Notes under the pieces: model-generated
What the model was told of the DNA's origin: nothing
Databases searched by the model: none
What the model saw: only the letters and a program-made list of their open reading frames with translations
Translations under genes and position numbers: made by a program
Shown here: positions 1 to 64,000 of the stretch, piece after piece
Layout of the letters: each line of letters opens with the position of its first letter
Position numbering within the stretch: the stretch's first letter is position 1
Origin: Methanosarcina mazei S-6
GTDB lineage: Archaea; Halobacteriota; Methanosarcinia; Methanosarcinales; Methanosarcinaceae
Assembly (NCBI RefSeq): GCF_000970205.1
Contig: NZ_CP009512.1
Location: 372,001-436,000, forward strand
Length of the DNA stretch: 64,000 nucleotides
Direction of reading: 5' to 3'

Positions 1-123
1 CACTTCTATGTTTTCATCAGAGTAATCCGAATTTGAGTTATTTCCCTGCCCACCACGTCCTTCCAGGGCAGATCGAGCAAGGGCTTCTTCCACAATGGAT
101 CTCATGCTACTGTTTTCCTCCAT
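1..123 (-). CDS. Unknown protein, N-terminal part only
   Basis: The minus strand is open from an ATG at 123 to the window edge, giving 41 codons beginning MEENSSMRSIVEEALARSAL, followed by a Gly/Asn/Ser/Asp-rich stretch. A second ATG at 105 is preceded by GGAGG at a usable distance and may be the real start. No family is recognised from the visible part. It lies downstream of, and on the same strand as, the DUF99 gene, but about 530 bases separate them. Confidence 0.5.
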   Translation of the reverse strand, partial: MEENSSMRSIVEEALARSALEGRGGQGNNSNSDYSDENIEV

Positions 124-649
124 TCTGCTGGGGTGATCATTTGATGAATTGTATTAACTATAAGTATGTTACAACACGGAAAAAATTATTTTAACCATCA
201 CATATACAGTTTCCAATTTAATAGTTTTCCTTTTCTAGTTTTTGAAATTATACTATATATGTTTAATAATTTTATTAATGTTGTCCTATCTTCAGGTCTG
301 AAGCTGGATTTTTCAGTCCTGAAATTGTCTGGTATTTCTTTTTCTTCAAAATTTTCTTCAAAATTCTCTTTATTCACATAACCTTCTTTAATATCTTCTT
401 TAATATCTTCTTTAACATCTTCTTTAATTTCTTTGTCTCAAATGTATATTTTTTTATTTTTTATATTTTTTTGAGGCTGGTTCCTGTATTTTTATCTTTC
501 CCTTTTTTTCTGATTTTTTCCATGTTGTTCTTAATTTTACTCCCAGCCGAGCTTATTCACAGCCGCCCCATGTCAGTTTTTCTCCTTTTTTCTAATACTC
601 TTTGCCAGAATTTTCTTTTTGAATCCGGTAAAACCAGTTATATTTTCAG
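124..649. other. AT-rich intergenic region with a 12-bp tandem repeat
   Basis: No convincing long gene. A 12-base unit (TTCTTTAATATC and variants) is repeated about four times around 388-430. On the minus strand the repeats read as Lys/Glu/Asp/Ile-rich codons that continue without a stop to 198. The only usable start in that frame is GTG at 377, giving 59 residues. This could be a small or decayed gene. Confidence 0.4.
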
Positions 650-1240
650 TTACGCCTTTCCTCTGGATTCTCCCAGAGTTATGCCGGTTGCAATCAGATG
701 GGCGACTCTGAGAGGCTCAGGAATGCTGCTTCTTATTGAAGTGAGACGGATGATCTTTTCTACGTTTTTTGCCCCTATCCCGGCTTTCTGAATATAAATA
801 GGAGTCCCATTCCTTCCAGTAATCAGTTTTTCTATTTTTCCGGCTTTTTTTATTATTTTCCAGCGTTCCTCTCCGTCCGAGAAATGCTTCAGAGCAGATC
901 GGATTTTTTCAAAATCTGGACAGGAACGCATTATCACAATAACCGGAAGCCCTGTTTCTCTGTAGAGTTCCTCTATATCGACAACGTTAAAGCCTCCATA
1001 AGTAATCCCATCAAGCATGATAACCCTGAGCTGGTTGTGATGCCTGCTGTTTTTTATCATTGTGACCATCACCTCTGTAGCGTCAAGCCCGTCTCTGGTA
1101 ATCTCAGAGCGCAGGACTCCATCTATCCAGTCCCCTCCCCTAAAAACAGTCCCAACTATCATTACCTTTTCATTAAGAAGTGCAGAATCATCTATGCCCA
1201 GAATTCGGATTTCGGGTTTTACATGAAAATCTGAATCCAC
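650..1240 (-). CDS. DUF99 (UPF0215) family protein
   Basis: A 196-residue protein with the archaeal DUF99 pattern: N-terminal ILGIDDSAL, then VGTVFRGGDWIDGVL, and a central block with MLDGITYGGFNVVDI. The fold is thought to be nuclease-like (related to endonuclease V), but the molecular role is not established. The start is GTG at 1240, preceded by AGGTAGCT; no in-frame ATG lies nearby. Length is normal for the family. It is transcribed in the same direction as PAN, which ends 135 bases upstream, so the two could share a transcript. Confidence 0.85.
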   Translation of the reverse strand: MDSDFHVKPEIRILGIDDSALLNEKVMIVGTVFRGGDWIDGVLRSEITRDGLDATEVMVTMIKNSRHHNQLRVIMLDGITYGGFNVVDIEELYRETGLPVIVIMRSCPDFEKIRSALKHFSDGEERWKIIKKAGKIEKLITGRNGTPIYIQKAGIGAKNVEKIIRLTSIRSSIPEPLRVAHLIATGITLGESRGKA

Positions 1241-1375
1241 AGCTACCTGTATGTCTGAATTCTAAAAATAGTTTGCCGGTTTCCCGTGAAGCCGCTTTAA
1301 GCAAAAATCAAAGGGAAACTGGAGTTTTCCGGAAAATAGGTGCCTTTAAAAGGCTTTTTTTCATTAGCCGGATTT

Positions 1376-2638
1376 TTACACGAACATGGTTTCCGGAAGG
1401 TTGGAAGGCATCATCTTCTGCGTATCCGCAGCCATGGACACCTTTTCCACTGCTTCGAGGAACTCTTCCATCTCAACCAGTTCCTTATCTCTTCTGACCG
1501 CGAACATGCCTGCTTCGGTAGCTATAGCTTTCAGGTCTGCCCCGCTCATTCCTTCGGTAGCTTTTGCAAGCTTTTTGAAATCGATGTCTTCTGCAAGAGT
1601 CATCTTTTCGCAATGGATTTTAAGGATTTTTCCCCTGGCTTCGATACCGGGCATGGGAACATGGACAAGCCTATCAAAACGGCCTGGCCTGAGAATTGCA
1701 GGGTCAAGGACGTCCGGTCTGTTTGTTGCTGCAATAATCCTGATGTTTTTCCTCTTGTCAAAACCATCCATTTCTGCAAGAAGCTGCATCAAAGTTCTCT
1801 GAACCTCTCTATCTGCGCCAGTTGTCTCGTTTAAACGCCTTGCAGCTATCGAATCCAGTTCATCGATAAAAATGATACTGGGAGCTTTTTTCCGTGCCAT
1901 CTCGAAGATTTCCCTGACCAGCTTGGACCCGTCCCCTATGTACTTCTGCACCAGTTCAGAACCAACAACTCTGATAAATGTAGCATTGGTCCTGTGGGCT
2001 ACGGCTTTTGCAAGCAAGGTTTTGCCCGTTCCCGGAAGCCCGTAAAGTAATACTCCTTTTGGGGGCTCAATTCCTATCCGGGCAAAGCGTTCAGGCGAAG
2101 TTAACGGAAGTTCTACTGCTTCCTGAAGTTCCTGAATCTGCTCGTCGAGACCACCTATCTGATCGTAATCAACTTCAACACTTTCGATAACCTCCATTGC
2201 AGCTACAAAAGGCTCTTCCGTGGAAGGGATAACCTCTGCAATGGCAAGTGTATGCTGGTTCAAGGCAACTTTTGCCCCTGGCAGCAGCTTTTTCTCGTCA
2301 ATATATTGTGAGACGTTTACCAGGAACTGAGGCCCGTTACTGCTACGGACTATAATACGATCATTCTTGATCACGTCAATAACCGTACCAATGATCAGAG
2401 GAGAGGTTTTCATCCGATCTAGCTCGGACTGCAGCTTTCGTATCTCCCTCTCATATTTGATCTTTTGGTTCTCTAAATAGCGTTTTTCGGACTCTATCTG
2501 GCTGCACTGCTCTTCCAGAAAACTGTTGCGGCTTTCAAGTTGCCTCACTCGGTCCTGGACGCTTTCAGTTGTTTCCCCCAGCTCTCCAGGCTCGATTCCG
2601 TCATACACAGATCCGGGCTTCACAAGGTGACTGCGCAT
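1376..2638 (-). CDS. pan: Proteasome-activating nucleotidase (PAN)
   Basis: AAA+ ATPase that unfolds proteins and feeds them to the archaeal 20S proteasome. Numbered from the chosen ATG (420 residues): coiled coil at about 22-78, OB domain about 80-140, Walker A GLPGTGKT at 200-207, Walker B IIFIDE at 255-260, then the arginine-finger region and C-terminal helical lid. The last three residues are M-F-V, a variant of the HbYX docking motif with Phe for Tyr. The frame is open up to an ATG at 2698, but a TATATA at 2703-2708 would place the transcript start near 2680. The ATG at 2638 has AAGGA seven bases upstream; ATG 2671 is another candidate. Confidence 0.95.
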
Positions 2639-2701
2639 GCTTTCATCCTTACTCTTGGTACTTTCCGTCATGGAGCTCCGAATATTATTTAAGTTCATAC
2701 C

Positions 2702-2708
2702 GTATATA
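2702..2708. promoter_or_regulatory. Shared symmetrical TATA box between pan and aMBF1
   Basis: The sequence GTATATA lies between the divergent genes, and its TATATA core reads the same on both strands. It is about 25 bases upstream of the aMBF1 ATG (2729), which predicts a leaderless or nearly leaderless aMBF1 transcript. On the other strand it predicts a PAN transcript starting near 2680. This rests on archaeal TATA-to-start spacing, not on mapped ends. Confidence 0.45.
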
Positions 2709-2728
2709 GCGTTTTCGAAGTGATCAAT

Positions 2729-3214
2729 ATGCAGTGCGAAATATGTGGTGCAGAGATCCGCGGAAAGCCTATATCCGTTACAATCGATAACAGCGAACTC
2801 CAGGTCTGCCAGAAATGTGCACCGTACGGTAAGCCCGTTGATAAGCGGTCTCCCGTATCAAGGAAAGTCTCTCCGGTAGTTCGTACGGTACCACGAACTG
2901 AAAAGAGGCCAAAAAAGGATTTCTTCGATATTCTAAAAGACGAGCTTCTGGACGATTACGATCACATTATCCGGGAAGCTAGAGAAGCCCGAGGCTGGTC
3001 TCAGGAGGACCTGGCTGAAAACATCAAGGAAAAAGCATCTCTGATCAAAAAAATAGAACGCAGCGAAATAGTACCCGAAGATTCTGTTAGAAAAAAACTG
3101 GAACATGCCCTTAACATTAAACTTACCGAACGCTTGGATGATGCGGGGCAGGAAGTCTCTCATATGAAGAAAGACACCACCCTTGGTGATATAGTGAAAA
3201 TAAAGCGCAAGTAA
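2729..3214 (+). CDS. mbf1: Archaeal multiprotein bridging factor 1 (aMBF1)
   Basis: Small transcription-associated factor with an N-terminal Cys4 zinc ribbon (Cys3, Cys6, Cys27, Cys30), a basic linker, and a C-terminal XRE-type helix-turn-helix at about residues 80-135 ([20 protein letters not shown]). Archaeal MBF1 is associated with the translation and transcription machinery. The frame also contains a GTG three codons upstream at 2720, but the ATG at 2729 puts MQCEICG at the N terminus, as in other archaeal MBF1 proteins. It is divergent from pan with only about 30-90 bases between start codons. Confidence 0.9.
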
Positions 3215-3216
3215 CA

Positions 3217-3561
3217 AAGCTCAAGTAACAAGGCCAAATGATCCATGAGTTTTAACTGTAAAGTTTTATATTGAGGTTTTGTTCCACCAGCATAGTTTCC
3301 GGCAGGTTTTTCCTTCCGGAAACATATGAAAATCCGGAAACTAATGATGGAAATATTTACATCCTGAGAGATTCTCTTTTGGTTTTGAATCATACAGGTC
3401 CTTTTAATCCTTTAAATGCGTGCTTAAAAAATCAGCCAGGCGGGCTGGCTCAGATAGCCACCAGTTTTTCACTCTTTCGTTTGTTCTGTGTTTAATTCTT
3501 ATTTTTTCTGTGTTTAATTCTTAATTTGAGCTTTCTTGCAGTTCACTTCATGGGTAAAATT
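3217..3561. other. Convergent intergenic region
   Basis: About 345 bases between the ends of the convergent aMBF1 and TatD-like genes. T-rich stretches that could serve as terminators are present on both strands, but no clear gene or repeat was seen. Confidence 0.5.
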
Positions 3562-4404
3562 TCAGAGTTCAATCTCTATATCATAGACTTTTTCCGGATT
3601 TTCTTTATGGATCGTCCAGAAGGGCTCTTCTCCATATGTTTCCATCAGCTTTATGGTTCTTTTAGGGATTGTCTTCGGTCCAAGTACCGCACCCGGCCTG
3701 TCAGGGTCATCAATATAATCTGTTTCCATCATAAAGCGAGTCCCCTCTTCAATTGCCTTTTCAATCGCCCCTTTAACCGATATTACTCCCGGAAAAATCC
3801 CCAGTTCCTCGCAGGTTTTTACAAGAGGGGGAGAGTAATGCTTGACTACCCTGTACATCTTAATTCCTGTTTTTCTTGCCCTTTCGGCTATGTCCTTAAG
3901 TTCGGGTTCCTGCACGCTTTCGGTATGGAGCTGGACTGCGCAGTCCTGTTCTTTTCCGAGAGAAAAGGCATGTTCCATAATTTCGTTTGAAGCTTCCCAG
4001 ACATCTGAGGGTACGGGATAGTGCGGGCGTCCGGACTTTATTCCCACTGCAAGGCCTCTTTCCACATATCCTGCAGCAAGCTCAAGCCCCTTTTTCATGG
4101 TTTCTACTGCTTCTGATAGGTCCATATATTCCGTAATCTTTGAGATCTCAGCAGGATGAACTCCTAAGACCGGGAAAGCTCCAACTCCAATCTCCCGGAT
4201 TTTCGATGCTATTTCCACTGTTTCGTCAAATACAGCAAGGTAATCTTCAGGTTTTTTAACCGCAATTCCAAGGGACCAGCTTGGTTTGGTGACCAGGATT
4301 ATATGCGTCCCGCCTGAGTTCTTGAACTCTTTTACGGCTTCAAGCCCCCTTGCTCTCGGGTCTATATGCATATGGTTGTCGGTAATCGGAATTTTTGCAG
4401 GCAT
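3562..4404 (-). CDS. TatD-family metal-dependent hydrolase
   Basis: A 280-residue TIM-barrel amidohydrolase-superfamily protein. Metal-ligand motifs are visible: HMH at residues 11-13, GVHPAE with His83, a later LHTE, VVKHYSPP, and METDYIDDP near the C terminus, matching the His/His...Glu...His...His...Asp pattern of TatD-like enzymes. Proteins of this archaeal subgroup are annotated as TatD-related; the substrate is unknown, and a DNase role is only by analogy. The start ATG at 4404 gives an N terminus directly before the first metal motif. It stands alone between convergent and divergent neighbours. Confidence 0.8.
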   Translation of the reverse strand: MPAKIPITDNHMHIDPRARGLEAVKEFKNSGGTHIILVTKPSWSLGIAVKKPEDYLAVFDETVEIASKIREIGVGAFPVLGVHPAEISKITEYMDLSEAVETMKKGLELAAGYVERGLAVGIKSGRPHYPVPSDVWEASNEIMEHAFSLGKEQDCAVQLHTESVQEPELKDIAERARKTGIKMYRVVKHYSPPLVKTCEELGIFPGVISVKGAIEKAIEEGTRFMMETDYIDDPDRPGAVLGPKTIPKRTIKLMETYGEEPFWTIHKENPEKVYDIEIEL

Positions 4405-4708
4405 GCTTGTTTCCTCGAATATTTTCTAAAAACTTTCTTCAAGATTATCTATACCATTGAAACCAATTCTATTAGAGTACTAAGGAAGGGTTATATTCTG
4501 CAATCCCATATTTACTTCAAGGAATCCCATATCTATTTCCTGGAAGTATTGGTGTCTATATTATTACCCAAAAGTTGAAATATGAGCCTTACATTGAGTA
4601 CGCCGCAAGATTCAATTATACTTATTAAATTCTTAGAAAAGTTCCCCCTTTTTTAGCTTTTCATCGCTACGGTTCTTTTAACACGAACCCTATAAATCTG
4701 GTGATAAC
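4405..4708. other. Divergent intergenic region upstream of the isocitrate dehydrogenase gene
   Basis: About 300 AT-rich bases. A short direct repeat (AATCCCATAT, at about 4502 and 4526) is present. CCTATAAATC near 4688 is too close to the ATG at 4709 to be an ordinary TATA box unless the start lies further down. GGTGAT just before 4709 is the likely ribosome-binding site. Confidence 0.4.
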
Positions 4709-5737
4709 ATGACCAAAACCGCAGCAGTAATCAAAGGTGACGGGGTAGGCCCCGAACTGGTGGATGCAATGCTTAAAGTTGCAGAAGCCTCTGGCACTGA
4801 TGTCGAATTCGTAATGTGTGAAGCAGGAGCCGGCTGGTGGGAGGAGCATGGAGGTAATTCCCTTATTCCTGAAGAGACCTGGCAGATCCTTGACAGTTCT
4901 GACGCATGTTTCAAGGGTCCTACAACCACTCCCGGAGGAATCGGCTCCCCGAGAAGTGTGGCTGTATCCATCAGGAGAAAGTACGACCTTTATGCCAATG
5001 TCAGGCCAATAAAAACCTTCCCGAATTCAAGTGCACCTCTCGGAGATGTCGAAATGGTTTGTGTTCGTGAAGGGACAGAAGGTCTCTACATAGGAGAAGA
5101 AATCCAGCTCACAGACGATGTATCCATTGCAATCAGGAAAATTACCCGGACGGCATCCAGCAAGATTGCCCGCTATGCTTTTGAAGACGCAAAAAAGAGA
5201 GGTTACGACACAGTTGTGCCAATCCACAAAAGTAACATCCTGAAATTGACCTGCGGCTCATTCCTTGAAGAGGTCGAAAAGGTTGCTCACGACTTCCCGG
5301 ATATCGAGGTCTGGCCCTACCATATTGATAATATTGCCCAGCAGCTTATCAAGAACCCCCAGATCTTTAACAAGAAAGTCCTCCTTTCCACCAACCTCTT
5401 CATGGACGTGATCAGTGAGGAATGCTCAGCCCTTGTTGGCAGTATCGGGCTTATCTATTCCGCAAATATCGGGGACAACTTTGCAATGTTTGAACCTGCT
5501 CACGGCTCAGCCCCGAAGTATGCAGGCCTTGACAAGGTAAACCCTGTTGCAACCGTTCTTGCGGGCGCCTGGATGCTGGACTACCTTGGAGAAAAGGACA
5601 AATCCGACGCGATCTTTAAAGCCACTGAGCGTGTTATTTCCGAAGGCAAATACGTGACTTATGACCTCGGAGGAAGCGCAAAGCTCAGCCAGATGGCAGA
5701 TGAGATCGCAAAATACACAGAAGAAATCCTGAAATAA
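4709..5737 (+). CDS. icd: Isocitrate/isopropylmalate dehydrogenase family, probably isocitrate dehydrogenase
   Basis: A 342-residue beta-decarboxylating dehydrogenase that should oxidise isocitrate to 2-oxoglutarate. Visible motifs are GDGVGPEL at the N terminus, the substrate-loop region SPRSVAVSIRRKYDLYANVRP-like, EGTEGLYIGEE, the Lys-containing HKSNILKLT, and the cofactor region EPAHGSAPKYAG. Sequence alone does not exclude homoisocitrate or isopropylmalate as substrate. Because it converges on a Re-citrate/homocitrate synthase-like gene, and Methanosarcina makes glutamate through the oxidative half of the citrate cycle, isocitrate is the best call. GGTGAT precedes the ATG. Confidence 0.8.
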   Translation: MTKTAAVIKGDGVGPELVDAMLKVAEASGTDVEFVMCEAGAGWWEEHGGNSLIPEETWQILDSSDACFKGPTTTPGGIGSPRSVAVSIRRKYDLYANVRPIKTFPNSSAPLGDVEMVCVREGTEGLYIGEEIQLTDDVSIAIRKITRTASSKIARYAFEDAKKRGYDTVVPIHKSNILKLTCGSFLEEVEKVAHDFPDIEVWPYHIDNIAQQLIKNPQIFNKKVLLSTNLFMDVISEECSALVGSIGLIYSANIGDNFAMFEPAHGSAPKYAGLDKVNPVATVLAGAWMLDYLGEKDKSDAIFKATERVISEGKYVTYDLGGSAKLSQMADEIAKYTEEILK

Positions 5738-5902
5738 AGATTTGAAAATCAATAATTCGAAAATCCGGGGATTCTCGGAGCACAATAAGTGGTAAAACTG
5801 ATAATAAGAGATTAATTTGTGTAAGGTTAAATAAGGTTGATATCAGGTCTGAAAAACCTCACACCATTTAATCTGATATTTCTTTTTACCTTTTTTGTGA
5901 CT

Positions 5903-7225
5903 TCATTCTTTTTCTTCTACAGGTTCCTGAATTTTCCCTCTGTTTTTGAGTTTTCCTCTGCCTGTTCGTGCAGGATCAGAGATTGGCTGATACAGGAAGT
6001 ACTTTTCAACGTAAGCAAGGAGCTCTTCATCTGAGATACAGGAAACCCTCTCTTCTTTATCGTAAAGCTTCTGGATCTCTTTCTGGATCTTAAGCAGTCT
6101 CCTGTCGTCTTTTTCTACTACGGTTTCGACATCAAGGAGGTTATTTAAGGTTTCCTGAACCTTATAGCGTATTACTTCGAGGCCCGATGAATCACCTATG
6201 AGGAGAAGCCTTGTGCCCCCGACCAGTTCAGGAGGGTAGGGCTCATAGTTAAATGGATTTTTCAGGACGCCTGCGGCGTGGATGCCTGACTCATGGGCAA
6301 AGATATTTTTCCCGACAACAGCTTTATTTCTCGGGACTCTGAGTCCGAGCTCTTTTTCCATAAATTCCGCAAAACGGGTTACAGGCTCAAGGTTATATTT
6401 GTCAAAACCTTCAACCCTGTCAGCCAGGAAGAGAAGGATTTTTTCCATCTCGCTGTTTCCTGCACGTTCTCCTATTCCAAGGAAAGTCACACTTGTCCAG
6501 TTGGCTCCATGCCAGAAACCTGCAATCGAACTTGCGGAACCGAACCCGTAATCGTCATGGATGTGGGTTTCTATATTTTTGACCCCAATTTCTTTTTTAA
6601 GGTGCTGGATAATTTTCGGGATTCCGTATGGCTCATCGATATTCATGAACGGCATCCCGTACCCAACGGTATCGCAGACTCTTATTATACAGTCAGGGTC
6701 GATTTCCATTATCTTTTTTACAAGGGGGAAAACAAAGCCATAGTTATCAGCTCTTGTCATATCCTCAAGGTGAGCCCTTGTCTTCAGCCCGTGGTCAACA
6801 GCGTATTGAAGGGCATCGAGATATCTTTCTTCCGCCTCTTCCCTGCCTGAAAGTCTCATCTTGGAATGAATGTGCGTATCCGAGACCGACATCAAAATCC
6901 CGGTTTCTTCAATTCCGTCAACTTCCAGAATTTTATCTATGTCTGCTCTTGAAGACCTCGCCCATCCTGTAATTTCGGGGAATTCGTATCCCTTATCGAA
7001 CATCAGGTCTACAGCGTCCCTGTCTCTTTTGTTGAATACAAAGGCTTCAAGTTTCTCGATCCCTATTTCGTGGAGGTATTCATAAATTTGAATCTTGTGT
7101 TCTCTGCTCAGGACTATTCCCGGCATCTGCGAACCGTCGCGAATGGTGCTGTCACTTATGAATACCTCGTTCCCATAGGGCAGCTTCAGCTTGGGGAGGT
7201 CCTCATATGATTCATATATTTTCAT
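5903..7225 (-). CDS. Homocitrate synthase-like enzyme, probable Re-citrate synthase
   Basis: A 440-residue DRE-TIM enzyme condensing acetyl-CoA with a 2-oxo acid. Motifs are DSTIRDGSQMPG at residues 25-36, the metal site HIHDDYG at 221-227, and GERAGN at 252-257, followed by a C-terminal extension. Anaerobes without a classical citrate synthase use a homocitrate-synthase-like Re-citrate synthase of about this length. The convergent isocitrate dehydrogenase gene supports that role here, giving citrate for 2-oxoglutarate and glutamate. A homocitrate or other 2-oxoacid role is not excluded. The start ATG at 7225 follows a plausible ribosome-binding region; no better in-frame start is seen. Confidence 0.75.
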   Translation of the reverse strand: MKIYESYEDLPKLKLPYGNEVFISDSTIRDGSQMPGIVLSREHKIQIYEYLHEIGIEKLEAFVFNKRDRDAVDLMFDKGYEFPEITGWARSSRADIDKILEVDGIEETGILMSVSDTHIHSKMRLSGREEAEERYLDALQYAVDHGLKTRAHLEDMTRADNYGFVFPLVKKIMEIDPDCIIRVCDTVGYGMPFMNIDEPYGIPKIIQHLKKEIGVKNIETHIHDDYGFGSASSIAGFWHGANWTSVTFLGIGERAGNSEMEKILLFLADRVEGFDKYNLEPVTRFAEFMEKELGLRVPRNKAVVGKNIFAHESGIHAAGVLKNPFNYEPYPPELVGGTRLLLIGDSSGLEVIRYKVQETLNNLLDVETVVEKDDRRLLKIQKEIQKLYDKEERVSCISDEELLAYVEKYFLYQPISDPARTGRGKLKNRGKIQEPVEEKE

Positions 7226-8002
7226 ATATTCGTCTCCTATCTTTTTCAGGATGCATGGCCCTGTGTCGAGAGAGTGGGCTTACTCTGCTGGATTTTTGCT
7301 TCGAAAAAGATGCTGTTATGTATAAAGATCAGAAAATCAGGTATAAACCGAAGACGGTCATCTTCTTGTTAAAAAACATTTATTCTAAGAATTATCTCTT
7401 GTTTTTCATTTCAGGGGCGTTTTAAACTTCCTTAAATAGGCACTTCGGTATTTATAGAAATTTCGTTAATATACGCTGTTATGCTTAAAATCTCTTTCTT
7501 TTAAAATATCTATACTTTTTCTTAAATTTATAATTATAAAAACATTTTGAAGGTATATGGATAAATGTAAATTCCATACTCTCAACCTTTAATTTTTCCG
7601 GATTTCTTTTAAGAATTTTTTCTGATGAATAATCATCCGGTTTTCAGAGGGGCTCTATTCATGTTTTCAGGATACTATTATAGGATTCGGCTTACATGTG
7701 ATGTAATATCTTTTATCTGTCAATTCTCTCTCCTTTTTATGTTTCATTAAAGTTTACTTTCCTTTGTTGCCCTTCTTGCCGATAATAAGGTATATCTACA
7801 GCAAGTTATATTTATAATCGGACAGATCTTAAATATCTAATATTATAAAAGTCTCTCACTATGCGACTGCATATGATTTGCCTTTTAATAATCACCTTCT
7901 GTCAGCTTTAATTGCTGTGTTCAATTAATATATTTTCAAAATAATATCACCATCTATTTAATTTAATTTAATATATTTGCTTTAATTTTCCCGAGGTAAT
8001 AC
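7226..8002. other. Long AT-rich leader region upstream of the cobalamin operon
   Basis: About 780 bases with no convincing gene. Several TATA-like stretches occur, including ATTATAAAAG near 7848, a candidate promoter for cbiT. No riboswitch fold or operator was recognised. GAGGTAATAC immediately before 8003 is a good ribosome-binding site. Confidence 0.45.
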
Positions 8003-8557
8003 ATGTCCGAAATAGTAAGTGTTAGCGGCGGTCCGACTAAACCGGAAATAATTGCAGTTTCCCTTTCCAAACTCGGACTTAAAGACGGGGACCGGTTTGC
8101 AGATGTCGGCTGCGGTACCGGGTCGGTCTCTATTGAAGCAGCCCGAATTGCTCGGAACCTGACTATCTATGCAATCGATGCCCGTAAAGAAGCTCTTCTC
8201 GCCACGGAAACAAATTTTAAGAATTTTGGGATTGAAAATGCCAGGATTCTAGCCGGCGAAGCTTCGGATATCCTTGGTTCAGAAAAGACTATTGATTCCA
8301 TAGACTGCGCTTTTGTTGGAGGGACGAAAAACATTGGTTCCATACTTGCGAAGCTTGTTGAGAAAAAAGCCCGGAGCATTGTTGTAAACGCGGTCCGCAT
8401 CGAAACCGTTGTCAGGACGATTGAGGCTATGAAGAGTCTGGATATTTTTGATGAGGTCATTCATGTTGCAGTCTCAAGAAGCTTCCCGATTGCCGGAGAG
8501 ACAATGTTCAAACCCGAAAACCCGGTTTATATAGTTGTTGGAAAAAAGCAATCCTGA
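8003..8557 (+). CDS. cbiT: Cobalt-precorrin-6B C15-methyltransferase/decarboxylase CbiT
   Basis: A 184-residue SAM-dependent class I methyltransferase of the anaerobic cobalamin pathway. It methylates C15 and decarboxylates the ring-C acetate side chain. The N terminus GGPTKPEI, the SAM-binding glycine loop FADVGCGTGSVSIEAA at 32-47, and the acidic AIDAR at the end of strand two are typical. It is a stand-alone CbiT (not fused to CbiE), as is common in archaea. It leads a run of seven cobalamin genes on the same strand. The RBS is GAGGT. Confidence 0.93.
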   Translation: MSEIVSVSGGPTKPEIIAVSLSKLGLKDGDRFADVGCGTGSVSIEAARIARNLTIYAIDARKEALLATETNFKNFGIENARILAGEASDILGSEKTIDSIDCAFVGGTKNIGSILAKLVEKKARSIVVNAVRIETVVRTIEAMKSLDIFDEVIHVAVSRSFPIAGETMFKPENPVYIVVGKKQS

Positions 8558-8647
8558 GATTCATTCTTTAATTACCATCAGATTAAATCACCATCAAGTT
8601 CATTAATTTACTCTTAATATTTACCTGTAAATTTATGGAGCGATAAT

Positions 8648-9256
8648 ATGTTAATAGGAGTAGGACTTGGTCCCGGAGACCCCCAGCTTTTGACCCTCAA
8701 AGCAGTGAACGTTTTGAAAAACAGCGATAAGGTATATGTTCCAGGCCGCCTGGCAAAAGACCTTGTAGCTCCTTATGTGGATGCAGAAATCCTTGAGTTC
8801 CCCATGATAAGGGATATCGAAGTCCTGAACACTCTCTGGAAAGAAAATGCAGACCGTATTGCCGACGAAGCAAGAAAAGGGACAGTGGCTTTCGGGCTTA
8901 TAGGTGATCCAAACTTTTTCTCAACTTTCACTCACCTGAAAAAAGTTATGAACAGGCACTATCCGGATGTTGAGACCTCAACAGTGCCAGGAATAAGTTC
9001 TATCACATCTTTTGCTGCAAGGACTGATGTGGCTGTTGAGAGTTCCTTTGAGGTCAGTGACGGCTCTGATATCGGGTATAAGATCCACCTTAAAGCCACA
9101 CAGCCGAGAAAGATAATCGAACAGCTTGAAACCGAAGGGTACAGGGAGTTTATTTTCGCAGAGAGGCTCTTTTCGGACAATGAAACGATTATCAGCAAAA
9201 AAGAAGATATTCCGGAAAAAGGGAACTATTTCAGCATTATTTACGGAAAGAAGTAA
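8648..9256 (+). CDS. cbiL: Cobalt-precorrin-2 C20-methyltransferase CbiL
   Basis: A 202-residue tetrapyrrole (class III) methyltransferase. The N-terminal loop GVGLGPGDPQLLTLKA, the GLIGDPNFFSTF block and VPGISSITSFAA are the usual motifs. The GDPNFFSTF version and the position in the operon point to CbiL, which methylates cobalt-factor II at C20. GGAGCGAT lies just before the ATG. Length is slightly shorter than many bacterial CbiL proteins. Confidence 0.9.
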   Translation: MLIGVGLGPGDPQLLTLKAVNVLKNSDKVYVPGRLAKDLVAPYVDAEILEFPMIRDIEVLNTLWKENADRIADEARKGTVAFGLIGDPNFFSTFTHLKKVMNRHYPDVETSTVPGISSITSFAARTDVAVESSFEVSDGSDIGYKIHLKATQPRKIIEQLETEGYREFIFAERLFSDNETIISKKEDIPEKGNYFSIIYGKK

Positions 9257-9434
9257 AGCTGCATGAAACAAATTTCTAGCGATAAAATGAGGTTTGAGTA
9301 TTGTATAAATTGAATTTCTGTAATAATTGAACTTCTGTAGACAATTGAAAACCTCAATATGCAAATTAACCTCCTATAATCAAATTAATTCACTATAATT
9401 CTGAAATACTCAGGAAAGCAAAGGGAATGGTCAG

Positions 9435-10163
9435 ATGGAAAGAAAAGTATATTTTGTAGGGGCAGGGCCTGGAAACCCCAAACTGATTACCGTTCTGGGA
9501 CGTGAAATGCTCGAAAAAGCAGACCTTGTTATGTATGCGGGCTCCCTGGTAAACCCTGAAGTCCTTAATTACACTAAAGGGGAAACTGTGGACAGCTACG
9601 GGCTTACCCTTGACGAAACCACGAAAATAATCGCCGATGCGGTGGATGCAGGGAAGTTTGTGGTGAGGCTCCATAGCGGAGACCCCTCTCTTTACGGGTC
9701 TGTCATAGAACAGATGGAAGAGCTGAGAAAATACGATATTGAGGTAGAAAGGGTTGCAGGTGTCTCCTCGGTTTTTGCAAGTGCAGCAGCTCTCGGAACC
9801 CAGCTTACTCTTAACGGCGTTTCCGATACCCTTATCATTACCCGCCCTGCTGGAAAGACTCTGGAAAAAGACCTTATCCCCGAGCTTTCTGCTTATAACA
9901 CCACAATGGCAATTTTCCTAGGCACCCAGAAGATCAGGGAAATAATGGACAAAGTCCGCTGCCCAAAAGATACTCCCGTTGCAGTTGTTTTCCACGCATC
10001 CTGGGAAGACGAAGAAGTTATTGCAGGGACTGTGGAAGATATCGCAGATAAGGTCAAAGATGCAGGAATTACACGCTCGGCAATGATTATAATCGGCGGA
10101 GTTGTCGACCCTAAAAACTACAGGAGGTCCTATCTATACGGAGTGGCCCAGGAACCGCTGTAA
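9435..10163 (+). CDS. cbiF: Cobalt-precorrin-4 C11-methyltransferase CbiF
   Basis: A 242-residue tetrapyrrole methyltransferase with [14 protein letters not shown] at the N terminus, [21 protein letters not shown] and [13 protein letters not shown], all characteristic of CbiF/CobM. It adds a methyl group at C11. The C terminus [12 protein letters not shown] matches the usual end of the family, so the protein appears complete. Its last 50 bases overlap the reading frame of the CbiG N-terminal domain in another frame. GGGAATGG precedes the ATG, and 178 AT-rich bases separate it from cbiL. Confidence 0.93.
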
Positions 10164-10696
10164 TTACCTTTGAAAGGAACAGGGAAATTGCATCAAGGGT
10201 AGCAGAGCATCTTGAAGCCGACCTCCTTCTCTACGAAAAGGGCATCTTCAGGAAAGCCTTTGAAAATTACGGGGCAATCGTTGCAGTCTTTGCCACAGGC
10301 ATTGTGGTAAGGGATATTGCCCCTCTTCTCGATAACAAGTGGTCAGACCCTGCAGTGGTTGTTGTGGACTCAAACCTTAATTTCGCAATTCCTCTCCTTG
10401 GAGGGCATCACGGGGCAAATGAGGTCGCCCGAAAAATTGCGGAGTTAGGTGCAGTCCCTGTGCTTACGACAGCTACTGAAGTTCACGGCAAACCCTCGGT
10501 GGAGGGCATAGCTGACAGGTTGGGCTGCGAAGTCTTCAATAAACAATCCACAATAGCTGTGAACTGTGCTCTCCTTGACCAGAATGTGGAGGTCCTTGAG
10601 GTTAAGGGTCCCAGGATTGTTGTTGTGGATGATGATGTTTCCGTGCTTGTGAGAAAAAAGCAGGCTGAAAGGGATAAAAGTGCCGGAAACAGCTAA
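10136..10696 (+). CDS. cbiG: CbiG, N-terminal and central domains (cobalt-precorrin-5A hydrolase)
   Basis: Opens the delta-lactone ring of cobalt-precorrin-5A. Homology to CbiG begins at [20 protein letters not shown] and continues through [22 protein letters not shown] and [19 protein letters not shown]. The reading frame is open only from 10115 and has no ATG, GTG or TTG before the GTG at 10304, which would delete about 50 conserved residues. A strong AGGAGGT at 10122-10128, inside cbiF, lies seven bases before an ATA codon at 10136, taken here as the tentative start. Alternatives are a -1 frameshift from cbiF, an ATT start at 10163, or a sequence error. The C-terminal CbiG domain is the next gene. 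Confidence 0.7.
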
Positions 10697-10760
10697 AATT
10701 AAGGTTCATAGCTAAAATTAGGTTTATAAGTCAATAAATAATGAAACTGCATGAAAAGCA

Positions 10761-11132
10761 GTGGACAAAAGATTACTGATGATACTCGGTATCGGAACCC
10801 GCAGGGGCATTACAAGGGAAGAAGTCCTTGAAGCCGTAAAACAGGCGCTTGATGAGTGTGGTCTGAGTCTCCAGGAGATTACGGCTTTTGCCTCTGCAAA
10901 ACTTAAAGAAAATGAGCGAGGTCTGCTGGAAGCAGGCGAATTTCTCGGCATTCCGGTTAATTTTTTGCCGGATGAAGTGCTGAACAGCTACAACCCTCCT
11001 TCATCCTCCCAGGCTTCGCGCTTCGGATTAAAAGGGGTTGCAGAGCCTGCTGCTCTGGCTCTCTCGGAAAAACACGAATTGATTTGCAGGAAGAAAGTCT
11101 ATGGCAGAGTCACAATCGCAATCGCAAGATAA
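10761..11132 (+). CDS. cbiG: CbiG C-terminal domain (CobE-like) as a separate gene
   Basis: A 123-residue protein corresponding to the C-terminal domain found fused in bacterial CbiG and separate as CobE: MILGIGTRRGITREEVLEAV, ITAFASAKLKENERGL, LPDEVLNSY and a Ser-rich stretch before GVAEPAAL. Together with the preceding gene it makes a complete split CbiG. The start is GTG at 10761; an ATG at 10779 is an alternative that begins right at the conserved strand. Its end overlaps cbiH by 32 bases, suggesting coupled translation. Confidence 0.85.
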   Translation: MDKRLLMILGIGTRRGITREEVLEAVKQALDECGLSLQEITAFASAKLKENERGLLEAGEFLGIPVNFLPDEVLNSYNPPSSSQASRFGLKGVAEPAALALSEKHELICRKKVYGRVTIAIAR

Positions 11133-11898
11133 GGCATCCGGAAAACTCTATGTAGTAGGGATAGGACCGGGCTCAGTTGAACAGTTAACCCTCAAAGCCC
11201 GGGATGTAATCCTCAATGCCGATTATGTTCTTGGAAACAGCACTTACCTGGACCAGATGGAAAGCCTTCTCGGCTCTCAGGAAGTGATCCGCAGTTATAT
11301 GGGAAAAGAGGTCGAAAGGGCACGAAAAGCTGTGGAACTTGCAAAAACCGCAAATGTCGTCATGATCAGTGGTGGGGACACCAATGTCTACGGCATGGCA
11401 GGAATAGTGCTTGAGGTAGCAGAACACGAGAACCTTGATGTGGACATTGAAATCCTTCCAGGGGTCACAGCGGTCCTTGCCGGGGCAAGCCTCCTGGGCG
11501 CACCAGTTGTTACGGATTTTGCGGTGATCAGTTTAAGCGACCTCTTAACTCCATGGGAAGTAATTGAAAAGCGGCTTAATATGGCTGCGGATGCCGACTT
11601 TGTGATAGGTCTTTACAACCCGAAGAGCCGCAAGAGAAAATCCAATTTTGCAAGGGCAATTGAAATTATTCGCAGGTACAAAGCCGATTCCGTACCTGTA
11701 GGGCTTGTAAAGAACGCCATGAGAGGCGAGGAAGAAGACCAGATCGTGACGACCCTTGGGGAAGTCATGAATTATGAGGACTGGGTGGACATGAGCACTG
11801 CTATTCTCATAGGCAACGGAGAGTCCAGGATCTGGAAGTCTCCGAAAAAGGATATAATAATAACTCCCAGGGGGTATCATAAGAAATATGACTACTGA
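11101..11898 (+). CDS. cbiH: Cobalt-precorrin-3B C17-methyltransferase CbiH
   Basis: A 265-residue class III methyltransferase catalysing C17 methylation and ring contraction. After a polar Ser/Gln-rich N-terminal extension of about 14 residues come YVVGIGPGSVEQLTLKA, SGGDTNVYGMAG, PGVTAVLAGASLLGAP and LYNPKSRKRKSNF, all diagnostic of CbiH/CobJ. It starts inside the end of the CbiG C-terminal gene and overlaps cbiC by 11 bases. The extension could be trimmed if translation begins further in, but no in-frame ATG lies before the first conserved strand. Confidence 0.93.
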   Translation: MAESQSQSQDKASGKLYVVGIGPGSVEQLTLKARDVILNADYVLGNSTYLDQMESLLGSQEVIRSYMGKEVERARKAVELAKTANVVMISGGDTNVYGMAGIVLEVAEHENLDVDIEILPGVTAVLAGASLLGAPVVTDFAVISLSDLLTPWEVIEKRLNMAADADFVIGLYNPKSRKRKSNFARAIEIIRRYKADSVPVGLVKNAMRGEEEDQIVTTLGEVMNYEDWVDMSTAILIGNGESRIWKSPKKDIIITPRGYHKKYDY

Positions 11899-12619
11899 AC
11901 AAAAAGCCAATGAAAATGCAGGAAACCTTGAAAACCTCGAAGAATTTACCGAGCTTACAGTGGAAGTAGACCCCGAACTTGTAAAGATCTGCAATGACTC
12001 CGGGGCAAGGACTGATGAGGCAAAAGCCATCTACATGAAAAGCCGGACAATGATCCGTGAGATTGTCGGTAACTCCACTCCCGAAGACCGCTTCCGGCAG
12101 CGCTGTGTTATTGCAACAGGAGACCTTTCTGTCGCCGATATCATGCGTTTCAATAACGACCCCATACCTACAGGTGTTGAGGCAATTAAAAAAGGTGCCC
12201 CCATTTTTGTGGACATCAATATGGTAAAATCCGGGATCACAAAAGCCGGGCATAAATCCGAAATCATCTGCGTGCTTGACGAAGACCCCGACGCTAAAAT
12301 CGCCAACAAGTACGGGATAACCAGGACATCGGCAGGTTTCCTGGCGGCAAGGGAAAAACTCGATGGAAGCATTATAGCTATTGGAAATGCTCCTTCTGCC
12401 CTTATTATGGTCTGCAAGCTTATTGAGAAAGGTGTAAGGCCTGCCCTTATTATCGGTCTTCCTGTCGGTTTTGTCAATGCAGCCGAATCAAGGGAAATGG
12501 TTAGAAACCTGAAAATCCCGATTCCTTCTATCAGCTGTGTCGGGACCAGGGGAGGGACTCCGATGGCTGTTGCCTGCGTAAACGAGCTCGTAGCAATCGC
12601 AAGAGAAAGTGAGGAGTAA
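11888..12619 (+). CDS. cbiC: Cobalt-precorrin-8 methylmutase CbiC
   Basis: A 243-residue enzyme that moves the C11 methyl group to C12, forming cobyrinate. Motifs are IVGNSTPEDRFRQRCVIATGD, a metal-free active-site region with VDINMVKSGI, IAIGNAPSALI and GLPVGFVNAAESR, as in CbiC/CobH. The first 25 residues are polar and low in conservation. It is the last gene of the run. cbiD, cbiE, cbiJ and cbiA are not in this window, so the pathway must be completed elsewhere. Confidence 0.93.
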   Translation: MTTEQKANENAGNLENLEEFTELTVEVDPELVKICNDSGARTDEAKAIYMKSRTMIREIVGNSTPEDRFRQRCVIATGDLSVADIMRFNNDPIPTGVEAIKKGAPIFVDINMVKSGITKAGHKSEIICVLDEDPDAKIANKYGITRTSAGFLAAREKLDGSIIAIGNAPSALIMVCKLIEKGVRPALIIGLPVGFVNAAESREMVRNLKIPIPSISCVGTRGGTPMAVACVNELVAIARESEE

Positions 12620-12825
12620 TCTCCCTGCTTTCTTTTTTAATTTTATTTTTTTCTCTGTTTTTTGTTCTGTCATCGGCTTATTAGTAGCCATCTGCATGAT
12701 ATTATTTCTCTTTTTTTTCTTTTGAATAAATTTATATCTGTAGCACCCCTTTTATTACAGGAGTCAAGAATGGACAAATAGTAATGTGCCTATTCTTTTT
12801 CACATCTCTTTTTTGGGGTGAACAA

Positions 12826-13269
12826 TTGGGTAATGCTGCTAAGAAACTGGTTATTTCAGGTATCATTATTTTAATTACTATTTTACTTCTCTCTATCTCT
12901 ATTCATTTTATGTTTAGAGGACCGGCAGCGCCTTTTTTCGTAATTCATAATCATGACATTATTAGTCATGAAGTAACAGTTGAAGTATTTGATCATAATA
13001 GCAAACCAATAGTAAATGAAACATATAATCTGGAACCTCATCGCGATTTTACAAAACGTCGTCCTTTGAGTGTACGGCTCAACAGAGAAAAAGAATATAC
13101 ATTTAAAGTAACTATGGATAAACAAATCACAAATATAAGTACGATGGAAATTCCAGGTCGTAAAACTTCAGTAAACATTCGTTTATATACCAAATCTGGT
13201 GAAACCATTCCCTATAACCCTAATCGTGAAGCTATCCCTATTCTCGTAGAGATTGTAGAATGGATGTGA
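12826..13269 (+). CDS. Membrane-anchored protein of unknown function (SHEVTV family)
   Basis: About 147 residues: one N-terminal transmembrane segment (about 8-28), then an exported beta-rich domain. It is not a family I can name, but it shares SHEVTV...FD.N...I.NE.Y.L.P with the protein at 37408-37836, so they are paralogs. The start chosen is TTG at 12826, which has GGGGTGA five bases upstream; an in-frame ATG at 12784 adds 14 residues but lacks a binding site. AAATTTATATC near 12727 could be the TATA box. It is downstream of cbiC on the same strand but probably independent. Confidence 0.65.
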   Translation: MGNAAKKLVISGIIILITILLLSISIHFMFRGPAAPFFVIHNHDIISHEVTVEVFDHNSKPIVNETYNLEPHRDFTKRRPLSVRLNREKEYTFKVTMDKQITNISTMEIPGRKTSVNIRLYTKSGETIPYNPNREAIPILVEIVEWM

Positions 13270-13341
13270 GAAGAAATTAATTAGACTTATTATTTTTTCT
13301 TCTCAGGATTGAAATTTAAACTGAGTACTGACCTAATAAAT

Positions 13342-13992
13342 TTAAAATAGCCACCAGAAGTGATTCTGGTAGACCATCCAGAGCCCGACAAGGATGAGCA
13401 CTACTCCGGCCCCTTTCTTGAGTGCTGCGTCATACTTTGATATAAGTTTTATCTTTGAAGTGGAAAACTGAGCTGAGTATGCGAGCAGGAGCATGGGCAC
13501 AGCAAACCCTGCAGAGTAAATCATAAGGGTTATTGCACCGTTAACAGTGCTTCCTTCCAGAGCTACCATTGTCAGGATTGATGCAAGGATCGGTCCCACA
13601 CAGGGGATCCAGAGCACTCCCAGAGAAAGCCCTAAGAGGAGGCCGGAGACCGGACCTTTGTCATTCATTCCTGCAAGGAGGGGAAATTTTGCAAAAGCAT
13701 TGAACAGGCCGATTTCAAAAATCATTGCAATACCCATTGCAATGATTAAGATTTCTGCCAGGATTTTTAACTGGGTTGTGTATGCCTGAAAAGCTGCTCC
13801 GAAGGCAGAGGTCACAATGCCCATAACGGTAAAAGATATGGTTACTCCAAGCACTATGGCAAGGGGCCTTAACTTTCCTTTTCCTGTAGAACTTGCAAGA
13901 ACTGCAGGAAGAAGGGGAAGGATGCATGGGGACAGGATGCTGAGAACTCCTGCGCCAAATGCAACCACGGGGGAAATAGCTTCATAAGACAT
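13342..13992 (-). CDS. ccdA: CcdA/DsbD-type transmembrane thiol transporter
   Basis: A 216-residue protein of about six membrane segments. The paired-cysteine motifs LSPCILPLLPA near the N terminus and WIPCVGPILAS in the middle are those of CcdA, which passes reducing equivalents from cytoplasmic thioredoxin across the membrane. Length fits CcdA without extra DsbD domains. The next gene on the same strand upstream (14274-14771) is an exported thioredoxin lipoprotein, the natural acceptor, so the two probably form an extracytoplasmic reductase pathway. Confidence 0.88.
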   Translation of the reverse strand: MSYEAISPVVAFGAGVLSILSPCILPLLPAVLASSTGKGKLRPLAIVLGVTISFTVMGIVTSAFGAAFQAYTTQLKILAEILIIAMGIAMIFEIGLFNAFAKFPLLAGMNDKGPVSGLLLGLSLGVLWIPCVGPILASILTMVALEGSTVNGAITLMIYSAGFAVPMLLLAYSAQFSTSKIKLISKYDAALKKGAGVVLILVGLWMVYQNHFWWLF

Positions 13993-14273
13993 GGTTCTGA
14001 TTTGACGTTTTATTGTTCAGTCATCTACGATTGCTGGTTGCACCAGTGAGTTACTGATCAATTACGAAGAGGCAAGTATATCTCACATATTTAAGAAAAA
14101 TGTAAAGATATTCGTATGCTTACGTTTCTCAATAACCCCTGCTATTAAAGATACGTTTTTCATCCGAAAATCTGTTTTCAGTCCTAACCATTTAATATGT
14201 TTTATTTTCAGCTGATGATTTAATTTTCAGCTGGCGAGGAAGTTTAAAACTCAGATTTCACTGTATTGCTTTT

Positions 14274-14771
14274 TTATTTATTTACGTTTTCATGGTAAAG
14301 AATTGCTCTATCCAGGAGTTCTTCGTATACCTGTTTATCCATAACCCCAAGAACTCTTGCCTGGAATCTGTCTTTAGTGACGTTTCCGTTATCCTGCATG
14401 TAAACATACTCTCCGTCTTCAAGACCAACAACCACAAAGGAATCCGGAATATAAGACGTTACGAAATAAGCTGAAAGATTACGGCTCTGATCTATGTCTG
14501 CAGACATGACTGTGGCTTTTCCGGTGTATTCTGCTGCCAGGTCACTCAGGATGGGTTTCATCTGCTGGCACGGCCCACACCATTCAGCTCCGAATTTGAT
14601 AAGGACCGGGCCTTCCTGTACGGATGTGTTAATCTGTTCCAGAGCGGTTAAGTTTTCAACAACACTTACCTGGATTTGCTGAGCGTCTGTGGAGTTGTCC
14701 CCGTCTTCAGTACAGCCTGCTGTAAAGAGTACAGCTGCAAGCAGGATCAGTAATATGACTAGCCTATTCAT
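14274..14771 (-). CDS. Thioredoxin-fold lipoprotein
   Basis: A 165-residue exported protein. Residues 1-20 are a signal peptide ending in a lipobox-like FTAGC with the cysteine as first mature residue, followed by an acidic linker. The thioredoxin domain has AEWCGPCQQMKP as active site and a cis-proline in SYIPDS. It likely exchanges electrons with the CcdA-like protein encoded downstream, keeping exported thiols reduced. About 280 bases separate the two genes, so they may be transcribed separately. Confidence 0.88.
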   Translation of the reverse strand: MNRLVILLILLAAVLFTAGCTEDGDNSTDAQQIQVSVVENLTALEQINTSVQEGPVLIKFGAEWCGPCQQMKPILSDLAAEYTGKATVMSADIDQSRNLSAYFVTSYIPDSFVVVGLEDGEYVYMQDNGNVTKDRFQARVLGVMDKQVYEELLDRAILYHENVNK

Positions 14772-15076
14772 GTTCTCAACATTGATTCGTTCATTTGGTA
14801 TTTCTTCAGGTTTTTAATATCAGTGATTTTCTCGTTACACTAATAATTTTCTTTTAATAGTCCTGAAAGCCTTTTTTCTGCAATAGAATTATCTATCATA
14901 CACAAATAATTAACTGTAAACAATGATAACAATCATTTATTAATTTCCCGATTTAAGTTATGCGGTAGAATAGGATATCAATAACTATATTAGAGGCCCG
15001 TTGCAGACATGGGTTTTATATATAGAGAACTGATAAAAATAAAATAAGGAAAAAAGAGAAAACAAAGAAGTTTGAC
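14772..15076. other. Intergenic region without a gene
   Basis: About 305 AT-rich bases between the start of the thioredoxin gene and the end of the Mrp gene. TATA-like TTTATATATAG lies near 15012. No repeat, RNA or gene was recognised. Confidence 0.4.
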
Positions 15077-15919
15077 TTACTCTTTCTCAAGTATTTTTTC
15101 AACGGCGTCTACGACATTATCAAAATTCTTCTGCCATTCCGTGCCGTGTTTAAGCTGGTCCTGAACAACCGTGCCCCTGTCTTCCATTTCCGCGACTCCG
15201 GGTTCTATGGGAAGTCTGGCAAGGATGGGGATATTAAAGTCTTTTGAGGCTTTCTCGACGCCTCCGCTTCCGAAGACTTCTATGGGCTTGCCGCAGTGGG
15301 GGCAGATTAGCCCGTGCATGTTGTCCACAAGCCCTATTATGGGCACATTCAGTTTTTCCGAAAATGTGATTGATTTCCGAACACTTATAAGAGCCACGTC
15401 CTGAGGTGTCGTGACAAGTACGGAACCGTCACAGTTGGGGATAAGCTGTGCCACACTCAGAGGCTCGTCTCCGGTTCCAGGGGGCAGATCGATAATCAAA
15501 AAGTCAAGTGCTCCCCAGAATACTTCTTCAAGGAACTGCTTGATTGCTCCCATTTTGGCGGGCCCCCTCCAGATTATGGGCGAGTCTTTGTTTTCGAGCA
15601 GAAAACCAATAGACATCACTGAGAGATTGGGGAGCACCTCTATCGGGAGAATTCCTTCTTCGCTTACTCCAGGTCTTGCGGACTCCAATCCGAAGATCGT
15701 GGGGACCGTTGGACCGTGAATATCGCAGTCAAGAAGACCTACCCTGTGCCCGCGGAGAGCGAGCCCGACAGCGAGGTTTGCGGCAACCGTACTTTTCCCT
15801 ACACCGCCTTTCCCGCTCATTACCATGATCTTACGCTTGATGCGCCTGAGGTTTACTACGATTTTCGGTTCCTCGGGCTTTTTTGATAAGCTTTCCAGTG
15901 GTTGAACCTTATCTGTCAT
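15077..15919 (-). CDS. mrp: Mrp/NBP35-family Fe-S carrier P-loop ATPase
   Basis: About 280 residues. Deviant Walker A GKGGVGKST, LLDCDIHGPT (switch I), LIIDLPPGTGDEP (Walker B region) and the Fe-S binding CPHCGK motif are typical of Mrp/ApbC, which carries and transfers [4Fe-4S] clusters. The frame is open to a GTG at 15985, overlapping the upstream gene, but the ATG at 15919 has GGCGAT upstream and gives the usual N terminus, so it is preferred. It is cotranscribed with the DUF134 gene and heads a neighbourhood of other Fe-S-linked ATPases. Confidence 0.92.
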   Translation of the reverse strand: MTDKVQPLESLSKKPEEPKIVVNLRRIKRKIMVMSGKGGVGKSTVAANLAVGLALRGHRVGLLDCDIHGPTVPTIFGLESARPGVSEEGILPIEVLPNLSVMSIGFLLENKDSPIIWRGPAKMGAIKQFLEEVFWGALDFLIIDLPPGTGDEPLSVAQLIPNCDGSVLVTTPQDVALISVRKSITFSEKLNVPIIGLVDNMHGLICPHCGKPIEVFGSGGVEKASKDFNIPILARLPIEPGVAEMEDRGTVVQDQLKHGTEWQKNFDNVVDAVEKILEKE

Positions 15920-15968
15920 TTTTATCGCCTGTATAAAATTTCCGCAACTTCCAGATTTTTCCGGATTT

Positions 15969-16331
15969 TTATATCTCTTTTTCACGAGTCAGCATCTTGT
16001 CAGCATCTTCATTGGTATCAGCAGTCTCGATCCTGATATAGTTACCGCCTTTAATTTCTATTGCTTTTCCGGTGCTCAGAGCAAGAGCTACTTTCATCCT
16101 GGCGGCTTTCAGATCTTCCCAGAAAGCTCTTCTCGATACTCCTACCCTTGTGGCTGCGTCTTCCTGCCTCAAGCCTTCGATATCTACAAGCCTGAGAGCT
16201 TCAAGTTCCTCTATTGTAAGGGATACCACCTCAAGGCCTGATAGTGGAACCCCTCTGGGCTTGAAGTATGTGATGTCAGGGGTTTGCTCGACGCGCCTTG
16301 GACATTTTGGCCTTCCTCTGCATTTTTTCAT
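15969..16331 (-). CDS. DUF134 (UPF0251) helix-turn-helix protein
   Basis: A 120-residue protein with an N-terminal basic Cys-containing segment ([13 protein letters not shown]), then a sigma-70-region-4-like helix-turn-helix ([32 protein letters not shown]). This family is regularly found beside Mrp ATPases and NifX-like genes, so it is probably their regulator; direct evidence is lacking. A TATA-like TTATATATTTA at about 16360-16371 (minus strand) puts the transcript start near the TTATGCACAT repeat at 16339-16348. Confidence 0.8.
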
Positions 16332-16338
16332 AGATTAC

Positions 16339-16410
16339 TTATGCACATTGTGGAATAAATATATAACAATTTCTCTTTTCAAATAGAAAATTATAAATAT
16401 TTACGCACAT
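16339..16410. promoter_or_regulatory. Possible operator: direct repeat TTAYGCACAT
   Basis: TTATGCACAT at 16339-16348 and TTACGCACAT at 16401-16410 flank the predicted promoter of the DUF134 gene in the divergent region facing the NifX-like gene. The first copy overlaps the predicted transcript start, suggesting autoregulation. Inferred from position and repetition only. Confidence 0.3.
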
Positions 16411-16540
16411 ATGAGTGAAATTGTACTTTATATTTCTCTGACTTCCCCAGTCTGATAGGATTGACATGCATTTACTCACTTTAAATTTACAGAAAAATGC
16501 ATATTTTGAGAGTCAGCGGATTATAACTGGAGTGTAAAAT

Positions 16541-16906
16541 ATGAAAATCTGCATAAGTGCGTGTGGAAAGGACCCTGATTCTGAAGTGGACCCTCAATTT
16601 GGAAGATGCAACTATTTCCTGGTGATCGACCCGGATGCAGGATCAATAAGCTCAATTAAAAACCCGGGTTCTGAAGCCTCAGGTGGCGCAGGAATTAAGG
16701 CAGCAGAGGCGGTTGTGGACGCAGGGGCAGATGTTCTCTTAACCGGAAGCTTGGGGCCAAACTCTTTTTCCGTACTTTCTGAAGCAGGCATTGAAATTTA
16801 CTCCGGAGTCAGGGGCACGGTCTCCTCTTCTCTGCGAGAGTATCAGTCCGGAAAACTTTCCCCTCTCAAGAGTCCAAACGCTTCCAGTCATAGCGGTATG
16901 AAATAA
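16541..16906 (+). CDS. NifX/NafY-type (dinitrogenase iron-molybdenum cofactor biosynthesis domain) protein
   Basis: A 121-residue protein with the ribonuclease-H-like fold of the NifB-C/NifX/NafY family: MKICISACGKDPDSEVDPQFGRCNYFLVID, then GGAGIKAAE and GADVLLTGSLGPNSF. Such proteins bind Fe-S or Fe-Mo clusters. No nitrogenase genes are nearby, so a general Fe-S storage or trafficking role with the neighbouring Mrp and MinD-like ATPases is more likely. It is divergent from the DUF134 gene. Confidence 0.83.
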   Translation: MKICISACGKDPDSEVDPQFGRCNYFLVIDPDAGSISSIKNPGSEASGGAGIKAAEAVVDAGADVLLTGSLGPNSFSVLSEAGIEIYSGVRGTVSSSLREYQSGKLSPLKSPNASSHSGMK

Positions 16907-17000
16907 AGTTTGACTTAAAGCTTAAACAGAATAAATCTTAAAAATATGGAAATTTGTAATAATACTTTATCCAATGTAACTTGATAAAAAGGTGACCTGA

Positions 17001-17366
17001 ATGAAAGTATGTATACCCACTAAAGATAACAAAGGCATGGACGGAACTGTAGAGCAACATTTCGGAAAAGCCCCCACCTATACAATCCTTGATACTGAAA
17101 CCGGGGAAGTTTCCGTGATCCCCAATACCAGTGAGCATATGGGCGGAGTGGACCTGCCTCCTGAGTTTCTGCGTAAGAATGGAGTTGAAATCATGTTATG
17201 TGGAGGGCTGGGATACAAAGCTGTTAAGATGTTTGAGTCTTGTGGGATCAGTGTTTTTGTGGGTGCTGGAGGCACGGTTCAGGATACAATAGAAGCCTGG
17301 AGAGCAGGTCAGTTCAACAATGCCAGTGCCGAAAATACCTGTGCGGAACATGAGCACCATCACTGA
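17001..17366 (+). CDS. NifX/NafY-type protein with His-rich tail
   Basis: A 121-residue paralog of the preceding gene: MKVCIPTKDNKGMDGTVEQHFGKAPTYTILD-like start, GGVDLPPEF and IMLCGGLGYKAVKMFE. The C terminus ends CAEHEHHH, a metal-binding tail absent from the first copy. It is probably a cluster- or metal-binding carrier. GGTGACC just upstream of the ATG is a strong binding site. It lies 45 bases upstream of the first MinD-like ATPase gene. Confidence 0.83.
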   Translation: MKVCIPTKDNKGMDGTVEQHFGKAPTYTILDTETGEVSVIPNTSEHMGGVDLPPEFLRKNGVEIMLCGGLGYKAVKMFESCGISVFVGAGGTVQDTIEAWRAGQFNNASAENTCAEHEHHH

Positions 17367-17411
17367 AGTGCCTGTTTTTTAATCTACATGTAAAGAGGGA
17401 AGTTACATCCA

Positions 17412-18266
17412 ATGAAAATTGCAATAGCAAGTGGCAAAGGTGGTACCGGTAAAACAACGGTTGCAGTAAACCTCGCACTCGCTCTCGAAGAGGTGCAGCT
17501 TTTTGACTGTGACGTGGAAGAGCCCAATTGCAACCTGTTCCTCGGATTTGAAATGGAGCCTGTAGAAGAAGTGGTTTTCCTGGTTCCTGAGATCAATCCT
17601 GACAAATGTACACTTTGCAGGGGTTGTTCCGATTTCTGCAGATATAATGCCCTGGCTGCTATTCCCAATAGGATTCTTTCATTTCCCTCCCTCTGCCACG
17701 GCTGTGGAGGCTGCAGTTTTGTCTGTCCGGCAGGAGCTATAGAAGAAAAGCCCGAGACCATTGGAATTATCCAAAAAGCACTTTCCGACTCTCCTCTTAC
17801 ATTTTTCTGCGGTACTCTGAAAATAGGGAAAGCCACGGCAACACCTGTCATAAAGTCTCTTCAGAATCATATCGATGAAAGCAGACCTGCAATTATTGAT
17901 TCCCCCCCGGGGACTGCATGTCCGGTCCTTGCGGTTATGGGATTTGCGGACTATTGTGTGCTTGTAACAGAGTCTACACCTTTTGGCTTCCATGATTTCT
18001 GTCTTGCTCTGGAAGCTGCGAGGGCTCTTAATGTACCGGTTGGAGTCGTCCTTAACCGGGACGGGTTAGGAGATTCAAGAGTGGAAGATTTTTGCAGGGC
18101 TGAAGGAATACCTATTCTGCTCCGTATTCCCAATGACAGGACAATTGCAAGGCTCTATTCGGAAGGCATTCCTTTTGTTAAGGAGATGCCTGAATGGAAA
18201 AAACAGTTCAAAGATATGTTTGAAACTATAAAAACAGGGCTCTATGAAAGTAAGGGGGTACAATGA
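17412..18266 (+). CDS. MinD/ParA-like P-loop ATPase with inserted 2[4Fe-4S] ferredoxin domain
   Basis: A 284-residue protein: deviant Walker A ASGKGGTGKTT at the N terminus, FDCDVEEPN, then an inserted ferredoxin domain (CTLCRGCSDFCRY and CHGCGGCSFVCP, about residues 60-115), then the ATPase fold resumes with AIIDSPPGTACP. This architecture recurs in anaerobes next to NifX-like and Mrp genes and is thought to serve Fe-S protein assembly. Its stop overlaps the next start by four bases, so the two ATPases are translationally coupled and may form a heterodimer. Confidence 0.88.
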   Translation: MKIAIASGKGGTGKTTVAVNLALALEEVQLFDCDVEEPNCNLFLGFEMEPVEEVVFLVPEINPDKCTLCRGCSDFCRYNALAAIPNRILSFPSLCHGCGGCSFVCPAGAIEEKPETIGIIQKALSDSPLTFFCGTLKIGKATATPVIKSLQNHIDESRPAIIDSPPGTACPVLAVMGFADYCVLVTESTPFGFHDFCLALEAARALNVPVGVVLNRDGLGDSRVEDFCRAEGIPILLRIPNDRTIARLYSEGIPFVKEMPEWKKQFKDMFETIKTGLYESKGVQ

Positions 18267-19207
18267 AGCAACTGGCCATAATTAGCGGAAAAGGCGGTTG
18301 TGGAAAGACCACACTTACAGCTGCCTTCTCTTCTCTGTCAGAAAATGCTGTACTTGCGGACTGCGATGTTGATGCATCTGATCTGCCTCTTATTCTTAAG
18401 CCTCAGGTAATTAAAAGAGAAGACTGTCTGGGCCTCGAGCTTGCTTCCATTGATCCCGATCTATGTACTGGTTGCGGTATCTGTCTTGAGATGTGCAGGT
18501 TCGGAGCGGTTAACGAAGATTTTACGATAAACCCGTATAGCTGCGAAGGTTGTGCAGTCTGTACTGTCGCCTGCCCGGAAAATGCGGTGTCTTTGATGCC
18601 GAGAGTTGCCGGGCAGGCATTTTCCTCCATGACCCGTTTCGGGCCCATGGCTCATGCAAAACTGGGAATCGGTGAGGAGGCGAGTGGAAAACTTGTGAAT
18701 ATGGTCAGAAAAAAGGCAGCAGAACTTGCAGACCAATATTGCTGCAAGCTCGTTATAATTGACGGCCCTCCAGGTACCGGCTGTCCGGTTATTGCTGCTA
18801 TTACCGGAACTGATCTTGTCCTTGTGCTCAGCGAACCAACGGTTTCCGGAATTCATGACCTGAAACGGGCAATAGAGCTCACCACACACTTCAAAATCCC
18901 AGCTGTCGCCTGCATTAACAGATATGATATTAACAAGAAAAAAAGCCTTGAAATTGCGGATTTTTGCAGGGACGCTGGAATTCCTCTCCTTGCCTGTTTA
19001 CCCTACTCTGATGTGACCACACAGGCAATGCTGATGGAAGAATCTGTAATAGAGTATGCTGCTCGCTCCAGGGATTCGGAGGCTATGAAGTTTGCAAATA
19101 TTGTCCGCAAGCTCTGGGCAGAGATTGAAACAGGGCTTTCAGAGTTTCCGGACAAAGATAAGTATTCAAAAGCCCTCGAGGTCAGGGAGTTCAAAACTCC
19201 GGAATGA
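18263..19207 (+). CDS. Second MinD-like ATPase with inserted 2[4Fe-4S] ferredoxin domain
   Basis: A 314-residue paralog of the preceding protein. Walker A is ISGKGGCGKTT, ADCDVDASDLP follows, and the inserted ferredoxin has CTGCGICLEMCRF and CEGCAVCTVACP. LVIIDGPPGTGCP is the Walker B region. The C terminus is extended by about 30 charged residues relative to the partner. The four-base overlap with the upstream gene argues for equal production of both subunits. Confidence 0.88.
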   Translation: MKQLAIISGKGGCGKTTLTAAFSSLSENAVLADCDVDASDLPLILKPQVIKREDCLGLELASIDPDLCTGCGICLEMCRFGAVNEDFTINPYSCEGCAVCTVACPENAVSLMPRVAGQAFSSMTRFGPMAHAKLGIGEEASGKLVNMVRKKAAELADQYCCKLVIIDGPPGTGCPVIAAITGTDLVLVLSEPTVSGIHDLKRAIELTTHFKIPAVACINRYDINKKKSLEIADFCRDAGIPLLACLPYSDVTTQAMLMEESVIEYAARSRDSEAMKFANIVRKLWAEIETGLSEFPDKDKYSKALEVREFKTPE

Positions 19208-19415
19208 TCATAGGCCAGAAGTTAGAAAGTTAAATAATATGGCAGTTGTTAATTAGTATGGTAATTTATTCTTTTAACATTGCTGTGAATATTATGGTTT
19301 AGAGGTAATTTTGTAACAGCAGGCAATTCTATAGTAGTAAGGATAGTTCTATAGTAGTTCAATAAGCAGTAAATTCGACGAGTAGTGGTTCACAAATAGT
19401 CGGTGAGGGAATAAC

Positions 19416-20111
19416 ATGGATTATACTCAGCTTGCAGAGAAACTGGTCAAGTACCTTGGCCTTAAATACGAACCGGTTGCAGTGAAAGTTATTAAGAAAG
19501 GAGAGCCGATGCCCGAAGGGTACAGCGAGCCCGATAAAAATCTCAGGCACTGCCAGTCCATTATGAAAGCCAGAAAAGGAGAGTCTTTTATAATTCCTGC
19601 TGATAAGCATGCCTGCGTGGTAGGAGCTTCAAGCCTGGGGATTATCCCTACACCTGAAAAGGTAGCTTCGGGGGAGTTCCATCATAACCTGGGGATGTTT
19701 GACAGCGTGGAAGCTGCAGCCGAAATGATAGGTAAACGCCCTAAGTTTGAGCCTGAAAGCAGGGTTGCAACCGTCGTAGGCCCTCTGAAAGATGCAAAAG
19801 TTGACCCTGACGTGGTTATTCTTGTAGACAGGCCGGAAACCATTTACTGGATTATTCCTGCAAGCACTTACCATAAAGGCGGAAGGGCTAACTTTAGCAG
19901 TGCGGCTTTCCAGGCAACCTGCGCCGATACAACCATCCTGCCAAACCTGACAGGAGAAATAAATATTTCTTTAGGCTGCTTCGGGTGCAGAAAAGCTACG
20001 GACATCGAAAATGATGAAATGCTTGTGGGCATTCCTTTCAATAAACTTGAAGAAATTGTTAACGTTCTTGAAAAGCTCTATGAAGGTCCTATGCCTAAGG
20101 CAAGGAAGTAA
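19416..20111 (+). CDS. DUF169 family protein
   Basis: A 231-residue protein matching DUF169: YTQLAEKLVKYLGLKYEPVAVKV, a central HACVVGASSLGIIPTPEKVASGEF block, and the C-terminal INISLGCFGCRKATDIENDEMLVGIP. Several conserved cysteines suggest metal or cluster binding. The function is unknown; the family is frequent in methanogens and other anaerobes. GGTGAGGG lies just upstream of the ATG. A short direct repeat, TTCTATAGTAGT, occurs twice in the upstream region (about 19327 and 19348). Confidence 0.82.
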   Translation: MDYTQLAEKLVKYLGLKYEPVAVKVIKKGEPMPEGYSEPDKNLRHCQSIMKARKGESFIIPADKHACVVGASSLGIIPTPEKVASGEFHHNLGMFDSVEAAAEMIGKRPKFEPESRVATVVGPLKDAKVDPDVVILVDRPETIYWIIPASTYHKGGRANFSSAAFQATCADTTILPNLTGEINISLGCFGCRKATDIENDEMLVGIPFNKLEEIVNVLEKLYEGPMPKARK

Positions 20112-20225
20112 ACTTCTTGAGACTTTAATTTTTCCTTATTTTTCAATGAGATTTTTTTCTTTTTTCATTGAGCTTTTTTAATCTGGTTTGCTCATCATAA
20201 GCTCTCCAGTATATTTCTTTATTTT

Positions 20226-20834
20226 ATGGAAATATTTATACCTGCAAAGTTTATTTATGATTGTAGTACCTATCGTGTTAAAGACCCCGGGAGAAAAAGT
20301 GTGCAGTGCGCGTTGTGCAGGAATAAGGAATGCCTGATAGGCAAAAACTGCTCTGTTATAAAATCGGGACTTGATTACAGCGGCGATAACCTTAAGTCAA
20401 TCCAGATTTCAGCCTGGCTTGAATCGGACCCTACCAAGAGAACAAAGCTAGAGGAAATTGCAATTTACTCGAAAAGGCTCGGGTACAGAAAGATAGGTAT
20501 CGCTTTCTGTATCGAACATGAAAGGGAAGCAAGGCTTGTTTACGACATCCTTTCAAGGTATTTCGATGTATTTTCAGTTTGCTGCAAGGTTTGCAGTATT
20601 GAAAAAGAAAGCCTGGATATCAGGAAAACCGTTGAATCGGAATTTGAGGCGGCCTGTAATCCCATAGGGCAGGCTCTTCTCCTTAATGATGACCGAACTG
20701 ACCTCAATATTATGCTCGGTCTTAAAACAGGTTATGACATTCTATTCGCAAAATATTCGGAAGCCCCTTCAATAACGCTTCCTCTTCTGGAACTTCCCTC
20801 TACTGGGGATTCCGAGATCGATTTTATAGAATAA
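20226..20834 (+). CDS. DUF1847 family cysteine-rich protein
   Basis: A 202-residue protein with an N-terminal cysteine cluster (CALCRNKECLIGKNC), a central LGYRKIGIAFCIEHEREARLV, a second cluster around VCCKVCSIEK, and the family signature CNPIGQALLLN...LNIMLGLKTGYDILF. DUF1847 proteins are presumed metal binding; no function is established. It lies 15 bases upstream of the left end of the truncated IS66 element. Confidence 0.8.
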   Translation: MEIFIPAKFIYDCSTYRVKDPGRKSVQCALCRNKECLIGKNCSVIKSGLDYSGDNLKSIQISAWLESDPTKRTKLEEIAIYSKRLGYRKIGIAFCIEHEREARLVYDILSRYFDVFSVCCKVCSIEKESLDIRKTVESEFEAACNPIGQALLLNDDRTDLNIMLGLKTGYDILFAKYSEAPSITLPLLELPSTGDSEIDFIE

Positions 20835-20848
20835 AATTTAAATCTGGT

Positions 20849-21321
20849 GTAACTATTCAGGTAGAGCCTTTGAAAGGCTACAATTTTTCCTCTTTTCGAG
20901 GAAAAATTGCATATAAATTGAATCCTATTTCCTTTCGTTATTATGCTTACACGTGAAGAGATTCTTATCATTTATGACGCTGGTCCTGAAGCTGTAATTT
21001 CTGTAATCCAGAGGCTTGAGACTATCATAGAAGAACAATCTATTCGTATTGCTGAACTCGAAGAACGTGTAAAGGTATTAGAATCTCGTTTAAACCAAAA
21101 CAGTCGTAACAGCAGTCGCCCTCCTTCTACTGATTTTTTTATCAAGGAGAAACCTAACCCCAAGAGTCTCCGTAAAAAGAGTGGCAAAAAACCTGGAGGT
21201 CAAGATGGTCATCCAGGAACAACTCTTGAAATGGTTGATCATCCTGAGTAGGTAATAGAACATTCTTTGAGTTGCTGCAAAGAATGTGGCCATACTCTTG
21301 AGAATGTTGAAGTTGAAGCCT
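20849..21321 (+). mobile_element. Truncated IS66-family element (left end only)
   Basis: The left terminal repeat GTAACTATTCAG at 20849-20860 is identical to the left end of the complete IS66 element at 51114-52642. The leader carries the same two hairpins. Homology continues through the first part of the transposase and stops at about 21321, after codons for VEVEAY. The rest, including the catalytic domain and right end, is missing, so it cannot move by itself. Confidence 0.85.
20943..21321 (+). pseudogene. IS66 transposase fragment with in-frame TAG
   Basis: Codes for about 102 residues of a transposase N-terminal domain (coiled coil, then LNQNSRNSSRPPSTDFF and KKPGGQDGHPGTT), then TAG at 21249-21251. 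The frame continues beyond the TAG with VIEHSLSCCKECGHTLENVE, exactly as in the complete copy, before homology ends. The amber codon therefore sits at the same place in both diverged copies. The fragment is dead because the DDE region is absent. Confidence 0.85.
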
Positions 21322-21357
21322 ATTTTTATTTGCGATGCTAAAACACCGGAGAAATAC

Positions 21358-21810
21358 ATGCCAGAAAAATCTACATCTAAATTGGAAACTGATTCTGAAC
21401 GCGACTCTGAACTCCTGAAAATCAGGGCACATCACCTCTGCTGCATCCAGGGATTCCAGGGATATGGATATAGTCCTGCATTTGTTGCCAATATGCGGGC
21501 TGTGATTTCGGATCTGGAATCTCTCCCTTCCAGGCCTCTTAAGCTTGTGACAGAATGTGATGCAATCTGCGTTTCCTGCCCGAGCAAAAGGGAGTGTACT
21601 ATTCAGGAATCTATCCTCTCCCGCAGGATTAGACAGATGGATCTTGTTGTCCTGGATAAATTAAAAATAGAGGATGGAAGCGTTATAAATGCAGATGAAG
21701 CTTTCGGGCTCATAAATTCCAGAATTAACAGTTCTTCGGATGTTGAAGAGGTCTGCGGAACCTGCAAGTGGAGGCAAAAATGCCTCTGGTATATGCAGGC
21801 AGGCAAATAA
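21358..21810 (+). CDS. DUF1284 family protein
   Basis: About 150 residues. After a charged N terminus comes KIRAHHLCCIQGFQGYGYSP, then FVANMRAVI, and a cysteine-rich segment (CDAICVSCPSKRECTI and later CGTCKWRQKC), matching DUF1284, a presumed iron-sulfur or metal-binding family of unknown function. The ATG at 21358 has GGAG upstream. It begins only 36 bases after the broken end of the IS66 remnant, so its native promoter was probably lost or replaced. Confidence 0.82.
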   Translation: MPEKSTSKLETDSERDSELLKIRAHHLCCIQGFQGYGYSPAFVANMRAVISDLESLPSRPLKLVTECDAICVSCPSKRECTIQESILSRRIRQMDLVVLDKLKIEDGSVINADEAFGLINSRINSSSDVEEVCGTCKWRQKCLWYMQAGK

Positions 21811-21853
21811 AAGCCGGCAGGAAAATGTTTTCTGCAGTTTCATATCCTGCAGT

Positions 21854-22756
21854 TCAACTTAAACCTGCACTGATCTCATATATTTTTGCTAAAAACTCGA
21901 TGTTCTGAACCGCATTCTGTTCTATGCCCAGCTGGTCCGGAGAAAAGCCGAGAGCGAGGCCGAGAAGCTGAGAATAATGAAGGACCGGAATGGAATAGTC
22001 TGTTCCGAATTTTTCATTGACAGCAATCTGCCCTCTGTCAAACTGAAGGTGACAGAACGGGCAGGCATTGACTATGCAGTCCACTCCTGCTTTACAGATA
22101 CAGTCAAGTTTATGTTCGAGCATTTCCAGGGATTCGTCAGCATACCCTGAACGTACTCCTCCTCCTGCACCGCAGCACATCATTTTGTCGGTATAGTCCA
22201 CACTCTTCGCGCCAGTGGCTTCAACCAGCTCATCAAAGAATACCGGTGACTCCGTATCTCCTAGATTCCTGTCCTTCGAGGGCTTTATCAGGTGGCATCC
22301 GTAATGCAGGGCTACTTTCAGGTCGAGGGGAGTTGTAATATACTCTTTAAGTTTTTCGGGTCCGAATTCTTTGTATAAAAACTCGATTATGTGCCTTATC
22401 TCTGATGTTCCCCTGAATTCCATACCTATTTCTTTAAGACAGCTATTTGTGCAGGCTTTCATTTCAGGGTCTTTTTTAAGTTCCATATTGGCGTCTGCCA
22501 GTGACCCATAGCAGCCATTGCAAACTGTCAGGACATCTCTCTCCATCCTTTCCGAAAGAACAATATTCCGGCTTGCAAGGGCGAGCCAGGTTGCTTTATC
22601 AAAAGACTTGAACACTCCAGGGGCAGGGCAGCATGACGCTCCCGGCAGGTCACATGCATCGATTTCAAGCCTCTGCAGGCAGAGTTTGGTTGCTTTTTCA
22701 ATTCCGGGATAGCGGTTGGGTACGATACAGCCAAGGAATAGCGATAATTTGTTCAT
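21854..22756 (-). CDS. hdrB: Heterodisulfide reductase subunit B (soluble HdrB)
   Basis: About 300 residues with two CCG domains: LFLGCIVPNRYPG...PGASCCPAPG near the N terminus and YGCHLIKP...MMCCGAGGGVRSG...ACPFCHLQFD in the second half. HdrB binds the noncubane [4Fe-4S] clusters that reduce the CoM-S-S-CoB heterodisulfide. The ATG at 22756 has AAGGAGG eight bases upstream and is preferred to the one at 22792. It lies 13 bases after hdrC. No hdrA is adjacent, as in the separate hdrC2B2 pair known from Methanosarcina acetivorans. Confidence 0.92.
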   Translation of the reverse strand: MNKLSLFLGCIVPNRYPGIEKATKLCLQRLEIDACDLPGASCCPAPGVFKSFDKATWLALASRNIVLSERMERDVLTVCNGCYGSLADANMELKKDPEMKACTNSCLKEIGMEFRGTSEIRHIIEFLYKEFGPEKLKEYITTPLDLKVALHYGCHLIKPSKDRNLGDTESPVFFDELVEATGAKSVDYTDKMMCCGAGGGVRSGYADESLEMLEHKLDCICKAGVDCIVNACPFCHLQFDRGQIAVNEKFGTDYSIPVLHYSQLLGLALGFSPDQLGIEQNAVQNIEFLAKIYEISAGLS

Positions 22757-22769
22757 TACTTCTGCCTCC

Positions 22770-23255
22770 TTACTTTTCAGCTGCCAGTTCATCGAATTTG
22801 CAGGTTTTGAGGAGAGCCTTCAGTTCCTCAAGAGCTTCAGGATACTTCTGGACAGTTTCAGGTATGGGGTCCAGCCCGAGTTCCTCTCTCTTTTTCTTTG
22901 TCTCTTCGTCAAGGGGGACTGCGTGTCCGCATTCAAGCACCAATTCCGAGACGCGGCGGTGTTCAGGGCGCATAAATCCCTTTCTTACTGCCAGCCTCCT
23001 GAGCTCAAGAAGGGCATCTGTGATAGGTATTCCGCGCGGGCAGCGCTCCTGGCAGGTGTAGCAGGTTGTACAGAGCCAGAGGGCATCATCTGACAGAACA
23101 GTAGCTCTGTTCTTGCGTGCGTCCCGAATTATTCTTCGGGTATTAAGCCCGGTATGCCGTCCCGAAGGGCAGCTTCCTGTGCATGTGCCGCAATGCATGC
23201 AGGAAAGCACGTCCAGTCCCGCAGCCTTTAACACTTTTAGCAGTTCTTCGCTCAT
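22770..23255 (-). CDS. hdrC: Heterodisulfide reductase subunit C (soluble HdrC)
   Basis: A 161-residue protein with two [4Fe-4S] motifs: Cys19/22/25/29 (CMHCGTCTGSCP) and Cys62/65/68/72 (CTTCYTCQERCP). It relays electrons between HdrA and HdrB in the cytoplasmic heterodisulfide reductase. It starts at ATG 23255 and is followed closely by hdrB. Together with the F420:NADP oxidoreductase gene further upstream it marks cytoplasmic electron metabolism. Confidence 0.92.
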   Translation of the reverse strand: MSEELLKVLKAAGLDVLSCMHCGTCTGSCPSGRHTGLNTRRIIRDARKNRATVLSDDALWLCTTCYTCQERCPRGIPITDALLELRRLAVRKGFMRPEHRRVSELVLECGHAVPLDEETKKKREELGLDPIPETVQKYPEALEELKALLKTCKFDELAAEK

Positions 23256-23811
23256 ACAGATTCACTGTCTGGTTTTCGATTGATTTTTTCCTTTTTAAAA
23301 AATAAGTGTAACCGAAAGAAGCAGGTAAGGAAGAAACTCTGCAGCCAGATCCTGATACTGACGGGCAGGTTTCTAATTTCAAAATGATGATTACTTCCAG
23401 AGGAAGCTTTTAGAATTTTTTCAGTTCTATTTTCCTTTCAGAAGGATTTTTAGAATTTTTTCAGTCCTATTATATTCGTATTACTCTTATGATATTTAAC
23501 ATGAGCTAAATTTATCCGGGATTAAAATCAGGAAAAAGAATTTTTAAGTTCCACATACGCATCGGAGGATCATTAAAAACAATACACCTGATTCCTTCAG
23601 GGATGAAACTAAGCGTATTTCTGGCTTTACTTTTCCACGGTTTATGTCCTGAGAAATTATTTTGTTTTTTCGCTCCAGAGTATTTATCCCAATTTATATG
23701 CCCTATCTCATATAAGAGAAATTTTTTGAGTAAGCCCTTCACCCTTTAATTCCTTTTTCGGCAAACTTCATTCCTTATATACGTTTTCCCTGACATTTTT
23801 GCCTGGATTGT
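23256..23811. other. Upstream region of hdrCB with a direct repeat
   Basis: About 555 AT-rich bases. A direct repeat of TTTTTAGAATTTTTTCAGT-type sequence occurs at about 23408 and 23449. Weak open frames on both strands here have no binding site or family resemblance. The promoter of hdrCB should lie in this stretch. Confidence 0.4.
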
Positions 23812-24519
23812 TCAGGAGAAATTTATTCCGAGGTCTTTAAGCCCGTTCAATTTCGCCAGATTTATAAGTAGCGGGGTCAGGGATTCCATGGTAGCTGCCT
23901 GCTTAAGGGGGCCTCCATCAAGGGGTTTGAGGCATCCCATATGCCGTGTAAGCTCCATGACCAGTTTCTTTGCCTCTTCGTCATCGCTGCAAACAAGTGC
24001 GTCGTGCACTGCTTTGCATTTAACAACATCCTTGAGTTTTCCTGCAGGAATATTATGGAAGGCTGCAACAACTTTCGTGGTCTCCGGGACATTTTTCTGG
24101 ATTGCAAGAGCTGCCGAACCCTCTGCAGGAGGCCTGTACGCCATAAAGCTACCTTCTTTCACCATTGGGACTACCGGAGAAATAACTATTTTATTCTCAA
24201 GTGTCTCTTTTATTTCTTCCAGAAGAGGAAGAACATGGTCAAAACGGATCGTGAGTATTGCCATTTCGGCTGCTTTTGCAGCTTCAAAGTTATTCATTCC
24301 GGTAATCTTTATGCCGGACGTATCGAACCCGCAGTTCTCAAGTTCTGATAACGCTTTTTTTGCAGCTTCTTCTGCAGTTTCCAGAGATCTGGATCCAATA
24401 ATTATCTCATTCTTCACACCTTCAGGCATAAGGTTTTGAAGGGCAAGTCTCAGTACCATTCCTTCTCCTATATTGCCGGTTCCTCCTAGAACAGCTATTT
24501 TTAGCTTTTCAGAATTCAA
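23812..24519 (-). CDS. fno: F420H2:NADP+ oxidoreductase
   Basis: A 235-residue dinucleotide-binding protein: AVLGGTGNIGEGMVLRLAL at residues 9-27 is the NADP-binding loop, GSRS follows as the phosphate-binding arginine region, and later AFHNIPAGKL and the C-terminal LDGGPLKQAATMES complete the Fno/NpdG pattern. It transfers hydride between F420 and NADP in the cytoplasm. It is divergent from the secreted peptidase gene. Confidence 0.92.
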   Translation of the reverse strand: MNSEKLKIAVLGGTGNIGEGMVLRLALQNLMPEGVKNEIIIGSRSLETAEEAAKKALSELENCGFDTSGIKITGMNNFEAAKAAEMAILTIRFDHVLPLLEEIKETLENKIVISPVVPMVKEGSFMAYRPPAEGSAALAIQKNVPETTKVVAAFHNIPAGKLKDVVKCKAVHDALVCSDDEEAKKLVMELTRHMGCLKPLDGGPLKQAATMESLTPLLINLAKLNGLKDLGINFS

Positions 24520-24866
24520 TTGAACAGGACCTCCAGTTTGCTATGTCTTCCCATAACATATGTCAGGAAGTTAATATATCTTCTGTCTTAAATCATATGA
24601 TTATAATACTTAATGTTATATAGGAATTATTTCATTAAGTTATTCTATTTTTTCCAGGATTTTCTTTAATTATCTCTGCCTTATGCTATTCTTTATTTTT
24701 TGATTTTGAATATTCTTTTTCTAATAGTTAATGGAAATATTTATAATGTTTCTCGTTATATGTTAAAATAAATTAATTCTGTCGATGGGTTGTTTCAGGA
24801 ATTACTTCACATATACCTGTATCCTGTCTACAGTCCTGACCTGCTACATAAGCAACATCGGGGGTA
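24520..24866. other. Divergent promoter region of fno and the secreted peptidase
   Basis: About 350 AT-rich bases containing TATA-like stretches, for example ATTTATAATG near 24738. No gene or repeat was recognised. Confidence 0.4.
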
Positions 24867-26690
24867 GTGTATCTGGGGAGTTACACCGCAAAAATACTTT
24901 ATTTATTAACGCTGGCTACGGTATTTACATGTCTACTTTTTTCTACCAGTTTTGTAGTGCATGGAGAGGGAGGGTCTTCAGGATCTGAACAGGAAACTTC
25001 TGATTCACTGCCTCAAGAAAACGTTTTATCTAATAAAGAGATCTCATACTCTGTCTCGTCTATTTTGAAACAGACTGATCACGATTCGAGAATAACTTCT
25101 AAAAAAACAATTGAAAATAAAAAAGAAACTGAAGAAGCCTTGGAAGCATATGTTCAGCTCTTTCCCGGTACAGGTGCAGAAGTCCTGGCTCCTCTTTCCG
25201 AGCTTAAAGAATGGGACGAAGATTCCAGTATAGCTGCAGTCTGCGTTAAACCGGGATCAATTGAAGAGCTCTACTCTCTTGAAGGCGTGCGTTCTGTCGA
25301 GCTGGCTGTTCCTCCCGTTATCAGAAAAATTGAGAGGGGAGATAAAGAGTCTCTTTCTTCATGGAGCTTCTGGAAACAGGGCGGTATAAGTGGAACCGGA
25401 ATTAAAATAGGGATAATTTCCGATGGAGTAGAAGACATCTCTGAAGCTGATAGATCGGGAGCCCTTCCTGAAAGCGTGCATGTCCTTTCTCCGGGAAAAG
25501 GAACTGAAGGGACTGTAATACTCGAAGTAGTCCATAAGGTGTCTCCGGGTGCAGAACTTTACTTCCACAGCGCAGGAAACAACAAGCTTGAATTTAACAG
25601 GGCAATTGACGCTCTTATCGCCGAAGGCTGCCAGATTATCTGCGATGACGTTGGCTGGCCTGACGAACCTTTTTTTGAAGATGGTATTGTAGCTTCTCAT
25701 GTCAGAGAGGTTATTGAAAGACAGGATATTCTTTATGTGAGCGCAGCAGGCAACGATGCAGGGCGTCATTATCAGGGAATGTTTTTTGACAATGGGTCAG
25801 GCTGGCATGATTTCAGCTCAGGGACCAGTGATTCCAGAAATATTTATATGGACGTACCTCAGGGAGAAAAAATAACTGTAGTTCTTCAGTGGAATGACCC
25901 CTGGAACTGCTCCGAAAACGACTATGACCTCTATCTGTGTGACCGCTGCAGCGGGGAAGAACTGGATGCAAGTGAAAAGGTTCAGGGCGGCACAGAAAAA
26001 CCTCTCGAATACATTCAGTACACCAATATGGAAGACACCATAAAAAAAGTGAACATTTCAGTTAAAAAACACTGCGGGCAGGACAGGATGCTGGAGATTT
26101 ATATTTACGGAAACTCTTCAGTAAAGATCCATCCGGATAATCTGGTTGAGGAGGACTCTGTATTCGGGCACCCTGCCGTCCAGGATGTTATCTGTGTTGG
26201 AGCGGTTGATTCTGGAAATTTGCAGAAAAGCATAGCGTCATACTCCTCTCGCGGTCCTGTAAGCATTTACTACCCTGAGTACGAGTTAAGGAACAAGATA
26301 GACCTTAGCGGGCCCGGGAGTGTGAGAGTTTCAGGCACAAACGGGAAGGGAAGCCTTTTTGCAGGTACAAGTGCTTCTGCTCCATCCGTAGCGGGAATCG
26401 GGGCTCTTGTCTGGAGCATGTGCCCTGAAAAAAACAGCAGTGAAATACGCGAGATCCTGTGTTTTTCAGCCGAAGACCTTGGAGATCCGGGTTATGATAC
26501 CGTTTTCGGGCACGGCTCTGTCAATAGCAACACAGCTCATTCTCTAAAAAAACTTTACGCAGATTCCAGCTTATCATCGAAAACATATGGAGTCTCATCT
26601 GCAGAAACAAGAGGAACATTTTCACTGAAAAATTCCATACCCTTTGAACAGCTCTGCTCTCTCGCAAAATTGTCTTCGAGAGACAGGTAA
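24867..26690 (+). CDS. Secreted subtilisin/sedolisin-like serine peptidase
   Basis: A 607-residue protein. GTG start at 24867 after GGGG; residues 8-33 are a signal peptide or membrane anchor. The catalytic domain begins near 170: SDGVED (Asp186), TEGTVILEVVHKVSPGAEL (Glu214 where subtilisins have His), CDDVGWPDEPFF, SAAGND (Asn296) and GTSASAPSVAG (Ser502). Glu instead of His recalls the Ser-Glu-Asp triad of S53 sedolisins; related S8/S53 proteins are common in bacteria and archaea. A beta-rich insert (about 310-425) separates the Asn and Ser blocks. It lacks a clear C-terminal anchor. Confidence 0.82.
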   Translation: MYLGSYTAKILYLLTLATVFTCLLFSTSFVVHGEGGSSGSEQETSDSLPQENVLSNKEISYSVSSILKQTDHDSRITSKKTIENKKETEEALEAYVQLFPGTGAEVLAPLSELKEWDEDSSIAAVCVKPGSIEELYSLEGVRSVELAVPPVIRKIERGDKESLSSWSFWKQGGISGTGIKIGIISDGVEDISEADRSGALPESVHVLSPGKGTEGTVILEVVHKVSPGAELYFHSAGNNKLEFNRAIDALIAEGCQIICDDVGWPDEPFFEDGIVASHVREVIERQDILYVSAAGNDAGRHYQGMFFDNGSGWHDFSSGTSDSRNIYMDVPQGEKITVVLQWNDPWNCSENDYDLYLCDRCSGEELDASEKVQGGTEKPLEYIQYTNMEDTIKKVNISVKKHCGQDRMLEIYIYGNSSVKIHPDNLVEEDSVFGHPAVQDVICVGAVDSGNLQKSIASYSSRGPVSIYYPEYELRNKIDLSGPGSVRVSGTNGKGSLFAGTSASAPSVAGIGALVWSMCPEKNSSEIREILCFSAEDLGDPGYDTVFGHGSVNSNTAHSLKKLYADSSLSSKTYGVSSAETRGTFSLKNSIPFEQLCSLAKLSSRDR

Positions 26691-26778
26691 AGGGACTTCT
26701 CAGGCGAAAAGGCAGTTTACCGATCCCAGGGGTGAATTTCCTGCCGGGATTCATTCTCAGGTTCATTCAGCAAGATTT

Positions 26779-27318
26779 TCACTCCAAAAGTAAGATCCCC
26801 ACACATGAAACCCTGTCAGGCCTGCAAAACTCAAGCATAACTCCTGCTTCTTCCATTGTTTTCTGGACATTTATCCCAACAGCTTCGGGTGCAAAGCGCC
26901 TCATTTCAGGTTTTACACATTTTTCAAGGTTACAGGTCTCACATTCATTGCAGGAGCCTGGCCTGAGAAGATGTGCAAAAGTAAATCCTTCCCTGAAAGC
27001 TTCCTGCTCAAGCTCGAACATCTTATGAAATGAATCCTTCCGAAGCCCTGACCACGCTTCAAGAACGTCCTGAATCCCTGACGTATCCAACTCTTCTACA
27101 AGGAGAAGTGCACTGCTGTATTCCCTTATAACCTTCCTGAATTCATCAACTGACATGATGTGTGGAGGGCAACTCAACCTTTTGCCATAACCTCTGCATC
27201 CGTAAGCACATTTAAGAGCAATCCGGTTCTCAACCGGAATATCTCCTGCCTTCATGAAATAAGCCTTAATTCCTATTTCCGATGCTTTTTTAACAAGGTC
27301 TTCATATTTCCCGAGCAT
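26779..27318 (-). CDS. DUF2284 metal-binding protein
   Basis: A 179-residue protein with conserved cysteines: LKCAYGCRGYGKRLSCPPHI near residue 35-55 and LLRPGSCNECETCNLEKCVKPEMRRFAPEAVGIN toward the C terminus, the signature of DUF2284. Presumed Fe-S or metal binding; function unknown. The ATG at 27318 follows GGGAAATATG-type sequence. It is convergent with the secreted peptidase and divergent from the M24 peptidase gene. Confidence 0.82.
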   Translation of the reverse strand: MLGKYEDLVKKASEIGIKAYFMKAGDIPVENRIALKCAYGCRGYGKRLSCPPHIMSVDEFRKVIREYSSALLLVEELDTSGIQDVLEAWSGLRKDSFHKMFELEQEAFREGFTFAHLLRPGSCNECETCNLEKCVKPEMRRFAPEAVGINVQKTMEEAGVMLEFCRPDRVSCVGILLLE

Positions 27319-27582
27319 AATAACCCCTTCTAAGAGCTTTATCTATTTTGTTTTTGTTTATTTCTCTTATTATTTCCCTTTAATTCGTTTTTCTTCTAAT
27401 TATTTTTTCTGTTTTGAAAAAATAGGGGTATGCGCAATGTGAGTTTTTTCATCTCTAATTATTATTCTGATAAAATAATAACAACCTGTACATCTTTGTA
27501 CTTTATACCTTGGTTTTATTTGGTTCTTCTTACGGGTTACACTTCTATAATTGTTAGCATATAACTTAGTAAAGGGATCTGC

Positions 27583-28785
27583 ATGATCAAGAAAGTACCT
27601 TCAACCGAACTGAAAAACCGTATGAGTTGCTTCAGAAAACAGATGGATATCTCAAATCCCGACTGGGAAATAGCTTTCATCTTCAGCAAAATCAATCTTT
27701 ATTACTTTACCGGCACCATGCAGGATGGGATGCTTATTATTCCGAGGAATAGAGAAGCAACTTTCTGGGTACGGCGCAGTTATGAGCGGGCTCTGGATGA
27801 ATCGCTATTTTCCAGTATCAAACCTATGAACAGCTTCCGTGACGCAGCAGGGAGTGTGAGCAGGGTAAGCGAGCTTCCCGACACTGTATATCTGGAAACC
27901 GAAGTAGTCCCTCTGGCCCTCTACCAGAGGCTTCAAAAATACTTCCCATTTAAGAACGTTAAATCCGTTGATGCCCAGATTTGCGCTGTTAGAGCGGTAA
28001 AAAGTGAGTATGAGCTTTCCCTGCTGCGAGAAGCCGGCAGAATTCATCAACATGTACTCGAAGACCTTGTGCCCGGGATGCTGCGCGAAGGGATGAGTGA
28101 GGCTGACCTGTCAACGGAATTGTTCTCTGTTCTGGTCAAAGAAGGGCACCACGGTGCATGCCGTTTTGGAATGTTTGATACGGAAATGATTCTCGGAAAT
28201 GTCTGTTTTGGGGAAAGCTCCATTTATCCTACTTATTTTAATGGACCCGGCGGAAAGTATGGTTTATGCCCTGCTGCACCCGTGCTTGGGAGCCGTGACC
28301 GGAAGCTAAGAAAAGGTGACCTTGTGTTTGTTGATGTGGGGTGCGGAGTTGATGGTTATCATACGGATAAAACCACAACATACATGTTTGGCTCTTCCCT
28401 TCCGCAGTATGCCATAGACATGCACAATAAATGTGTGGATATACAGAATGAAGCTGCAGCAATGTTAAAACCAGGGATTGCCCCTTCTGAAATCTACAAT
28501 ACCATAATGAATGGGCTTGATAAGGAATTTCTGCAAAACTTCATGGGTTTCGGCAACCGTAAAGTGAAATTTCTCGGGCATGGAGTCGGTTTATTAATTG
28601 ACGAAACTCCCGTAATTGCCAAAGGGTTTGATGAGTCCTTGCAGGAAGGAATGGTATTTGCTCTCGAACCTAAAAAAGGAATTGAAAATATCGGTATGGT
28701 TGGAATCGAAAACACTTTCATAGTAACTGCTGATAGCGGAGAATGCATTACAGGAGATAATCCGGGATTGATTCCTGTATATTGA
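27583..28785 (+). CDS. M24 family metallopeptidase (Xaa-Pro dipeptidase-like)
   Basis: A 400-residue protein with an N-terminal creatinase-like domain (about 1-160) and a pita-bread catalytic domain. All five metal ligands are visible: VFVDVG and YHTDKT (two Asp), [12 protein letters not shown] (His), ALEPKKG (Glu) and GIENTF (Glu). Expected to cleave Xaa-Pro dipeptides or a related substrate in the cytoplasm. Its C-terminal quarter and 3' flank are duplicated as a broken copy at 40108-40487. Confidence 0.88.
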
Positions 28786-28858
28786 TTAGTAAATGAGAAT
28801 AAAATTTACGTTTAGTGCGTTAAGAGCAAAAAAATTGGGAAGTATAGCTTTTAAAAAT

Positions 28859-28971
28859 AGGATTTACGCAGTTGAACAAAAAACCAGTAACATAAAACAC
28901 CAAACTGTCTAAAGCGTTATCTTCTCGGAAAGCTCACATATGCTCGTTTTACATCTCAAGTGCGTAACTCC
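28859..28971. repeat. MITE-like element, family AGGACTTACGCA, degenerate copy
   Basis: Begins AGGATTTACGCAGTTGAAC and ends CAAGTGCGTAACTCC. It aligns end to end with the 115-bp element at 37848-37962, but its terminal repeats have drifted. No coding capacity. It lies in the 3' flank of the M24 peptidase gene. Confidence 0.6.
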
Positions 28972-28980
28972 GACTCAGTT

Positions 28981-29161
28981 CCAAAATCTAGTGATTTCTA
29001 CATTTTTTGATTGAAATCTTGAATTCCCCTGCAGAATTCAATTTTCGATCAAACTCAATATTCAAGCTCTTCTGGCACAGGTCAATATGTCATGCTCAAA
29101 GAATTGTGCCATATTCAAAATCTAGTGATTTTTGATTTTTATGGTTATCACTAGATTTTGG
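28981..29161. repeat. Inverted-repeat element ending CCAAAATCTAGTGAT
   Basis: CCAAAATCTAGTGAT at 28981-28995 and its exact reverse complement at 29147-29161 bound 181 bases. A second copy of AAAATCTAGTGAT at 29117-29129 pairs with the same right arm to make a 13-bp hairpin. The element adjoins the degenerate MITE and may have inserted into it. Confidence 0.55.
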
Positions 29162-29400
29162 CATTGTGTCGTAACTCCTATATTTATATTTCTATGATTA
29201 TTTACACTCTACAAAGTATAGCCTTTTTTGTCAGAAATAAATTACTTTCATTTTGGACGGTTGTTTGTTCAGTGATTGATGTAAAATCCTTTTTTTCATC
29301 AAAAAAGAAATCCTGGCGTTTTTTAATCACCTAAAATTTAGTTGAGACTCGAAAGGCAATAGGTTACCAATCTCCAGTGTCCTGGAGTTTTCAAACTACA

Positions 29401-30474
29401 TTATCTTTTCTTGAGCCTCCATCCACCACACAGGCAGGCCAGACTCCCCAACAATCCGAAGCCTGGAATAGAATTATTTTTGCTCGATTCATTTCTACCT
29501 GAACTACTACCGCTGCCAGATTCGGAATTATTATTTGAATTATCAGATCCTTTTATACCTTCTTCAGGTGTCGACATAAAAATAACTGGAACATTATTCA
29601 CATTTTGTTTTCTTGCCTCTTGATCAATGGTCTGGTAGATTTCTTCAGCAAGAAAAGTTTTTTCTTCAGGAGACAAAGTTTCGTTAATCTCTACTTCCAA
29701 TCTAATTCCTGTTGCGTATCTAATTACCTGACCTTGTTCCATATATGGAGTGATTTTTTCCTCGGTAGCATTAGCAATCTCAGATAGCTCATTCACCCAG
29801 GAAATTGTCTCATTCTTATCTTTTAACAGAGGAATATTCCCATAAGCTGCAACGGTTTTCTGCACTGGCATGACCGTTTTTTGCTTCATAACTTCTTCAA
29901 GTGTATATATATCAGCTTCAGAAAGATTTTCTGTATTTTCCCCAAACCAGTACCAGCGATTAATGCCTTCCAGGTAAATTACCTCCCTATAAGTTCCGTA
30001 TCCGAATTCTACTGGAATATCCTGTATACCCATTTCTTCTGCAGAATTATCTATTAGAGAGTAGATCTCATCCATTAACTGCTCGTCAACATTGCCATAC
30101 TTGAACAAAATCACAAAGTATCCCTTGGCATTAATTCCACATGACATTACCTCTCCATGAGGATACATGTATTTGGAGACAACAGTGTCTTTTATCTCAT
30201 TACTAAGTTCTTCAAGAGTAGAGTTCCAGTTTTCTTTTTGAGTCTCAGTTTCCAGTACAGGAGGCTTTCCGTATCTTGTAATTACATTATTTCCTTGTGA
30301 ATACAGACCAAAAAAGTAAGTATAATAGTCAAAATCTACATTACTTATTTCTGAATTTTCAGAATTATTACTTTCCGGCGAAAGTTGCACTGAATCATCG
30401 GCAGATGCAGGAAATATCAAGACCCCAAAAAATAGAAGTAACGTTATCAATAAAGTTTCAGATTTTTTCATCAT
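29401..30474 (-). CDS. Exported protein with two copies of a protease-prodomain-like domain
   Basis: A 357-residue protein: signal peptide 1-25, repeat one at about 68-160 (YGKPPV...MYPHGEVMSCG...GIQDIPVEF), repeat two at about 211-303 (YGNIPL...VNNVPVIFMSTP), a Ser/Asn-rich linker, and a C-terminal PGFGLLGSLACL-GG-RLKKR tail resembling PGF-type archaeosortase signals. Both repeats resemble residues 80-175 of the chymotrypsin-fold protease at 32034-33239, where the domain sits ahead of the catalytic part. A chaperone or inhibitor role is inferred. The shared island promoter module lies upstream at 30734-30993. GGAG lies near the ATG. Confidence 0.75.
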   Translation of the reverse strand: MMKKSETLLITLLLFFGVLIFPASADDSVQLSPESNNSENSEISNVDFDYYTYFFGLYSQGNNVITRYGKPPVLETETQKENWNSTLEELSNEIKDTVVSKYMYPHGEVMSCGINAKGYFVILFKYGNVDEQLMDEIYSLIDNSAEEMGIQDIPVEFGYGTYREVIYLEGINRWYWFGENTENLSEADIYTLEEVMKQKTVMPVQKTVAAYGNIPLLKDKNETISWVNELSEIANATEEKITPYMEQGQVIRYATGIRLEVEINETLSPEEKTFLAEEIYQTIDQEARKQNVNNVPVIFMSTPEEGIKGSDNSNNNSESGSGSSSGRNESSKNNSIPGFGLLGSLACLCGGWRLKKR

Positions 30475-30733
30475 ACCTGCTCCATGTTTAATTAACTACC
30501 GTCAAGATTTATCATTGTACAAAGGTCCGATTTAATAAGAAAATGAAAAATTCTATAAAATTGGCCATCAATTTTTAATTGATTATGTTATTCCCAAGAC
30601 GCTTTTAATTCACCCTATCTTTCTTTAGGAATAAAGAAGATGTAATTTCATGTTTTTGTTCTCGGTATTGTCTTCTGCAATGCCTATGAAGTCATTCCTA
30701 AAATGAATATTTGAAATTATATTTTTACCATTC

Positions 30734-30993
30734 CTTAAATACAGACAAAGCTAACATAATCATTACCTCTTAGGGCAGATTTTATGGAGTTCAGGTGTAC
30801 CGGAAATACTTCCAAACTCCATAAACTCATTTTTATCAGTTCTTTAAATGTTTTATGGCCAAATCATCCAACTATTAATCTAATTCCCCGATATATCTCC
30901 AAACAGTTTGGATTTAGATTTGACTATTCTTTCAGTTGGGTGATTTGGCTATAAATTAGTTATAAAAGTAAGTTTCCAGAATAATAACATTTA
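30734..30993 (-). promoter_or_regulatory. Island promoter module upstream of the two-domain protein
   Basis: About 260 bases nearly identical to 39539-39797 upstream of the metzincin gene. On the minus strand it holds, in order, the 98-bp palindromic element (30855-30952), a second palindrome (ATGGAGTT...AACTCCAT), GTTAGCTTTGTCTG and TATTTAAG (complement of 30734-30741) as TATA box. Transcription would start near 30712, leaving a leader of roughly 240 bases. Confidence 0.6.
30855..30952. repeat. Palindromic island element, copy 1
   Basis: Left arm ATGGCCAAATCATCCAACT at 30855-30873; right arm AGTTGGGTGATTTGGCTAT at 30934-30952 with two mismatches. The 60-base core contains a conserved purine-rich/AT-rich spacer shared with the other four copies. 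Confidence 0.8.
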
Positions 30994-31309
30994 ATTAGAT
31001 CCTGAGTTTGACAGTTTGATTTTTATGTTGAAAGATTGTTTTCATATCTGTTGGAATGATAAGTAATATTATTTCAACAAATTTTTGCCCATTTTTTAAG
31101 ATTCAATTTGACAGATAGCATGAATCTCAGATAAAATATAGATACTATACAAAAAGTCAGGTGTCAAAAGTGCCAAAATGGGACAAAAATCTCTACTAAT
31201 TTACCTTATAGTGATTGTGAAGCTGGAGAATCAGAGGCAATTTGATGGAATTTATGAATACTGTCAATTGATTTTTGACAAAAAATTGAAGCTTCTCACT
31301 AAATTTAAT

Positions 31310-31702
31310 TTATACTGTCAAACTAAGGATATAGAGATAAATCCTACCGTCAGTTTGGCCGTCTGCATTATCATAGTATGTACCCAGCAATGCGCCACTC
31401 GGAGTATACACCTTAAGCCGGAGTGAATCAGTCGAATCTCCCCAGTTAAGATCCACTACCAGAAGGGTCAGGCCGCTACTTACACTTTTTTCATGCAGGT
31501 TTGTCTCTCCCTGTCTGATCGTATCATAAATTGTACGAATACCCATTTCCTCGTTAACTGTCTAGGCTTCAGTGTCAATTGCAGGTGTTACGATGTAATT
31601 ACTTGAGATTTCTGCTTTATCTATATTCTCAGTTGTTGCTGTTGCAGTGGAAAATAAAAAAAGCAAAGTTGTCAACATAATCAAAAATATCTTTCTCGAC
31701 AT
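31310..31702 (-). pseudogene. Small secreted beta-sandwich (PPC-like) protein, broken copy
   Basis: ATG at 31702 after GGAGAGC starts a signal peptide (MSRKIFLIMLTTLLF), but codon 47 is TAG at 31562-31564 where the sister copy at 41412-41872 has Glu. The frame continues with MGIRTIYDTIRQGETN, LTLLVVDLNWGDSTDSLRL and VYTPSGALLGTYYD, then loses homology after GRIYLYI and stops about 25 residues early. The domain resembles bacterial pre-peptidase C-terminal beta-sandwiches. Readthrough of the amber as pyrrolysine is possible, but the truncated C terminus argues for decay. Confidence 0.7.
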
Positions 31703-31749
31703 TATTAGCTCTCCTTTTAACACTTGTCAAGACAGTTTACTTAAATTTT

Positions 31750-31846
31750 ATGGCCAAATCATCCAACTATCAATCTAATTCCTCTATAAATCTTAAAACA
31801 GCTCGATTTGGATTTGAATATACTTTCAGTTGGATGATTTGGCCAT
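31750..31846. repeat. Palindromic island element, copy 2
   Basis: Perfect 19-base inverted ends: ATGGCCAAATCATCCAACT at 31750-31768 and AGTTGGATGATTTGGCCAT at 31828-31846. It lies centrally between the divergent small secreted gene and the chymotrypsin-fold protease. Confidence 0.85.
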
Positions 31847-32033
31847 AAAGTAGTTATAAAAGTGAGTTCATGGAAAAAATGAACATCCAAAAAGATGTTT
31901 GGCGGAGTTCAAATTCACTCTGGAAAGTCTGTTTGAACCCCACTTTGCCCGGAGGCATGAGTTAGTGTTAGCTTTGTGAATATTTAAGGCTTGCTTGATC
32001 CTGCCTCTGGAACAAAATGTGCGAGGTAGAAAC
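31847..32033 (+). promoter_or_regulatory. Conserved leader and core promoter of the secreted protease
   Basis: Contains a second palindrome (GTTCAAA...TTTGAAC near 31908-31937), TTGCCCGGAGGCA, then TTAGCTTTGT and TATTTAAG at 31981-31988, 53 bases before the ATG. The same order and the same 53-base spacing occur before the phospholipase C gene, so these are probably functional promoter parts. Confidence 0.65.
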
Positions 32034-33239
32034 ATGACAACAAAGAATAAATTTGGAATAAGAATATTGTTTTTGACAATGTTCTTAATAAGCACGGTTT
32101 TTGTACCGGTGGCGAGTGCCGAAACATTATCTGAAGGTGCTGATGATATAGAAGTTGCAGAGCTAGGACTAATTACATCAGAGGAGCTAAATTCGATAAT
32201 CAAACAGATTCCTCCAACAGATCCCCATATCCTGGAAAAAATGAGTGAAAATGAGAGCGCTTTAAGAACGTACGGTAAAGTTCCTGAAATTACAACAGGT
32301 ACTGAGGTTTATAAATGGTTTAATACTTTGGACTGTATCAGGGTTAACCTGAATGAGAACAAAGAAATGAAGCCGTACTTTTATCCTGCAGGCCCACTTG
32401 TAGCATACGGTACACATGCAGACGGTTATTTTTGGATTATTGTCGACGAAAGGTATGATATTAAAAACGAGGATTTTGATGCCATTGTCGATTTAATAAA
32501 TAAACAAGCAATAAAACTAAACATTAAAGATGTGCCAATTATTTTTTCTACTGGCACTCCAATAAATATTACTTCTGCTTCCATTAATCAAGTTTCAACA
32601 AGTTCTGTAGACCCGTACCTTGTTTATCGTCGCCCTATTACAGGAGGGATAGCGCTTACTATAGTTAATGGGGGTTCTGGAGCTGACGGGACTATAGGAT
32701 TTGCTGCTAAAAGAAATAGTGATAATGCCAATGGATATGTAACTACTGGACATACATCTTGGTTCCAAACGGGCTTACCATCATACCAGCCAATATACGG
32801 CTCTGGTAATCAGGCTGGGACGGTTTCAAAAATCGGCGTAAATACTGATGCAGCTTTTATACCATATAGTAATGTTACGGCTCGAATACATACTGGTGGA
32901 GGGAATTTTGTGAACGTAGCCGGTTACTATTCGGGTGGAATTTCAGGCATGACTCTTACAAAATCTGGAAGAGCAAGTGGATCTGTGACAGGACAATACA
33001 TCGGAGTTTTGACAGGTCAGACCATTGGTGGGCACTACATGGATAAAATAGAGTTAATGACTACAACATGCACAAGTGGAGATAGCGGCGGACCTGTATA
33101 TGCTTATTATAATGGGAATTATAAGATCGTTGGAATAATATGTGGATGGACGACAGTAAATCAATCTATACCAGCCACTGTTTATATTCCATGCGGGGAA
33201 GTAACGTCTAAGCTCGGTGTAACTCCTCTTACAGCATAA
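32034..33239 (+). CDS. Secreted chymotrypsin-fold (S1-like) serine protease with prodomain
   Basis: A 401-residue preproprotein. Signal peptide 1-29 (ending VASAE), polar spacer, prodomain about 80-175 (RTYGKVPEI...PYFYPAGPLVAYG...IKDVPIIF), then a trypsin-like domain with the full triad: His240 (VTTGHTS), Asp272 (NTDAAFIPY) and Ser351 (TSGDSGGPVY). It resembles streptogrisin or alpha-lytic proteases, which also need a prodomain to fold. The ATG at 32034 has GAGGTAGAAAC upstream; the in-frame TTG at 31995 lies in the promoter and is rejected. A neighbouring gene encodes two free-standing copies of the prodomain. Confidence 0.9.
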   Translation: MTTKNKFGIRILFLTMFLISTVFVPVASAETLSEGADDIEVAELGLITSEELNSIIKQIPPTDPHILEKMSENESALRTYGKVPEITTGTEVYKWFNTLDCIRVNLNENKEMKPYFYPAGPLVAYGTHADGYFWIIVDERYDIKNEDFDAIVDLINKQAIKLNIKDVPIIFSTGTPINITSASINQVSTSSVDPYLVYRRPITGGIALTIVNGGSGADGTIGFAAKRNSDNANGYVTTGHTSWFQTGLPSYQPIYGSGNQAGTVSKIGVNTDAAFIPYSNVTARIHTGGGNFVNVAGYYSGGISGMTLTKSGRASGSVTGQYIGVLTGQTIGGHYMDKIELMTTTCTSGDSGGPVYAYYNGNYKIVGIICGWTTVNQSIPATVYIPCGEVTSKLGVTPLTA

Positions 33240-33732
33240 ATTTAAGACGTAAATATTTGCGTCTTTTTCATTTTTAGAGAATTTCCGCGAGGAAAAATCG
33301 GCAAATAAGTACGTTTGTGCACGTCTGCGGAGTTTGGATAGAAGAATATCAATCGGATCTCAGAAACTGAGTTTAGAGTAAGTGCCCGCAACGAAATAAC
33401 CTATGCAACTTATTATTTATTGTAACTTTGATTGGCGACCCTGATCGTGAAAATCAAGATGTCCAATCTAATGTCTGCAGAGGTAATTCTGTGACGGGGC
33501 CTAAGTATAATAGTTTTCTTTCAGTGGCTCTGTAGAAAACCTACCTAAACCAGCTTCAGGAGGACGAAAATAACTAAGTATAAATGAATCCGCCCATTCA
33601 GTTAAAATTAATGGAGATTCATTATATCAGAGGATTTCTACAGAGCCCTTTCAGTCGCAATAATTATAAATCTGCAGTTATTCGTGTTTTTTATTTTTCA
33701 ATTGTTTCTGAATTTGCCTGCATAAATTAAAA
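33240..33732. other. Intergenic region with one MITE
   Basis: About 490 bases after the protease gene. Apart from the MITE at 33536-33647 no gene or RNA was recognised. Confidence 0.45.
33536..33647. repeat. MITE with ends GGCTCTGTAGAAA and 8-bp target duplication
   Basis: 112 bases bounded by GGCTCTGTAGAAA (33536-33548) and TTTCTACAGAGCC (33635-33647), a perfect 13-base inverted repeat. The flanks are CTTTCAGT on both sides (33528-33535 and 33648-33655), a target duplication. No coding capacity. A second copy is at 60030-60151. Confidence 0.9.
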
Positions 33733-36099
33733 ATGGAGGGACTTTACCTGAAAATCAGAACATTGATAGTTATCTGCCTGCTGATGGTGTCACTGATACC
33801 TGGGTCGGGCTGCATTGACAGTAGTAGCGAACCAGTCAAAGAAGCCAAACTGGATGAAGTAACAGACAGTCAGGACACTTCATCCAATACTACAGTAGAA
33901 ACTGCTCATGAGGAAAACTTCTCGGAAGAAAGCAAAGCTACCCTTGAATCTGAAAAAAAAAGCTCTTTTTTCGGATATTATAGTAAAAGAAGCCTACAGT
34001 TTGAGGCAGATGTTCCTCCTTATCCTTTGCCTCTAAAAGCTTCCGAAATTGCAAATTATGAAGATTTCTCCCAGAAAATTCCCCTGACAAACGACAGCAG
34101 GAATTTACTGTACAAAAATGGATTCGTTGTAATTGAAAGTGGGGCAGCCGGCCTGTTTGAAGCAGAGCCAGTGAGAGTAAACGAAACTTACAAGGATCTG
34201 AAAGTGGCTGACGTTCCTATCTTTATTACATCGGATTCTCTTCTTCACCTTTATAATATTCAGTTTGATGAAACTTTAAAACGAGTCGAAGAAAAGGAGT
34301 TTTACAACATCCTTTGGAAACTTGATAAAGCCCTCCTTGAAGCCTCCATCGAGGATTATAATAGGTCGATAGAGGATAAAGCTTCTGAAGAAGTAATAGA
34401 AGCTTCAAGAAGAAATGTTGTCTACTTTGCTGTGGCTTTGAGCCTACTTGAACCAAAACCCGAGCAGATAGAAGAAAAACCGGAAATTTCAGGGAAGAAT
34501 TTCTATTCTCAGGACGCGAAACAATACAATGTCGAAATCCCTTCATTTGTAAAAACTGATGTAGAGACTGAACTACGCCTGATAGAGGCTCAAGAAGGTT
34601 CTGTACTTTCTCCGATTTTCAATTATGACGAAGATTACTCTCAGTACACCCCACGGGGACACTATACATCTTCTGAAAAATTGAAGAACTACTTTAAGGC
34701 TATGATGTGGCATGGTAGAATAAGTATGCTACTTCAACCGGGCATGATTACTGCAAAAGAATTAACGACAGAAGATTCGGTTACAGAAAAATCAGCTGCG
34801 GAAAACTCAGTTGCGGAAAAATCTGAAAAGGAAACGATAATTCAGACCATACAGGCTCTTTTAATTTCTGACCACCTTAACAGGGATAGAAACCTTCAGG
34901 CCGAATGGGACATAATTTACGACGTGACGGCTTTCTATGTCGGTTTTTCCGACGACCTCGGGCCCTACGAATATGCAAAAGCTCTGGATATTGTTTTTGG
35001 GAATAATAGGGAAGGAATAAATTTCGATAACAAAAACCTTACGGCGTTGAAAGCGGAACTGGAAAGATACGAAAGCCCAAAAATCTACAGCAGAACAGGA
35101 GCAGTAATTTATGCAGGCTCCGAAACTGAAAACAAAACTCTTGAGGCAACAAAAGGATTCAGGTTCATGGGTCAGCGATACACGCCAGATTCCTATATCC
35201 TCCAGAATCTCAATCCTCCTGCCCTGAATATCATGGATCTCCTTGGTTCTGAACGAGCGAAGGAACACCTGAAAAACCTAGATATTTCTGAAAATGAAGA
35301 ATACAAAGAACGTCACCTGTCTCTGGAAAATGAATTTGAAGCTTTTGATGAAGAGGACTGGGATAAAAACCTTTACTGGGCTCAACTATATGCCTTAAAG
35401 CCTCTCCTTGTAAGTTATCCAGAGGGTTATCCTACCTTCATGCAAACCGAAGCCTGGGAAGATAAGCAGCTTAACACGGCCCTCGCTTCTTGGACCGAGC
35501 TTAGGCATGATACTATCCTCTATGCAAAGCAGGCTTACTTTGTAAGTGCGTTCTATGATCTGGAAGAAAAACCTGTTCAGGGATACGTGGAACCAGTGCC
35601 TGAATTCTATGCAAGGATGCTTGCTCTTACAAAAATGGCGCATAGTGGGCTGGCTGAAATGGAAGTACTTGACGAACAGTCGGATAAAGACTTTACAACT
35701 CTTGAAAGCACCCTTGAAAAACTGCTGGAAATCTCGATTAAAGAGCTTGAAAATAAAGAGCTGACAGATGAAGAATATGAGTTCATCAAAAGTTTCGAAA
35801 AAAATATAGCTCCAATGCTTGAGAACATAGATGAGGACGCTCAGAGCTCTGTTGTGGTTGCGGATGTTTATACAGATCAGGAAGGGAGAGTTTTGGAAGA
35901 AGGAACCGGAAAACTGGACCTTCTAATTGTAGCCTACAAACAGCCTGATGGCAGGATTGTGCTAGGGGCAGGCCCTGTAATGAGTTATTACGAATTCTGG
36001 CAGCCCTCGGGAGAAAGGTTAACGGATGAAGAATGGAGAGAAATGCTAGAAAATAATCCTCCCGGAAGACCGGAATGGGTCGAGTCTTTTAAGGTGTAA
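33733..36099 (+). CDS. DUF3160 family lipoprotein
   Basis: A 788-residue exported protein: signal peptide with lipobox-like IPGSGC (Cys27), a Ser/Thr/Glu-rich linker to about 75, then the large helical DUF3160 domain. Visible family features are VPIFITSDSLLHLYNIQFDETLK, KLKNYFKAMMWHGRISMLL, FRFMGQRYTPDSYILQ and a C-terminal block ending PVMSYYEFWQPSGERLTDEEW. The acid-rich sequence fits an extracellular location. The enzymatic role, if any, is unknown. It is the longest gene of the island but lacks the palindromic promoter module. Confidence 0.85.
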   Translation: MEGLYLKIRTLIVICLLMVSLIPGSGCIDSSSEPVKEAKLDEVTDSQDTSSNTTVETAHEENFSEESKATLESEKKSSFFGYYSKRSLQFEADVPPYPLPLKASEIANYEDFSQKIPLTNDSRNLLYKNGFVVIESGAAGLFEAEPVRVNETYKDLKVADVPIFITSDSLLHLYNIQFDETLKRVEEKEFYNILWKLDKALLEASIEDYNRSIEDKASEEVIEASRRNVVYFAVALSLLEPKPEQIEEKPEISGKNFYSQDAKQYNVEIPSFVKTDVETELRLIEAQEGSVLSPIFNYDEDYSQYTPRGHYTSSEKLKNYFKAMMWHGRISMLLQPGMITAKELTTEDSVTEKSAAENSVAEKSEKETIIQTIQALLISDHLNRDRNLQAEWDIIYDVTAFYVGFSDDLGPYEYAKALDIVFGNNREGINFDNKNLTALKAELERYESPKIYSRTGAVIYAGSETENKTLEATKGFRFMGQRYTPDSYILQNLNPPALNIMDLLGSERAKEHLKNLDISENEEYKERHLSLENEFEAFDEEDWDKNLYWAQLYALKPLLVSYPEGYPTFMQTEAWEDKQLNTALASWTELRHDTILYAKQAYFVSAFYDLEEKPVQGYVEPVPEFYARMLALTKMAHSGLAEMEVLDEQSDKDFTTLESTLEKLLEISIKELENKELTDEEYEFIKSFEKNIAPMLENIDEDAQSSVVVADVYTDQEGRVLEEGTGKLDLLIVAYKQPDGRIVLGAGPVMSYYEFWQPSGERLTDEEWREMLENNPPGRPEWVESFKV

Positions 36100-36391
36100 A
36101 AGGTGCTATCTTTGATAGCCTACATTTTTCATCCATTTCTTTCTTTTTAAGGATTTGTCAAACTTGCTACAGAATCTACTTGAGCATAAGAAGGTGATAA
36201 AAAATCTAGATGCTGCAGAAATCTTCTGAAACAACTAATATCCATTCAAATTAATGGCCTGACACTTTTTTGCTTATTTTTTTCAATCTCTTACATCTAA
36301 TTTAGATAGATATTTTACAAAGCCCGAACATATCTTTTCAACATTGTTAGCCCTCTTTTTAATACTTATCAAGACAGTTTACTTAAATTTT

Positions 36392-36489
36392 ATGGCCAAA
36401 TAATCCAACTAACAATCCAATAGCCCTATAAATCTCCAAAAAGCTCGTATTTAGGTTTATCTATACTCTCAGTTGGATGATCTGGTCAC
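36392..36489. repeat. Palindromic island element, copy 3
   Basis: Left arm ATGGCCAAATAATCCAACT at 36392-36410; right arm AGTTGGATGATCTGGTCAC at 36471-36489. To the left, on the minus strand, is the conserved promoter and start of the small secreted gene (AAAGAGGGCTAACAATG), stopping after nine codons. To the right is the hydrolase-side leader followed by a broken signal peptide. Confidence 0.75.
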
Positions 36490-36490
36490 A

Positions 36491-36748
36491 AATTAATTAT
36501 AAAGGTAAATCCCTGAGAAAATGAACATTAAAAAGATGTTTAGAGAAGTTTAAATTCCCTCTGGGAAGTCTATTTGAACTCCACCTTGCCCGGAGGCAAG
36601 AATATGATAGCTTTGCGAATATTAAGGCTTACCTGATCCTGCTTCCTGGGTAAGAGGAATGATTCAGTGTTAGCTTTGTGAATAGTTTTGTTCTTGTATC
36701 AACTGCGAGTGCGGCTGCCTAGGATTCAAGTGTAAATAATCTCTCTGA
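36491..36748 (+). pseudogene. Remnant of an exported-hydrolase gene start
   Basis: The leader matches those of the protease and phospholipase genes. It is followed by a signal-peptide tail (SFVLVSTASAAA) from a GTG, then TAG at 36720-36722, then DSSVNNLSDSEVET before homology is lost. Most of the gene is deleted. Confidence 0.55.
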
Positions 36749-36957
36749 TAGTGAGGTTGAAACACGGCATCGATGGGCTAACTCCTCAAAAGGCGAAAGA
36801 AATAGAAGCTGAAATCAATCGTATAAGGAACAATGCCTGAAGGTTAAGAGATGTTAACCCGAACTACTTAACCAGATGGCACTTAAGATACCTGCGAGAG
36901 ATCGATAACCGGCTTAAAGAGCTTGTTTTTACTCTTGAGATTGAGGGGGTGCTATGA
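36749..36957 (+). pseudogene. Small helical protein interrupted by TGA
   Basis: From a GTG near 36749 the frame reads RLKHGIDGLTPQKAKEIEAE...RNNA, then TGA at 36838-36840, then RLRDVNPNYLTRWHLRYLRE...FTLEIEGVL and a stop overlapping the next ATG. The peptide looks genuine on both sides of the stop, suggesting a recently broken small gene of a plasmid- or virus-like set. No family recognised. Confidence 0.4.
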
Positions 36958-37210
36958 TGATGCTCATCAATGGGATAGAGGACAGGAGGAAGAAAAAAAA
37001 TTTCCTTCTCACACCTGGGCAGGATTTTACCTTTATTTGTACCTATCCTAGAAAGGAGTTCTCTGCCATAAATGTGCCAATGAGAATATAGAAAGTTGTC
37101 TTAACCCTAAAAACGAACTTTTCATTAATTATGATATTAATTGGGAGGAGAAATTCCTATACTGTGATCACTGCGGCAAAAAGATAGAACCCTCTTACGG
37201 AGGTCTATAA
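36954..37210 (+). pseudogene. Frameshifted small zinc-ribbon protein
   Basis: ATG codons at 36954 onward, after GAGGGGGTGCT, open a frame (INGIEDRRKKKNFLLTPGQD) ending at TAG 37089-37091. The -1 frame over the second half encodes a zinc-ribbon pattern, CHKCANENIESC...FLYCDHCGKKIEP, ending TAA at 37208-37210. A single frameshift would join them. Confidence 0.4.
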
Positions 37211-37211
37211 C

Positions 37212-37298
37212 ATGACTGAGAATACCTGGAGCTTAATAGTAGGAGGAACAGCCATCCCACTCATTTTCTTTCGGAAAAGAACTTTTTCTTCAAGGTGA
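37212..37298 (+). CDS. Possible 28-residue membrane peptide
   Basis: ATG one base after the preceding stop: MTENTWSLIVGGTAIPLIFF followed by a basic tail RKRTFSSR. The arrangement (short outside end, one hydrophobic segment, basic cytoplasmic end) is typical of small membrane proteins, but no homolog is recognised and the neighbouring frames are broken. Confidence 0.3.
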   Translation: MTENTWSLIVGGTAIPLIFFRKRTFSSR

Positions 37299-37407
37299 TG
37301 ATGTTCAGACCTTTTTCATCCTGGAACTGATTCAACTAGCAGAAAAAAAATAGTTTCCACTTAAATAGTAATTTAAGAAAATTTTGCTCAATTTTATACA
37401 ATCAAAT

Positions 37408-37836
37408 TCACGGAGTAACAATACTTAGATCCAACGGGTTATCGGAACGCGCATTTATATTAATATATAATATATCTGTATCGCTCAAATTTGAGTAAAC
37501 AGTTTCAGCTTTTATAATATTGTTATCTAATGTAACTTCAATATATGTCCCTGTTATCAGTCTAACCGGATATTGACTTTTTATTTTTTCTTCAGGATCT
37601 AAAACATATGATTCATTAAATATAGAGCTGTTATTTGAATCAAATAATTTTACAGTAACTTCATGACTTGTATTGTCCTGATTACGTATAATTAACGTAT
37701 GATTTTCTTTTTTTTCATGAAGAGAATTATACGTGATAACATAAGGTAAAACAACAGTGAGTATTAATAAAAAGAATATGCCTACAACTATAATTAGCAA
37801 TCTTCTTTGCATTTTAATCCTCTTAATTAAAATCAC
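37408..37836 (-). CDS. Membrane-anchored protein of unknown function (SHEVTV family)
   Basis: A 142-residue protein with a basic N terminus, one transmembrane segment (about 12-33) and an exported beta-rich domain with TSHEVTVKLFDSNNSSIFNESYVLDP. This block matches the protein at 12826-13269 (ISHEVTVEVFDHNSKPIVNETYNLEP), so the two are paralogs 24 kb apart. Numerous Asn-X-Ser/Thr sites fit an exported location. Function unknown. A MITE begins 12 bases beyond the ATG. Confidence 0.65.
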   Translation of the reverse strand: MILIKRIKMQRRLLIIVVGIFFLLILTVVLPYVITYNSLHEKKENHTLIIRNQDNTSHEVTVKLFDSNNSSIFNESYVLDPEEKIKSQYPVRLITGTYIEVTLDNNIIKAETVYSNLSDTDILYININARSDNPLDLSIVTP

Positions 37837-37847
37837 TCTACTATATT

Positions 37848-37962
37848 AGGACTTACGCAGTTGAACTGAAAACCATAAGCGGAAAAGACTTAACCGTATA
37901 AATCAGACTAATGTTGACGAGTCCGCATGTGCCTGATTTTACTCCCCAAGTGCGTAAGTCCT
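37848..37962. repeat. MITE-like element, family AGGACTTACGCA, intact copy
   Basis: Ends AGGACTTACGCA (37848-37859) and TGCGTAAGTCCT (37951-37962), a perfect 12-base inverted repeat, 115 bases in all. TA flanks both ends, consistent with a TA target duplication. It sits in the promoter region of the SHEVTV-family gene. Confidence 0.8.
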
Positions 37963-38065
37963 ATATATAATTTACATCCAATCTTATAGAGATTTGTACC
38001 TCTAACAAAAGTTGTATAATAGCCTAATCATTAAATCAAAGTTACTTTAATTGAGGTTATTACAC

Positions 38066-38193
38066 GAGCTTATCCCAAAACTAATATTTTTCTCAAATCA
38101 GTAAGTTTTTAGAACATTTTTCCATGATCAGAAACTCGATTAATTGTTAGAAGTATGAGTCTGAGACGCGATTTTGAGTTTTGGGATAAACTC
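38066..38193. repeat. MITE-like element with ends GAGYTTATCCCAAAACT
   Basis: GAGCTTATCCCAAAACT (38066-38082) and AGTTTTGGGATAAACTC (38177-38193) form a 17-base inverted repeat with one mismatch around about 95 AT-rich bases. No coding capacity. It lies just downstream of the metzincin gene. Confidence 0.7.
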
Positions 38194-38225
38194 CATAATT
38201 GTTTACTAAGGGTTCTTTGGAATAT

Positions 38226-39479
38226 TTATTGGAATCCTGCAATTGTATTTTTATTCGCCACGATGTACAATATATTGTTATGACTAGAATCTCCATGGTC
38301 ATTTAAGTTAGAGAATTCGTCTTGCATGTAGTTAGGGAAAATCGAGCCCATGAAAGGAGTCCACATGACGGTGTAATAGTGAGATAAACCACTATCCCAG
38401 CTATATGCTTCATCGTGAGTTGCACCAAAATTATGTCCAAGTTCATGCGCTGTAAGAATTATTTTTTGTAAAGAGGTTGCTTGATAACTGTTTATATATC
38501 CTGCTGACACCATCTGTCCTACTGCATATGCTTGACCCGAATTACCATTAAATACACGCGCACAACCAATATCGCTGCCGGTCATCTCTTTTCCAGTGAA
38601 TAAAAAAGCTAAATCACTGTTTGTGCTATCTCTATCATTTGCAGCAATACTAGCGAAATCGGATAGCACTTCACAGGCTTCATCATTAGGAATTGTACTA
38701 TAATATGTGTATGATTTTATGTTTAAATCTACATTAGCTAGTGAAAATATAGATTCGACACCAGCCAATATATTCTGCATCTCAGCATTAGGATTGGAAA
38801 ACTCTAAGTCAAATTCTTCATCATAGCACGCCATAATATCCACAACAGGTAAGGAAAGTAACAAGGTTGAAATTTGTGCCGGATCCAACGAAGAAGTGGA
38901 CAAACCCTCTTGAGCCGCTTTTACATCATCTCCGTCAGTATTATACACCAAAATTTTTCTATCCTTAATAGCATCTGATGAATAAACGACATGAACAATT
39001 TTTTCATTGTATGTTATAGGGGTCTGTTCAATAAAATAACTTTTATCGCCAACGTTTATTTGTCCTATAATTACATCATCTGCTACTGTTAATAGAACAC
39101 TACTATTTTCTTTACCAACAACTGTTCCTTTATATGTAGAAATTTTAGGAGCAGGCATCCTTGATCCATTTTCTGTTATAATTATTGCATCATCACTTAC
39201 TATATCTATTTCTTGAAGGTCAAGCTGGAATTTTTGTCCTGATATTTTTAGTGTGACCTGACCATCAGGAATATCATTAAGAAAAGCTGTAGTATTTGTA
39301 GTAACAGTTTCAAAATTATCTAGTATCTCATTGAATTTAAGAGATGTTTTGTCAAAATCAATATTATTCATAATATCTGAATTTTCATTATTTGTAGCTG
39401 CACTTACTGCCGGTATCAACGCTATACCAACCAGCATTGTCAAAAGAAGCATATTTATCATAATTTTGTTTCTACTCAT
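38226..39479 (-). CDS. Secreted metzincin metalloprotease
   Basis: A 417-residue preproprotein: signal peptide 1-28 (PAVSA), a propeptide-like beta domain to about 200, and a catalytic domain with the zinc motif HELGHNFGATH (His345, Glu346, His349, His355) and a Met-turn at Met372 (YYTVMWTPF). The motif and spacing are those of reprolysin/ADAM-like metzincins. A Cys pair and a conserved Asp after the third His complete the picture. GGAGTTAGACG precedes the ATG. Its promoter region carries palindromic copy 4 and the conserved TATTTAAG core. Confidence 0.9.
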   Translation of the reverse strand: MSRNKIMINMLLLTMLVGIALIPAVSAATNNENSDIMNNIDFDKTSLKFNEILDNFETVTTNTTAFLNDIPDGQVTLKISGQKFQLDLQEIDIVSDDAIIITENGSRMPAPKISTYKGTVVGKENSSVLLTVADDVIIGQINVGDKSYFIEQTPITYNEKIVHVVYSSDAIKDRKILVYNTDGDDVKAAQEGLSTSSLDPAQISTLLLSLPVVDIMACYDEEFDLEFSNPNAEMQNILAGVESIFSLANVDLNIKSYTYYSTIPNDEACEVLSDFASIAANDRDSTNSDLAFLFTGKEMTGSDIGCARVFNGNSGQAYAVGQMVSAGYINSYQATSLQKIILTAHELGHNFGATHDEAYSWDSGLSHYYTVMWTPFMGSIFPNYMQDEFSNLNDHGDSSHNNILYIVANKNTIAGFQ

Positions 39480-39538
39480 TCGTCTAACTCCTAAGTTATT
39501 TTTACCTTAGGAGGCAAGATCAAGCAAGCTTAAATACA

Positions 39539-39797
39539 GACAAAGCTAACATAATCATTGCCTCTTAGGGCAGATTTTATGGAGTTCAGGTGTACCGGAA
39601 ATACTTCCAAACTCCATAAACTCATTTTTATTAGTTGTTTTAATGTTTTATGGCCAAATCATCAAACTATCAATCTAATAGTCCTATAAATCTCCAAAAA
39701 GCTCGGGTTTTGGTTTGAATATACTCTCAGTTGGATGATTTGGCCACAAATTAGTTATAAAAGTAAGAAAAGTAAGTTTCTAGAATAATAACATTTT
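39539..39797 (-). promoter_or_regulatory. Island promoter module upstream of the metzincin gene
   Basis: Nearly identical to 30734-30993. Order on the minus strand: palindromic element, ATGGAGTT...AACTCCAT palindrome, GTTAGCTTTGTCTG, TATTTAAG (complement of 39539-39546), GCTTGCTTGATCTTGCCTCC, then the start codon 67 bases after the TATA box. Confidence 0.65.
39650..39747. repeat. Palindromic island element, copy 4
   Basis: Left arm ATGGCCAAATCATCAAACT at 39650-39668; right arm AGTTGGATGATTTGGCCAC at 39729-39747. 98 bases, upstream of the metzincin gene. Confidence 0.8.
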
Positions 39798-39889
39798 ATA
39801 AGATAACAGGAAATGGCCAGTGGTCTTTCTGCAGGGGACGATGATGATTTCGATGTTAAGGTGCCCTTATTATCACGAGGAATAGTATT

Positions 39890-40105
39890 ATGTTCAGAAA
39901 GATGTCTAGCAAATCATTGGCAGAGATATTCTTTGTAATGTTACTGCTCATCACTGTTCTTTATTACATATTCCCTAACAATGATTCTTTTTTTATGCTC
40001 TTTAGCAAATTAGTAGGTATTACGTTTTATTCTTTGATGTTATTTGCCATTATAAGTATATGTGTTTCAATAATCAGACTTCCTCTTAAATATTGTAAAA
40101 TGTAA
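39890..40105 (+). CDS. Small membrane protein, unknown
   Basis: 71 residues with two hydrophobic segments (about 10-28 and 36-62) and basic ends. GAGG lies 15 bases before the ATG. No family recognised. It ends one codon before the broken M24 copy. It may be a real small gene or part of the material that arrived with the duplication. Confidence 0.4.
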   Translation: MFRKMSSKSLAEIFFVMLLLITVLYYIFPNNDSFFMLFSKLVGITFYSLMLFAIISICVSIIRLPLKYCKM

Positions 40106-40107
40106 TA

Positions 40108-40487
40108 ATGAAGATATTCCTGCCTTTTTATGAGACTATAAAAAGAGTGGGATCGAAAACAGTGACGTTAAATCCCGGTGTTGCCCTCTCCGATATTTGC
40201 AATACCATAATGAGAAGGTTACATAACGAATTCCTGCACAATTTCATGGGGTTCAGTAGCTGTAGAGTGAAATTCCTCGGGCATGCCGTCGGCCTCTTGA
40301 TCGATGAAACTCCCATAATCGCCACCGGGTTCGAGGAACCCCCTCAGGAAGGAATGGTATTTGCCCTCGAACCCAAAAAGGAATTGAAAAAATCGGTATG
40401 GTAGGAATTGAAAACACCTTCATAGTAACTTCTGAAGGCGGAGAATGCATTACCGGGGATAATCCGGGCCTGATTCCTGTATATTGA
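40108..40487 (+). pseudogene. Broken duplicate of the M24 peptidase C terminus
   Basis: From about 40160 the sequence encodes the last 110 residues of the M24 peptidase at 27583-28785 ([45 protein letters not shown]). One A is missing in the AAAAAGG run near 40376, shifting the frame; the final [17 protein letters not shown] and LIPVY are in the other frame. About 75 bases of 3' flank are also shared. The N-terminal three quarters are absent. Confidence 0.85.
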
Positions 40488-40647
40488 TTATTAAATGTGG
40501 ATGAAAGCTGATGTTTAGTGAGTTAAGAGAAACCGATTGTGAGGAAGTATAGTTTTTAAGAACAAAATAGGACTGCTTTGATAGTTGCTATCTCCCTTTG
40601 CAGCTATCTATTCTTTTTTTAACACAGCAATAAAATTGTCTCATGCC

Positions 40648-41376
40648 TTATGTTTTAAGCCATTTTAGTAGATCTGTTTCCACAGCAGGGTTTATAATAT
40701 ATTTTGAGAACTTCCATTCTGCTTCGGAAATAATAATATCGTCTTCCCGTAACTTTTTTATATGCCAGTGAGTAGTACTTTTGTCTAAACTCAGCTTTTC
40801 TGAGATTTCCTGATTTGTAATCCCGGGATTTTCCAGAATATTAAGGAGTATCTGTTTTCTTGTACCGCCTTTGAGGTGTGCTATTATTGTTTTTTCGTTG
40901 TTTGTGAATGCATTGGAATTTTGAAAGGCTCTTGTGAACTTTCTTTCTTTAATTAAGGTCAACTTCTCTTCGATTTTAAGTGTCTTGAGATGATACCTTA
41001 CGCAACCCCGGGTAATTTTCAGCTCTTTTGATATTTCGGAGGGGGTACATCCCGGCTTCTTCAGTACATAATCGATAATTTTCTTTCTCTTATTACGTTT
41101 ATTTAGATTTCTCATCTGGCCAAGGATTACCGGAGCCATTTTAAAAACAGAAACAAAAATGGCCAGGTATCCTATTATGTAAGCTATTTTGAATGATAGT
41201 GGAAACTCCCAGAAAGTAAGAGTCCTGTCCGCCCCACTCATATCAATAGCATCACCCAATTTTTCTAGCTCTTCTTCAGGTGGGCAGGGACCAACAATAT
41301 ATCCTCCGGTATCTGCACTCACCGTATCTGCGACGGCATTCAGGACAAGAATAAAAAGTAAGATCTTTTTCCACAT
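40648..41376 (-). CDS. Membrane-tethered regulator with two winged-helix domains
   Basis: 242 residues. A signal-like segment (1-21), a short exported acidic region (PCPPEEELEKLG), a transmembrane helix (about 60-85), then two cytoplasmic winged helices: KIIDYVLKKPGCTPSEISKE...RYHLKTL (about 98-145) and QILLNILENPGITNQEISEK...HWHIKKL (about 170-220). The layout is that of a one-component membrane-bound transcription regulator sensing an outside signal, frequent in Methanosarcina. Being set among exported-hydrolase genes that share an upstream palindrome, it is a candidate regulator of them; this is inference. Confidence 0.8.
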   Translation of the reverse strand: MWKKILLFILVLNAVADTVSADTGGYIVGPCPPEEELEKLGDAIDMSGADRTLTFWEFPLSFKIAYIIGYLAIFVSVFKMAPVILGQMRNLNKRNKRKKIIDYVLKKPGCTPSEISKELKITRGCVRYHLKTLKIEEKLTLIKERKFTRAFQNSNAFTNNEKTIIAHLKGGTRKQILLNILENPGITNQEISEKLSLDKSTTHWHIKKLREDDIIISEAEWKFSKYIINPAVETDLLKWLKT

Positions 41377-41411
41377 ACTGGCTCATAACTTGATTAACTC
41401 AGTTTATAAAT

Positions 41412-41872
41412 TTATATCGTATAATCTTCTGTTCCGGTCACTCTGTACCCATATACTTCATACTTCCAGGTTCCTGCTTCAATTCCATTTGGATTTTGTA
41501 TATAGAGATGAATCCTGCCGTCAGTTATGCCGTCTGCACTATCATAGTATGTACCTAGCAATGCGCCACTCGGAGTATACACCTTAAGCCGGAGTGAATC
41601 AGTCGAATCTCCCCAGTTAAGATCCACGACCAGAAGGGTCAGGCCGCTACTTACACTTTTTTCATGAAAGTTCGTCTCTCCCTGACTGATAGTATCATAA
41701 ACTGTCAGGATGCCCATATCTTCGTCAATTATCTCAATTTCAGCATTAGGTGAAGGTGTTATGATATAATTGCTTGTAACTTTTGCTTTCTCAACATTTT
41801 CAGCTGCTATCGCCGTAGTAACAGATACTAAAATAGGGTTGTCAGTATAATTAATAACATCTTTCCTGGCAT
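41412..41872 (-). pseudogene. Small secreted beta-sandwich (PPC-like) protein, frameshifted in the signal peptide
   Basis: An ATG at 41870-41872 lines up with the start of the sister copy (31702), but one base is missing within the signal-peptide region, so TAG is met after 14 codons. In the shifted frame the protein continues: SVTTAIAAENVEKAKVTSNY, NAEIEIIDEDMGILTVYDT, LTLLVVDLNWGDSTDSLRL, GRIHLYIQNPNGIEAGTWKY, ending EDYTI. An ATG at 41717 could give a 101-residue cytoplasmic product. The beta-sandwich resembles pre-peptidase C-terminal domains. It is divergent from the phospholipase C gene. Confidence 0.7.
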
Positions 41873-41921
41873 TGTGTTAACTCTCCTGTTATCACTTCTC
41901 AAGAGAGTTTACTTAACCTTT

Positions 41922-42018
41922 ATGGCTAAATCATCCAACTATTCATCAAACAACTCTATCTATCTTAAAACAGCTCGATTTGGATTTGAATATACTTTCA
42001 GTTGGATGATTTGGCCAT
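41922..42018. repeat. Palindromic island element, copy 5
   Basis: Left arm ATGGCTAAATCATCCAACT at 41922-41940; right arm AGTTGGATGATTTGGCCAT at 42000-42018. Position between a divergent small secreted gene and a hydrolase gene is the same as for copy 2. Confidence 0.8.
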
Positions 42019-42204
42019 AAAGTAGTTATAAAAGTGAGTTCATGGAAAAAATGAACATCCAAAAAGATGTTTGGTGGAGTTCAAATTTGCTCTGGAAAAT
42101 CTATTTGAACCCCACGTTGCCCGGAGGCATGATTAGTGTTAGCTTTGTCTGTATTTAAGGCTTGCCTGATTCTGCCTCCTGGGAAATGAACAGGAGTGAT
42201 CTAC
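42019..42204 (+). promoter_or_regulatory. Conserved leader and core promoter of the phospholipase C gene
   Basis: Nearly identical to 31847-32033: second palindrome (GTTCAAA...TTTGAAC), TTGCCCGGAGGCA, TTAGCTTTGT, and TATTTAAG at 42152-42159, again 53 bases before the ATG. CAGGAG at 42191 is the ribosome-binding site. Confidence 0.65.
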
Positions 42205-43245
42205 ATGATAGCAAAGAAATTAGGAATAGGATCATTGTTTTTGGCAATGTTTCTAGTGTGTATGGCGTTTGTGCCAGCAGTAAGTGCTGAAACACTAACT
42301 GAAGATGCCGCTGATACTGCTGTTGAAAAAATTAAATCTCCAGTCCCAGAACCAGAGCCGACTACGGTGCCTGATACAATGCCTGAATCGCCTTATCGGT
42401 ACCTATTGGAAGCAGATAATGAAGAGCAGGAAATTTTGTTCAGTTATATTGAAAATTGCTATGTCTCTGATGAAGAAAAGAAAGAAATGAAAAAAGCAAT
42501 GAAAGATATCTGGAAAAGAGGTCCTGATCAAATAACTGAGCAAGATAACCTAATGCTTGATAAAGTTGCTAAGTCAACTGCCGAATATCTTAATGATAAA
42601 TATGGCAATGTTGGAATTAAATGGTCTGGGCCTAATATGCATGGAGACATTATACATATTGCGTGCATAAAATGGGGTGTCAGTACATCTAATGCACAGA
42701 CTGCAAACAACTCTGCTCCTGTTCCAGATACTTGGAATAGTGGATTCTGGCAGTCATATAATCATTACTATGACCCTGTTCTTAATACCGGCTATGCTCC
42801 CACTAATTGCGCGAATCGTGCAAATATTGCTAAAGATTACTATAACAGCGGTCAATATACTAGTGCATATCAACATCTTGGATATTCAAGCCATTACATG
42901 GCTGATCTAGGAAACCCTATGCATACAGGTAAGGAATCTGAACAGTATCTAAATCAATGGGTTCACACTTCCTATGAGTCGTATGTAGCCAATAACTGGA
43001 ATACAGGATATAACTATAAAAATGTAGTACAAAACACTGGTACTTACTACTCAATAACCAATCCTGAACAATCTGCCAAAAATTTAGCAAGTGCGACCCG
43101 CTCCGATTTGAATGCTTTATACGACGCGGTTTTCTATTATCCAGATACTTTTGGATCCGATTCTGACGTAATCGAAATCACACAAAGAGTTCTGGGGAAG
43201 ACAGCAAAGTACAATATGGGGCTTGTAAAGTATGTGAGAGGGTAA
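42205..43245 (+). CDS. Secreted zinc-dependent phospholipase C-like protein
   Basis: About 346 residues: signal peptide 1-28 (PAVSA), acidic/proline linker, then a helical domain carrying the zinc-ligand pattern of the zinc-dependent phospholipase C/S1-P1 nuclease fold: HGDIIHIACIKWG, YQHLGYSSHYMADLGNPMHTG and WVHTSYESYV. Likely hydrolyses phospholipids outside the cell. The ATG at 42205 is preferred to an in-frame GTG at 42196 because CAGGAG lies eight bases upstream. The protein encoded 38 bases downstream on the same strand is probably cotranscribed. Confidence 0.85.
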   Translation: MIAKKLGIGSLFLAMFLVCMAFVPAVSAETLTEDAADTAVEKIKSPVPEPEPTTVPDTMPESPYRYLLEADNEEQEILFSYIENCYVSDEEKKEMKKAMKDIWKRGPDQITEQDNLMLDKVAKSTAEYLNDKYGNVGIKWSGPNMHGDIIHIACIKWGVSTSNAQTANNSAPVPDTWNSGFWQSYNHYYDPVLNTGYAPTNCANRANIAKDYYNSGQYTSAYQHLGYSSHYMADLGNPMHTGKESEQYLNQWVHTSYESYVANNWNTGYNYKNVVQNTGTYYSITNPEQSAKNLASATRSDLNALYDAVFYYPDTFGSDSDVIEITQRVLGKTAKYNMGLVKYVRG

Positions 43246-43283
43246 TCCTCTCAATTTTTTAAACATAATCTGGGTGAGTAATA

Positions 43284-44174
43284 GTGAGAAAAAGAAATTT
43301 GCTATTCATAGCTATACTTATTATTCTTTTTGTTGGGGGCATATTTACTCATGCTATTTACATGGATGCAATAGATTGGAGAGATAGGGGCCAAAGATAT
43401 TATTGCATATATCAGGTTAGTGTGGGAAATCTTTCCGGAAGGGAGGTAGAGGGAACTACTGTAGTAATGGTTCCGATTCCTGCGACAAAAGAAGGCAAAC
43501 TATTTACTCCCCCGGCTCAGAAAGATCCTTATTTCACCCAGGAGCTGATGCATGAAATCAACAACTGGCCTGAAAAACACCGCAAAGGCCCCTATTTTGA
43601 AAATGCAACGGAAGTTTTTGATAACAAAACAATAAACGGGAACTGGACAACTTTCACTGCAGAAACCGATAAAGGATATATGCTTGGATTCAGAACAAAC
43701 GAGACAAGGCTCGAAGATATCTCTTATAGTGCAGATTTTGTTGCTGACTACTTCGACATTTTCGATCCCATAAATAATGGGAGCCCGATATTATTCCCAG
43801 TTGAAAACGTTTCTAATATTTCTGTAGTCTCCTATGGAGAATACATTAAATATGCCTCGAATCCGACGTATGACAGCTATGTCTACGTAAGCGATAATCT
43901 TGGAGAAGGATCGGTATCTTTCTATGTCCATCTGCAGGCAAATAATGACCCCAATGAATGGTCCAGGGAATACAGGGGTCTGTATATGAATGAAATTATA
44001 ACAAATGTTAATGCCACAGGCAACTTAAAAGTCAGTGCTGTTCTGGGGCAGGTTATACCTCATGGGAACTACACCTTATGGTACGGTCGATATGGTCCAG
44101 AATATTATGCTAATGAAACCTTAATGGTGAGACGAAGCAGCGTATCCGGTACATATGCTTTGTATGAAAATTAA
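43284..44174 (+). CDS. Membrane-anchored exported protein, unknown
   Basis: A 296-residue protein with a basic N terminus and one transmembrane segment (about 5-25), the rest exported and rich in Asn-X-Ser/Thr sites and aromatic residues. No family is recognised. GTG start at 43284 after GGGTGAG. It follows the phospholipase C gene by 38 bases and may be its partner or an immunity- or anchoring-type protein, but nothing in the sequence proves this. Confidence 0.65.
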   Translation: MRKRNLLFIAILIILFVGGIFTHAIYMDAIDWRDRGQRYYCIYQVSVGNLSGREVEGTTVVMVPIPATKEGKLFTPPAQKDPYFTQELMHEINNWPEKHRKGPYFENATEVFDNKTINGNWTTFTAETDKGYMLGFRTNETRLEDISYSADFVADYFDIFDPINNGSPILFPVENVSNISVVSYGEYIKYASNPTYDSYVYVSDNLGEGSVSFYVHLQANNDPNEWSREYRGLYMNEIITNVNATGNLKVSAVLGQVIPHGNYTLWYGRYGPEYYANETLMVRRSSVSGTYALYEN

Positions 44175-44346
44175 TGCATTCGGAGAAGATTGGCCACAGG
44201 AGCACATCTTTAATTTTAGTATATTTAATTCATGGCAGAAATGTGTGTGGGAAATAACAGGCAAAATTACACAAATGTGAAAGTCAAAAAAGCACAAAAA
44301 AATGAAATAAAGATGAAGCCTGAAACTTCACCTTTAAGTTTACTAG

Positions 44347-45381
44347 TTACTCCGGCTTTCTTGCCATCTTTTTCTTTGCAAGCTTCTCAATAATGCCAAG
44401 GCTGACTTCGCCGTCTAAACTCAGCTTCCCACTAGCAACTGCGCTGTCAAGGAGGTGCTGCCCTACAAGGGTGCGGACGATCAGGGTTGTGTAACCGTCG
44501 GGACTGCCTACCGAACCGGCAGAAATGTCGGACTTAAGAGCGGTAAAGTCCGTACAGACACTGCATCCCGGGCGTACCGTGTCCTCAAGTTCGGTAAGAG
44601 GAATCACATACTGGGTCCCGTCATTAAGTGTGATTTCGAGCTTGCCTTTAACATCAATGCGGCAGACTTTCATTGGCTCGAGTGCATACTCGCTTTTCAG
44701 CTTGCCAGCAACGAGTTTTTCGTAGTCGAAGTTTTCGGTACAGAAGAGCCCGAGTACGAAGCGGATTGACTTCTTGTAGGGGCTGACCAGCTGGTGGTCG
44801 GACTCAAGCATCTTGCGGACAGCCTGGATAACGCAGGGCACTCCGACAACTGCAATGTTCCTGTACTTCTTGTTTATAACCGCTTCCTTGAGGGAAGAGA
44901 CAAGAGGGACCCACCAGTTATAGCGGCTTCCTGCCTGGCCAATGAGGGCTTCACTCCTGGTAATTACCATAGAGCGCGGCTTGAGAGTCCAGGGGTCTTC
45001 AGTAACCGTAACCACGGCGTCCACGAGGCCGGTGTCGAGAGCATTTGCAAGGATTGCAGTGACGGCCCCTCCGCTCTGTTTTCTCGGGATATCGAACTCG
45101 GCTTTTCCGGCAGTGATTTTCAGGTAGTCCCCTAGCAGGCTTGAAGGTTGTTCGTCAAGCCTCGGGCACACTTCATAGCAGGCTCCACAGGGCACATCAT
45201 CAACAGCAGCTTTACAGTAATTGTTGCTTTTCGGGTGTGTGGAATCGCCGCCTGTTTCGAAGTACAGGGCATCAGCAGGGCAGACTGCAATGCAGGCTCC
45301 GCAGCCTGAGCAGAGTCCTGTGTCCCAGACTTTTGATTTCAGGTCAAGGTAACTTTTGCTTATTGGTTTCTTTTCTGCCAT
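44347..45381 (-). CDS. FrhB/FpoF-type F420-binding ferredoxin-domain subunit of glutamate synthase
   Basis: A 344-residue protein: N-terminal 2[4Fe-4S] ferredoxin (CSGCGACIAVCPADAL at about 24-39, and later CGACYEVCP), then the FrhB N- and C-terminal domains (KQSGGAVTAILANAL, VGVPCVIQAVRKM, LGLFCTENF, and CSVCTDFTALKSDISAGSVG). FrhB-type subunits oxidise F420H2 at FAD and pass electrons to Fe-S clusters. As last gene of the glutamate synthase operon it probably makes the enzyme F420H2-dependent; that is inference supported by gene order. Confidence 0.85.
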   Translation of the reverse strand: MAEKKPISKSYLDLKSKVWDTGLCSGCGACIAVCPADALYFETGGDSTHPKSNNYCKAAVDDVPCGACYEVCPRLDEQPSSLLGDYLKITAGKAEFDIPRKQSGGAVTAILANALDTGLVDAVVTVTEDPWTLKPRSMVITRSEALIGQAGSRYNWWVPLVSSLKEAVINKKYRNIAVVGVPCVIQAVRKMLESDHQLVSPYKKSIRFVLGLFCTENFDYEKLVAGKLKSEYALEPMKVCRIDVKGKLEITLNDGTQYVIPLTELEDTVRPGCSVCTDFTALKSDISAGSVGSPDGYTTLIVRTLVGQHLLDSAVASGKLSLDGEVSLGIIEKLAKKKMARKPE

Positions 45382-45387
45382 TTCTGA

Positions 45388-46131
45388 TCACTCCCAGACG
45401 TATTTGCTTGCAAAAGGCCGGCTGCTTGCAGGTCCGATCCTTGTATAGTTAGTGTCCAGGAACTCCGCGGGGTCATACCCGAACTGCTCACAAAAACTCT
45501 TTATTATCGGAGATATGCGTTCAAGGTCTTCTTCCGTAAATTTGAATTTCTTGGCTCCGACTCCGAGCAGGTAATCATCCACTTCTCCGCGGATGATAAT
45601 TTCTCCACCGTGGATTCCGCTTCCTATGCCCCTGTCTGTCATGGCTTTCTCTTTGCCGATCCCGAGGACAAGAACAAGGCCTCCTGCCATGTATTCTCCC
45701 AGGAAGGAATGGGCTGTGCCTCCAACGACAAGTACGGGTCTGGCTTCCATTTCATACTGCTTCATATGGATGCCGCCACGGTAGCCGATATTGTTCCTTA
45801 TGAATACCTTGCCGCCCCTCATGCTGTGAGCGACTGCATCCCCGGCGCTTCCATGGATAACAAGCATGCCGCTGTCCATTGTATTCCCTGGGGCGTGTTC
45901 GGCGTTTCCGTTAACTATGCAGGTAGGCCCGCTCATGAACATCCCGAGGTCTCCTCCGGGAACTCCGTTGATTATGATGCGGACATTGCCTCTTACCCCG
46001 TCGCCTATGAAGCGCTGGCCGAGCACATTATCGAGGATGATCTCTTCTGCCCCGTCTGCAACTGCAGCCCTTATTTTTTGGTTTAAGGGGGTGTAGTGCA
46101 TACACCTGGCATCAATTCTTACTGTCTTCAT
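45388..46131 (-). CDS. Glutamate synthase GXGXG-domain subunit
   Basis: A 247-residue right-handed beta-helix protein corresponding to the C-terminal GltB domain: NVLGQRFIGDGVRGNVRIII, GNTMDSGMLVIHGSAGDAV, MRGGKVFIRNNIGYRGG and ATGEYMAGG-like SFLGEYMAGGLVLVLG repeats. It has a structural role in linking the synthase and amidotransferase sites. It sits two bases after the synthase gene and six bases before the F420-type gene. Stand-alone versions are normal for archaeal split glutamate synthases. Confidence 0.9.
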   Translation of the reverse strand: MKTVRIDARCMHYTPLNQKIRAAVADGAEEIILDNVLGQRFIGDGVRGNVRIIINGVPGGDLGMFMSGPTCIVNGNAEHAPGNTMDSGMLVIHGSAGDAVAHSMRGGKVFIRNNIGYRGGIHMKQYEMEARPVLVVGGTAHSFLGEYMAGGLVLVLGIGKEKAMTDRGIGSGIHGGEIIIRGEVDDYLLGVGAKKFKFTEEDLERISPIIKSFCEQFGYDPAEFLDTNYTRIGPASSRPFASKYVWE

Positions 46132-46133
46132 GT

Positions 46134-47645
46134 TCAGGCCCCCGCTGGCAGTACATCCAGGATTTTAAGCATTCCTTCATCCAGCATATATCCTCGCAGG
46201 CGGTCCCTGTTTCCGCGCAGGCTCTCTATACTGTTGATGCCTGCTGCACCCATAAGTTCGCTGAGTTCCAGGGTCCATCCGTGTATAAGGTTTGAAACCT
46301 GTGCTGCTCCGGCTTCCGGGTCAAGCCTGCTTACAAGGTCCGGGCGCTGGGTAGCAATTCCCCATGGGCAGAGGTTTCTGTAACAGTTGCCACATACTCT
46401 GCATCCGAGAGCAACAAGAGCGGCAGTTCCTATATAGACTGCATCTGCTCCGAGAGCTATTGACTTGGCAAGGTCAGCGCTGCTTCTTATACCGCCGCTT
46501 GCGATGATGGAAATCTCGTTCCTTACACCCTGGTCCCTCAGTTTCTGGTCAACGCTTGCAATTGCTGCTTCGATGGGGATTCCTACATGGTCCCTGAATA
46601 CTTTCGGGGCTGCCCCGGTCCCGCCACGGAACCCGTCAATGACCACTGCATCTGCTGAGGACCTTGCAATGCCCGCAGCTATAGGAGCCACATTGTGCAC
46701 GGCTGCAATCTTTACAAAGACAGGCTTTTTCCATTCGGTCGCTTCTTTCAGGCTTCTGATGAGCTGGACGAGATCTTCGATACTGTAAATATCGTGGTGA
46801 GGAGCAGGGCTGATTGCATCGCTTCCAAGTGGGATCATACGGGTTCTGGAAACTTCATCGTTTACCTTTTCTCCGGGGAGGTGCCCTCCTATACCCGGCT
46901 TTGCTCCCTGCCCTATCTTGATCTCAATGGCAGCGCCTCTTTCCAGGTAGTCGATATTTACTCCGAAACGGCCTGAAGCTACCTGGACAATCATGTGATT
47001 CTGGTAGGGGTAGAGATCCTTGTGCAGGCCTCCTTCTCCTGTCCCCATAAAAGTACCGGTCTCTGCTACGGCTTTTGCCATACTGAGCTGGGAGTTAAGG
47101 CTGATAGCCCCGAAGCTCATGTGTCCGATCATTATAGGGGTATCAAGCTTGAGGTTTGGAGCAAGTTTTGTGTCCAGCTCGACATCTCCGCTCTCGGTTT
47201 TTCTGAATTTGAGTTTTGCCGGCTTTTTTCCTATATAGGTCCTGAGCTCCATTGGCTCTCTCAGGGGGTCAATGCTCGGGTTTGTAACCTGGCAGGCATC
47301 GAGCAGAAGGCGGTCGTAGATAATTGGAAGGTCTCTGGCATTTCCCATCCCTGAAAGGATGATCTTCCCGCTGCGTGCCTGATTGATTATATCTTCTCTG
47401 GCTTCCCTTGTCCAGACTGGGTGGCTGCGGTAGTCAACTGGTTTTTCTGTAATACTTATTGCGTCCCTGGGGCACATGGAAACACAGCGGAGACAGGCAG
47501 TACACTTCCTTGATTCTATCAGGATTTTGTCGCCTTCTCTCCTGTATACGCCGTAGGAACAGTTTTCAATGCACCGGCCGCAGTCCATGCACTGGTCGCG
47601 GTCAATGCTGACCTTAAATTTTGGGGGTACACTTCCGAGCGTCAT
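46134..47645 (-). CDS. gltB: Glutamate synthase central (FMN) subunit with ferredoxin domain
   Basis: A 503-residue protein. N-terminal 2[4Fe-4S] ferredoxin (CMDCGRCIENCSYG and CTACLRCVSMCP), then the FMN TIM barrel: MIGHMSFGAISLNSQLSMAKA, GTGEGGLH, IEIKIGQGAKPGIGGHLPG, ISPAPHHDIYSIEDL and VIDGFRGGTGAAP, ending with the Fe-S motif CRVCGNCYRNLCPWGIATQ. It joins ammonia with 2-oxoglutarate to give glutamate. It overlaps the amidotransferase gene by four bases, so expression is coupled. Confidence 0.93.
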   Translation of the reverse strand: MTLGSVPPKFKVSIDRDQCMDCGRCIENCSYGVYRREGDKILIESRKCTACLRCVSMCPRDAISITEKPVDYRSHPVWTREAREDIINQARSGKIILSGMGNARDLPIIYDRLLLDACQVTNPSIDPLREPMELRTYIGKKPAKLKFRKTESGDVELDTKLAPNLKLDTPIMIGHMSFGAISLNSQLSMAKAVAETGTFMGTGEGGLHKDLYPYQNHMIVQVASGRFGVNIDYLERGAAIEIKIGQGAKPGIGGHLPGEKVNDEVSRTRMIPLGSDAISPAPHHDIYSIEDLVQLIRSLKEATEWKKPVFVKIAAVHNVAPIAAGIARSSADAVVIDGFRGGTGAAPKVFRDHVGIPIEAAIASVDQKLRDQGVRNEISIIASGGIRSSADLAKSIALGADAVYIGTAALVALGCRVCGNCYRNLCPWGIATQRPDLVSRLDPEAGAAQVSNLIHGWTLELSELMGAAGINSIESLRGNRDRLRGYMLDEGMLKILDVLPAGA

Positions 47646-48694
47646 TCGATAAACCTCCCTATTATGGGTTCTCCTGCCCTGGGAGTGTAAATACTCTTTA
47701 CTTCGGGGTCAAGGGTCCTTATTGCTGCTTCTTCACTGGAGATGTAAAGTTTGCTTCCGTTTTCTCCAACTACGAGGGGGCGAAGCTTAATTCTGTCAGT
47801 AAATCCTACAATTCCTTCATCAGTGCCGACAACAATAGCAAAAGGACCGTTCATAAGGGCAGACCCATAGGTCAGGCGGACTGCCTTATTTAATTCAGCT
47901 TCCTTTTCCGGCATTCTGTCTATGTCGTCCCAGAACGGAGGGGCAAGAGCCCTGACGATCATTTCATGGGAGAGTTCGTGCTGCCTTCCGAGAAGGTCGA
48001 AAAGGTAAGCTACAACTTCGGTATCGGTAAAGAGGGTACATTTGTATCCGTACCCCTCGACATAGCGCTGGTTAGTGCCGTATGAGGTAATTTCTCCATT
48101 GTGCACTACTGACCAGTTAAGCAGGTTAAAAGGGTGAGCTCCTCCCCACCAGCCCGGAGAGTTGGTTGGGTAGCGGTTGTGAGCAAGCCAGATATAGCCC
48201 TTGTAGTCTTCAATCCTGTAGAAGTTTGCTACATCCTCAGGCCAGCCTGAAGCTTTGAAAACCCCCATATTTTTGCCGGAGGAAAATATTGTGGCGCCTT
48301 TTACATTGGCGTTTACTTCCATGACTATGTACGTTACAACATCATTTTCAGAGTTCATCCTTCCTGCCATCAGGTCTTCCGAGGGTTTGAAGAAATATCT
48401 CCAGGGGATATGGACCTTTCTGATTCCTGGTTGAGGGGTAGTCGGAATTTCTTCCTGGTGAACTATTTCTCCCCACTGCTGGAGGAGTTCATCAACCTTC
48501 TTTTTTGGTTCAGCCAGGTTATCAAAGAAAACATGAAGAGCATAGTAGTCCGCATATTCGGGGTAAATCCCGTATGCAGCATAGCCTGCCCCGTCTCCAC
48601 TGCCTCTTTCATTCATGAGACTAAGAGCGGCTTTTATGCCCGACCCGTCCATTCTGGACTTTGTTCGATCTATAAAGCCTATTATTCCACACAT
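47642..48694 (-). CDS. Glutamate synthase glutamine amidotransferase (class II) subunit
   Basis: About 350 residues. The ATG at 48694 places the nucleophile Cys at position 2 (MCGIIGFIDRTKS) as class II amidotransferases require; the in-frame upstream ATG at 48739 is rejected for that reason, and GTGATC lies before 48694. NERGSGDGAGYAAYG, HNRYPTNSPGWWGGAHPF and WSVVHNGEITSYG are the expected active-site blocks. It releases ammonia from glutamine for the adjacent synthase subunit. First gene of the four-gene operon. Confidence 0.92.
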   Translation of the reverse strand: MCGIIGFIDRTKSRMDGSGIKAALSLMNERGSGDGAGYAAYGIYPEYADYYALHVFFDNLAEPKKKVDELLQQWGEIVHQEEIPTTPQPGIRKVHIPWRYFFKPSEDLMAGRMNSENDVVTYIVMEVNANVKGATIFSSGKNMGVFKASGWPEDVANFYRIEDYKGYIWLAHNRYPTNSPGWWGGAHPFNLLNWSVVHNGEITSYGTNQRYVEGYGYKCTLFTDTEVVAYLFDLLGRQHELSHEMIVRALAPPFWDDIDRMPEKEAELNKAVRLTYGSALMNGPFAIVVGTDEGIVGFTDRIKLRPLVVGENGSKLYISSEEAAIRTLDPEVKSIYTPRAGEPIIGRFIE

Positions 48695-49489
48695 TTTGAT
48701 CACTCTAGAAATGGATAGATATGAGCGTGATAAGAGCAATTTTCTAATAATCCCTTCGTTTCCGGGTATTTCCCAGGACTTATGCGGCTCATTTTTGAGA
48801 AATAGTTCAAAAAATTTGCCAGCTGGATAACTGGGTTCTCAAGGAATATTCACAGGTATTAGATTAAAGGGATATTTCACGTAATTCCATTTTGTTTGAT
48901 TATATTATTAACTTGAATTTGTGATAACTTTCCTGCCTCTGTTTTTTCTATTCCGTAAAATTGAGAGGGTCGCCGCTAAGGGAAGTAAGTAATTTAGTAC
49001 CTATTTGACAATATATATATGTTTCTTTTTCCAGAACCGGAACTTCCTGACATAACACTGCGAAGCAGGTCGTTTTAATCCTTCAATGTTCTTTTTTGCA
49101 TCCTTTTTCTCTTTTCTGGATGCCCATCTACAATTTGTATTGTTTTTATTCAGGACTATAATCTCTTTCCCGGCAGGCATATCCTGTTTTCCCGTCTTAG
49201 ACGCATCAAAAAAAGTAACCATAGAGTCAATACCCGAATGAGATAAAATGATTTTTCGGGGAAAGCATTTTTATACAGAAATTATTTTCCAGTTCTTTTT
49301 CTTAACTGCATAAAAAAGAACTTTTACATAAAATCTCTTTTCTCAAGTTCTCTGATTTTTTTCAAAAAAATAGGGATACAGCTGCCGGCAACATATCCCT
49401 TAATGGGCAGTATACCCCTTAATAAACGTTTTTAAGGCCTGGAGCAGATCCTTCCGGCACATCTTAAGTCAAATCTTTCTTCTATATAT
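48695..49489. other. Intergenic region between the glutamate synthase and glutamine synthetase genes
   Basis: About 795 AT-rich bases with the presumed promoter of the glutamate synthase operon near 48720-48900 and the 3' end of glnA. A 73-codon minus-strand frame (49001-49222) has no ribosome-binding site and an unconvincing composition. No GGTA-N6-TACC operator was found here. Confidence 0.45.
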
Positions 49490-50833
49490 TTACAGCATAG
49501 AGAGATATCTGGAAAGTTCCCAGGGGTGGACAACTGCTTTGTATTCGTCCCATTCCATCTCTTTTGCACAGAGGTAATGGCTGAAAACATGTTCTCCGAG
49601 GGCTTCCTTTACGAACTTGCTGCCTTTCATTTCATCGATTGCTTCCTTAAGGTCTGCGGGAAGGGAACGGATTCCTCTCTCTTCGCGTTCTTTGTCCGAA
49701 AGGTGGAATATGTTTACGTTGGTAGGCTCTCCGGGATCAATTTTGTTCTTTATCCCCTCAAGGCCAGCTCTGAGCATGAGAGCAAATGCAAGGTAAGGGT
49801 TGCATGCCGGGTCCGGACATCTGAGTTCTATTCTTGTTCCGTTTCCTCTGGTTGCCGGGATACGGATCAGAGAACTTCTGTTTTGTGCAGACCATGAAAT
49901 ATAAACAGGAGCTTCATAGCCGGGGACAAGTCTCTTGTAAGAGTTTACTACAGGGTTCGTAACAGCTGTAAATTCTCTGATGTGCTTCAACAGCCCGCCT
50001 ATATAATACATTGCATCCTGGGACAGTTTAGTTGGAGTGTCCGGGTCATAGAAAACGTTCTTTCCATCCTTAAAAAGGGACTGGTTGCTGTGCATACCTG
50101 ATCCGTTTACACCAAAGAGAGGCTTTGGCATGAAGGAGGCATAGTAGCCTTTGTGGTAAGCAATTGATTTTACCACGTATTTGAAAGTCACAACATTGTC
50201 TGCTGTGCAAAGCACGTCTCCGAACCTGAAGTCTATTTCATGCTGGGAAGGTGCAACTTCGTGATGGGAGGCTTCTATCTGGAAGCCCATGTGTTCCAGG
50301 GCGTAGTCAATGTCTCTGCGGACATCCTGTGCACGGTCGAGGGGTGCGAAATCGAAGTATCCTCCCTGGTCGGTAAGTTCGGTTGTCGGGTTTCCATTTG
50401 CATCAAGCTTGAACAGGAAAAACTCAAGTTCCGGCCCTACGTTCATTGAGAAGCCCATTTTTTCGGCTTCTTTGATTGCGGTCTTAAGTACATATCTCGG
50501 GTCTCCCTTGAAGGGGTTTCCGTCAGGAAGATATACATCTCCGAGAATCCTGGCTACTGCGCCGGTTGCAGGTCTCCAGGGCAGGATTCTGAATGTTGAA
50601 GGGTCAAGTGCGAGTTTCATATCAGATTCTTCAATCCTTGTAAAACCCTGGATTGAAGATCCGTCAAACATTACACCGTTTTCAAAAGCTTCTTCCAGTT
50701 GTTCCGCAGGAATTGCCCAGCTTTTGATGATGCCGAGTGTATCCGTAAACTGGGTACGGATAAACTTCACGTCTCGTTCTTTTACGGCCTCTAACACATC
50801 TTCTTTAGTTGTACACTTTTTCATCTGCACCAT
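49490..50833 (-). CDS. glnA: Glutamine synthetase type I
   Basis: A 447-residue enzyme forming glutamine from glutamate, ammonia and ATP. Motifs: MFDGSSIQGF, VGPELEFFLF, the HHEVAPSQHEIDF metal-binding block, NGSGMHSNQSL, and RIPATRGNGTRIELRCPDP. Length and the absence of the Tyr adenylylation loop point to the GSI-alpha type found in archaea. GAGGATGG precedes the ATG at 50833. An operator overlaps the predicted transcript start. A complete IS66 element sits about 230 bases beyond the promoter. Confidence 0.96.
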   Translation of the reverse strand: MVQMKKCTTKEDVLEAVKERDVKFIRTQFTDTLGIIKSWAIPAEQLEEAFENGVMFDGSSIQGFTRIEESDMKLALDPSTFRILPWRPATGAVARILGDVYLPDGNPFKGDPRYVLKTAIKEAEKMGFSMNVGPELEFFLFKLDANGNPTTELTDQGGYFDFAPLDRAQDVRRDIDYALEHMGFQIEASHHEVAPSQHEIDFRFGDVLCTADNVVTFKYVVKSIAYHKGYYASFMPKPLFGVNGSGMHSNQSLFKDGKNVFYDPDTPTKLSQDAMYYIGGLLKHIREFTAVTNPVVNSYKRLVPGYEAPVYISWSAQNRSSLIRIPATRGNGTRIELRCPDPACNPYLAFALMLRAGLEGIKNKIDPGEPTNVNIFHLSDKEREERGIRSLPADLKEAIDEMKGSKFVKEALGEHVFSHYLCAKEMEWDEYKAVVHPWELSRYLSML

Positions 50834-50856
50834 TTGATTCCATCCTCACTAGGCAT

Positions 50857-50890
50857 TAGGTAACCATTTACCTATCTGATACTATATATA
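50857..50890 (-). promoter_or_regulatory. glnA promoter with NrpR-type operator
   Basis: TATATATA at 50883-50890 is the TATA box. TAGGTAACCATTTACCTA at 50857-50874 is an 18-base palindrome matching the GGTA-N6-TACC form of the archaeal nitrogen repressor NrpR site, placed over the predicted transcript start (about 50862). Repression in nitrogen sufficiency is expected from work on Methanosarcina glnA. Confidence 0.7.
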
Positions 50891-51121
50891 ATTTACTACA
50901 AATCCCGGATCTAAGATACTTTAGAAACCCGGTCAGAACTCGCAAACTATAAAATTATTTATGGCTTCATCCCCACTTACTGTATATATTTCAATATCCT
51001 GTATATAAATTTCATTCCAGATGAGATAGATCCCTCAATAAAGTTTAAATTTCAACTTTCTATCTCTAAAAGTTTGTTAAAACTCTTAAATACGCAGAAA
51101 GAGAAAGTTAAACGTAACTGC

Positions 51122-52555
51122 TCAGAGTATAGTTAACGGCGCTCCTATGAGCGCCGCACGAATACCCTCTAAAACAGGTAAACCGTTCTTTTTTCCTGTA
51201 GAAATGTACGCCCTAATTCTGCAGAAAGCTTGCGCTCCCATTGCTTTTCTGAAAGTTCCCGATATTTTCTGCTGTAGTTTCATCATCCTGATATCTCTTT
51301 CTGCCTGATTATTATCAAATGGAACTTTCAAATCTGTCAGGAATCTCAGAATCTTTTCTTTGTGTTCTATAAACCTATCCAGCAGATTCCTTGATTTTGT
51401 TTTTGGATTTTTACCGCGTTTTCCCTGTTTTTCAGGATTTAGAGAATGCGGATTTTCTTCAAGCGCTCTAATGATAATTGCATCAAACCTTTCTTCCAAT
51501 GCTTTAATTTGCTCAAAATCAGGTTCTCTTAATTGCTCTTTACACTCATCAGTGTATTTCTTCATCTCAGTGAGCAGTTCATTCATCTCTTTAGCCCATG
51601 TCTGTTTATAGTTCTCTTCAATTCCTGTAAGTTCTCTCTGTAAATGAGCGTTACACAGAGCATGATCACAATCATAAACGTTGTAAGGTTTCCATCCATC
51701 ATGAACTGCTACTCCCTTAAACTTCGGAAGAATTCCCATAGCATCTATTGCTTCTGCTCCTCTTTTTGTATGAGCAAAATAACATGTGTATTTTTCATTA
51801 GAAGCTACATGAAGCCAGTGTCTTTTTCCTTCAATCTTCATACCAGTTTCATCAAAATTGATTACAGGCGAGGCTAATAACTTCTCTCTAATAACGTTTT
51901 CAAATTCCTCTAAATTCTGGAAACATTCTCTTTCTGCTCTAATTATCGTAGCAGGACAGATTTTTATTCCCATAATGTCTTCAAATAACTCAGAAATTCT
52001 ATCATAAGGAACAAACTGGTAATTTTTACAGTAAATAGCTGAAGCTAAAATATTAGGGCCATACTGAACCGGATATTTCACTGATTCGGGAAAAACGGCT
52101 TTATTCAACTTTCCACAACAAGGACAGGTTTTAATCTGACTTTTATGTTCTGTAACAATTAGATTTACGGGAGGAATGTCAAAGACCTGTCTTCTCTCAT
52201 AAGCTTCAACTTCAACATTCTCAAGGGTAGATCCGCATTCTTTGCAGCAGGTCAAAGAATGTTCTATTACCTACTCAGGATGATCAACCATATCAAGAGT
52301 CGTGCCTGGATGACCTTCCTGACCTCCAGGTTTCTTCCCGCTTGGTTTACGCAGACTCTTGGGATTAGGTTTCTCTTTGACAAAATAATCAGTAGAAGGA
52401 GGTCGACTGCTGTTACGACTGTTTTGATTTAAACGAGATTCTAAGGCTACAAGTCTTTCAGTGAGTTCTTTAACTTGAGATTCTAAACTCTCAATGTAAG
52501 CTACAATAATTTCAGGATTTGAAGCACAGTAAGAAAGAATCTCATCACGTTTCAT
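51122..52555 (-). CDS. IS66-family transposase read through one TAG codon
   Basis: A 477-codon frame from ATG 52555 to the stop at 51122, interrupted only by TAG at 52271-52273 (codon 95). N-terminal coiled coil, LNQNSRNSSRPPSTDYF, KPGGQEGHPGTT, then the amber, then zinc-finger Cys residues (CCKECGS, CPCCGK) and the DDE domain: FDETGMKIEGKRHW, VHDGWKPYNVYDCDHALCNAHL and the Glu in PFDNNQAERDIRMMK. The total length is that of a normal IS66 TnpC. The amber could be read as pyrrolysine; if not, two fragments of 94 and 377 residues result. Confidence 0.85.
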
Positions 52556-52562
52556 AAAGCTA

Positions 52563-52630
52563 AAAAGGAATCATTTTATATCCAATTTTTCCTCGGAACG
52601 AGGAAAAATGTGTAGCCTCGTTAAGGCTAC
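52563..52630 (-). promoter_or_regulatory. Two-hairpin leader of the IS66 transposase
   Basis: Between the left end and the transposase start are two hairpins: GTAGCC-TTAACGA-GGCTAC and ATTTTTCCTCG-TTC-CGAGGAAAAAT. The truncated copy at 20861-20905 has the same two hairpins with changes in the loops. Confidence 0.6.
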
Positions 52631-52706
52631 CTGAATAGTTACAGTTAAACTTTTTTAACCTCAGTATTAATGAGCTTTGAAGTTCAATATATCATTGAGG
52701 TCATAT

Positions 52707-53189
52707 ATGTTTCAGAGAATAAATGTTCCCAGATTACTGGCTTGTATAATAATCTGCCAGCTTGCAGGAATAATCGGATCTGTATTTACATCTTCTTCCC
52801 TTGATACCTGGTACATTTTTCTTGAAAAGCCATCTTACAACCCTCCTTCCTGGGTCTTCTTCCCTGTCTGGACCACACTTTACACACTAATGGGAATTTC
52901 CCTGTACCTTGTTTGGGAAAAAGGTCTGCAGCATAAAGAGGTCAAAACAGGTGTTTTTCTCTTCGGATTACAGCTGGTACTTAATACACTCTGGTCCCTG
53001 TTATTCTTTGGGTTAAAGTCTCCTTATTATGCCTTTCTTGAGATTCTCGTTCTCTGGATTGCAATTCTGCTGACTATAATCCAGTTCTGGAAAATTTCAA
53101 AATCTGCTTCCCTTCTCCTCGTCCCATATATACTCTGGGTTAGCTTTGCAGCTCTGCTTAATTACCAGATCTGGGTTCTCAATTCATGA
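52707..53189 (+). CDS. tspO: TspO/MBR family membrane protein
   Basis: About 160 residues in five transmembrane helices with the family motifs WYIFLEKPSYNPPSWVFFPVWTTLYTLMG, AFLQLVLN-like GLQLVLNTLWSLLFFGL, and PYILWVSFAALLNYQIW. TspO proteins bind tetrapyrroles or related ligands; the archaeal role is unknown, though a tetrapyrrole-rich methanogen offers candidates. The ATG at 52707 has GAGGT upstream and is preferred to TTG at 52677. The IS66 element ends 57 bases upstream, so the native promoter may have been displaced. Confidence 0.9.
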   Translation: MFQRINVPRLLACIIICQLAGIIGSVFTSSSLDTWYIFLEKPSYNPPSWVFFPVWTTLYTLMGISLYLVWEKGLQHKEVKTGVFLFGLQLVLNTLWSLLFFGLKSPYYAFLEILVLWIAILLTIIQFWKISKSASLLLVPYILWVSFAALLNYQIWVLNS

Positions 53190-53428
53190 ATGCATATCTC
53201 TATCAATAGTTCCCTTCCCACCAGCCATCTACTTTTTTCTACCCACAGCTCCTCACAAATAGCATCTGTATTAAAAATAAGTATTCAGTACAGGACAATA
53301 TCTCTGAAGGGATTTATTTCTGGGATCAACCTGCTTCATAAAATGAGTTCTGAAAAAATATATGAATTCTGAAAAAAAGATTATATCCGGAGAATCCGGG
53401 TGAACTTCAAGGCAGAATGAGATTTGAG

Positions 53429-53656
53429 TTAAAAGGAATCATCAGTATGGAGGGCACCGCAACCGCAGCTTCTTCCTAACAGAGTTGATACTCGATGTCT
53501 GAGGTGGTGAATGTCGTCCTCTGACATCCTTTCAAGTTCTTGTTTATGTTCTTTTTCTATATGGTCAAACATGGCCTGTTCTACTTCTTCAAGTTCATTC
53601 CCGGCAGCCATAAAGTTGCATCTGAACCCCAGATCGCCGCACTTAACAATTTTCAT
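53429..53656 (-). CDS. DUF1059 small protein
   Basis: 75 residues: MKIVKCGDLGFRCNFMAAGNE, EEVEQAMFDHIEKEHKQE and a C-terminal extension ending CGCGALHTDDSF. The first 55 residues match DUF1059, a small family of unknown function common in archaea and actinobacteria. The Cys residues of the C-terminal extension suggest metal binding. GAGGAGATG-type sequence precedes the start. Confidence 0.82.
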   Translation of the reverse strand: MKIVKCGDLGFRCNFMAAGNELEEVEQAMFDHIEKEHKQELERMSEDDIHHLRHRVSTLLGRSCGCGALHTDDSF

Positions 53657-53801
53657 AGCATCTCCTCTCGCAGAATAATTTCTTAAAATAGACTTTCAAA
53701 ATAGGTTCATTCGATTCAAATTAAATATAATAAAAATTGATTGGATATAAAATTAAGTCTTTCTGTTTTTCTCTTTATGCGAAATTTCTGGTATCAACTT
53801 T

Positions 53802-54110
53802 TTAATCTACATGAATGAATCTTGCACAGGTGAAACCTTCTTTGTAAGGAACCTTTATCGTAAGCATTCCATTATTGTTCGCCGCAACAGCTTTTTCCGG
53901 GTCTACAGGTCCGTCCAGGAAAAAAGATCCCAGATATTCAACTGTTTCACTGAAAGCTTTTATGTAAAAGCTATTTTCATGCATCATAAGAGTTATATTC
54001 TCGTCCTTAACATCCGAAAGTTCAACCTCTATAGTAAGCTCTTCCCGTCTATCGTCATGATACATCGCTATAACTGGAGTTTTTATTATTCTGGGCACGG
54101 GATTTTTCAT
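53802..54110 (-). CDS. Hsp20/alpha-crystallin-like protein
   Basis: 102 residues covering a minimal alpha-crystallin domain: ELTIEVELSDVKDENITLMM, FYIKAFSETVEYLGSFFLDG and a C-terminal NNNGMLTIKVPYKEG. Long N- and C-terminal oligomerisation arms are missing, so it may act as a small CS-domain-type protein. It is a tandem paralog of the gene at 54178-54477 and probably cotranscribed with it. Confidence 0.82.
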   Translation of the reverse strand: MKNPVPRIIKTPVIAMYHDDRREELTIEVELSDVKDENITLMMHENSFYIKAFSETVEYLGSFFLDGPVDPEKAVAANNNGMLTIKVPYKEGFTCARFIHVD

Positions 54111-54177
54111 TGAATACTCTCCCCAAAAATCTTGTAGCTTGATGACTTCAAACTTGCTGTCATTTTAAATGTGATAT

Positions 54178-54477
54178 TTATTCTATTTTGACATCAACTG
54201 CCTTTTCAAAAGGCTGCTGATATGGCACATTGACTTTGAGCACTCCATTTGAATAGGTTGCAGTAGCTTTCTCAGGGCTTATAGGGCAGCATACTGCATA
54301 GCTGTCAGTATACTCAACTCCTTCTTTGGTCGCTTTTACATAAAAACCGTCTTCTACAACCTTAAAAGAAATGTTTTCTTTTTCTACGCCCGGAAGAACT
54401 ACTTCTATCTTCAAATTTTCATATGTCTCGTCAGGATACGCACAGATAGCAGGTGATAATCTTAAAATCTCAGCCAT
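54178..54477 (-). CDS. Hsp20/alpha-crystallin-like protein
   Basis: 99 residues: NLKIEVVLPGVEKENISFKV, GFYVKATKEGVEYTDSYAVC and TYSNGVLKVNVPYQQP are the strands of an alpha-crystallin domain, again without long arms. It shares the layout and YxNGxLxxxVPY end with the downstream paralog 67 bases away. Expected to be a holdase-type chaperone or CS-like adaptor. Confidence 0.82.
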   Translation of the reverse strand: MAEILRLSPAICAYPDETYENLKIEVVLPGVEKENISFKVVEDGFYVKATKEGVEYTDSYAVCCPISPEKATATYSNGVLKVNVPYQQPFEKAVDVKIE

Positions 54478-54571
54478 AACATTCCCCAGATAAAATCGCC
54501 TATTAAGATATTTATATATATCTTACATATTTATTTCACTTCAGTCCGGGTCTTTTTTTTATAAACACAAT

Positions 54572-54627
54572 GAGCCAGGTATGTTAATGAGACACAACAG
54601 AGCCAAGTATGTTAATGAGACACGAGA
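54572..54627. repeat. 28-bp tandem duplication
   Basis: Two adjacent 28-base units beginning GAGCCAGGTATGTTAATGAG and GAGCCAAGTATGTTAATGAG, differing at a few positions, between the Hsp20 gene and the next membrane protein gene. Function unknown. Confidence 0.6.
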
Positions 54628-54710
54628 CATCGCGTGTTCATGAAAATAAATTGAATATAGAAAAGTATTGAAAGATTCTTTTACAAAGAATCTTTATATC
54701 TGGCTCCTTT

Positions 54711-55139
54711 TCAGAGTTTTATAATCCCGAGGTCAAGGCTCAGGGATAGAACAATTGCTATTATCGAGAATAAAAATATTACATAGTAGTTTGCACGCTC
54801 TTTTGAAACTGAAAGGCTCCAGAGAAGATATTCCAGCCCTTCAAAGTCCTGGCATGAAAGTTTCTGCCTGATTCTTATTTTTTCAAGCAGATTCAGGTCT
54901 CTAATCACAGCAAACCTTCGTCTTGCAACGCGATATCTGTGAGCGAAGAACCAGAGGTAACCTGTTATTCCCAGATACCATATTGCTTTTCCCCAGAAAA
55001 CACTGTAGTAGTCAGCGATAATTATACCCCTGAGCAGGACTGCAGAAATCAGCCCTACCCAGAAATACAGATTAATTACGGGCATACCGTACCCGTGTGG
55101 AATCTCAAATTTCGAGCTTTCTGATTTTAGTTCGGTCAT
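54711..55139 (-). CDS. Membrane protein, unknown
   Basis: 142 residues with three likely transmembrane segments (about 22-42, 50-68 and 118-138) and a basic loop (HRYRVARRRFAVIRD) between the second and third. No family is recognised. It lies on the same strand just downstream of amtB-glnK, 77 bases after glnK, so it may belong to that transcript. Confidence 0.6.
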   Translation of the reverse strand: MTELKSESSKFEIPHGYGMPVINLYFWVGLISAVLLRGIIIADYYSVFWGKAIWYLGITGYLWFFAHRYRVARRRFAVIRDLNLLEKIRIRQKLSCQDFEGLEYLLWSLSVSKERANYYVIFLFSIIAIVLSLSLDLGIIKL

Positions 55140-55215
55140 CGTCTATCTGCCTTATTCTTTAAGCGTTTCTTTGTTCAATGGTAAATAATGTAAATGAGAA
55201 TAAAGAGGTGCCTGG

Positions 55216-55563
55216 TTACAGGGCATCTCCGTTCCTTTCTCCGGTTCTTATCCTGACCACGGTTTCTATCGGGATTACGAAGATTTTTCCGTCTCCGATT
55301 TCTCCGGTATAAGCTGTACTCTGGATAACCTGTATTATTTCTTCGATCTTTTCTTCCGGCACAACTATTTCTATTTTAGTTTTTGGAAGAAGGTCTACAC
55401 AGTATTTTTTTCCTCTCCACTGCTGTACGATCCCTTTTTGCTGGCCTCGCCCTTTGACATCGGTAACTGTCAGGCTTGCGAATCCTGCTTCTTCCAGGGC
55501 ATCTTTTACCTGGTGCAGTTTCAGGGGCTTAATGATCGCTTCTATTTTGCACATCCTGGTCAT
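55216..55563 (-). CDS. glnK: PII nitrogen regulator GlnK
   Basis: A 115-residue PII protein: CKIEAIIKPLKLHQVKDAL, T-loop GRGQQKGIVQQWRGKKYCVDLLPK, and GKIFVIPIETVVRIRTGE. At the usual uridylylation site (Tyr51, in YRG) there is Trp (WRG), so covalent uridylylation there is impossible; ligand binding (ATP/ADP, 2-oxoglutarate) should control it. It starts two bases after amtB, with GGGAGG inside the amtB end. It blocks AmtB and, in Methanosarcina, affects glutamine synthetase. Confidence 0.95.
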   Translation of the reverse strand: MTRMCKIEAIIKPLKLHQVKDALEEAGFASLTVTDVKGRGQQKGIVQQWRGKKYCVDLLPKTKIEIVVPEEKIEEIIQVIQSTAYTGEIGDGKIFVIPIETVVRIRTGERNGDAL

Positions 55564-55565
55564 GT

Positions 55566-56975
55566 TTATTCCTCCCTCATCAGATACTCGGGATACGCTC
55601 TTATTCCGTGCTCACAAATATCAAGGCCCATAATTTCTTCTTCTTCGGATACCCTGAGTCCTATTACGGCATCGAGGATCTTGAAGATTATAAATGATAA
55701 TCCAAAGCCCCAGACAATGGTTATCAGAACTGCCACTAGCTGGATAAGAAGCAAACTTACCCCTCCTCCGTAGAAGAGTCCGGGAACCGCGGCGGCATAC
55801 GAAGCGTCTGCAAGGATGCCGTTTCCTATACCTATCGAGAAGAGCCCGACAGAGATCAGACCCCAGGTTCCACAGTATCCGTGTACGGCAATTGCACCTA
55901 CCGGGTCGTCCAGTTTAAGTTTGTTCTCGTTAAACATGACACCTGCATAGATGATTATCCCGGCAATGATTCCTATTGCTATGGCTCCCCAGTTCGATAT
56001 CGAGCCACATGGGGCAGTGACTGCCACAAGCCCTCCGAGAAGACCGTTTGCAGTAAGAGATGGATCTGGTTTTCCGGTTTTCATCCAGGTAATTGCCATA
56101 GTTGTGACAGCTCCAACAGCACCTGCCAGGAAAGTATTGACCACTACAAGGTTCATGTAAGGGTCGTTTGCGTTAAGGGTGCTCCCTCCGTTGAACCCCA
56201 GCCATCCGAGGGCGAGGATCAGAGTTCCGAGGAAAGCAATGGTCAGGTTGTGACCTGGAATCGGTATGGCTTTTCCATCCCTGAATTTGCCTATCCTTGC
56301 ACCTACAAGGAGTACGCCTGCAAGGGCAGAATACCCACCTATCGAGTGCACCACTCCGGAACCTGCAAAGTCATGGTGTGCCACTCCTATTGCTTTTACG
56401 ATCGGGCTATCGGCTCCGCTCAGGAGAGCCGTGTCAGCTCCGCTCCATACCCAGTGCCCGTATATTGGGTAGATTACTGCTACCATCAGGACACAGTAAA
56501 CAAGGTAAGCTTTGAAGTTTGTCCTCTCAGCCATTGCTCCTGAAACTATAGTTGCGCCTGTGGCTGCGAATACCATCTGGAAGAACCAGCTGTTCCAGGT
56601 TGCGTTATCCGCACCTGCCAGGAAGAACTGATCAGTCCCTATAAGTCCTGCCGCATCAGCTCCATACATAACTCCCCAGCCCACTGCCCAGTAGACGAGA
56701 ATGCCGAGAACTACAGTCATGAAGTTTTTCATCAGGATATTGGCTGTGTTTTTACTCCGGGTAAGGCCGGTTTCTACCAGCGAGAAACCCGCATGCATAA
56801 AAAATACCAGTCCGCTTGCTATAAGCAGCCATAAGAATGTAAGTGTAGTTTGAAGCCCTTCGATTGCTTCTGCATTTTCTTCTGCCGTTACAGCAAGTGC
56901 CGGTGAAGACAGCACTATAAATATCATACAGATTACTATCAGCAGTTTTTCTATCTTCTGTACATTTTTTGACAT
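55566..56975 (-). CDS. amtB: Ammonium transporter AmtB
   Basis: A 469-residue channel with a signal-like first segment and about 11 transmembrane helices. Motifs: GFSLVETGLTRSKNTANILMKN, FAGSGVVHSIGG (with the pore His), GWLGFNGGS and a second pore His in VHGYCGTWG. The cytoplasmic C-terminal tail contacts GlnK. First gene of the amtB-glnK operon. TTATTTATAAT at 57031-57041 (read on the minus strand) is the likely TATA box. Confidence 0.95.
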   Translation of the reverse strand: MSKNVQKIEKLLIVICMIFIVLSSPALAVTAEENAEAIEGLQTTLTFLWLLIASGLVFFMHAGFSLVETGLTRSKNTANILMKNFMTVVLGILVYWAVGWGVMYGADAAGLIGTDQFFLAGADNATWNSWFFQMVFAATGATIVSGAMAERTNFKAYLVYCVLMVAVIYPIYGHWVWSGADTALLSGADSPIVKAIGVAHHDFAGSGVVHSIGGYSALAGVLLVGARIGKFRDGKAIPIPGHNLTIAFLGTLILALGWLGFNGGSTLNANDPYMNLVVVNTFLAGAVGAVTTMAITWMKTGKPDPSLTANGLLGGLVAVTAPCGSISNWGAIAIGIIAGIIIYAGVMFNENKLKLDDPVGAIAVHGYCGTWGLISVGLFSIGIGNGILADASYAAAVPGLFYGGGVSLLLIQLVAVLITIVWGFGLSFIIFKILDAVIGLRVSEEEEIMGLDICEHGIRAYPEYLMREE

Positions 56976-57004
56976 ACCGTTCTTTGCCTCCTTTTTTCCA
57001 TCGG

Positions 57005-57042
57005 CAACCGGTAAGTGGTTGTAGATCTAATATTATTTATAA
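57005..57042 (-). promoter_or_regulatory. amtB promoter with weak palindrome
   Basis: An inverted repeat CAACC-N7-GGTTG (57005-57021) covers the predicted start about 25 bases from the TATA box. It contains one GGTA half-site but not the full GGTA-N6-TACC seen at glnA, so an NrpR site here is uncertain. Confidence 0.35.
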
Positions 57043-57681
57043 TTTTCTATTAGGCGCACGGCAAGTTAGTGTAAAAGCAGATTTCAATTCCAAAAATACA
57101 GGTTCACAAACAGTTTGTTATGTAAAATAATGAGCTCTGAGCCCAACTTTTCCGGATATTTATGAACTTTTATTCTACTCGTAACAGTTTTATCAGTACT
57201 TTTAAAGATCTTTCTAATTACCTCATCTGGAAATACTTTATCTGGAAACTCCTTCTGGTTAATAGACAATTTTTGCAATATTTAAATTCACTTCACGATA
57301 AATTCCATGATATAAAGATTTCTTTTTCTTATTTATAGTCCCTATTTTAATAGTAATCAATCGGAAAAAAATTGTTTTTTGAAAAAGTAAAATCAGGAAA
57401 GTTATCAAGCATTGAATTCAGGAAAAGAAAAGGATTTAACAGAATCTTAGATCATTTTAATGTCATGAAACCAGAAAAGAATGAGCCTATAGGAAGTTAG
57501 TTTAGAATCAATATTTCCTAATTATATAAGCGTACTGAGAGACAACTACTTGTGTAAAACTATCTAGATATTTATCCGAACTTAATTGTTTCAACAAATT
57601 TATAACTCTCTTGTCACTCGGAATTTGGGGTTAAATCAGGGTGATGGGGTGCATTAATTCATCAGGGAAGGGGGGTTACAG
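57043..57681. other. Divergent region between amtB and the ABC exporter
   Basis: About 640 AT-rich bases. ATTATATAAGC near 57521 is a candidate TATA box for the exporter genes, leaving a leader of roughly 125 bases; AAGGGGGGTTACAG before 57682 is its ribosome-binding site. A 64-codon minus-strand frame (57084-57278) is not convincing. Confidence 0.4.
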
Positions 57682-58671
57682 ATGACTGCAAATGTCATAG
57701 AAGTAAATAATCTTGAGCACTCGTATGGCTCTGTAAAAGCTGTTGATAATATCAGCTTTTCAGTAAAAGAAGGGGAAATATTCTCATTTCTAGGTCCAAA
57801 TGGTGCGGGCAAGAGTACGGTAATCAATATTCTCACAACACTTAGAAAAATCCAGAAAGGGGAAGCCCGGGTTAATGGATATGACGTGGCAAAGGAGGCA
57901 AAATCTGTACGAAAATCTATAGGTATTGTTTTTCAGATGCTTTGCCTTGACCATGAAATGACTGTATGTGAGAATCTCGAATACCACGGTAAAATATATT
58001 CAATGCCAAAAAATGAAAGAAAAAAGCGTATAGAAGAGCTCTTAATACTAACTGAGCTGGAGCATAAAAAAGATACTCTGGCAAAAGATCTTAGCGGTGG
58101 TATGAAGCGAAGGCTTGAGCTTGCGAGGGGATTGATGACAAAACCTGCAGTCCTCTTCCTGGATGAGCCCACAATAGGTTTTGATATCCAGACAAGAATG
58201 AGAATGTGGGAATATTTGAGAGAGATTAAGAGAGAGGGCACTACGATATTCCTTACCACTCATTATATGGAAGAGGCCGACCAGCTCAGCGACAGGATCA
58301 GTATAATAGATCACGGGAAGATTATTGTAACCGGAACTGCAGACGAATTAAAGAACAAGCTCGGTAAAGATCTTATTTATCTGGAAACCAGTGATAATAA
58401 AATTGCTGCAGATATTTTAAGGGCTATTAAATCAGTAAAAACCGTAACCGAAGATACAAAATCGCTGAGAGTTATGATAGGAGAAGACGTTACTCACGTA
58501 CTTCCCCAGATCATAGAACAGATCAGAAAGGCAGGGTTAGAAATCACGACCGTGAATATAAAGAAACCTTCAATGGATGACGTTTTCGTTCACTATACCG
58601 GACATGGTTTAAGGGAAGGGGAACCACAGGAAAAACCCGAAGGAATAGAGGTCCTGGGGGCATCTGAATGA
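57682..58671 (+). CDS. ABC-2 type exporter ATP-binding protein (DrrA-like)
   Basis: A 329-residue ATPase: Walker A GPNGAGKST, Q-loop VFQM, signature LSGGMKRRLELARGL, Walker B AVLFLDEPTIGFD and switch His in LTTHYMEEAD. The C-terminal extension of about 90 residues (SVKTVTEDTKSLRVMIGED..., MDDVFVHYTGHGL) is that of the daunorubicin-resistance DrrA subfamily. The substrate is unknown. It overlaps the permease gene by four bases. Confidence 0.9.
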   Translation: MTANVIEVNNLEHSYGSVKAVDNISFSVKEGEIFSFLGPNGAGKSTVINILTTLRKIQKGEARVNGYDVAKEAKSVRKSIGIVFQMLCLDHEMTVCENLEYHGKIYSMPKNERKKRIEELLILTELEHKKDTLAKDLSGGMKRRLELARGLMTKPAVLFLDEPTIGFDIQTRMRMWEYLREIKREGTTIFLTTHYMEEADQLSDRISIIDHGKIIVTGTADELKNKLGKDLIYLETSDNKIAADILRAIKSVKTVTEDTKSLRVMIGEDVTHVLPQIIEQIRKAGLEITTVNIKKPSMDDVFVHYTGHGLREGEPQEKPEGIEVLGASE

Positions 58672-59501
58672 ACTTTGAATTCCGTGCAATATACTGGAGA
58701 GATATGGTAAAATTCTTCAGGTACAAGTCCATGCTATTCAGTTCGTTAATTCAGCCTGTAATGTGGCTGGCTTTTTTCGGGCTTGCAATGTCAGATAGTT
58801 TTGACCAGCTGACCTCTCTTATTCCTCCTGTTGAAGGAGTCCGAAACGTCAGTTATCTCTCTTATATGGGGGCAGGAATCATTGCCATGGACGTATTGTT
58901 CAGCAGCCTTTTTGGTGGAACCAGCCTTATGTTTGATAAAAAGTTTAGTCTGCTGAGGGAAACTCTTGCAAGCCCGGTTCCCAGAGTTCACATTATTCTA
59001 GGTGTCGGGCTTTCCGGTGTGACAAAAGCATTTATTCAAACTGCCATGATAATAGGATTTGGGAAATTGATTGGAATGGATTTCTTTACAGGGTATACAC
59101 TTGCCGAAACGCTTTTCGCAATGGCAGGCATTTTCCTACTTGTAGGGATTTTTACTCTGGGTTTCCTTTTCCTGTCCGGCTCCATTGCTATAACCATAGA
59201 GAACCCTGAGGGAATGCAGTCTATACTTACCCTGCTCAGTATGCCCCTTTTCTTTGTAAGCAATGCGTTATATCCGGTTGATGCTTTCCCTAGTTTTCTG
59301 AAGTTTCTTTCTATGTTTAATCCACTGACCCTTCTGGCAAATGGAATCCGCTATTTTGCTTTAGGGGACAATTTCTCTGTAATAGGTAATCACTACATTT
59401 ACACTGCAACAGACATAGGCGTGTCTTTCCTGGGCCTTTTATTCTTTGCCCTATCAATGCTAGCCATTTCACTCTGGAGGTTCAATAAAGTAGACGTATA
59501 A
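58668..59501 (+). CDS. ABC-2 type exporter permease (DrrB-like)
   Basis: A 277-residue protein with six predicted membrane segments and the ABC-2 motifs: YKSMLFSSLIQPVMWLAFFG, FDKKFSLLRETLASPVPR, and MPLFFVSNALYPVDAFP followed by LSMFNPLTLLANGIRY. Translationally coupled to the ATPase. Together they should export a lipid or small molecule. Confidence 0.9.
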   Translation: MNFEFRAIYWRDMVKFFRYKSMLFSSLIQPVMWLAFFGLAMSDSFDQLTSLIPPVEGVRNVSYLSYMGAGIIAMDVLFSSLFGGTSLMFDKKFSLLRETLASPVPRVHIILGVGLSGVTKAFIQTAMIIGFGKLIGMDFFTGYTLAETLFAMAGIFLLVGIFTLGFLFLSGSIAITIENPEGMQSILTLLSMPLFFVSNALYPVDAFPSFLKFLSMFNPLTLLANGIRYFALGDNFSVIGNHYIYTATDIGVSFLGLLFFALSMLAISLWRFNKVDV

Positions 59502-59839
59502 ATATTTACAAAATCTTTTTTTCATTTTTTAGTTGCCATATTGTTTGCAAAATGATAGTTTTAATCTGTTCTATGGTATTTTTATCTTTTTTTGATATCA
59601 ACGTTCTCTTCTTTAAAAAGTTCCATAGTATAAAAGCAGGTTATTCAGTCATTGATTTTGAGATTATTTCTGGGTTTTTAACCCCTTCTCTAAGTTTTGG
59701 TTTTAAGGATAAGCGGAGTCTATATTTAAGAAGCGTTTCTGTTAAGACGTCAGTTTCTTGTTAAGCGGGTCAGGGAATAATACCTGAATACTTTTCTTAA
59801 ATTACTTCATTTCTACCATTTCAGAACAGAAAGCAGTAC

Positions 59840-59911
59840 AATAAAAAGCAGAATAATAAAAAGCAGAATAATAAAAAGCAGAATAATAAAAAGCAGAATA
59901 ATAAAAAGCAG
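59840..59911. repeat. 15-bp tandem repeat
   Basis: The unit AATAAAAAGCAGAAT is repeated four times exactly, with a partial fifth copy. There are no spacers, so it is not a CRISPR array. Confidence 0.85.
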
Positions 59912-60029
59912 GACATTAACAAGTCAAAAGCGGTCACAATATTAAATATAATTGTAATGAAAAACAGAATTAATGAAATCTGTGTGGATTAAGAAAGATT
60001 TCTTTAAGCACAAGAGTTTCTTTCTTAAG

Positions 60030-60151
60030 AGTTATGTAGAAAACCTATCTAAATCAGCTATATGAGGCTGAAAATTATTAAGTAAAAGCATATAAAGCCA
60101 CTCGGTTCACATTAATGGAGATTCTTTATTTCAGAGGATATCTGCAGAGCC
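60030..60151. repeat. MITE of the GGCTCTGTAGAAA family, second copy
   Basis: Starts AGTTATGTAGAAAACCT and ends ATCTGCAGAGCC, aligning along its length with 33536-33647. TTCTTAAG flanks it on both sides (60022-60029 and 60152-60159), an intact 8-base target duplication although the left end has mutated. Confidence 0.85.
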
Positions 60152-60505
60152 TTCTTAAGTATGCTACTAATATATTCCCGGCAGTAACATATTTCTGGCA
60201 GTAACATATTCCTGGCAGTAACATCACGAGTTACAGCTTCTTCCCGGAAGCTGATAATAAGGACACATATGAGAAGTAGAACAGCTGAAGATGCTTATTA
60301 TCTGATCCTGAAAATCAGAGGGCTCTGAAAATCCTAATTGGTTAATAAGAATTAATTAAAGTCTTTTTCAGGAAACTTTGCCTTAAAAGTATAATTCAAA
60401 AATTATAATTTTTATATTTGATTTTTTCTTAATCTTTATGAGGTTCTTCTTAATACCTCTGTCTTCTTAATTCCTTTGTTACTTATCATAATTTCAGGAA
60501 TTTTC

Positions 60506-60586
60506 CTTCAACTGGAATAAATCCATATTTTAATTTATTGACTCAGGAGGAAATTGTTAATTGAAATGGATTTATTCCGGCTGAAG
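60506..60586. repeat. Inverted repeat (hairpin) of 81 bases
   Basis: CTTCAACTGGAATAAATCCAT and ATGGATTTATTCCGGCTGAAG pair over more than 20 bases with a few mismatches, around a 30-base AT-rich loop. It may be another small mobile element or a structured RNA. Confidence 0.55.
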
Positions 60587-60651
60587 CTCTTTACTCACTT
60601 TACTTCCCAATCTCTCTTATACCAGTGTTCTTGCCTGCCTGTTGCCAGTGA

Positions 60652-60716
60652 AATAATGAAATAGTATGGATACTACTGCTGTTGAATATGTCTATAAGCC
60701 GCACTATTTCATTATT
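60652..60716. repeat. Inverted repeat AATAATGAAATAGT
   Basis: AATAATGAAATAGT at 60652-60665 and its exact reverse complement at 60703-60716, separated by 37 bases. Confidence 0.55.
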
Positions 60717-61184
60717 CAAAGGCCAATCTGTAGACATCTATGACTCATTACCTGTTGAGGGTTCCATAACCGCTCATCTGTAATATTTTCAAATGTACTA
60801 TTTCTAGGTAAAGACTTATCTTTGTATAGTTTAAATAGAGAAACATATAATTCCCTCCACTCCTAAAACACTTTTATCTTTTGTTCAAAACCATCCCCTT
60901 AGAGCTCATCTCAAACTAAATTTATTCTGGATTATATATTATATACTATTATCAGGGTTATTTTTTCTTATCCGAAACTTGATTGGTTCTCCAACTCTAA
61001 ACCTTAAAGAAATAAATTAGAGTTCTGAGATCAGCCCTTGAAATCACACTGAATCAAATTTTGAGTAACTTCTTAGCTTTCTTCGCCAACCCCCTCTTGT
61101 ACTTTATATTTGCGGAGATCTGTTTTACTCTCAAAGGCGTGTTTTGGTACAATACATATTAGACAATTGTAGAGATATCCAGCT

Positions 61185-61211
61185 AAAAAGATTAAGATAC
61201 TTAATCTTTTT
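61185..61211. terminator. Hairpin followed by T-run
   Basis: AAAAGATTAAG-ATA-CTTAATCTTTT, an 11-base perfect stem running into further T residues. It resembles an intrinsic terminator on the plus strand, but no gene upstream is known. Confidence 0.4.
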
Positions 61212-61273
61212 TAATCCCCTCTCCAGATAATCCATATTTAATTAAAGACGATATTTTGATATTCTTTCTTTTT

Positions 61274-61296
61274 TAAAATTGGATAATCCAATTTTA
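61274..61296. repeat. 23-base perfect palindrome
   Basis: TAAAATTGGAT-A-ATCCAATTTTA is symmetrical around one base. It could be a protein-binding site; no neighbouring gene explains it. Confidence 0.45.
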
Positions 61297-61687
61297 GGAA
61301 TTAAAAGAACATCAATATACAGGTATATTATGAATTTATATATAATGTGAAGAACATCTACTCCTTACAAAAAGTAGTCTTTAAGAATTTGGTCACAGAA
61401 TGTCTCCCCAGGTTAAGTAATTATCATGCTCATGCCCCTCTCTCCTTTTATTAATCCCCTGAATATTTGAACATAAATCATGTAAAAATATTTTAATGTT
61501 CGAAAAGCATTCTCTTTTTTTAAAATGATGATCTTTTAAATGTACATTCTGATTTTATTCATATATTTTATCTCATATCTGGATGAACACATTCAAAGGT
61601 TAATACAGAAATGAAAACGTAAATTTTTAAAAAAATAGTTAATATGTAAAAAAGTAATAGTTATATATTTATTTTTTAAAGACAAAA

Positions 61688-61706
61688 TTGCCTGAGAAAC
61701 AGGCAA
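61688..61706 (-). terminator. Terminator hairpin closing the small-peptide array
   Basis: On the minus strand TTGCCTG-TTTCT-CAGGCAA is followed by TTTTGTCTTT, a stem-loop plus T-rich tail 45 bases after the stop codon of the last peptide gene. It supports transcription of the array on the minus strand. Confidence 0.6.
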
Positions 61707-61750
61707 CTTTGTACATGTTATTTTTACGGTTTATTAATTCTGCTGCTTAA

Positions 61751-61828
61751 TTACATACAGTAAAAGAACTTGAGGACGGTGGATTTGTAGACGATTTCGG
61801 TGGTCTTATAGAAAATGCTAAGGATCAT
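61751..61828 (-). CDS. Small hydrophobic peptide, repeat unit 1
   Basis: 25 codons, reading MILSIFYKTTEIV then YKSTVLKFFYCM and TAA. GGAGTGAAAGAT precedes the ATG, a good ribosome-binding site. The frame could also start 12 codons earlier at 61864 (MNKIKEKNGVKD added), but TATAAC lies only six bases before that ATG, so the short form fits better. Between the three units the peptide-coding part differs mostly by conservative or silent changes with no gaps or stops. It should form one amphipathic or membrane helix. No family is recognised. Confidence 0.6.
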   Translation of the reverse strand: MILSIFYKTTEIVYKSTVLKFFYCM

Positions 61829-61942
61829 ATCTTTCACTCCATTCTTTTCCTTTATTTTGTTCATTCCCCGTTATACACTCTGCAATGGACTCTGAGTACA
61901 CAACTCCTTTAATAGCCCTTGCAGTTCCCCCTTATAGCTCAA

Positions 61943-62020
61943 TTACATACAGTAAAAGAGCTGGAAGACTGTGGAATTGTAGACTACTGATACAGTCTTA
62001 TAGAAAATGCTAAGGATCAT
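61943..62020 (-). CDS. Small hydrophobic peptide, repeat unit 2
   Basis: 25 codons reading MILSIFYKTVSVV then YNSTVFQLFYCM and TAA, 192 bases upstream of unit 1. The leader GGAGTGAAAGAT and the possible 12-codon N-terminal extension (ATG at 62056) are identical to unit 1. Nine codons differ from unit 1, two of them silently; the ends MILSIFYKT and LFYCM/FFYCM are kept. Confidence 0.6.
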   Translation of the reverse strand: MILSIFYKTVSVVYNSTVFQLFYCM

Positions 62021-62132
62021 ATCTTTCACTCCATTCTTTTCCTTTATTTTGTTCATTTCCCGTTATACCCGCTCTATCGGGCCCGGAGCACATAGCCCCT
62101 TATAGCCTGGTAGTTTTCCCATCATAGCTCAA

Positions 62133-62210
62133 TTACATACAGTAAAAGAACTTGAAGACGGTAGATGTGTAGGCGATTTCTACAGCCTTATAGAATAAGC
62201 TGAGGAACAT
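62133..62210 (-). CDS. Small hydrophobic peptide, repeat unit 3
   Basis: 25 codons reading MFLSLFYKAVEIA then YTSTVFKFFYCM and TAA, 190 bases upstream of unit 2. Same GGAGTGAAAGAT leader; the alternative long start is ATG 62246. One silent change (AAG to AAA) occurs in the possible extension. As the first unit in the direction of transcription it may carry the main promoter; GTATAAC lies at about 62252-62258 on the minus strand. Confidence 0.6.
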   Translation of the reverse strand: MFLSLFYKAVEIAYTSTVFKFFYCM

Positions 62211-62297
62211 ATCTTTCACTCCATTCTTTTCTTTTATTTTGTTCATTCCCGTTATACATCCGTCTGCAATTGGTCCAGGGATTCACTGCACTCCCAA

Positions 62298-62687
62298 TTG
62301 CCCTTTATGACTTTCTTTGCATCCCGGTTATATCCGGTAAATGAATCTTACACAGGTTGCTTTGCAAATCTATACATTCATATCTTATATCGGCTGAATC
62401 TGGATTTGAACTCAGATTCAATCTATCGAATTCGATTAGAAGCCGAAGAACATTCCCAGGTTGAAGTTAAATATGAGCTGAAGGAATGTATCAAGGTTGA
62501 TTATAAAGCCGAATGGCATATTGGTTTCCTCCTTGTTTGTATTGTTTCAATACCGATGCCTATGTATACTCTTTTGAGTAACACTTCTTCGAAAAGCTTG
62601 CTTAAAGCTTTCTTTACCAACCCCCCCATAATGTTACTCTGCCAGCCACTCACAGAAATTATTTTTGGAAATTTCTGTTCTATTTAA
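62298..62687 (+). other. Possible protein remnant
   Basis: An open frame of 129 codons. The middle part (IYRIRLEAEEHSQVEVKYEL, then KVDYKAEWHIGF) looks like a genuine beta-rich protein segment, but the N-terminal and C-terminal parts look random and no ribosome-binding site is present. It may be the relic of a decayed gene. Confidence 0.3.
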
Positions 62688-63373
62688 ATTTACAGTTCTA
62701 ATTTCTAAGTGGCAGTGAGCATACTTAGCTATATATATCAGCTTATATAAATTGAATAGAACTAGACATCCTTACAAATCATAGTTCTTAAAAATTTAGA
62801 TAAAATGTATTGGACAACTAATTATATATTTTTTACAATTATAAATGGTGGACGTTTATTAAAGTTCTGAATTTTGAATAAATATTTTTCTGCTCCTCTC
62901 TTATTTCAGGACAACTTTTTGAAACTGACCTCGTCAGCGATCACAGTTTTCTATTTGACATATGTGCCTTGAATCCTCCAGGAAAAGGGCTTAAAATTCC
63001 AAATCTATGACCTGGATAAGAATTTAAATTTCTGCAAACCTTTTGTTTTCAGAAATAACCTGTAAATTCTCTATTTTCTGCTGTCAAAAGTTACTACTGT
63101 TTTTATTTCCGTTTTAATAAGAAAGACTGATCTTAATGATCTGTTGAAGAGTCCAAAACAGTGGACTAAATGCTTACTTTAAGAATTAAGCTCCGACACC
63201 CACGCTGGAAGACATAAATAATGAACTGTTAGATATTGACTCCAACTTTATAAATAAATTAAGAGAGCATAGGTTAAAATGGACTTTCTTACATAAGGAG
63301 TAAAAAAACAATTGAGATTATTTTATGTAATTTTCTTTCTGATCATATCTCAGTAATCATTGGGGGGAGGGAT

Positions 63374-64000
63374 GTGAACATTAATGAAAATAGTTTACCT
63401 GATGATAAGTCGCCTATAGTTGAGGTTTCTAACGTCAGGAAAAGTTATATGCTTGGGAAGATGGAAGTCCCTGTACTTTCAAATATTTCCCTTCGAATCG
63501 AAAAAGGAGAATTTCTCGCGATTGTAGGCCCTTCAGGTTCTGGAAAAAGCACTCTTATGAACCTTATAGGCTGCCTTGATAGGCCTACTGAAGGTCAGGT
63601 CCTTATAAAAGGAAGAGATCTGGATGGGATGTCCGATGAAGAGCTTGCCCGCCTCCGGGGGCTTGAAATAGGTTTTGTTTTTCAAACATTCAATCTGGTC
63701 CCTCGATTGACCGCTTTCGAGAATGTTTTGCTTCCTACTTTTGCTAATTCAAGGAGCACAGATCCGCAAAAGCGTGCAAAGGAACTTCTCAGTATTATGG
63801 GACTGAAGGACCGCATGCGCCACAGGCCTGGAGAGCTTTCTGGGGGTCAATCGCAGAGAGTCTCAATTGCAAGGGCACTCATCAATGATCCTTCAATTCT
63901 TCTTGCGGATGAACCGACTGGAAACCTGGACTCGAAAACAGGCTTTGAAATCCTTAACATATTTATGGATTTAAATAAGGACGGAAGGACAGTCGTAATA
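63374..64000 (+). CDS. ABC transporter ATP-binding protein, LolD/MacB type (partial)
   Basis: 209 codons to the window edge. GTG start at 63374 with GGGGGGAGGG upstream; the ATG at 63384 is out of frame. Sequence features: VEVSNVRKSYMLGKMEVPVL, Walker A GPSGSGKST, LRGLEIGFVFQTFNLVPRLT (Q-loop), signature LSGGQSQRVSIARAL and Walker B ILLADEPTGNLDS. This is the subfamily pairing with FtsX-like permeases in LolCDE/MacB-type exporters, so a permease gene should follow. The C-terminal end is not in the window. Confidence 0.92.
   Translation, partial: MNINENSLPDDKSPIVEVSNVRKSYMLGKMEVPVLSNISLRIEKGEFLAIVGPSGSGKSTLMNLIGCLDRPTEGQVLIKGRDLDGMSDEELARLRGLEIGFVFQTFNLVPRLTAFENVLLPTFANSRSTDPQKRAKELLSIMGLKDRMRHRPGELSGGQSQRVSIARALINDPSILLADEPTGNLDSKTGFEILNIFMDLNKDGRTVVI

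Follow-up and report, generated by a model that had tools for sequence, protein, structure and literature searches.

The 64,000-nucleotide stretch of Methanosarcina mazei S-6 DNA analysed here (the window; from a genome of 4.14 Mb in one contig, G000) carries at 40648..41376 on the minus strand an intact open reading frame with an ATG start, encoding a predicted membrane-tethered regulator of 242 amino acids with two winged helices in tandem, as read from Pfam profiles, hydropathy and a family alignment. A polar stretch separates its two hydropathy peaks, at residues ~5-23 and ~65-83; we read the first peak as signal-like (...VSA|D; residues 1-21, 41314..41376) and the second as the single likely transmembrane helix (residues ~61-83, 41128..41196). 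The first winged helix, at residues ~96-134 (40975..41091), is the better of two stretches matching HTH_5 (E 7e-15), and the second, at residues ~172-215 (40732..40863), is the better of two stretches matching HTH_24 (E 7e-22). A preliminary description of the locus had proposed this very order of a signal-like segment, a small outside region, one membrane helix and two winged helices, which is borne out by Pfam and hydropathy, the outside loop measuring ~40 residues. By eye, the 17 sequences of a family alignment share this order, the most distant being 24% identical to the first. The same description had rightly placed the gene between a metzincin and a phospholipase module: an M12B-type metalloprotease with a signal-like start is encoded at 38226..39479 on the minus strand (Reprolysin_5, E 2e-16), and a PLC-like protein, also with a signal-like start, at 42196..43245 on the plus strand, its match to Zn-dependent phospholipase C being weak (19 bits, below the 26.8 cut-off). 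At 40160-40506, direct repeats D5 and D7 mark what looks like a remnant of the gene at 27583-28785, repeating its C-terminal part.

With a DNA-binding domain and at least one transmembrane segment in one chain, as judged by profiles and hydropathy, the protein classifies as a putative transmembrane transcription regulator. It scores 50.3 bits against the HVO_0163 N-terminal HTH family (PF24266, HTH_HVO_0163_N; curated cut-off 31), which indicates the presence of a winged helix of this kind and no more. The scores fall short of both the TrmB family (18.4 bits for the TrmB domain against a cut-off of 25.6) and the ArsR/SmtB metalloregulators (34.6 bits for NCBIfam HTH_metalloreg against 55), and the hallmarks of ArnR and ArnR1, i.e., an N-terminal HTH, HAMP and sensor domains and two C-terminal membrane helices, are absent by profiles and hydropathy. 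The fold of the regulator rests on the profiles because an AlphaFold2 model built from nine sequences is of low confidence (mean pLDDT 52.7). In a PDB sequence search with the regulator profile (47 matches), the best matches are single winged-helix proteins, and no chain among the matches listed spans both domains. Most named records among the close homologues are Methanosarcina, and the regulator profile also finds matches in other families. At 98% identity, the regulator is encoded on a contig (L210) assigned to a Cloacimonadota MAG; this contig is probably misbinned Methanosarcina.

Directly upstream of the regulator and on the same strand lies the gene of a small PPC-like protein (41412..41876, minus strand), named for a PPC match at E 0.0011 that stays below the cut-off; it also matches, at 1.6e-66, a profile made from its relatives and from part of its own sequence. 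The PPC-like protein has 31 invariant columns across eight aligned rows, and a PDB sequence search with its profile gave no match better than E 0.027. In the 1.3 kb upstream of the regulator, a same-strand PPC-like gene is present for 14 of 17 copies in the genus, 19 of 36 homologues outside it and 11 of 15 paralogues; none was found downstream or antisense of those homologues, and 17 of the 36 outside the genus have none within 1.3 kb. In the window's gene, the mature part is open and the signal-peptide-like part lies in another frame, which could reflect decay or something programmed; copies in three other genomes (L090, L098 and L102) give similar frame-shifted readings by eye.

The region between this operon and the divergent PLC-like gene holds two copies of an asymmetric 22-bp element that we call the arm, one at 41919..41940 (minus strand) with its AAA end towards the PPC-regulator operon and one at 42000..42021 (plus strand) for the PLC-like gene. 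Ten arms occur in the window against 0.02 expected by chance, arranged as five inverted, back-to-back pairs with 59-60 bp between the arms and a span of 103-104 bp; the "97-bp palindrome" that the regulator had been suggested to bind was not found as such, and these five pairs take its place. At the metzincin promoter, one arm precedes the gene (39647..39668, minus strand), and the AAA side of the facing arm (39729..39750, plus strand) holds a 71-aa ORF. The pair at 31747-31849 points with its minus-strand arm (31747..31768) towards a second, decayed PPC-like copy (31313-31726, minus strand), and its plus-strand arm (31828..31849) precedes the gene of a 414-aa protein with a signal-like start and only a sub-threshold Peptidase_S6 match (E 0.039; 31995..33239, plus strand). 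That second PPC-like copy, lying beneath the arm, has an in-frame stop, a truncated end and no adjoining regulator. Further along, the arm at 30852..30873 (minus strand) precedes a 357-aa gene with a signal-like start (29401-30474, minus strand), and its facing arm at 30934..30955 (plus strand) has just an 82-aa ORF on its AAA side. For the remaining pair, at 36389..36410 (minus strand) and 36471..36492 (plus strand), no ORF was found on either side, and stretches near this orphan pair resemble the leader of other arm promoters. The flanks of the five pairs are partly segmental duplications in blocks of up to 300 bp, so the pairs do not count as independent.

Genome-wide, the organism of the window has 19 arms and no instance of the reversed pattern. 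Across 30 Methanosarcina genomes, 124 arms were found at up to three mismatches, 123 of them distinct by their flanks, and when a partner was sought at up to five mismatches, 48 of these 123 sites had one facing and none had one in the same direction. The offsets at these 48 sites are 80-83 in 44 cases, 176 in two (one locus), 171 in one and 73 in one. At a further 16 of the 123 sites, a variant or "type 2" arm (TGTTTGAGAATTTACACAGAAA) faces the standard type-1 arm at offsets of 71-73 or 82-83. Many arms are single or face a variant arm. Outside the genus, all 26 pairs at 12 bits or more stand back to back, 16 of them 32 or 43 bp apart; overall, pair spacing varies from 30 to 176 bp and the orientation is constant. 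We do not claim a helical phasing of these spacings, which gave Rayleigh p values of 0.03-0.10 at 10.2-10.5 bp and 0.25 at 10.6 bp, p 0.07 in a jitter test and a better fit at 9.5 bp (p 0.004-0.008). Three loci (L080, L087 and L088) carry arrays of genes resembling the one scanned C39-like peptidase, and at many of these a type-1 and a type-2 arm face each other at 72-83 bp.

The arm has a defined position relative to the promoter. Among 129 arms of at least 20 bits, a set deduplicated by flanks yet partly paralogous, a TWTATA consensus occupies positions 4-9 after the AAA end, and in divergent paralogues the arm comes first, then a TATA-like stretch and then the gene. Of the single arms, 32 have a gene on the AAA side alone and 10 on the opposite side alone (p 0.0009); 17 have genes on both sides and 14 on neither. 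In six of those ten, the gene starts 234-248 bp away, and in seven the best facing match, with 8-9 mismatches, sits at offset 72-73, although match quality alone is near chance and the promoters are related. Paired arms (AAA side only 24, other side only 32, both 54, neither 20) are uninformative for this direction test, which is what pairs serving one gene to each side would give; single and paired arms together include 34 without a gene on either side. Our early reading, in which the arm lay between TATA and start and the pairs were face-to-face promoters, was overturned by the paralogue operons and the single-arm direction test. Most likely, the arm lies upstream of TATA and transcription heads outward, away from it, which at the pairs would most likely mean towards the regulator operon on one side and towards secreted-enzyme genes on the other. 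Given that the TATA-like stretch starts ~3 bp after the AAA and that single arms mostly have their genes to this side, the arm would cover the place upstream of the BRE and probably part of the BRE itself. In Methanolobus, TATA is located ~19-22 nt ahead of transcription starts (PMC5378194), and starts at the arm promoters would be expected roughly 25-35 nt beyond the arm.

The predicted target genes are enriched for putative secreted products. By a simple hydropathy rule, a signal-like start is present in 104 of the 133 ORFs that begin no more than 320 bp from an arm on its AAA side, compared to 371 of 975 other ORFs at the same loci; counted by families, the figure is 28 of 42 (p 3e-4 against the same uncollapsed ORF background). 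The products of the scanned targets, a minority of all targets, or of the genes following them include a C39-like peptidase, two M12B-type metalloproteases, a beta-helix protein and a UPF0228 protein.

Several lines of evidence tie the arm to the regulator. Within Methanosarcina, facing pairs (one arm at up to three mismatches, its partner at up to five) occur in all 12 genomes with a full-length orthologue versus one of the 18 others (Fisher 1.5e-7; 30 genomes), the counts being 11/12 and 1/18 with the partner at up to four mismatches and 12/12 and 2/18 at up to six. The lone exception at five mismatches, G001, retains a 68-residue C-terminal remnant of the regulator. An arm of at least 12 bits lies within 650 bp upstream of 12 of the 17 full-length copies in the genus, a test that is partly circular because the matrix derives from these genomes. 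The nearest arms of the remaining five copies are 0.64-2.6 kb upstream, behind the PPC-like gene in two cases, longer genes in two and opposite-strand ORFs in one, these last looking by eye like transposase pieces. Nine genomes without a full-length orthologue also carry 1-10 arms, so that the reader in these genomes must be a paralogue or some other protein; a profile search detects divergent family members in all nine, and these may do the reading. Counting any family member, arms occur in 21 of 24 genomes that have one and in none of the six that do not (p 1.4e-4; three of these six are at least 90% complete and three less than 90%), and three genomes (G006, G013 and G017) have a family member and no arm at up to three mismatches. 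An earlier class of ten genomes with "no family member", defined by a single-sequence search at E<=1e-20, was given up since the profile search found divergent members in four of them (G008, G013, G014 and G020).

Outside the genus, an arm matrix built from Methanosarcina only finds an arm scoring 12 bits or more in the 650 bp upstream of 33 of the 36 homologues examined (31-64% identity), compared to 20 of 76 other ORFs of the same islands and none of 25 ORFs at loci of paralogues. Most paralogues with 25-30% identity have no type-1 arm upstream (1 of 14 at 12 bits or more). Several of them carry type-2-like arms ~450-490 bp upstream, and in at least six a type-2 match at up to three mismatches ends ~550-555 bp before the gene's profile match; such variant arms of divergent paralogues may perhaps explain the arms in the nine orthologue-free genomes. 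Mismatches between the regulators' own arms rise with regulator distance (Mantel r 0.55, 0 of 2000 permutations; 52 of 68 homologues, the 16 without an own arm left out), a correlation confounded by species divergence. Paralogues within one genome differ in their arms at 7.2 positions on average (n 6), as opposed to 3.6 between close relatives in different genomes (n 189). The suggested pairing of the regulator with inverted repeats is therefore largely supported, both in the genus and beyond it, and a strict one-to-one relation is not, given the nine orthologue-free genomes with arms. The idea that two DNA-binding domains serve one long palindrome needs correction: the probable target is a set of two asymmetric arms that stand apart, each with a TATA-like box next to it.

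The domains, the operator, its place relative to TATA, the co-occurrence and the partner gene can all be read from the sequences, and on this basis we regard it as likely that the protein acts as a one-component regulator anchored in the membrane and controls, probably by activation, itself and a regulon of secreted hydrolases via the 22-bp arms. Its N-terminus and ~40-residue loop would lie outside, followed by one membrane crossing and a cytoplasmic part (residues ~84-242) with the two winged helices, a topology suggested by hydropathy. Most likely, one chain would read one asymmetric arm with both of its winged helices, and at divergent promoters two chains would sit back to back, one for the regulator's own operon, often composed of the small PPC-like protein and the regulator, and one for a secreted-protein gene. 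The PPC-like protein would be a likely sensor or co-sensor outside the cell, and the outside loop may likewise take part in sensing at the surface. The typical binding site of archaeal activators is upstream of the BRE, from where they recruit TBP or TFB (PMC5512572, PMC4158304), and we therefore infer activation here; by analogy with EarA, TFB-RF1 and Ptr2, the regulator would recruit TFB or TBP from its fixed site upstream of TATA.

The main rival, unlikely but to be taken seriously, keeps the same regulator and arms and makes the protein a repressor that is bound at the BRE and blocks TFB/TBP until an outside signal releases it. The short distance of ~3 bp between arm and TATA-like stretch, by which the arm probably reaches the BRE, would suit such a block, and archaeal repressors can indeed interfere with TFB or TBP by binding in the promoter region (PMC5512572); moreover, the regulator operon has an arm of its own, as is the case with autorepressors. 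The constant spacing and orientation of the arms and their upstream location nevertheless fit recruitment better, and the sites of the TrmB family at repressed promoters sit downstream of BRE/TATA (PMC4158304).

It is rather improbable that the arms are read mainly by another protein, e.g., an ArsR-like protein or a 151-aa HTH protein, with the membrane regulator as only one of its targets. In several genomes, a single arm lies between the ArsR-like gene and the 151-aa HTH gene (L082, L110, L133, L141 and L148), which could point to another or additional reader, and the arms in nine genomes without an orthologue as well as the occurrence of the 151-aa HTH gene in 25 of 30 genomes point the same way. 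Yet the 151-aa gene is also found in G006, G013, G017 and G018, all without an arm at up to three mismatches, and we have set this protein aside as a general arm reader given its presence in these four arm-free genomes. The ArsR-like copy beside an arm has seven stops in the window's genome with its 19 arms, though that genome has other ArsR-like homologues. Moreover, the arms track the membrane regulators across genera and differ between paralogues. The 151-aa HTH gene (L082 4227-4679, L110 13712-14167 and others) is mostly 89-97% identical across the 25 genomes and has one stop inside the aligned stretch in ten of them (TAG in nine, TAA in one). Methanosarcina is a genus known for pyrrolysine, and this internal stop may be worth a look.

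That the inverted pairs are merely the ends of a small, MITE-like mobile element or by-products of segmental duplication is very unlikely on spacing, orientation and distance to TATA: the window's pairs do lie within duplicated blocks of up to 300 bp and many island genes look like paralogues, but the arm-to-TATA distance is fixed, arms also occur singly, the spacing changes (30-176 bp) while the orientation never does, and arms lie upstream of regulator homologues in other genera.

Returning to the membrane-anchored activator, we tentatively propose a broader picture that could well hold at slightly less than even chances: the Methanosarcinaceae may have a family of two-gene systems for surface sensing, each pairing a secreted PPC-like protein with a membrane-tethered activator whose tandem winged helices read an asymmetric 22-bp arm at the BRE. 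Paralogues would have their own arm variants, mixed type-1/type-2 promoters would integrate two regulators, secreted hydrolases would be switched directly from the membrane, and paired chains would bridge divergent promoters.

Membrane-bound one-component regulators as such are already known in archaea (PMC10269533, PMC6396743). Transmembrane transcription regulators of bacteria and archaea, as described in PMC10269533, likewise unite a DNA-binding domain and a membrane segment in one chain, with the single-pass type being most prevalent; unlike in that description, the system here has two winged helices, a PPC-like partner frequently encoded alongside, and a predicted 22-bp operator and regulon. 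EarA, TFB-RF1 and Ptr2 are archaeal activators with sites upstream of BRE/TATA, as here, but are not described as membrane-bound in these accounts, and EarA has four 6-bp sites in place of our 22-bp asymmetric arm (PMC5512572, PMC4158304). ArnR and ArnR1 of Sulfolobus acidocaldarius are likewise membrane-bound archaeal one-component regulators, which control surface structures, and ArnR is described with one N-terminal HTH, putative HAMP and sensor domains and two C-terminal membrane helices (PMC6396743). Unlike ArnR, the regulator studied here is predicted to begin with an outside loop at its N-terminus, followed by one helix and then two winged helices; this domain order and the two winged helices set it apart from ArnR, and the partner, the predicted operator and the predicted regulon are added. 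In ToxR of Vibrio, the DNA-binding part comes first along the chain, and the ToxR/ToxS partner is unrelated to the PPC-like protein. ToxR/ToxS, a membrane-bound regulator with a partner protein (PMC7496328), is an analogy only. Among the matches listed in a search of the open-licence literature, no title concerned a 22-bp arm operator or its regulon, from which we do not claim absence from print.

The 2019 study of ArnR and ArnR1 calls itself, to its authors' knowledge, the first biochemical analysis of archaeal membrane-bound transcription factors (PMC6396743). Hardly any biochemistry has thus been done on such factors so far, and the present analysis yields a predicted regulator, a co-encoded partner, an exact predicted operator and a list of targets. 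Genetic tools exist for Methanosarcina. How methanogens control secreted enzymes and how a membrane-tethered factor may act at the archaeal BRE become testable with this system, as does the joint divergence of paralogous regulators and their operators.
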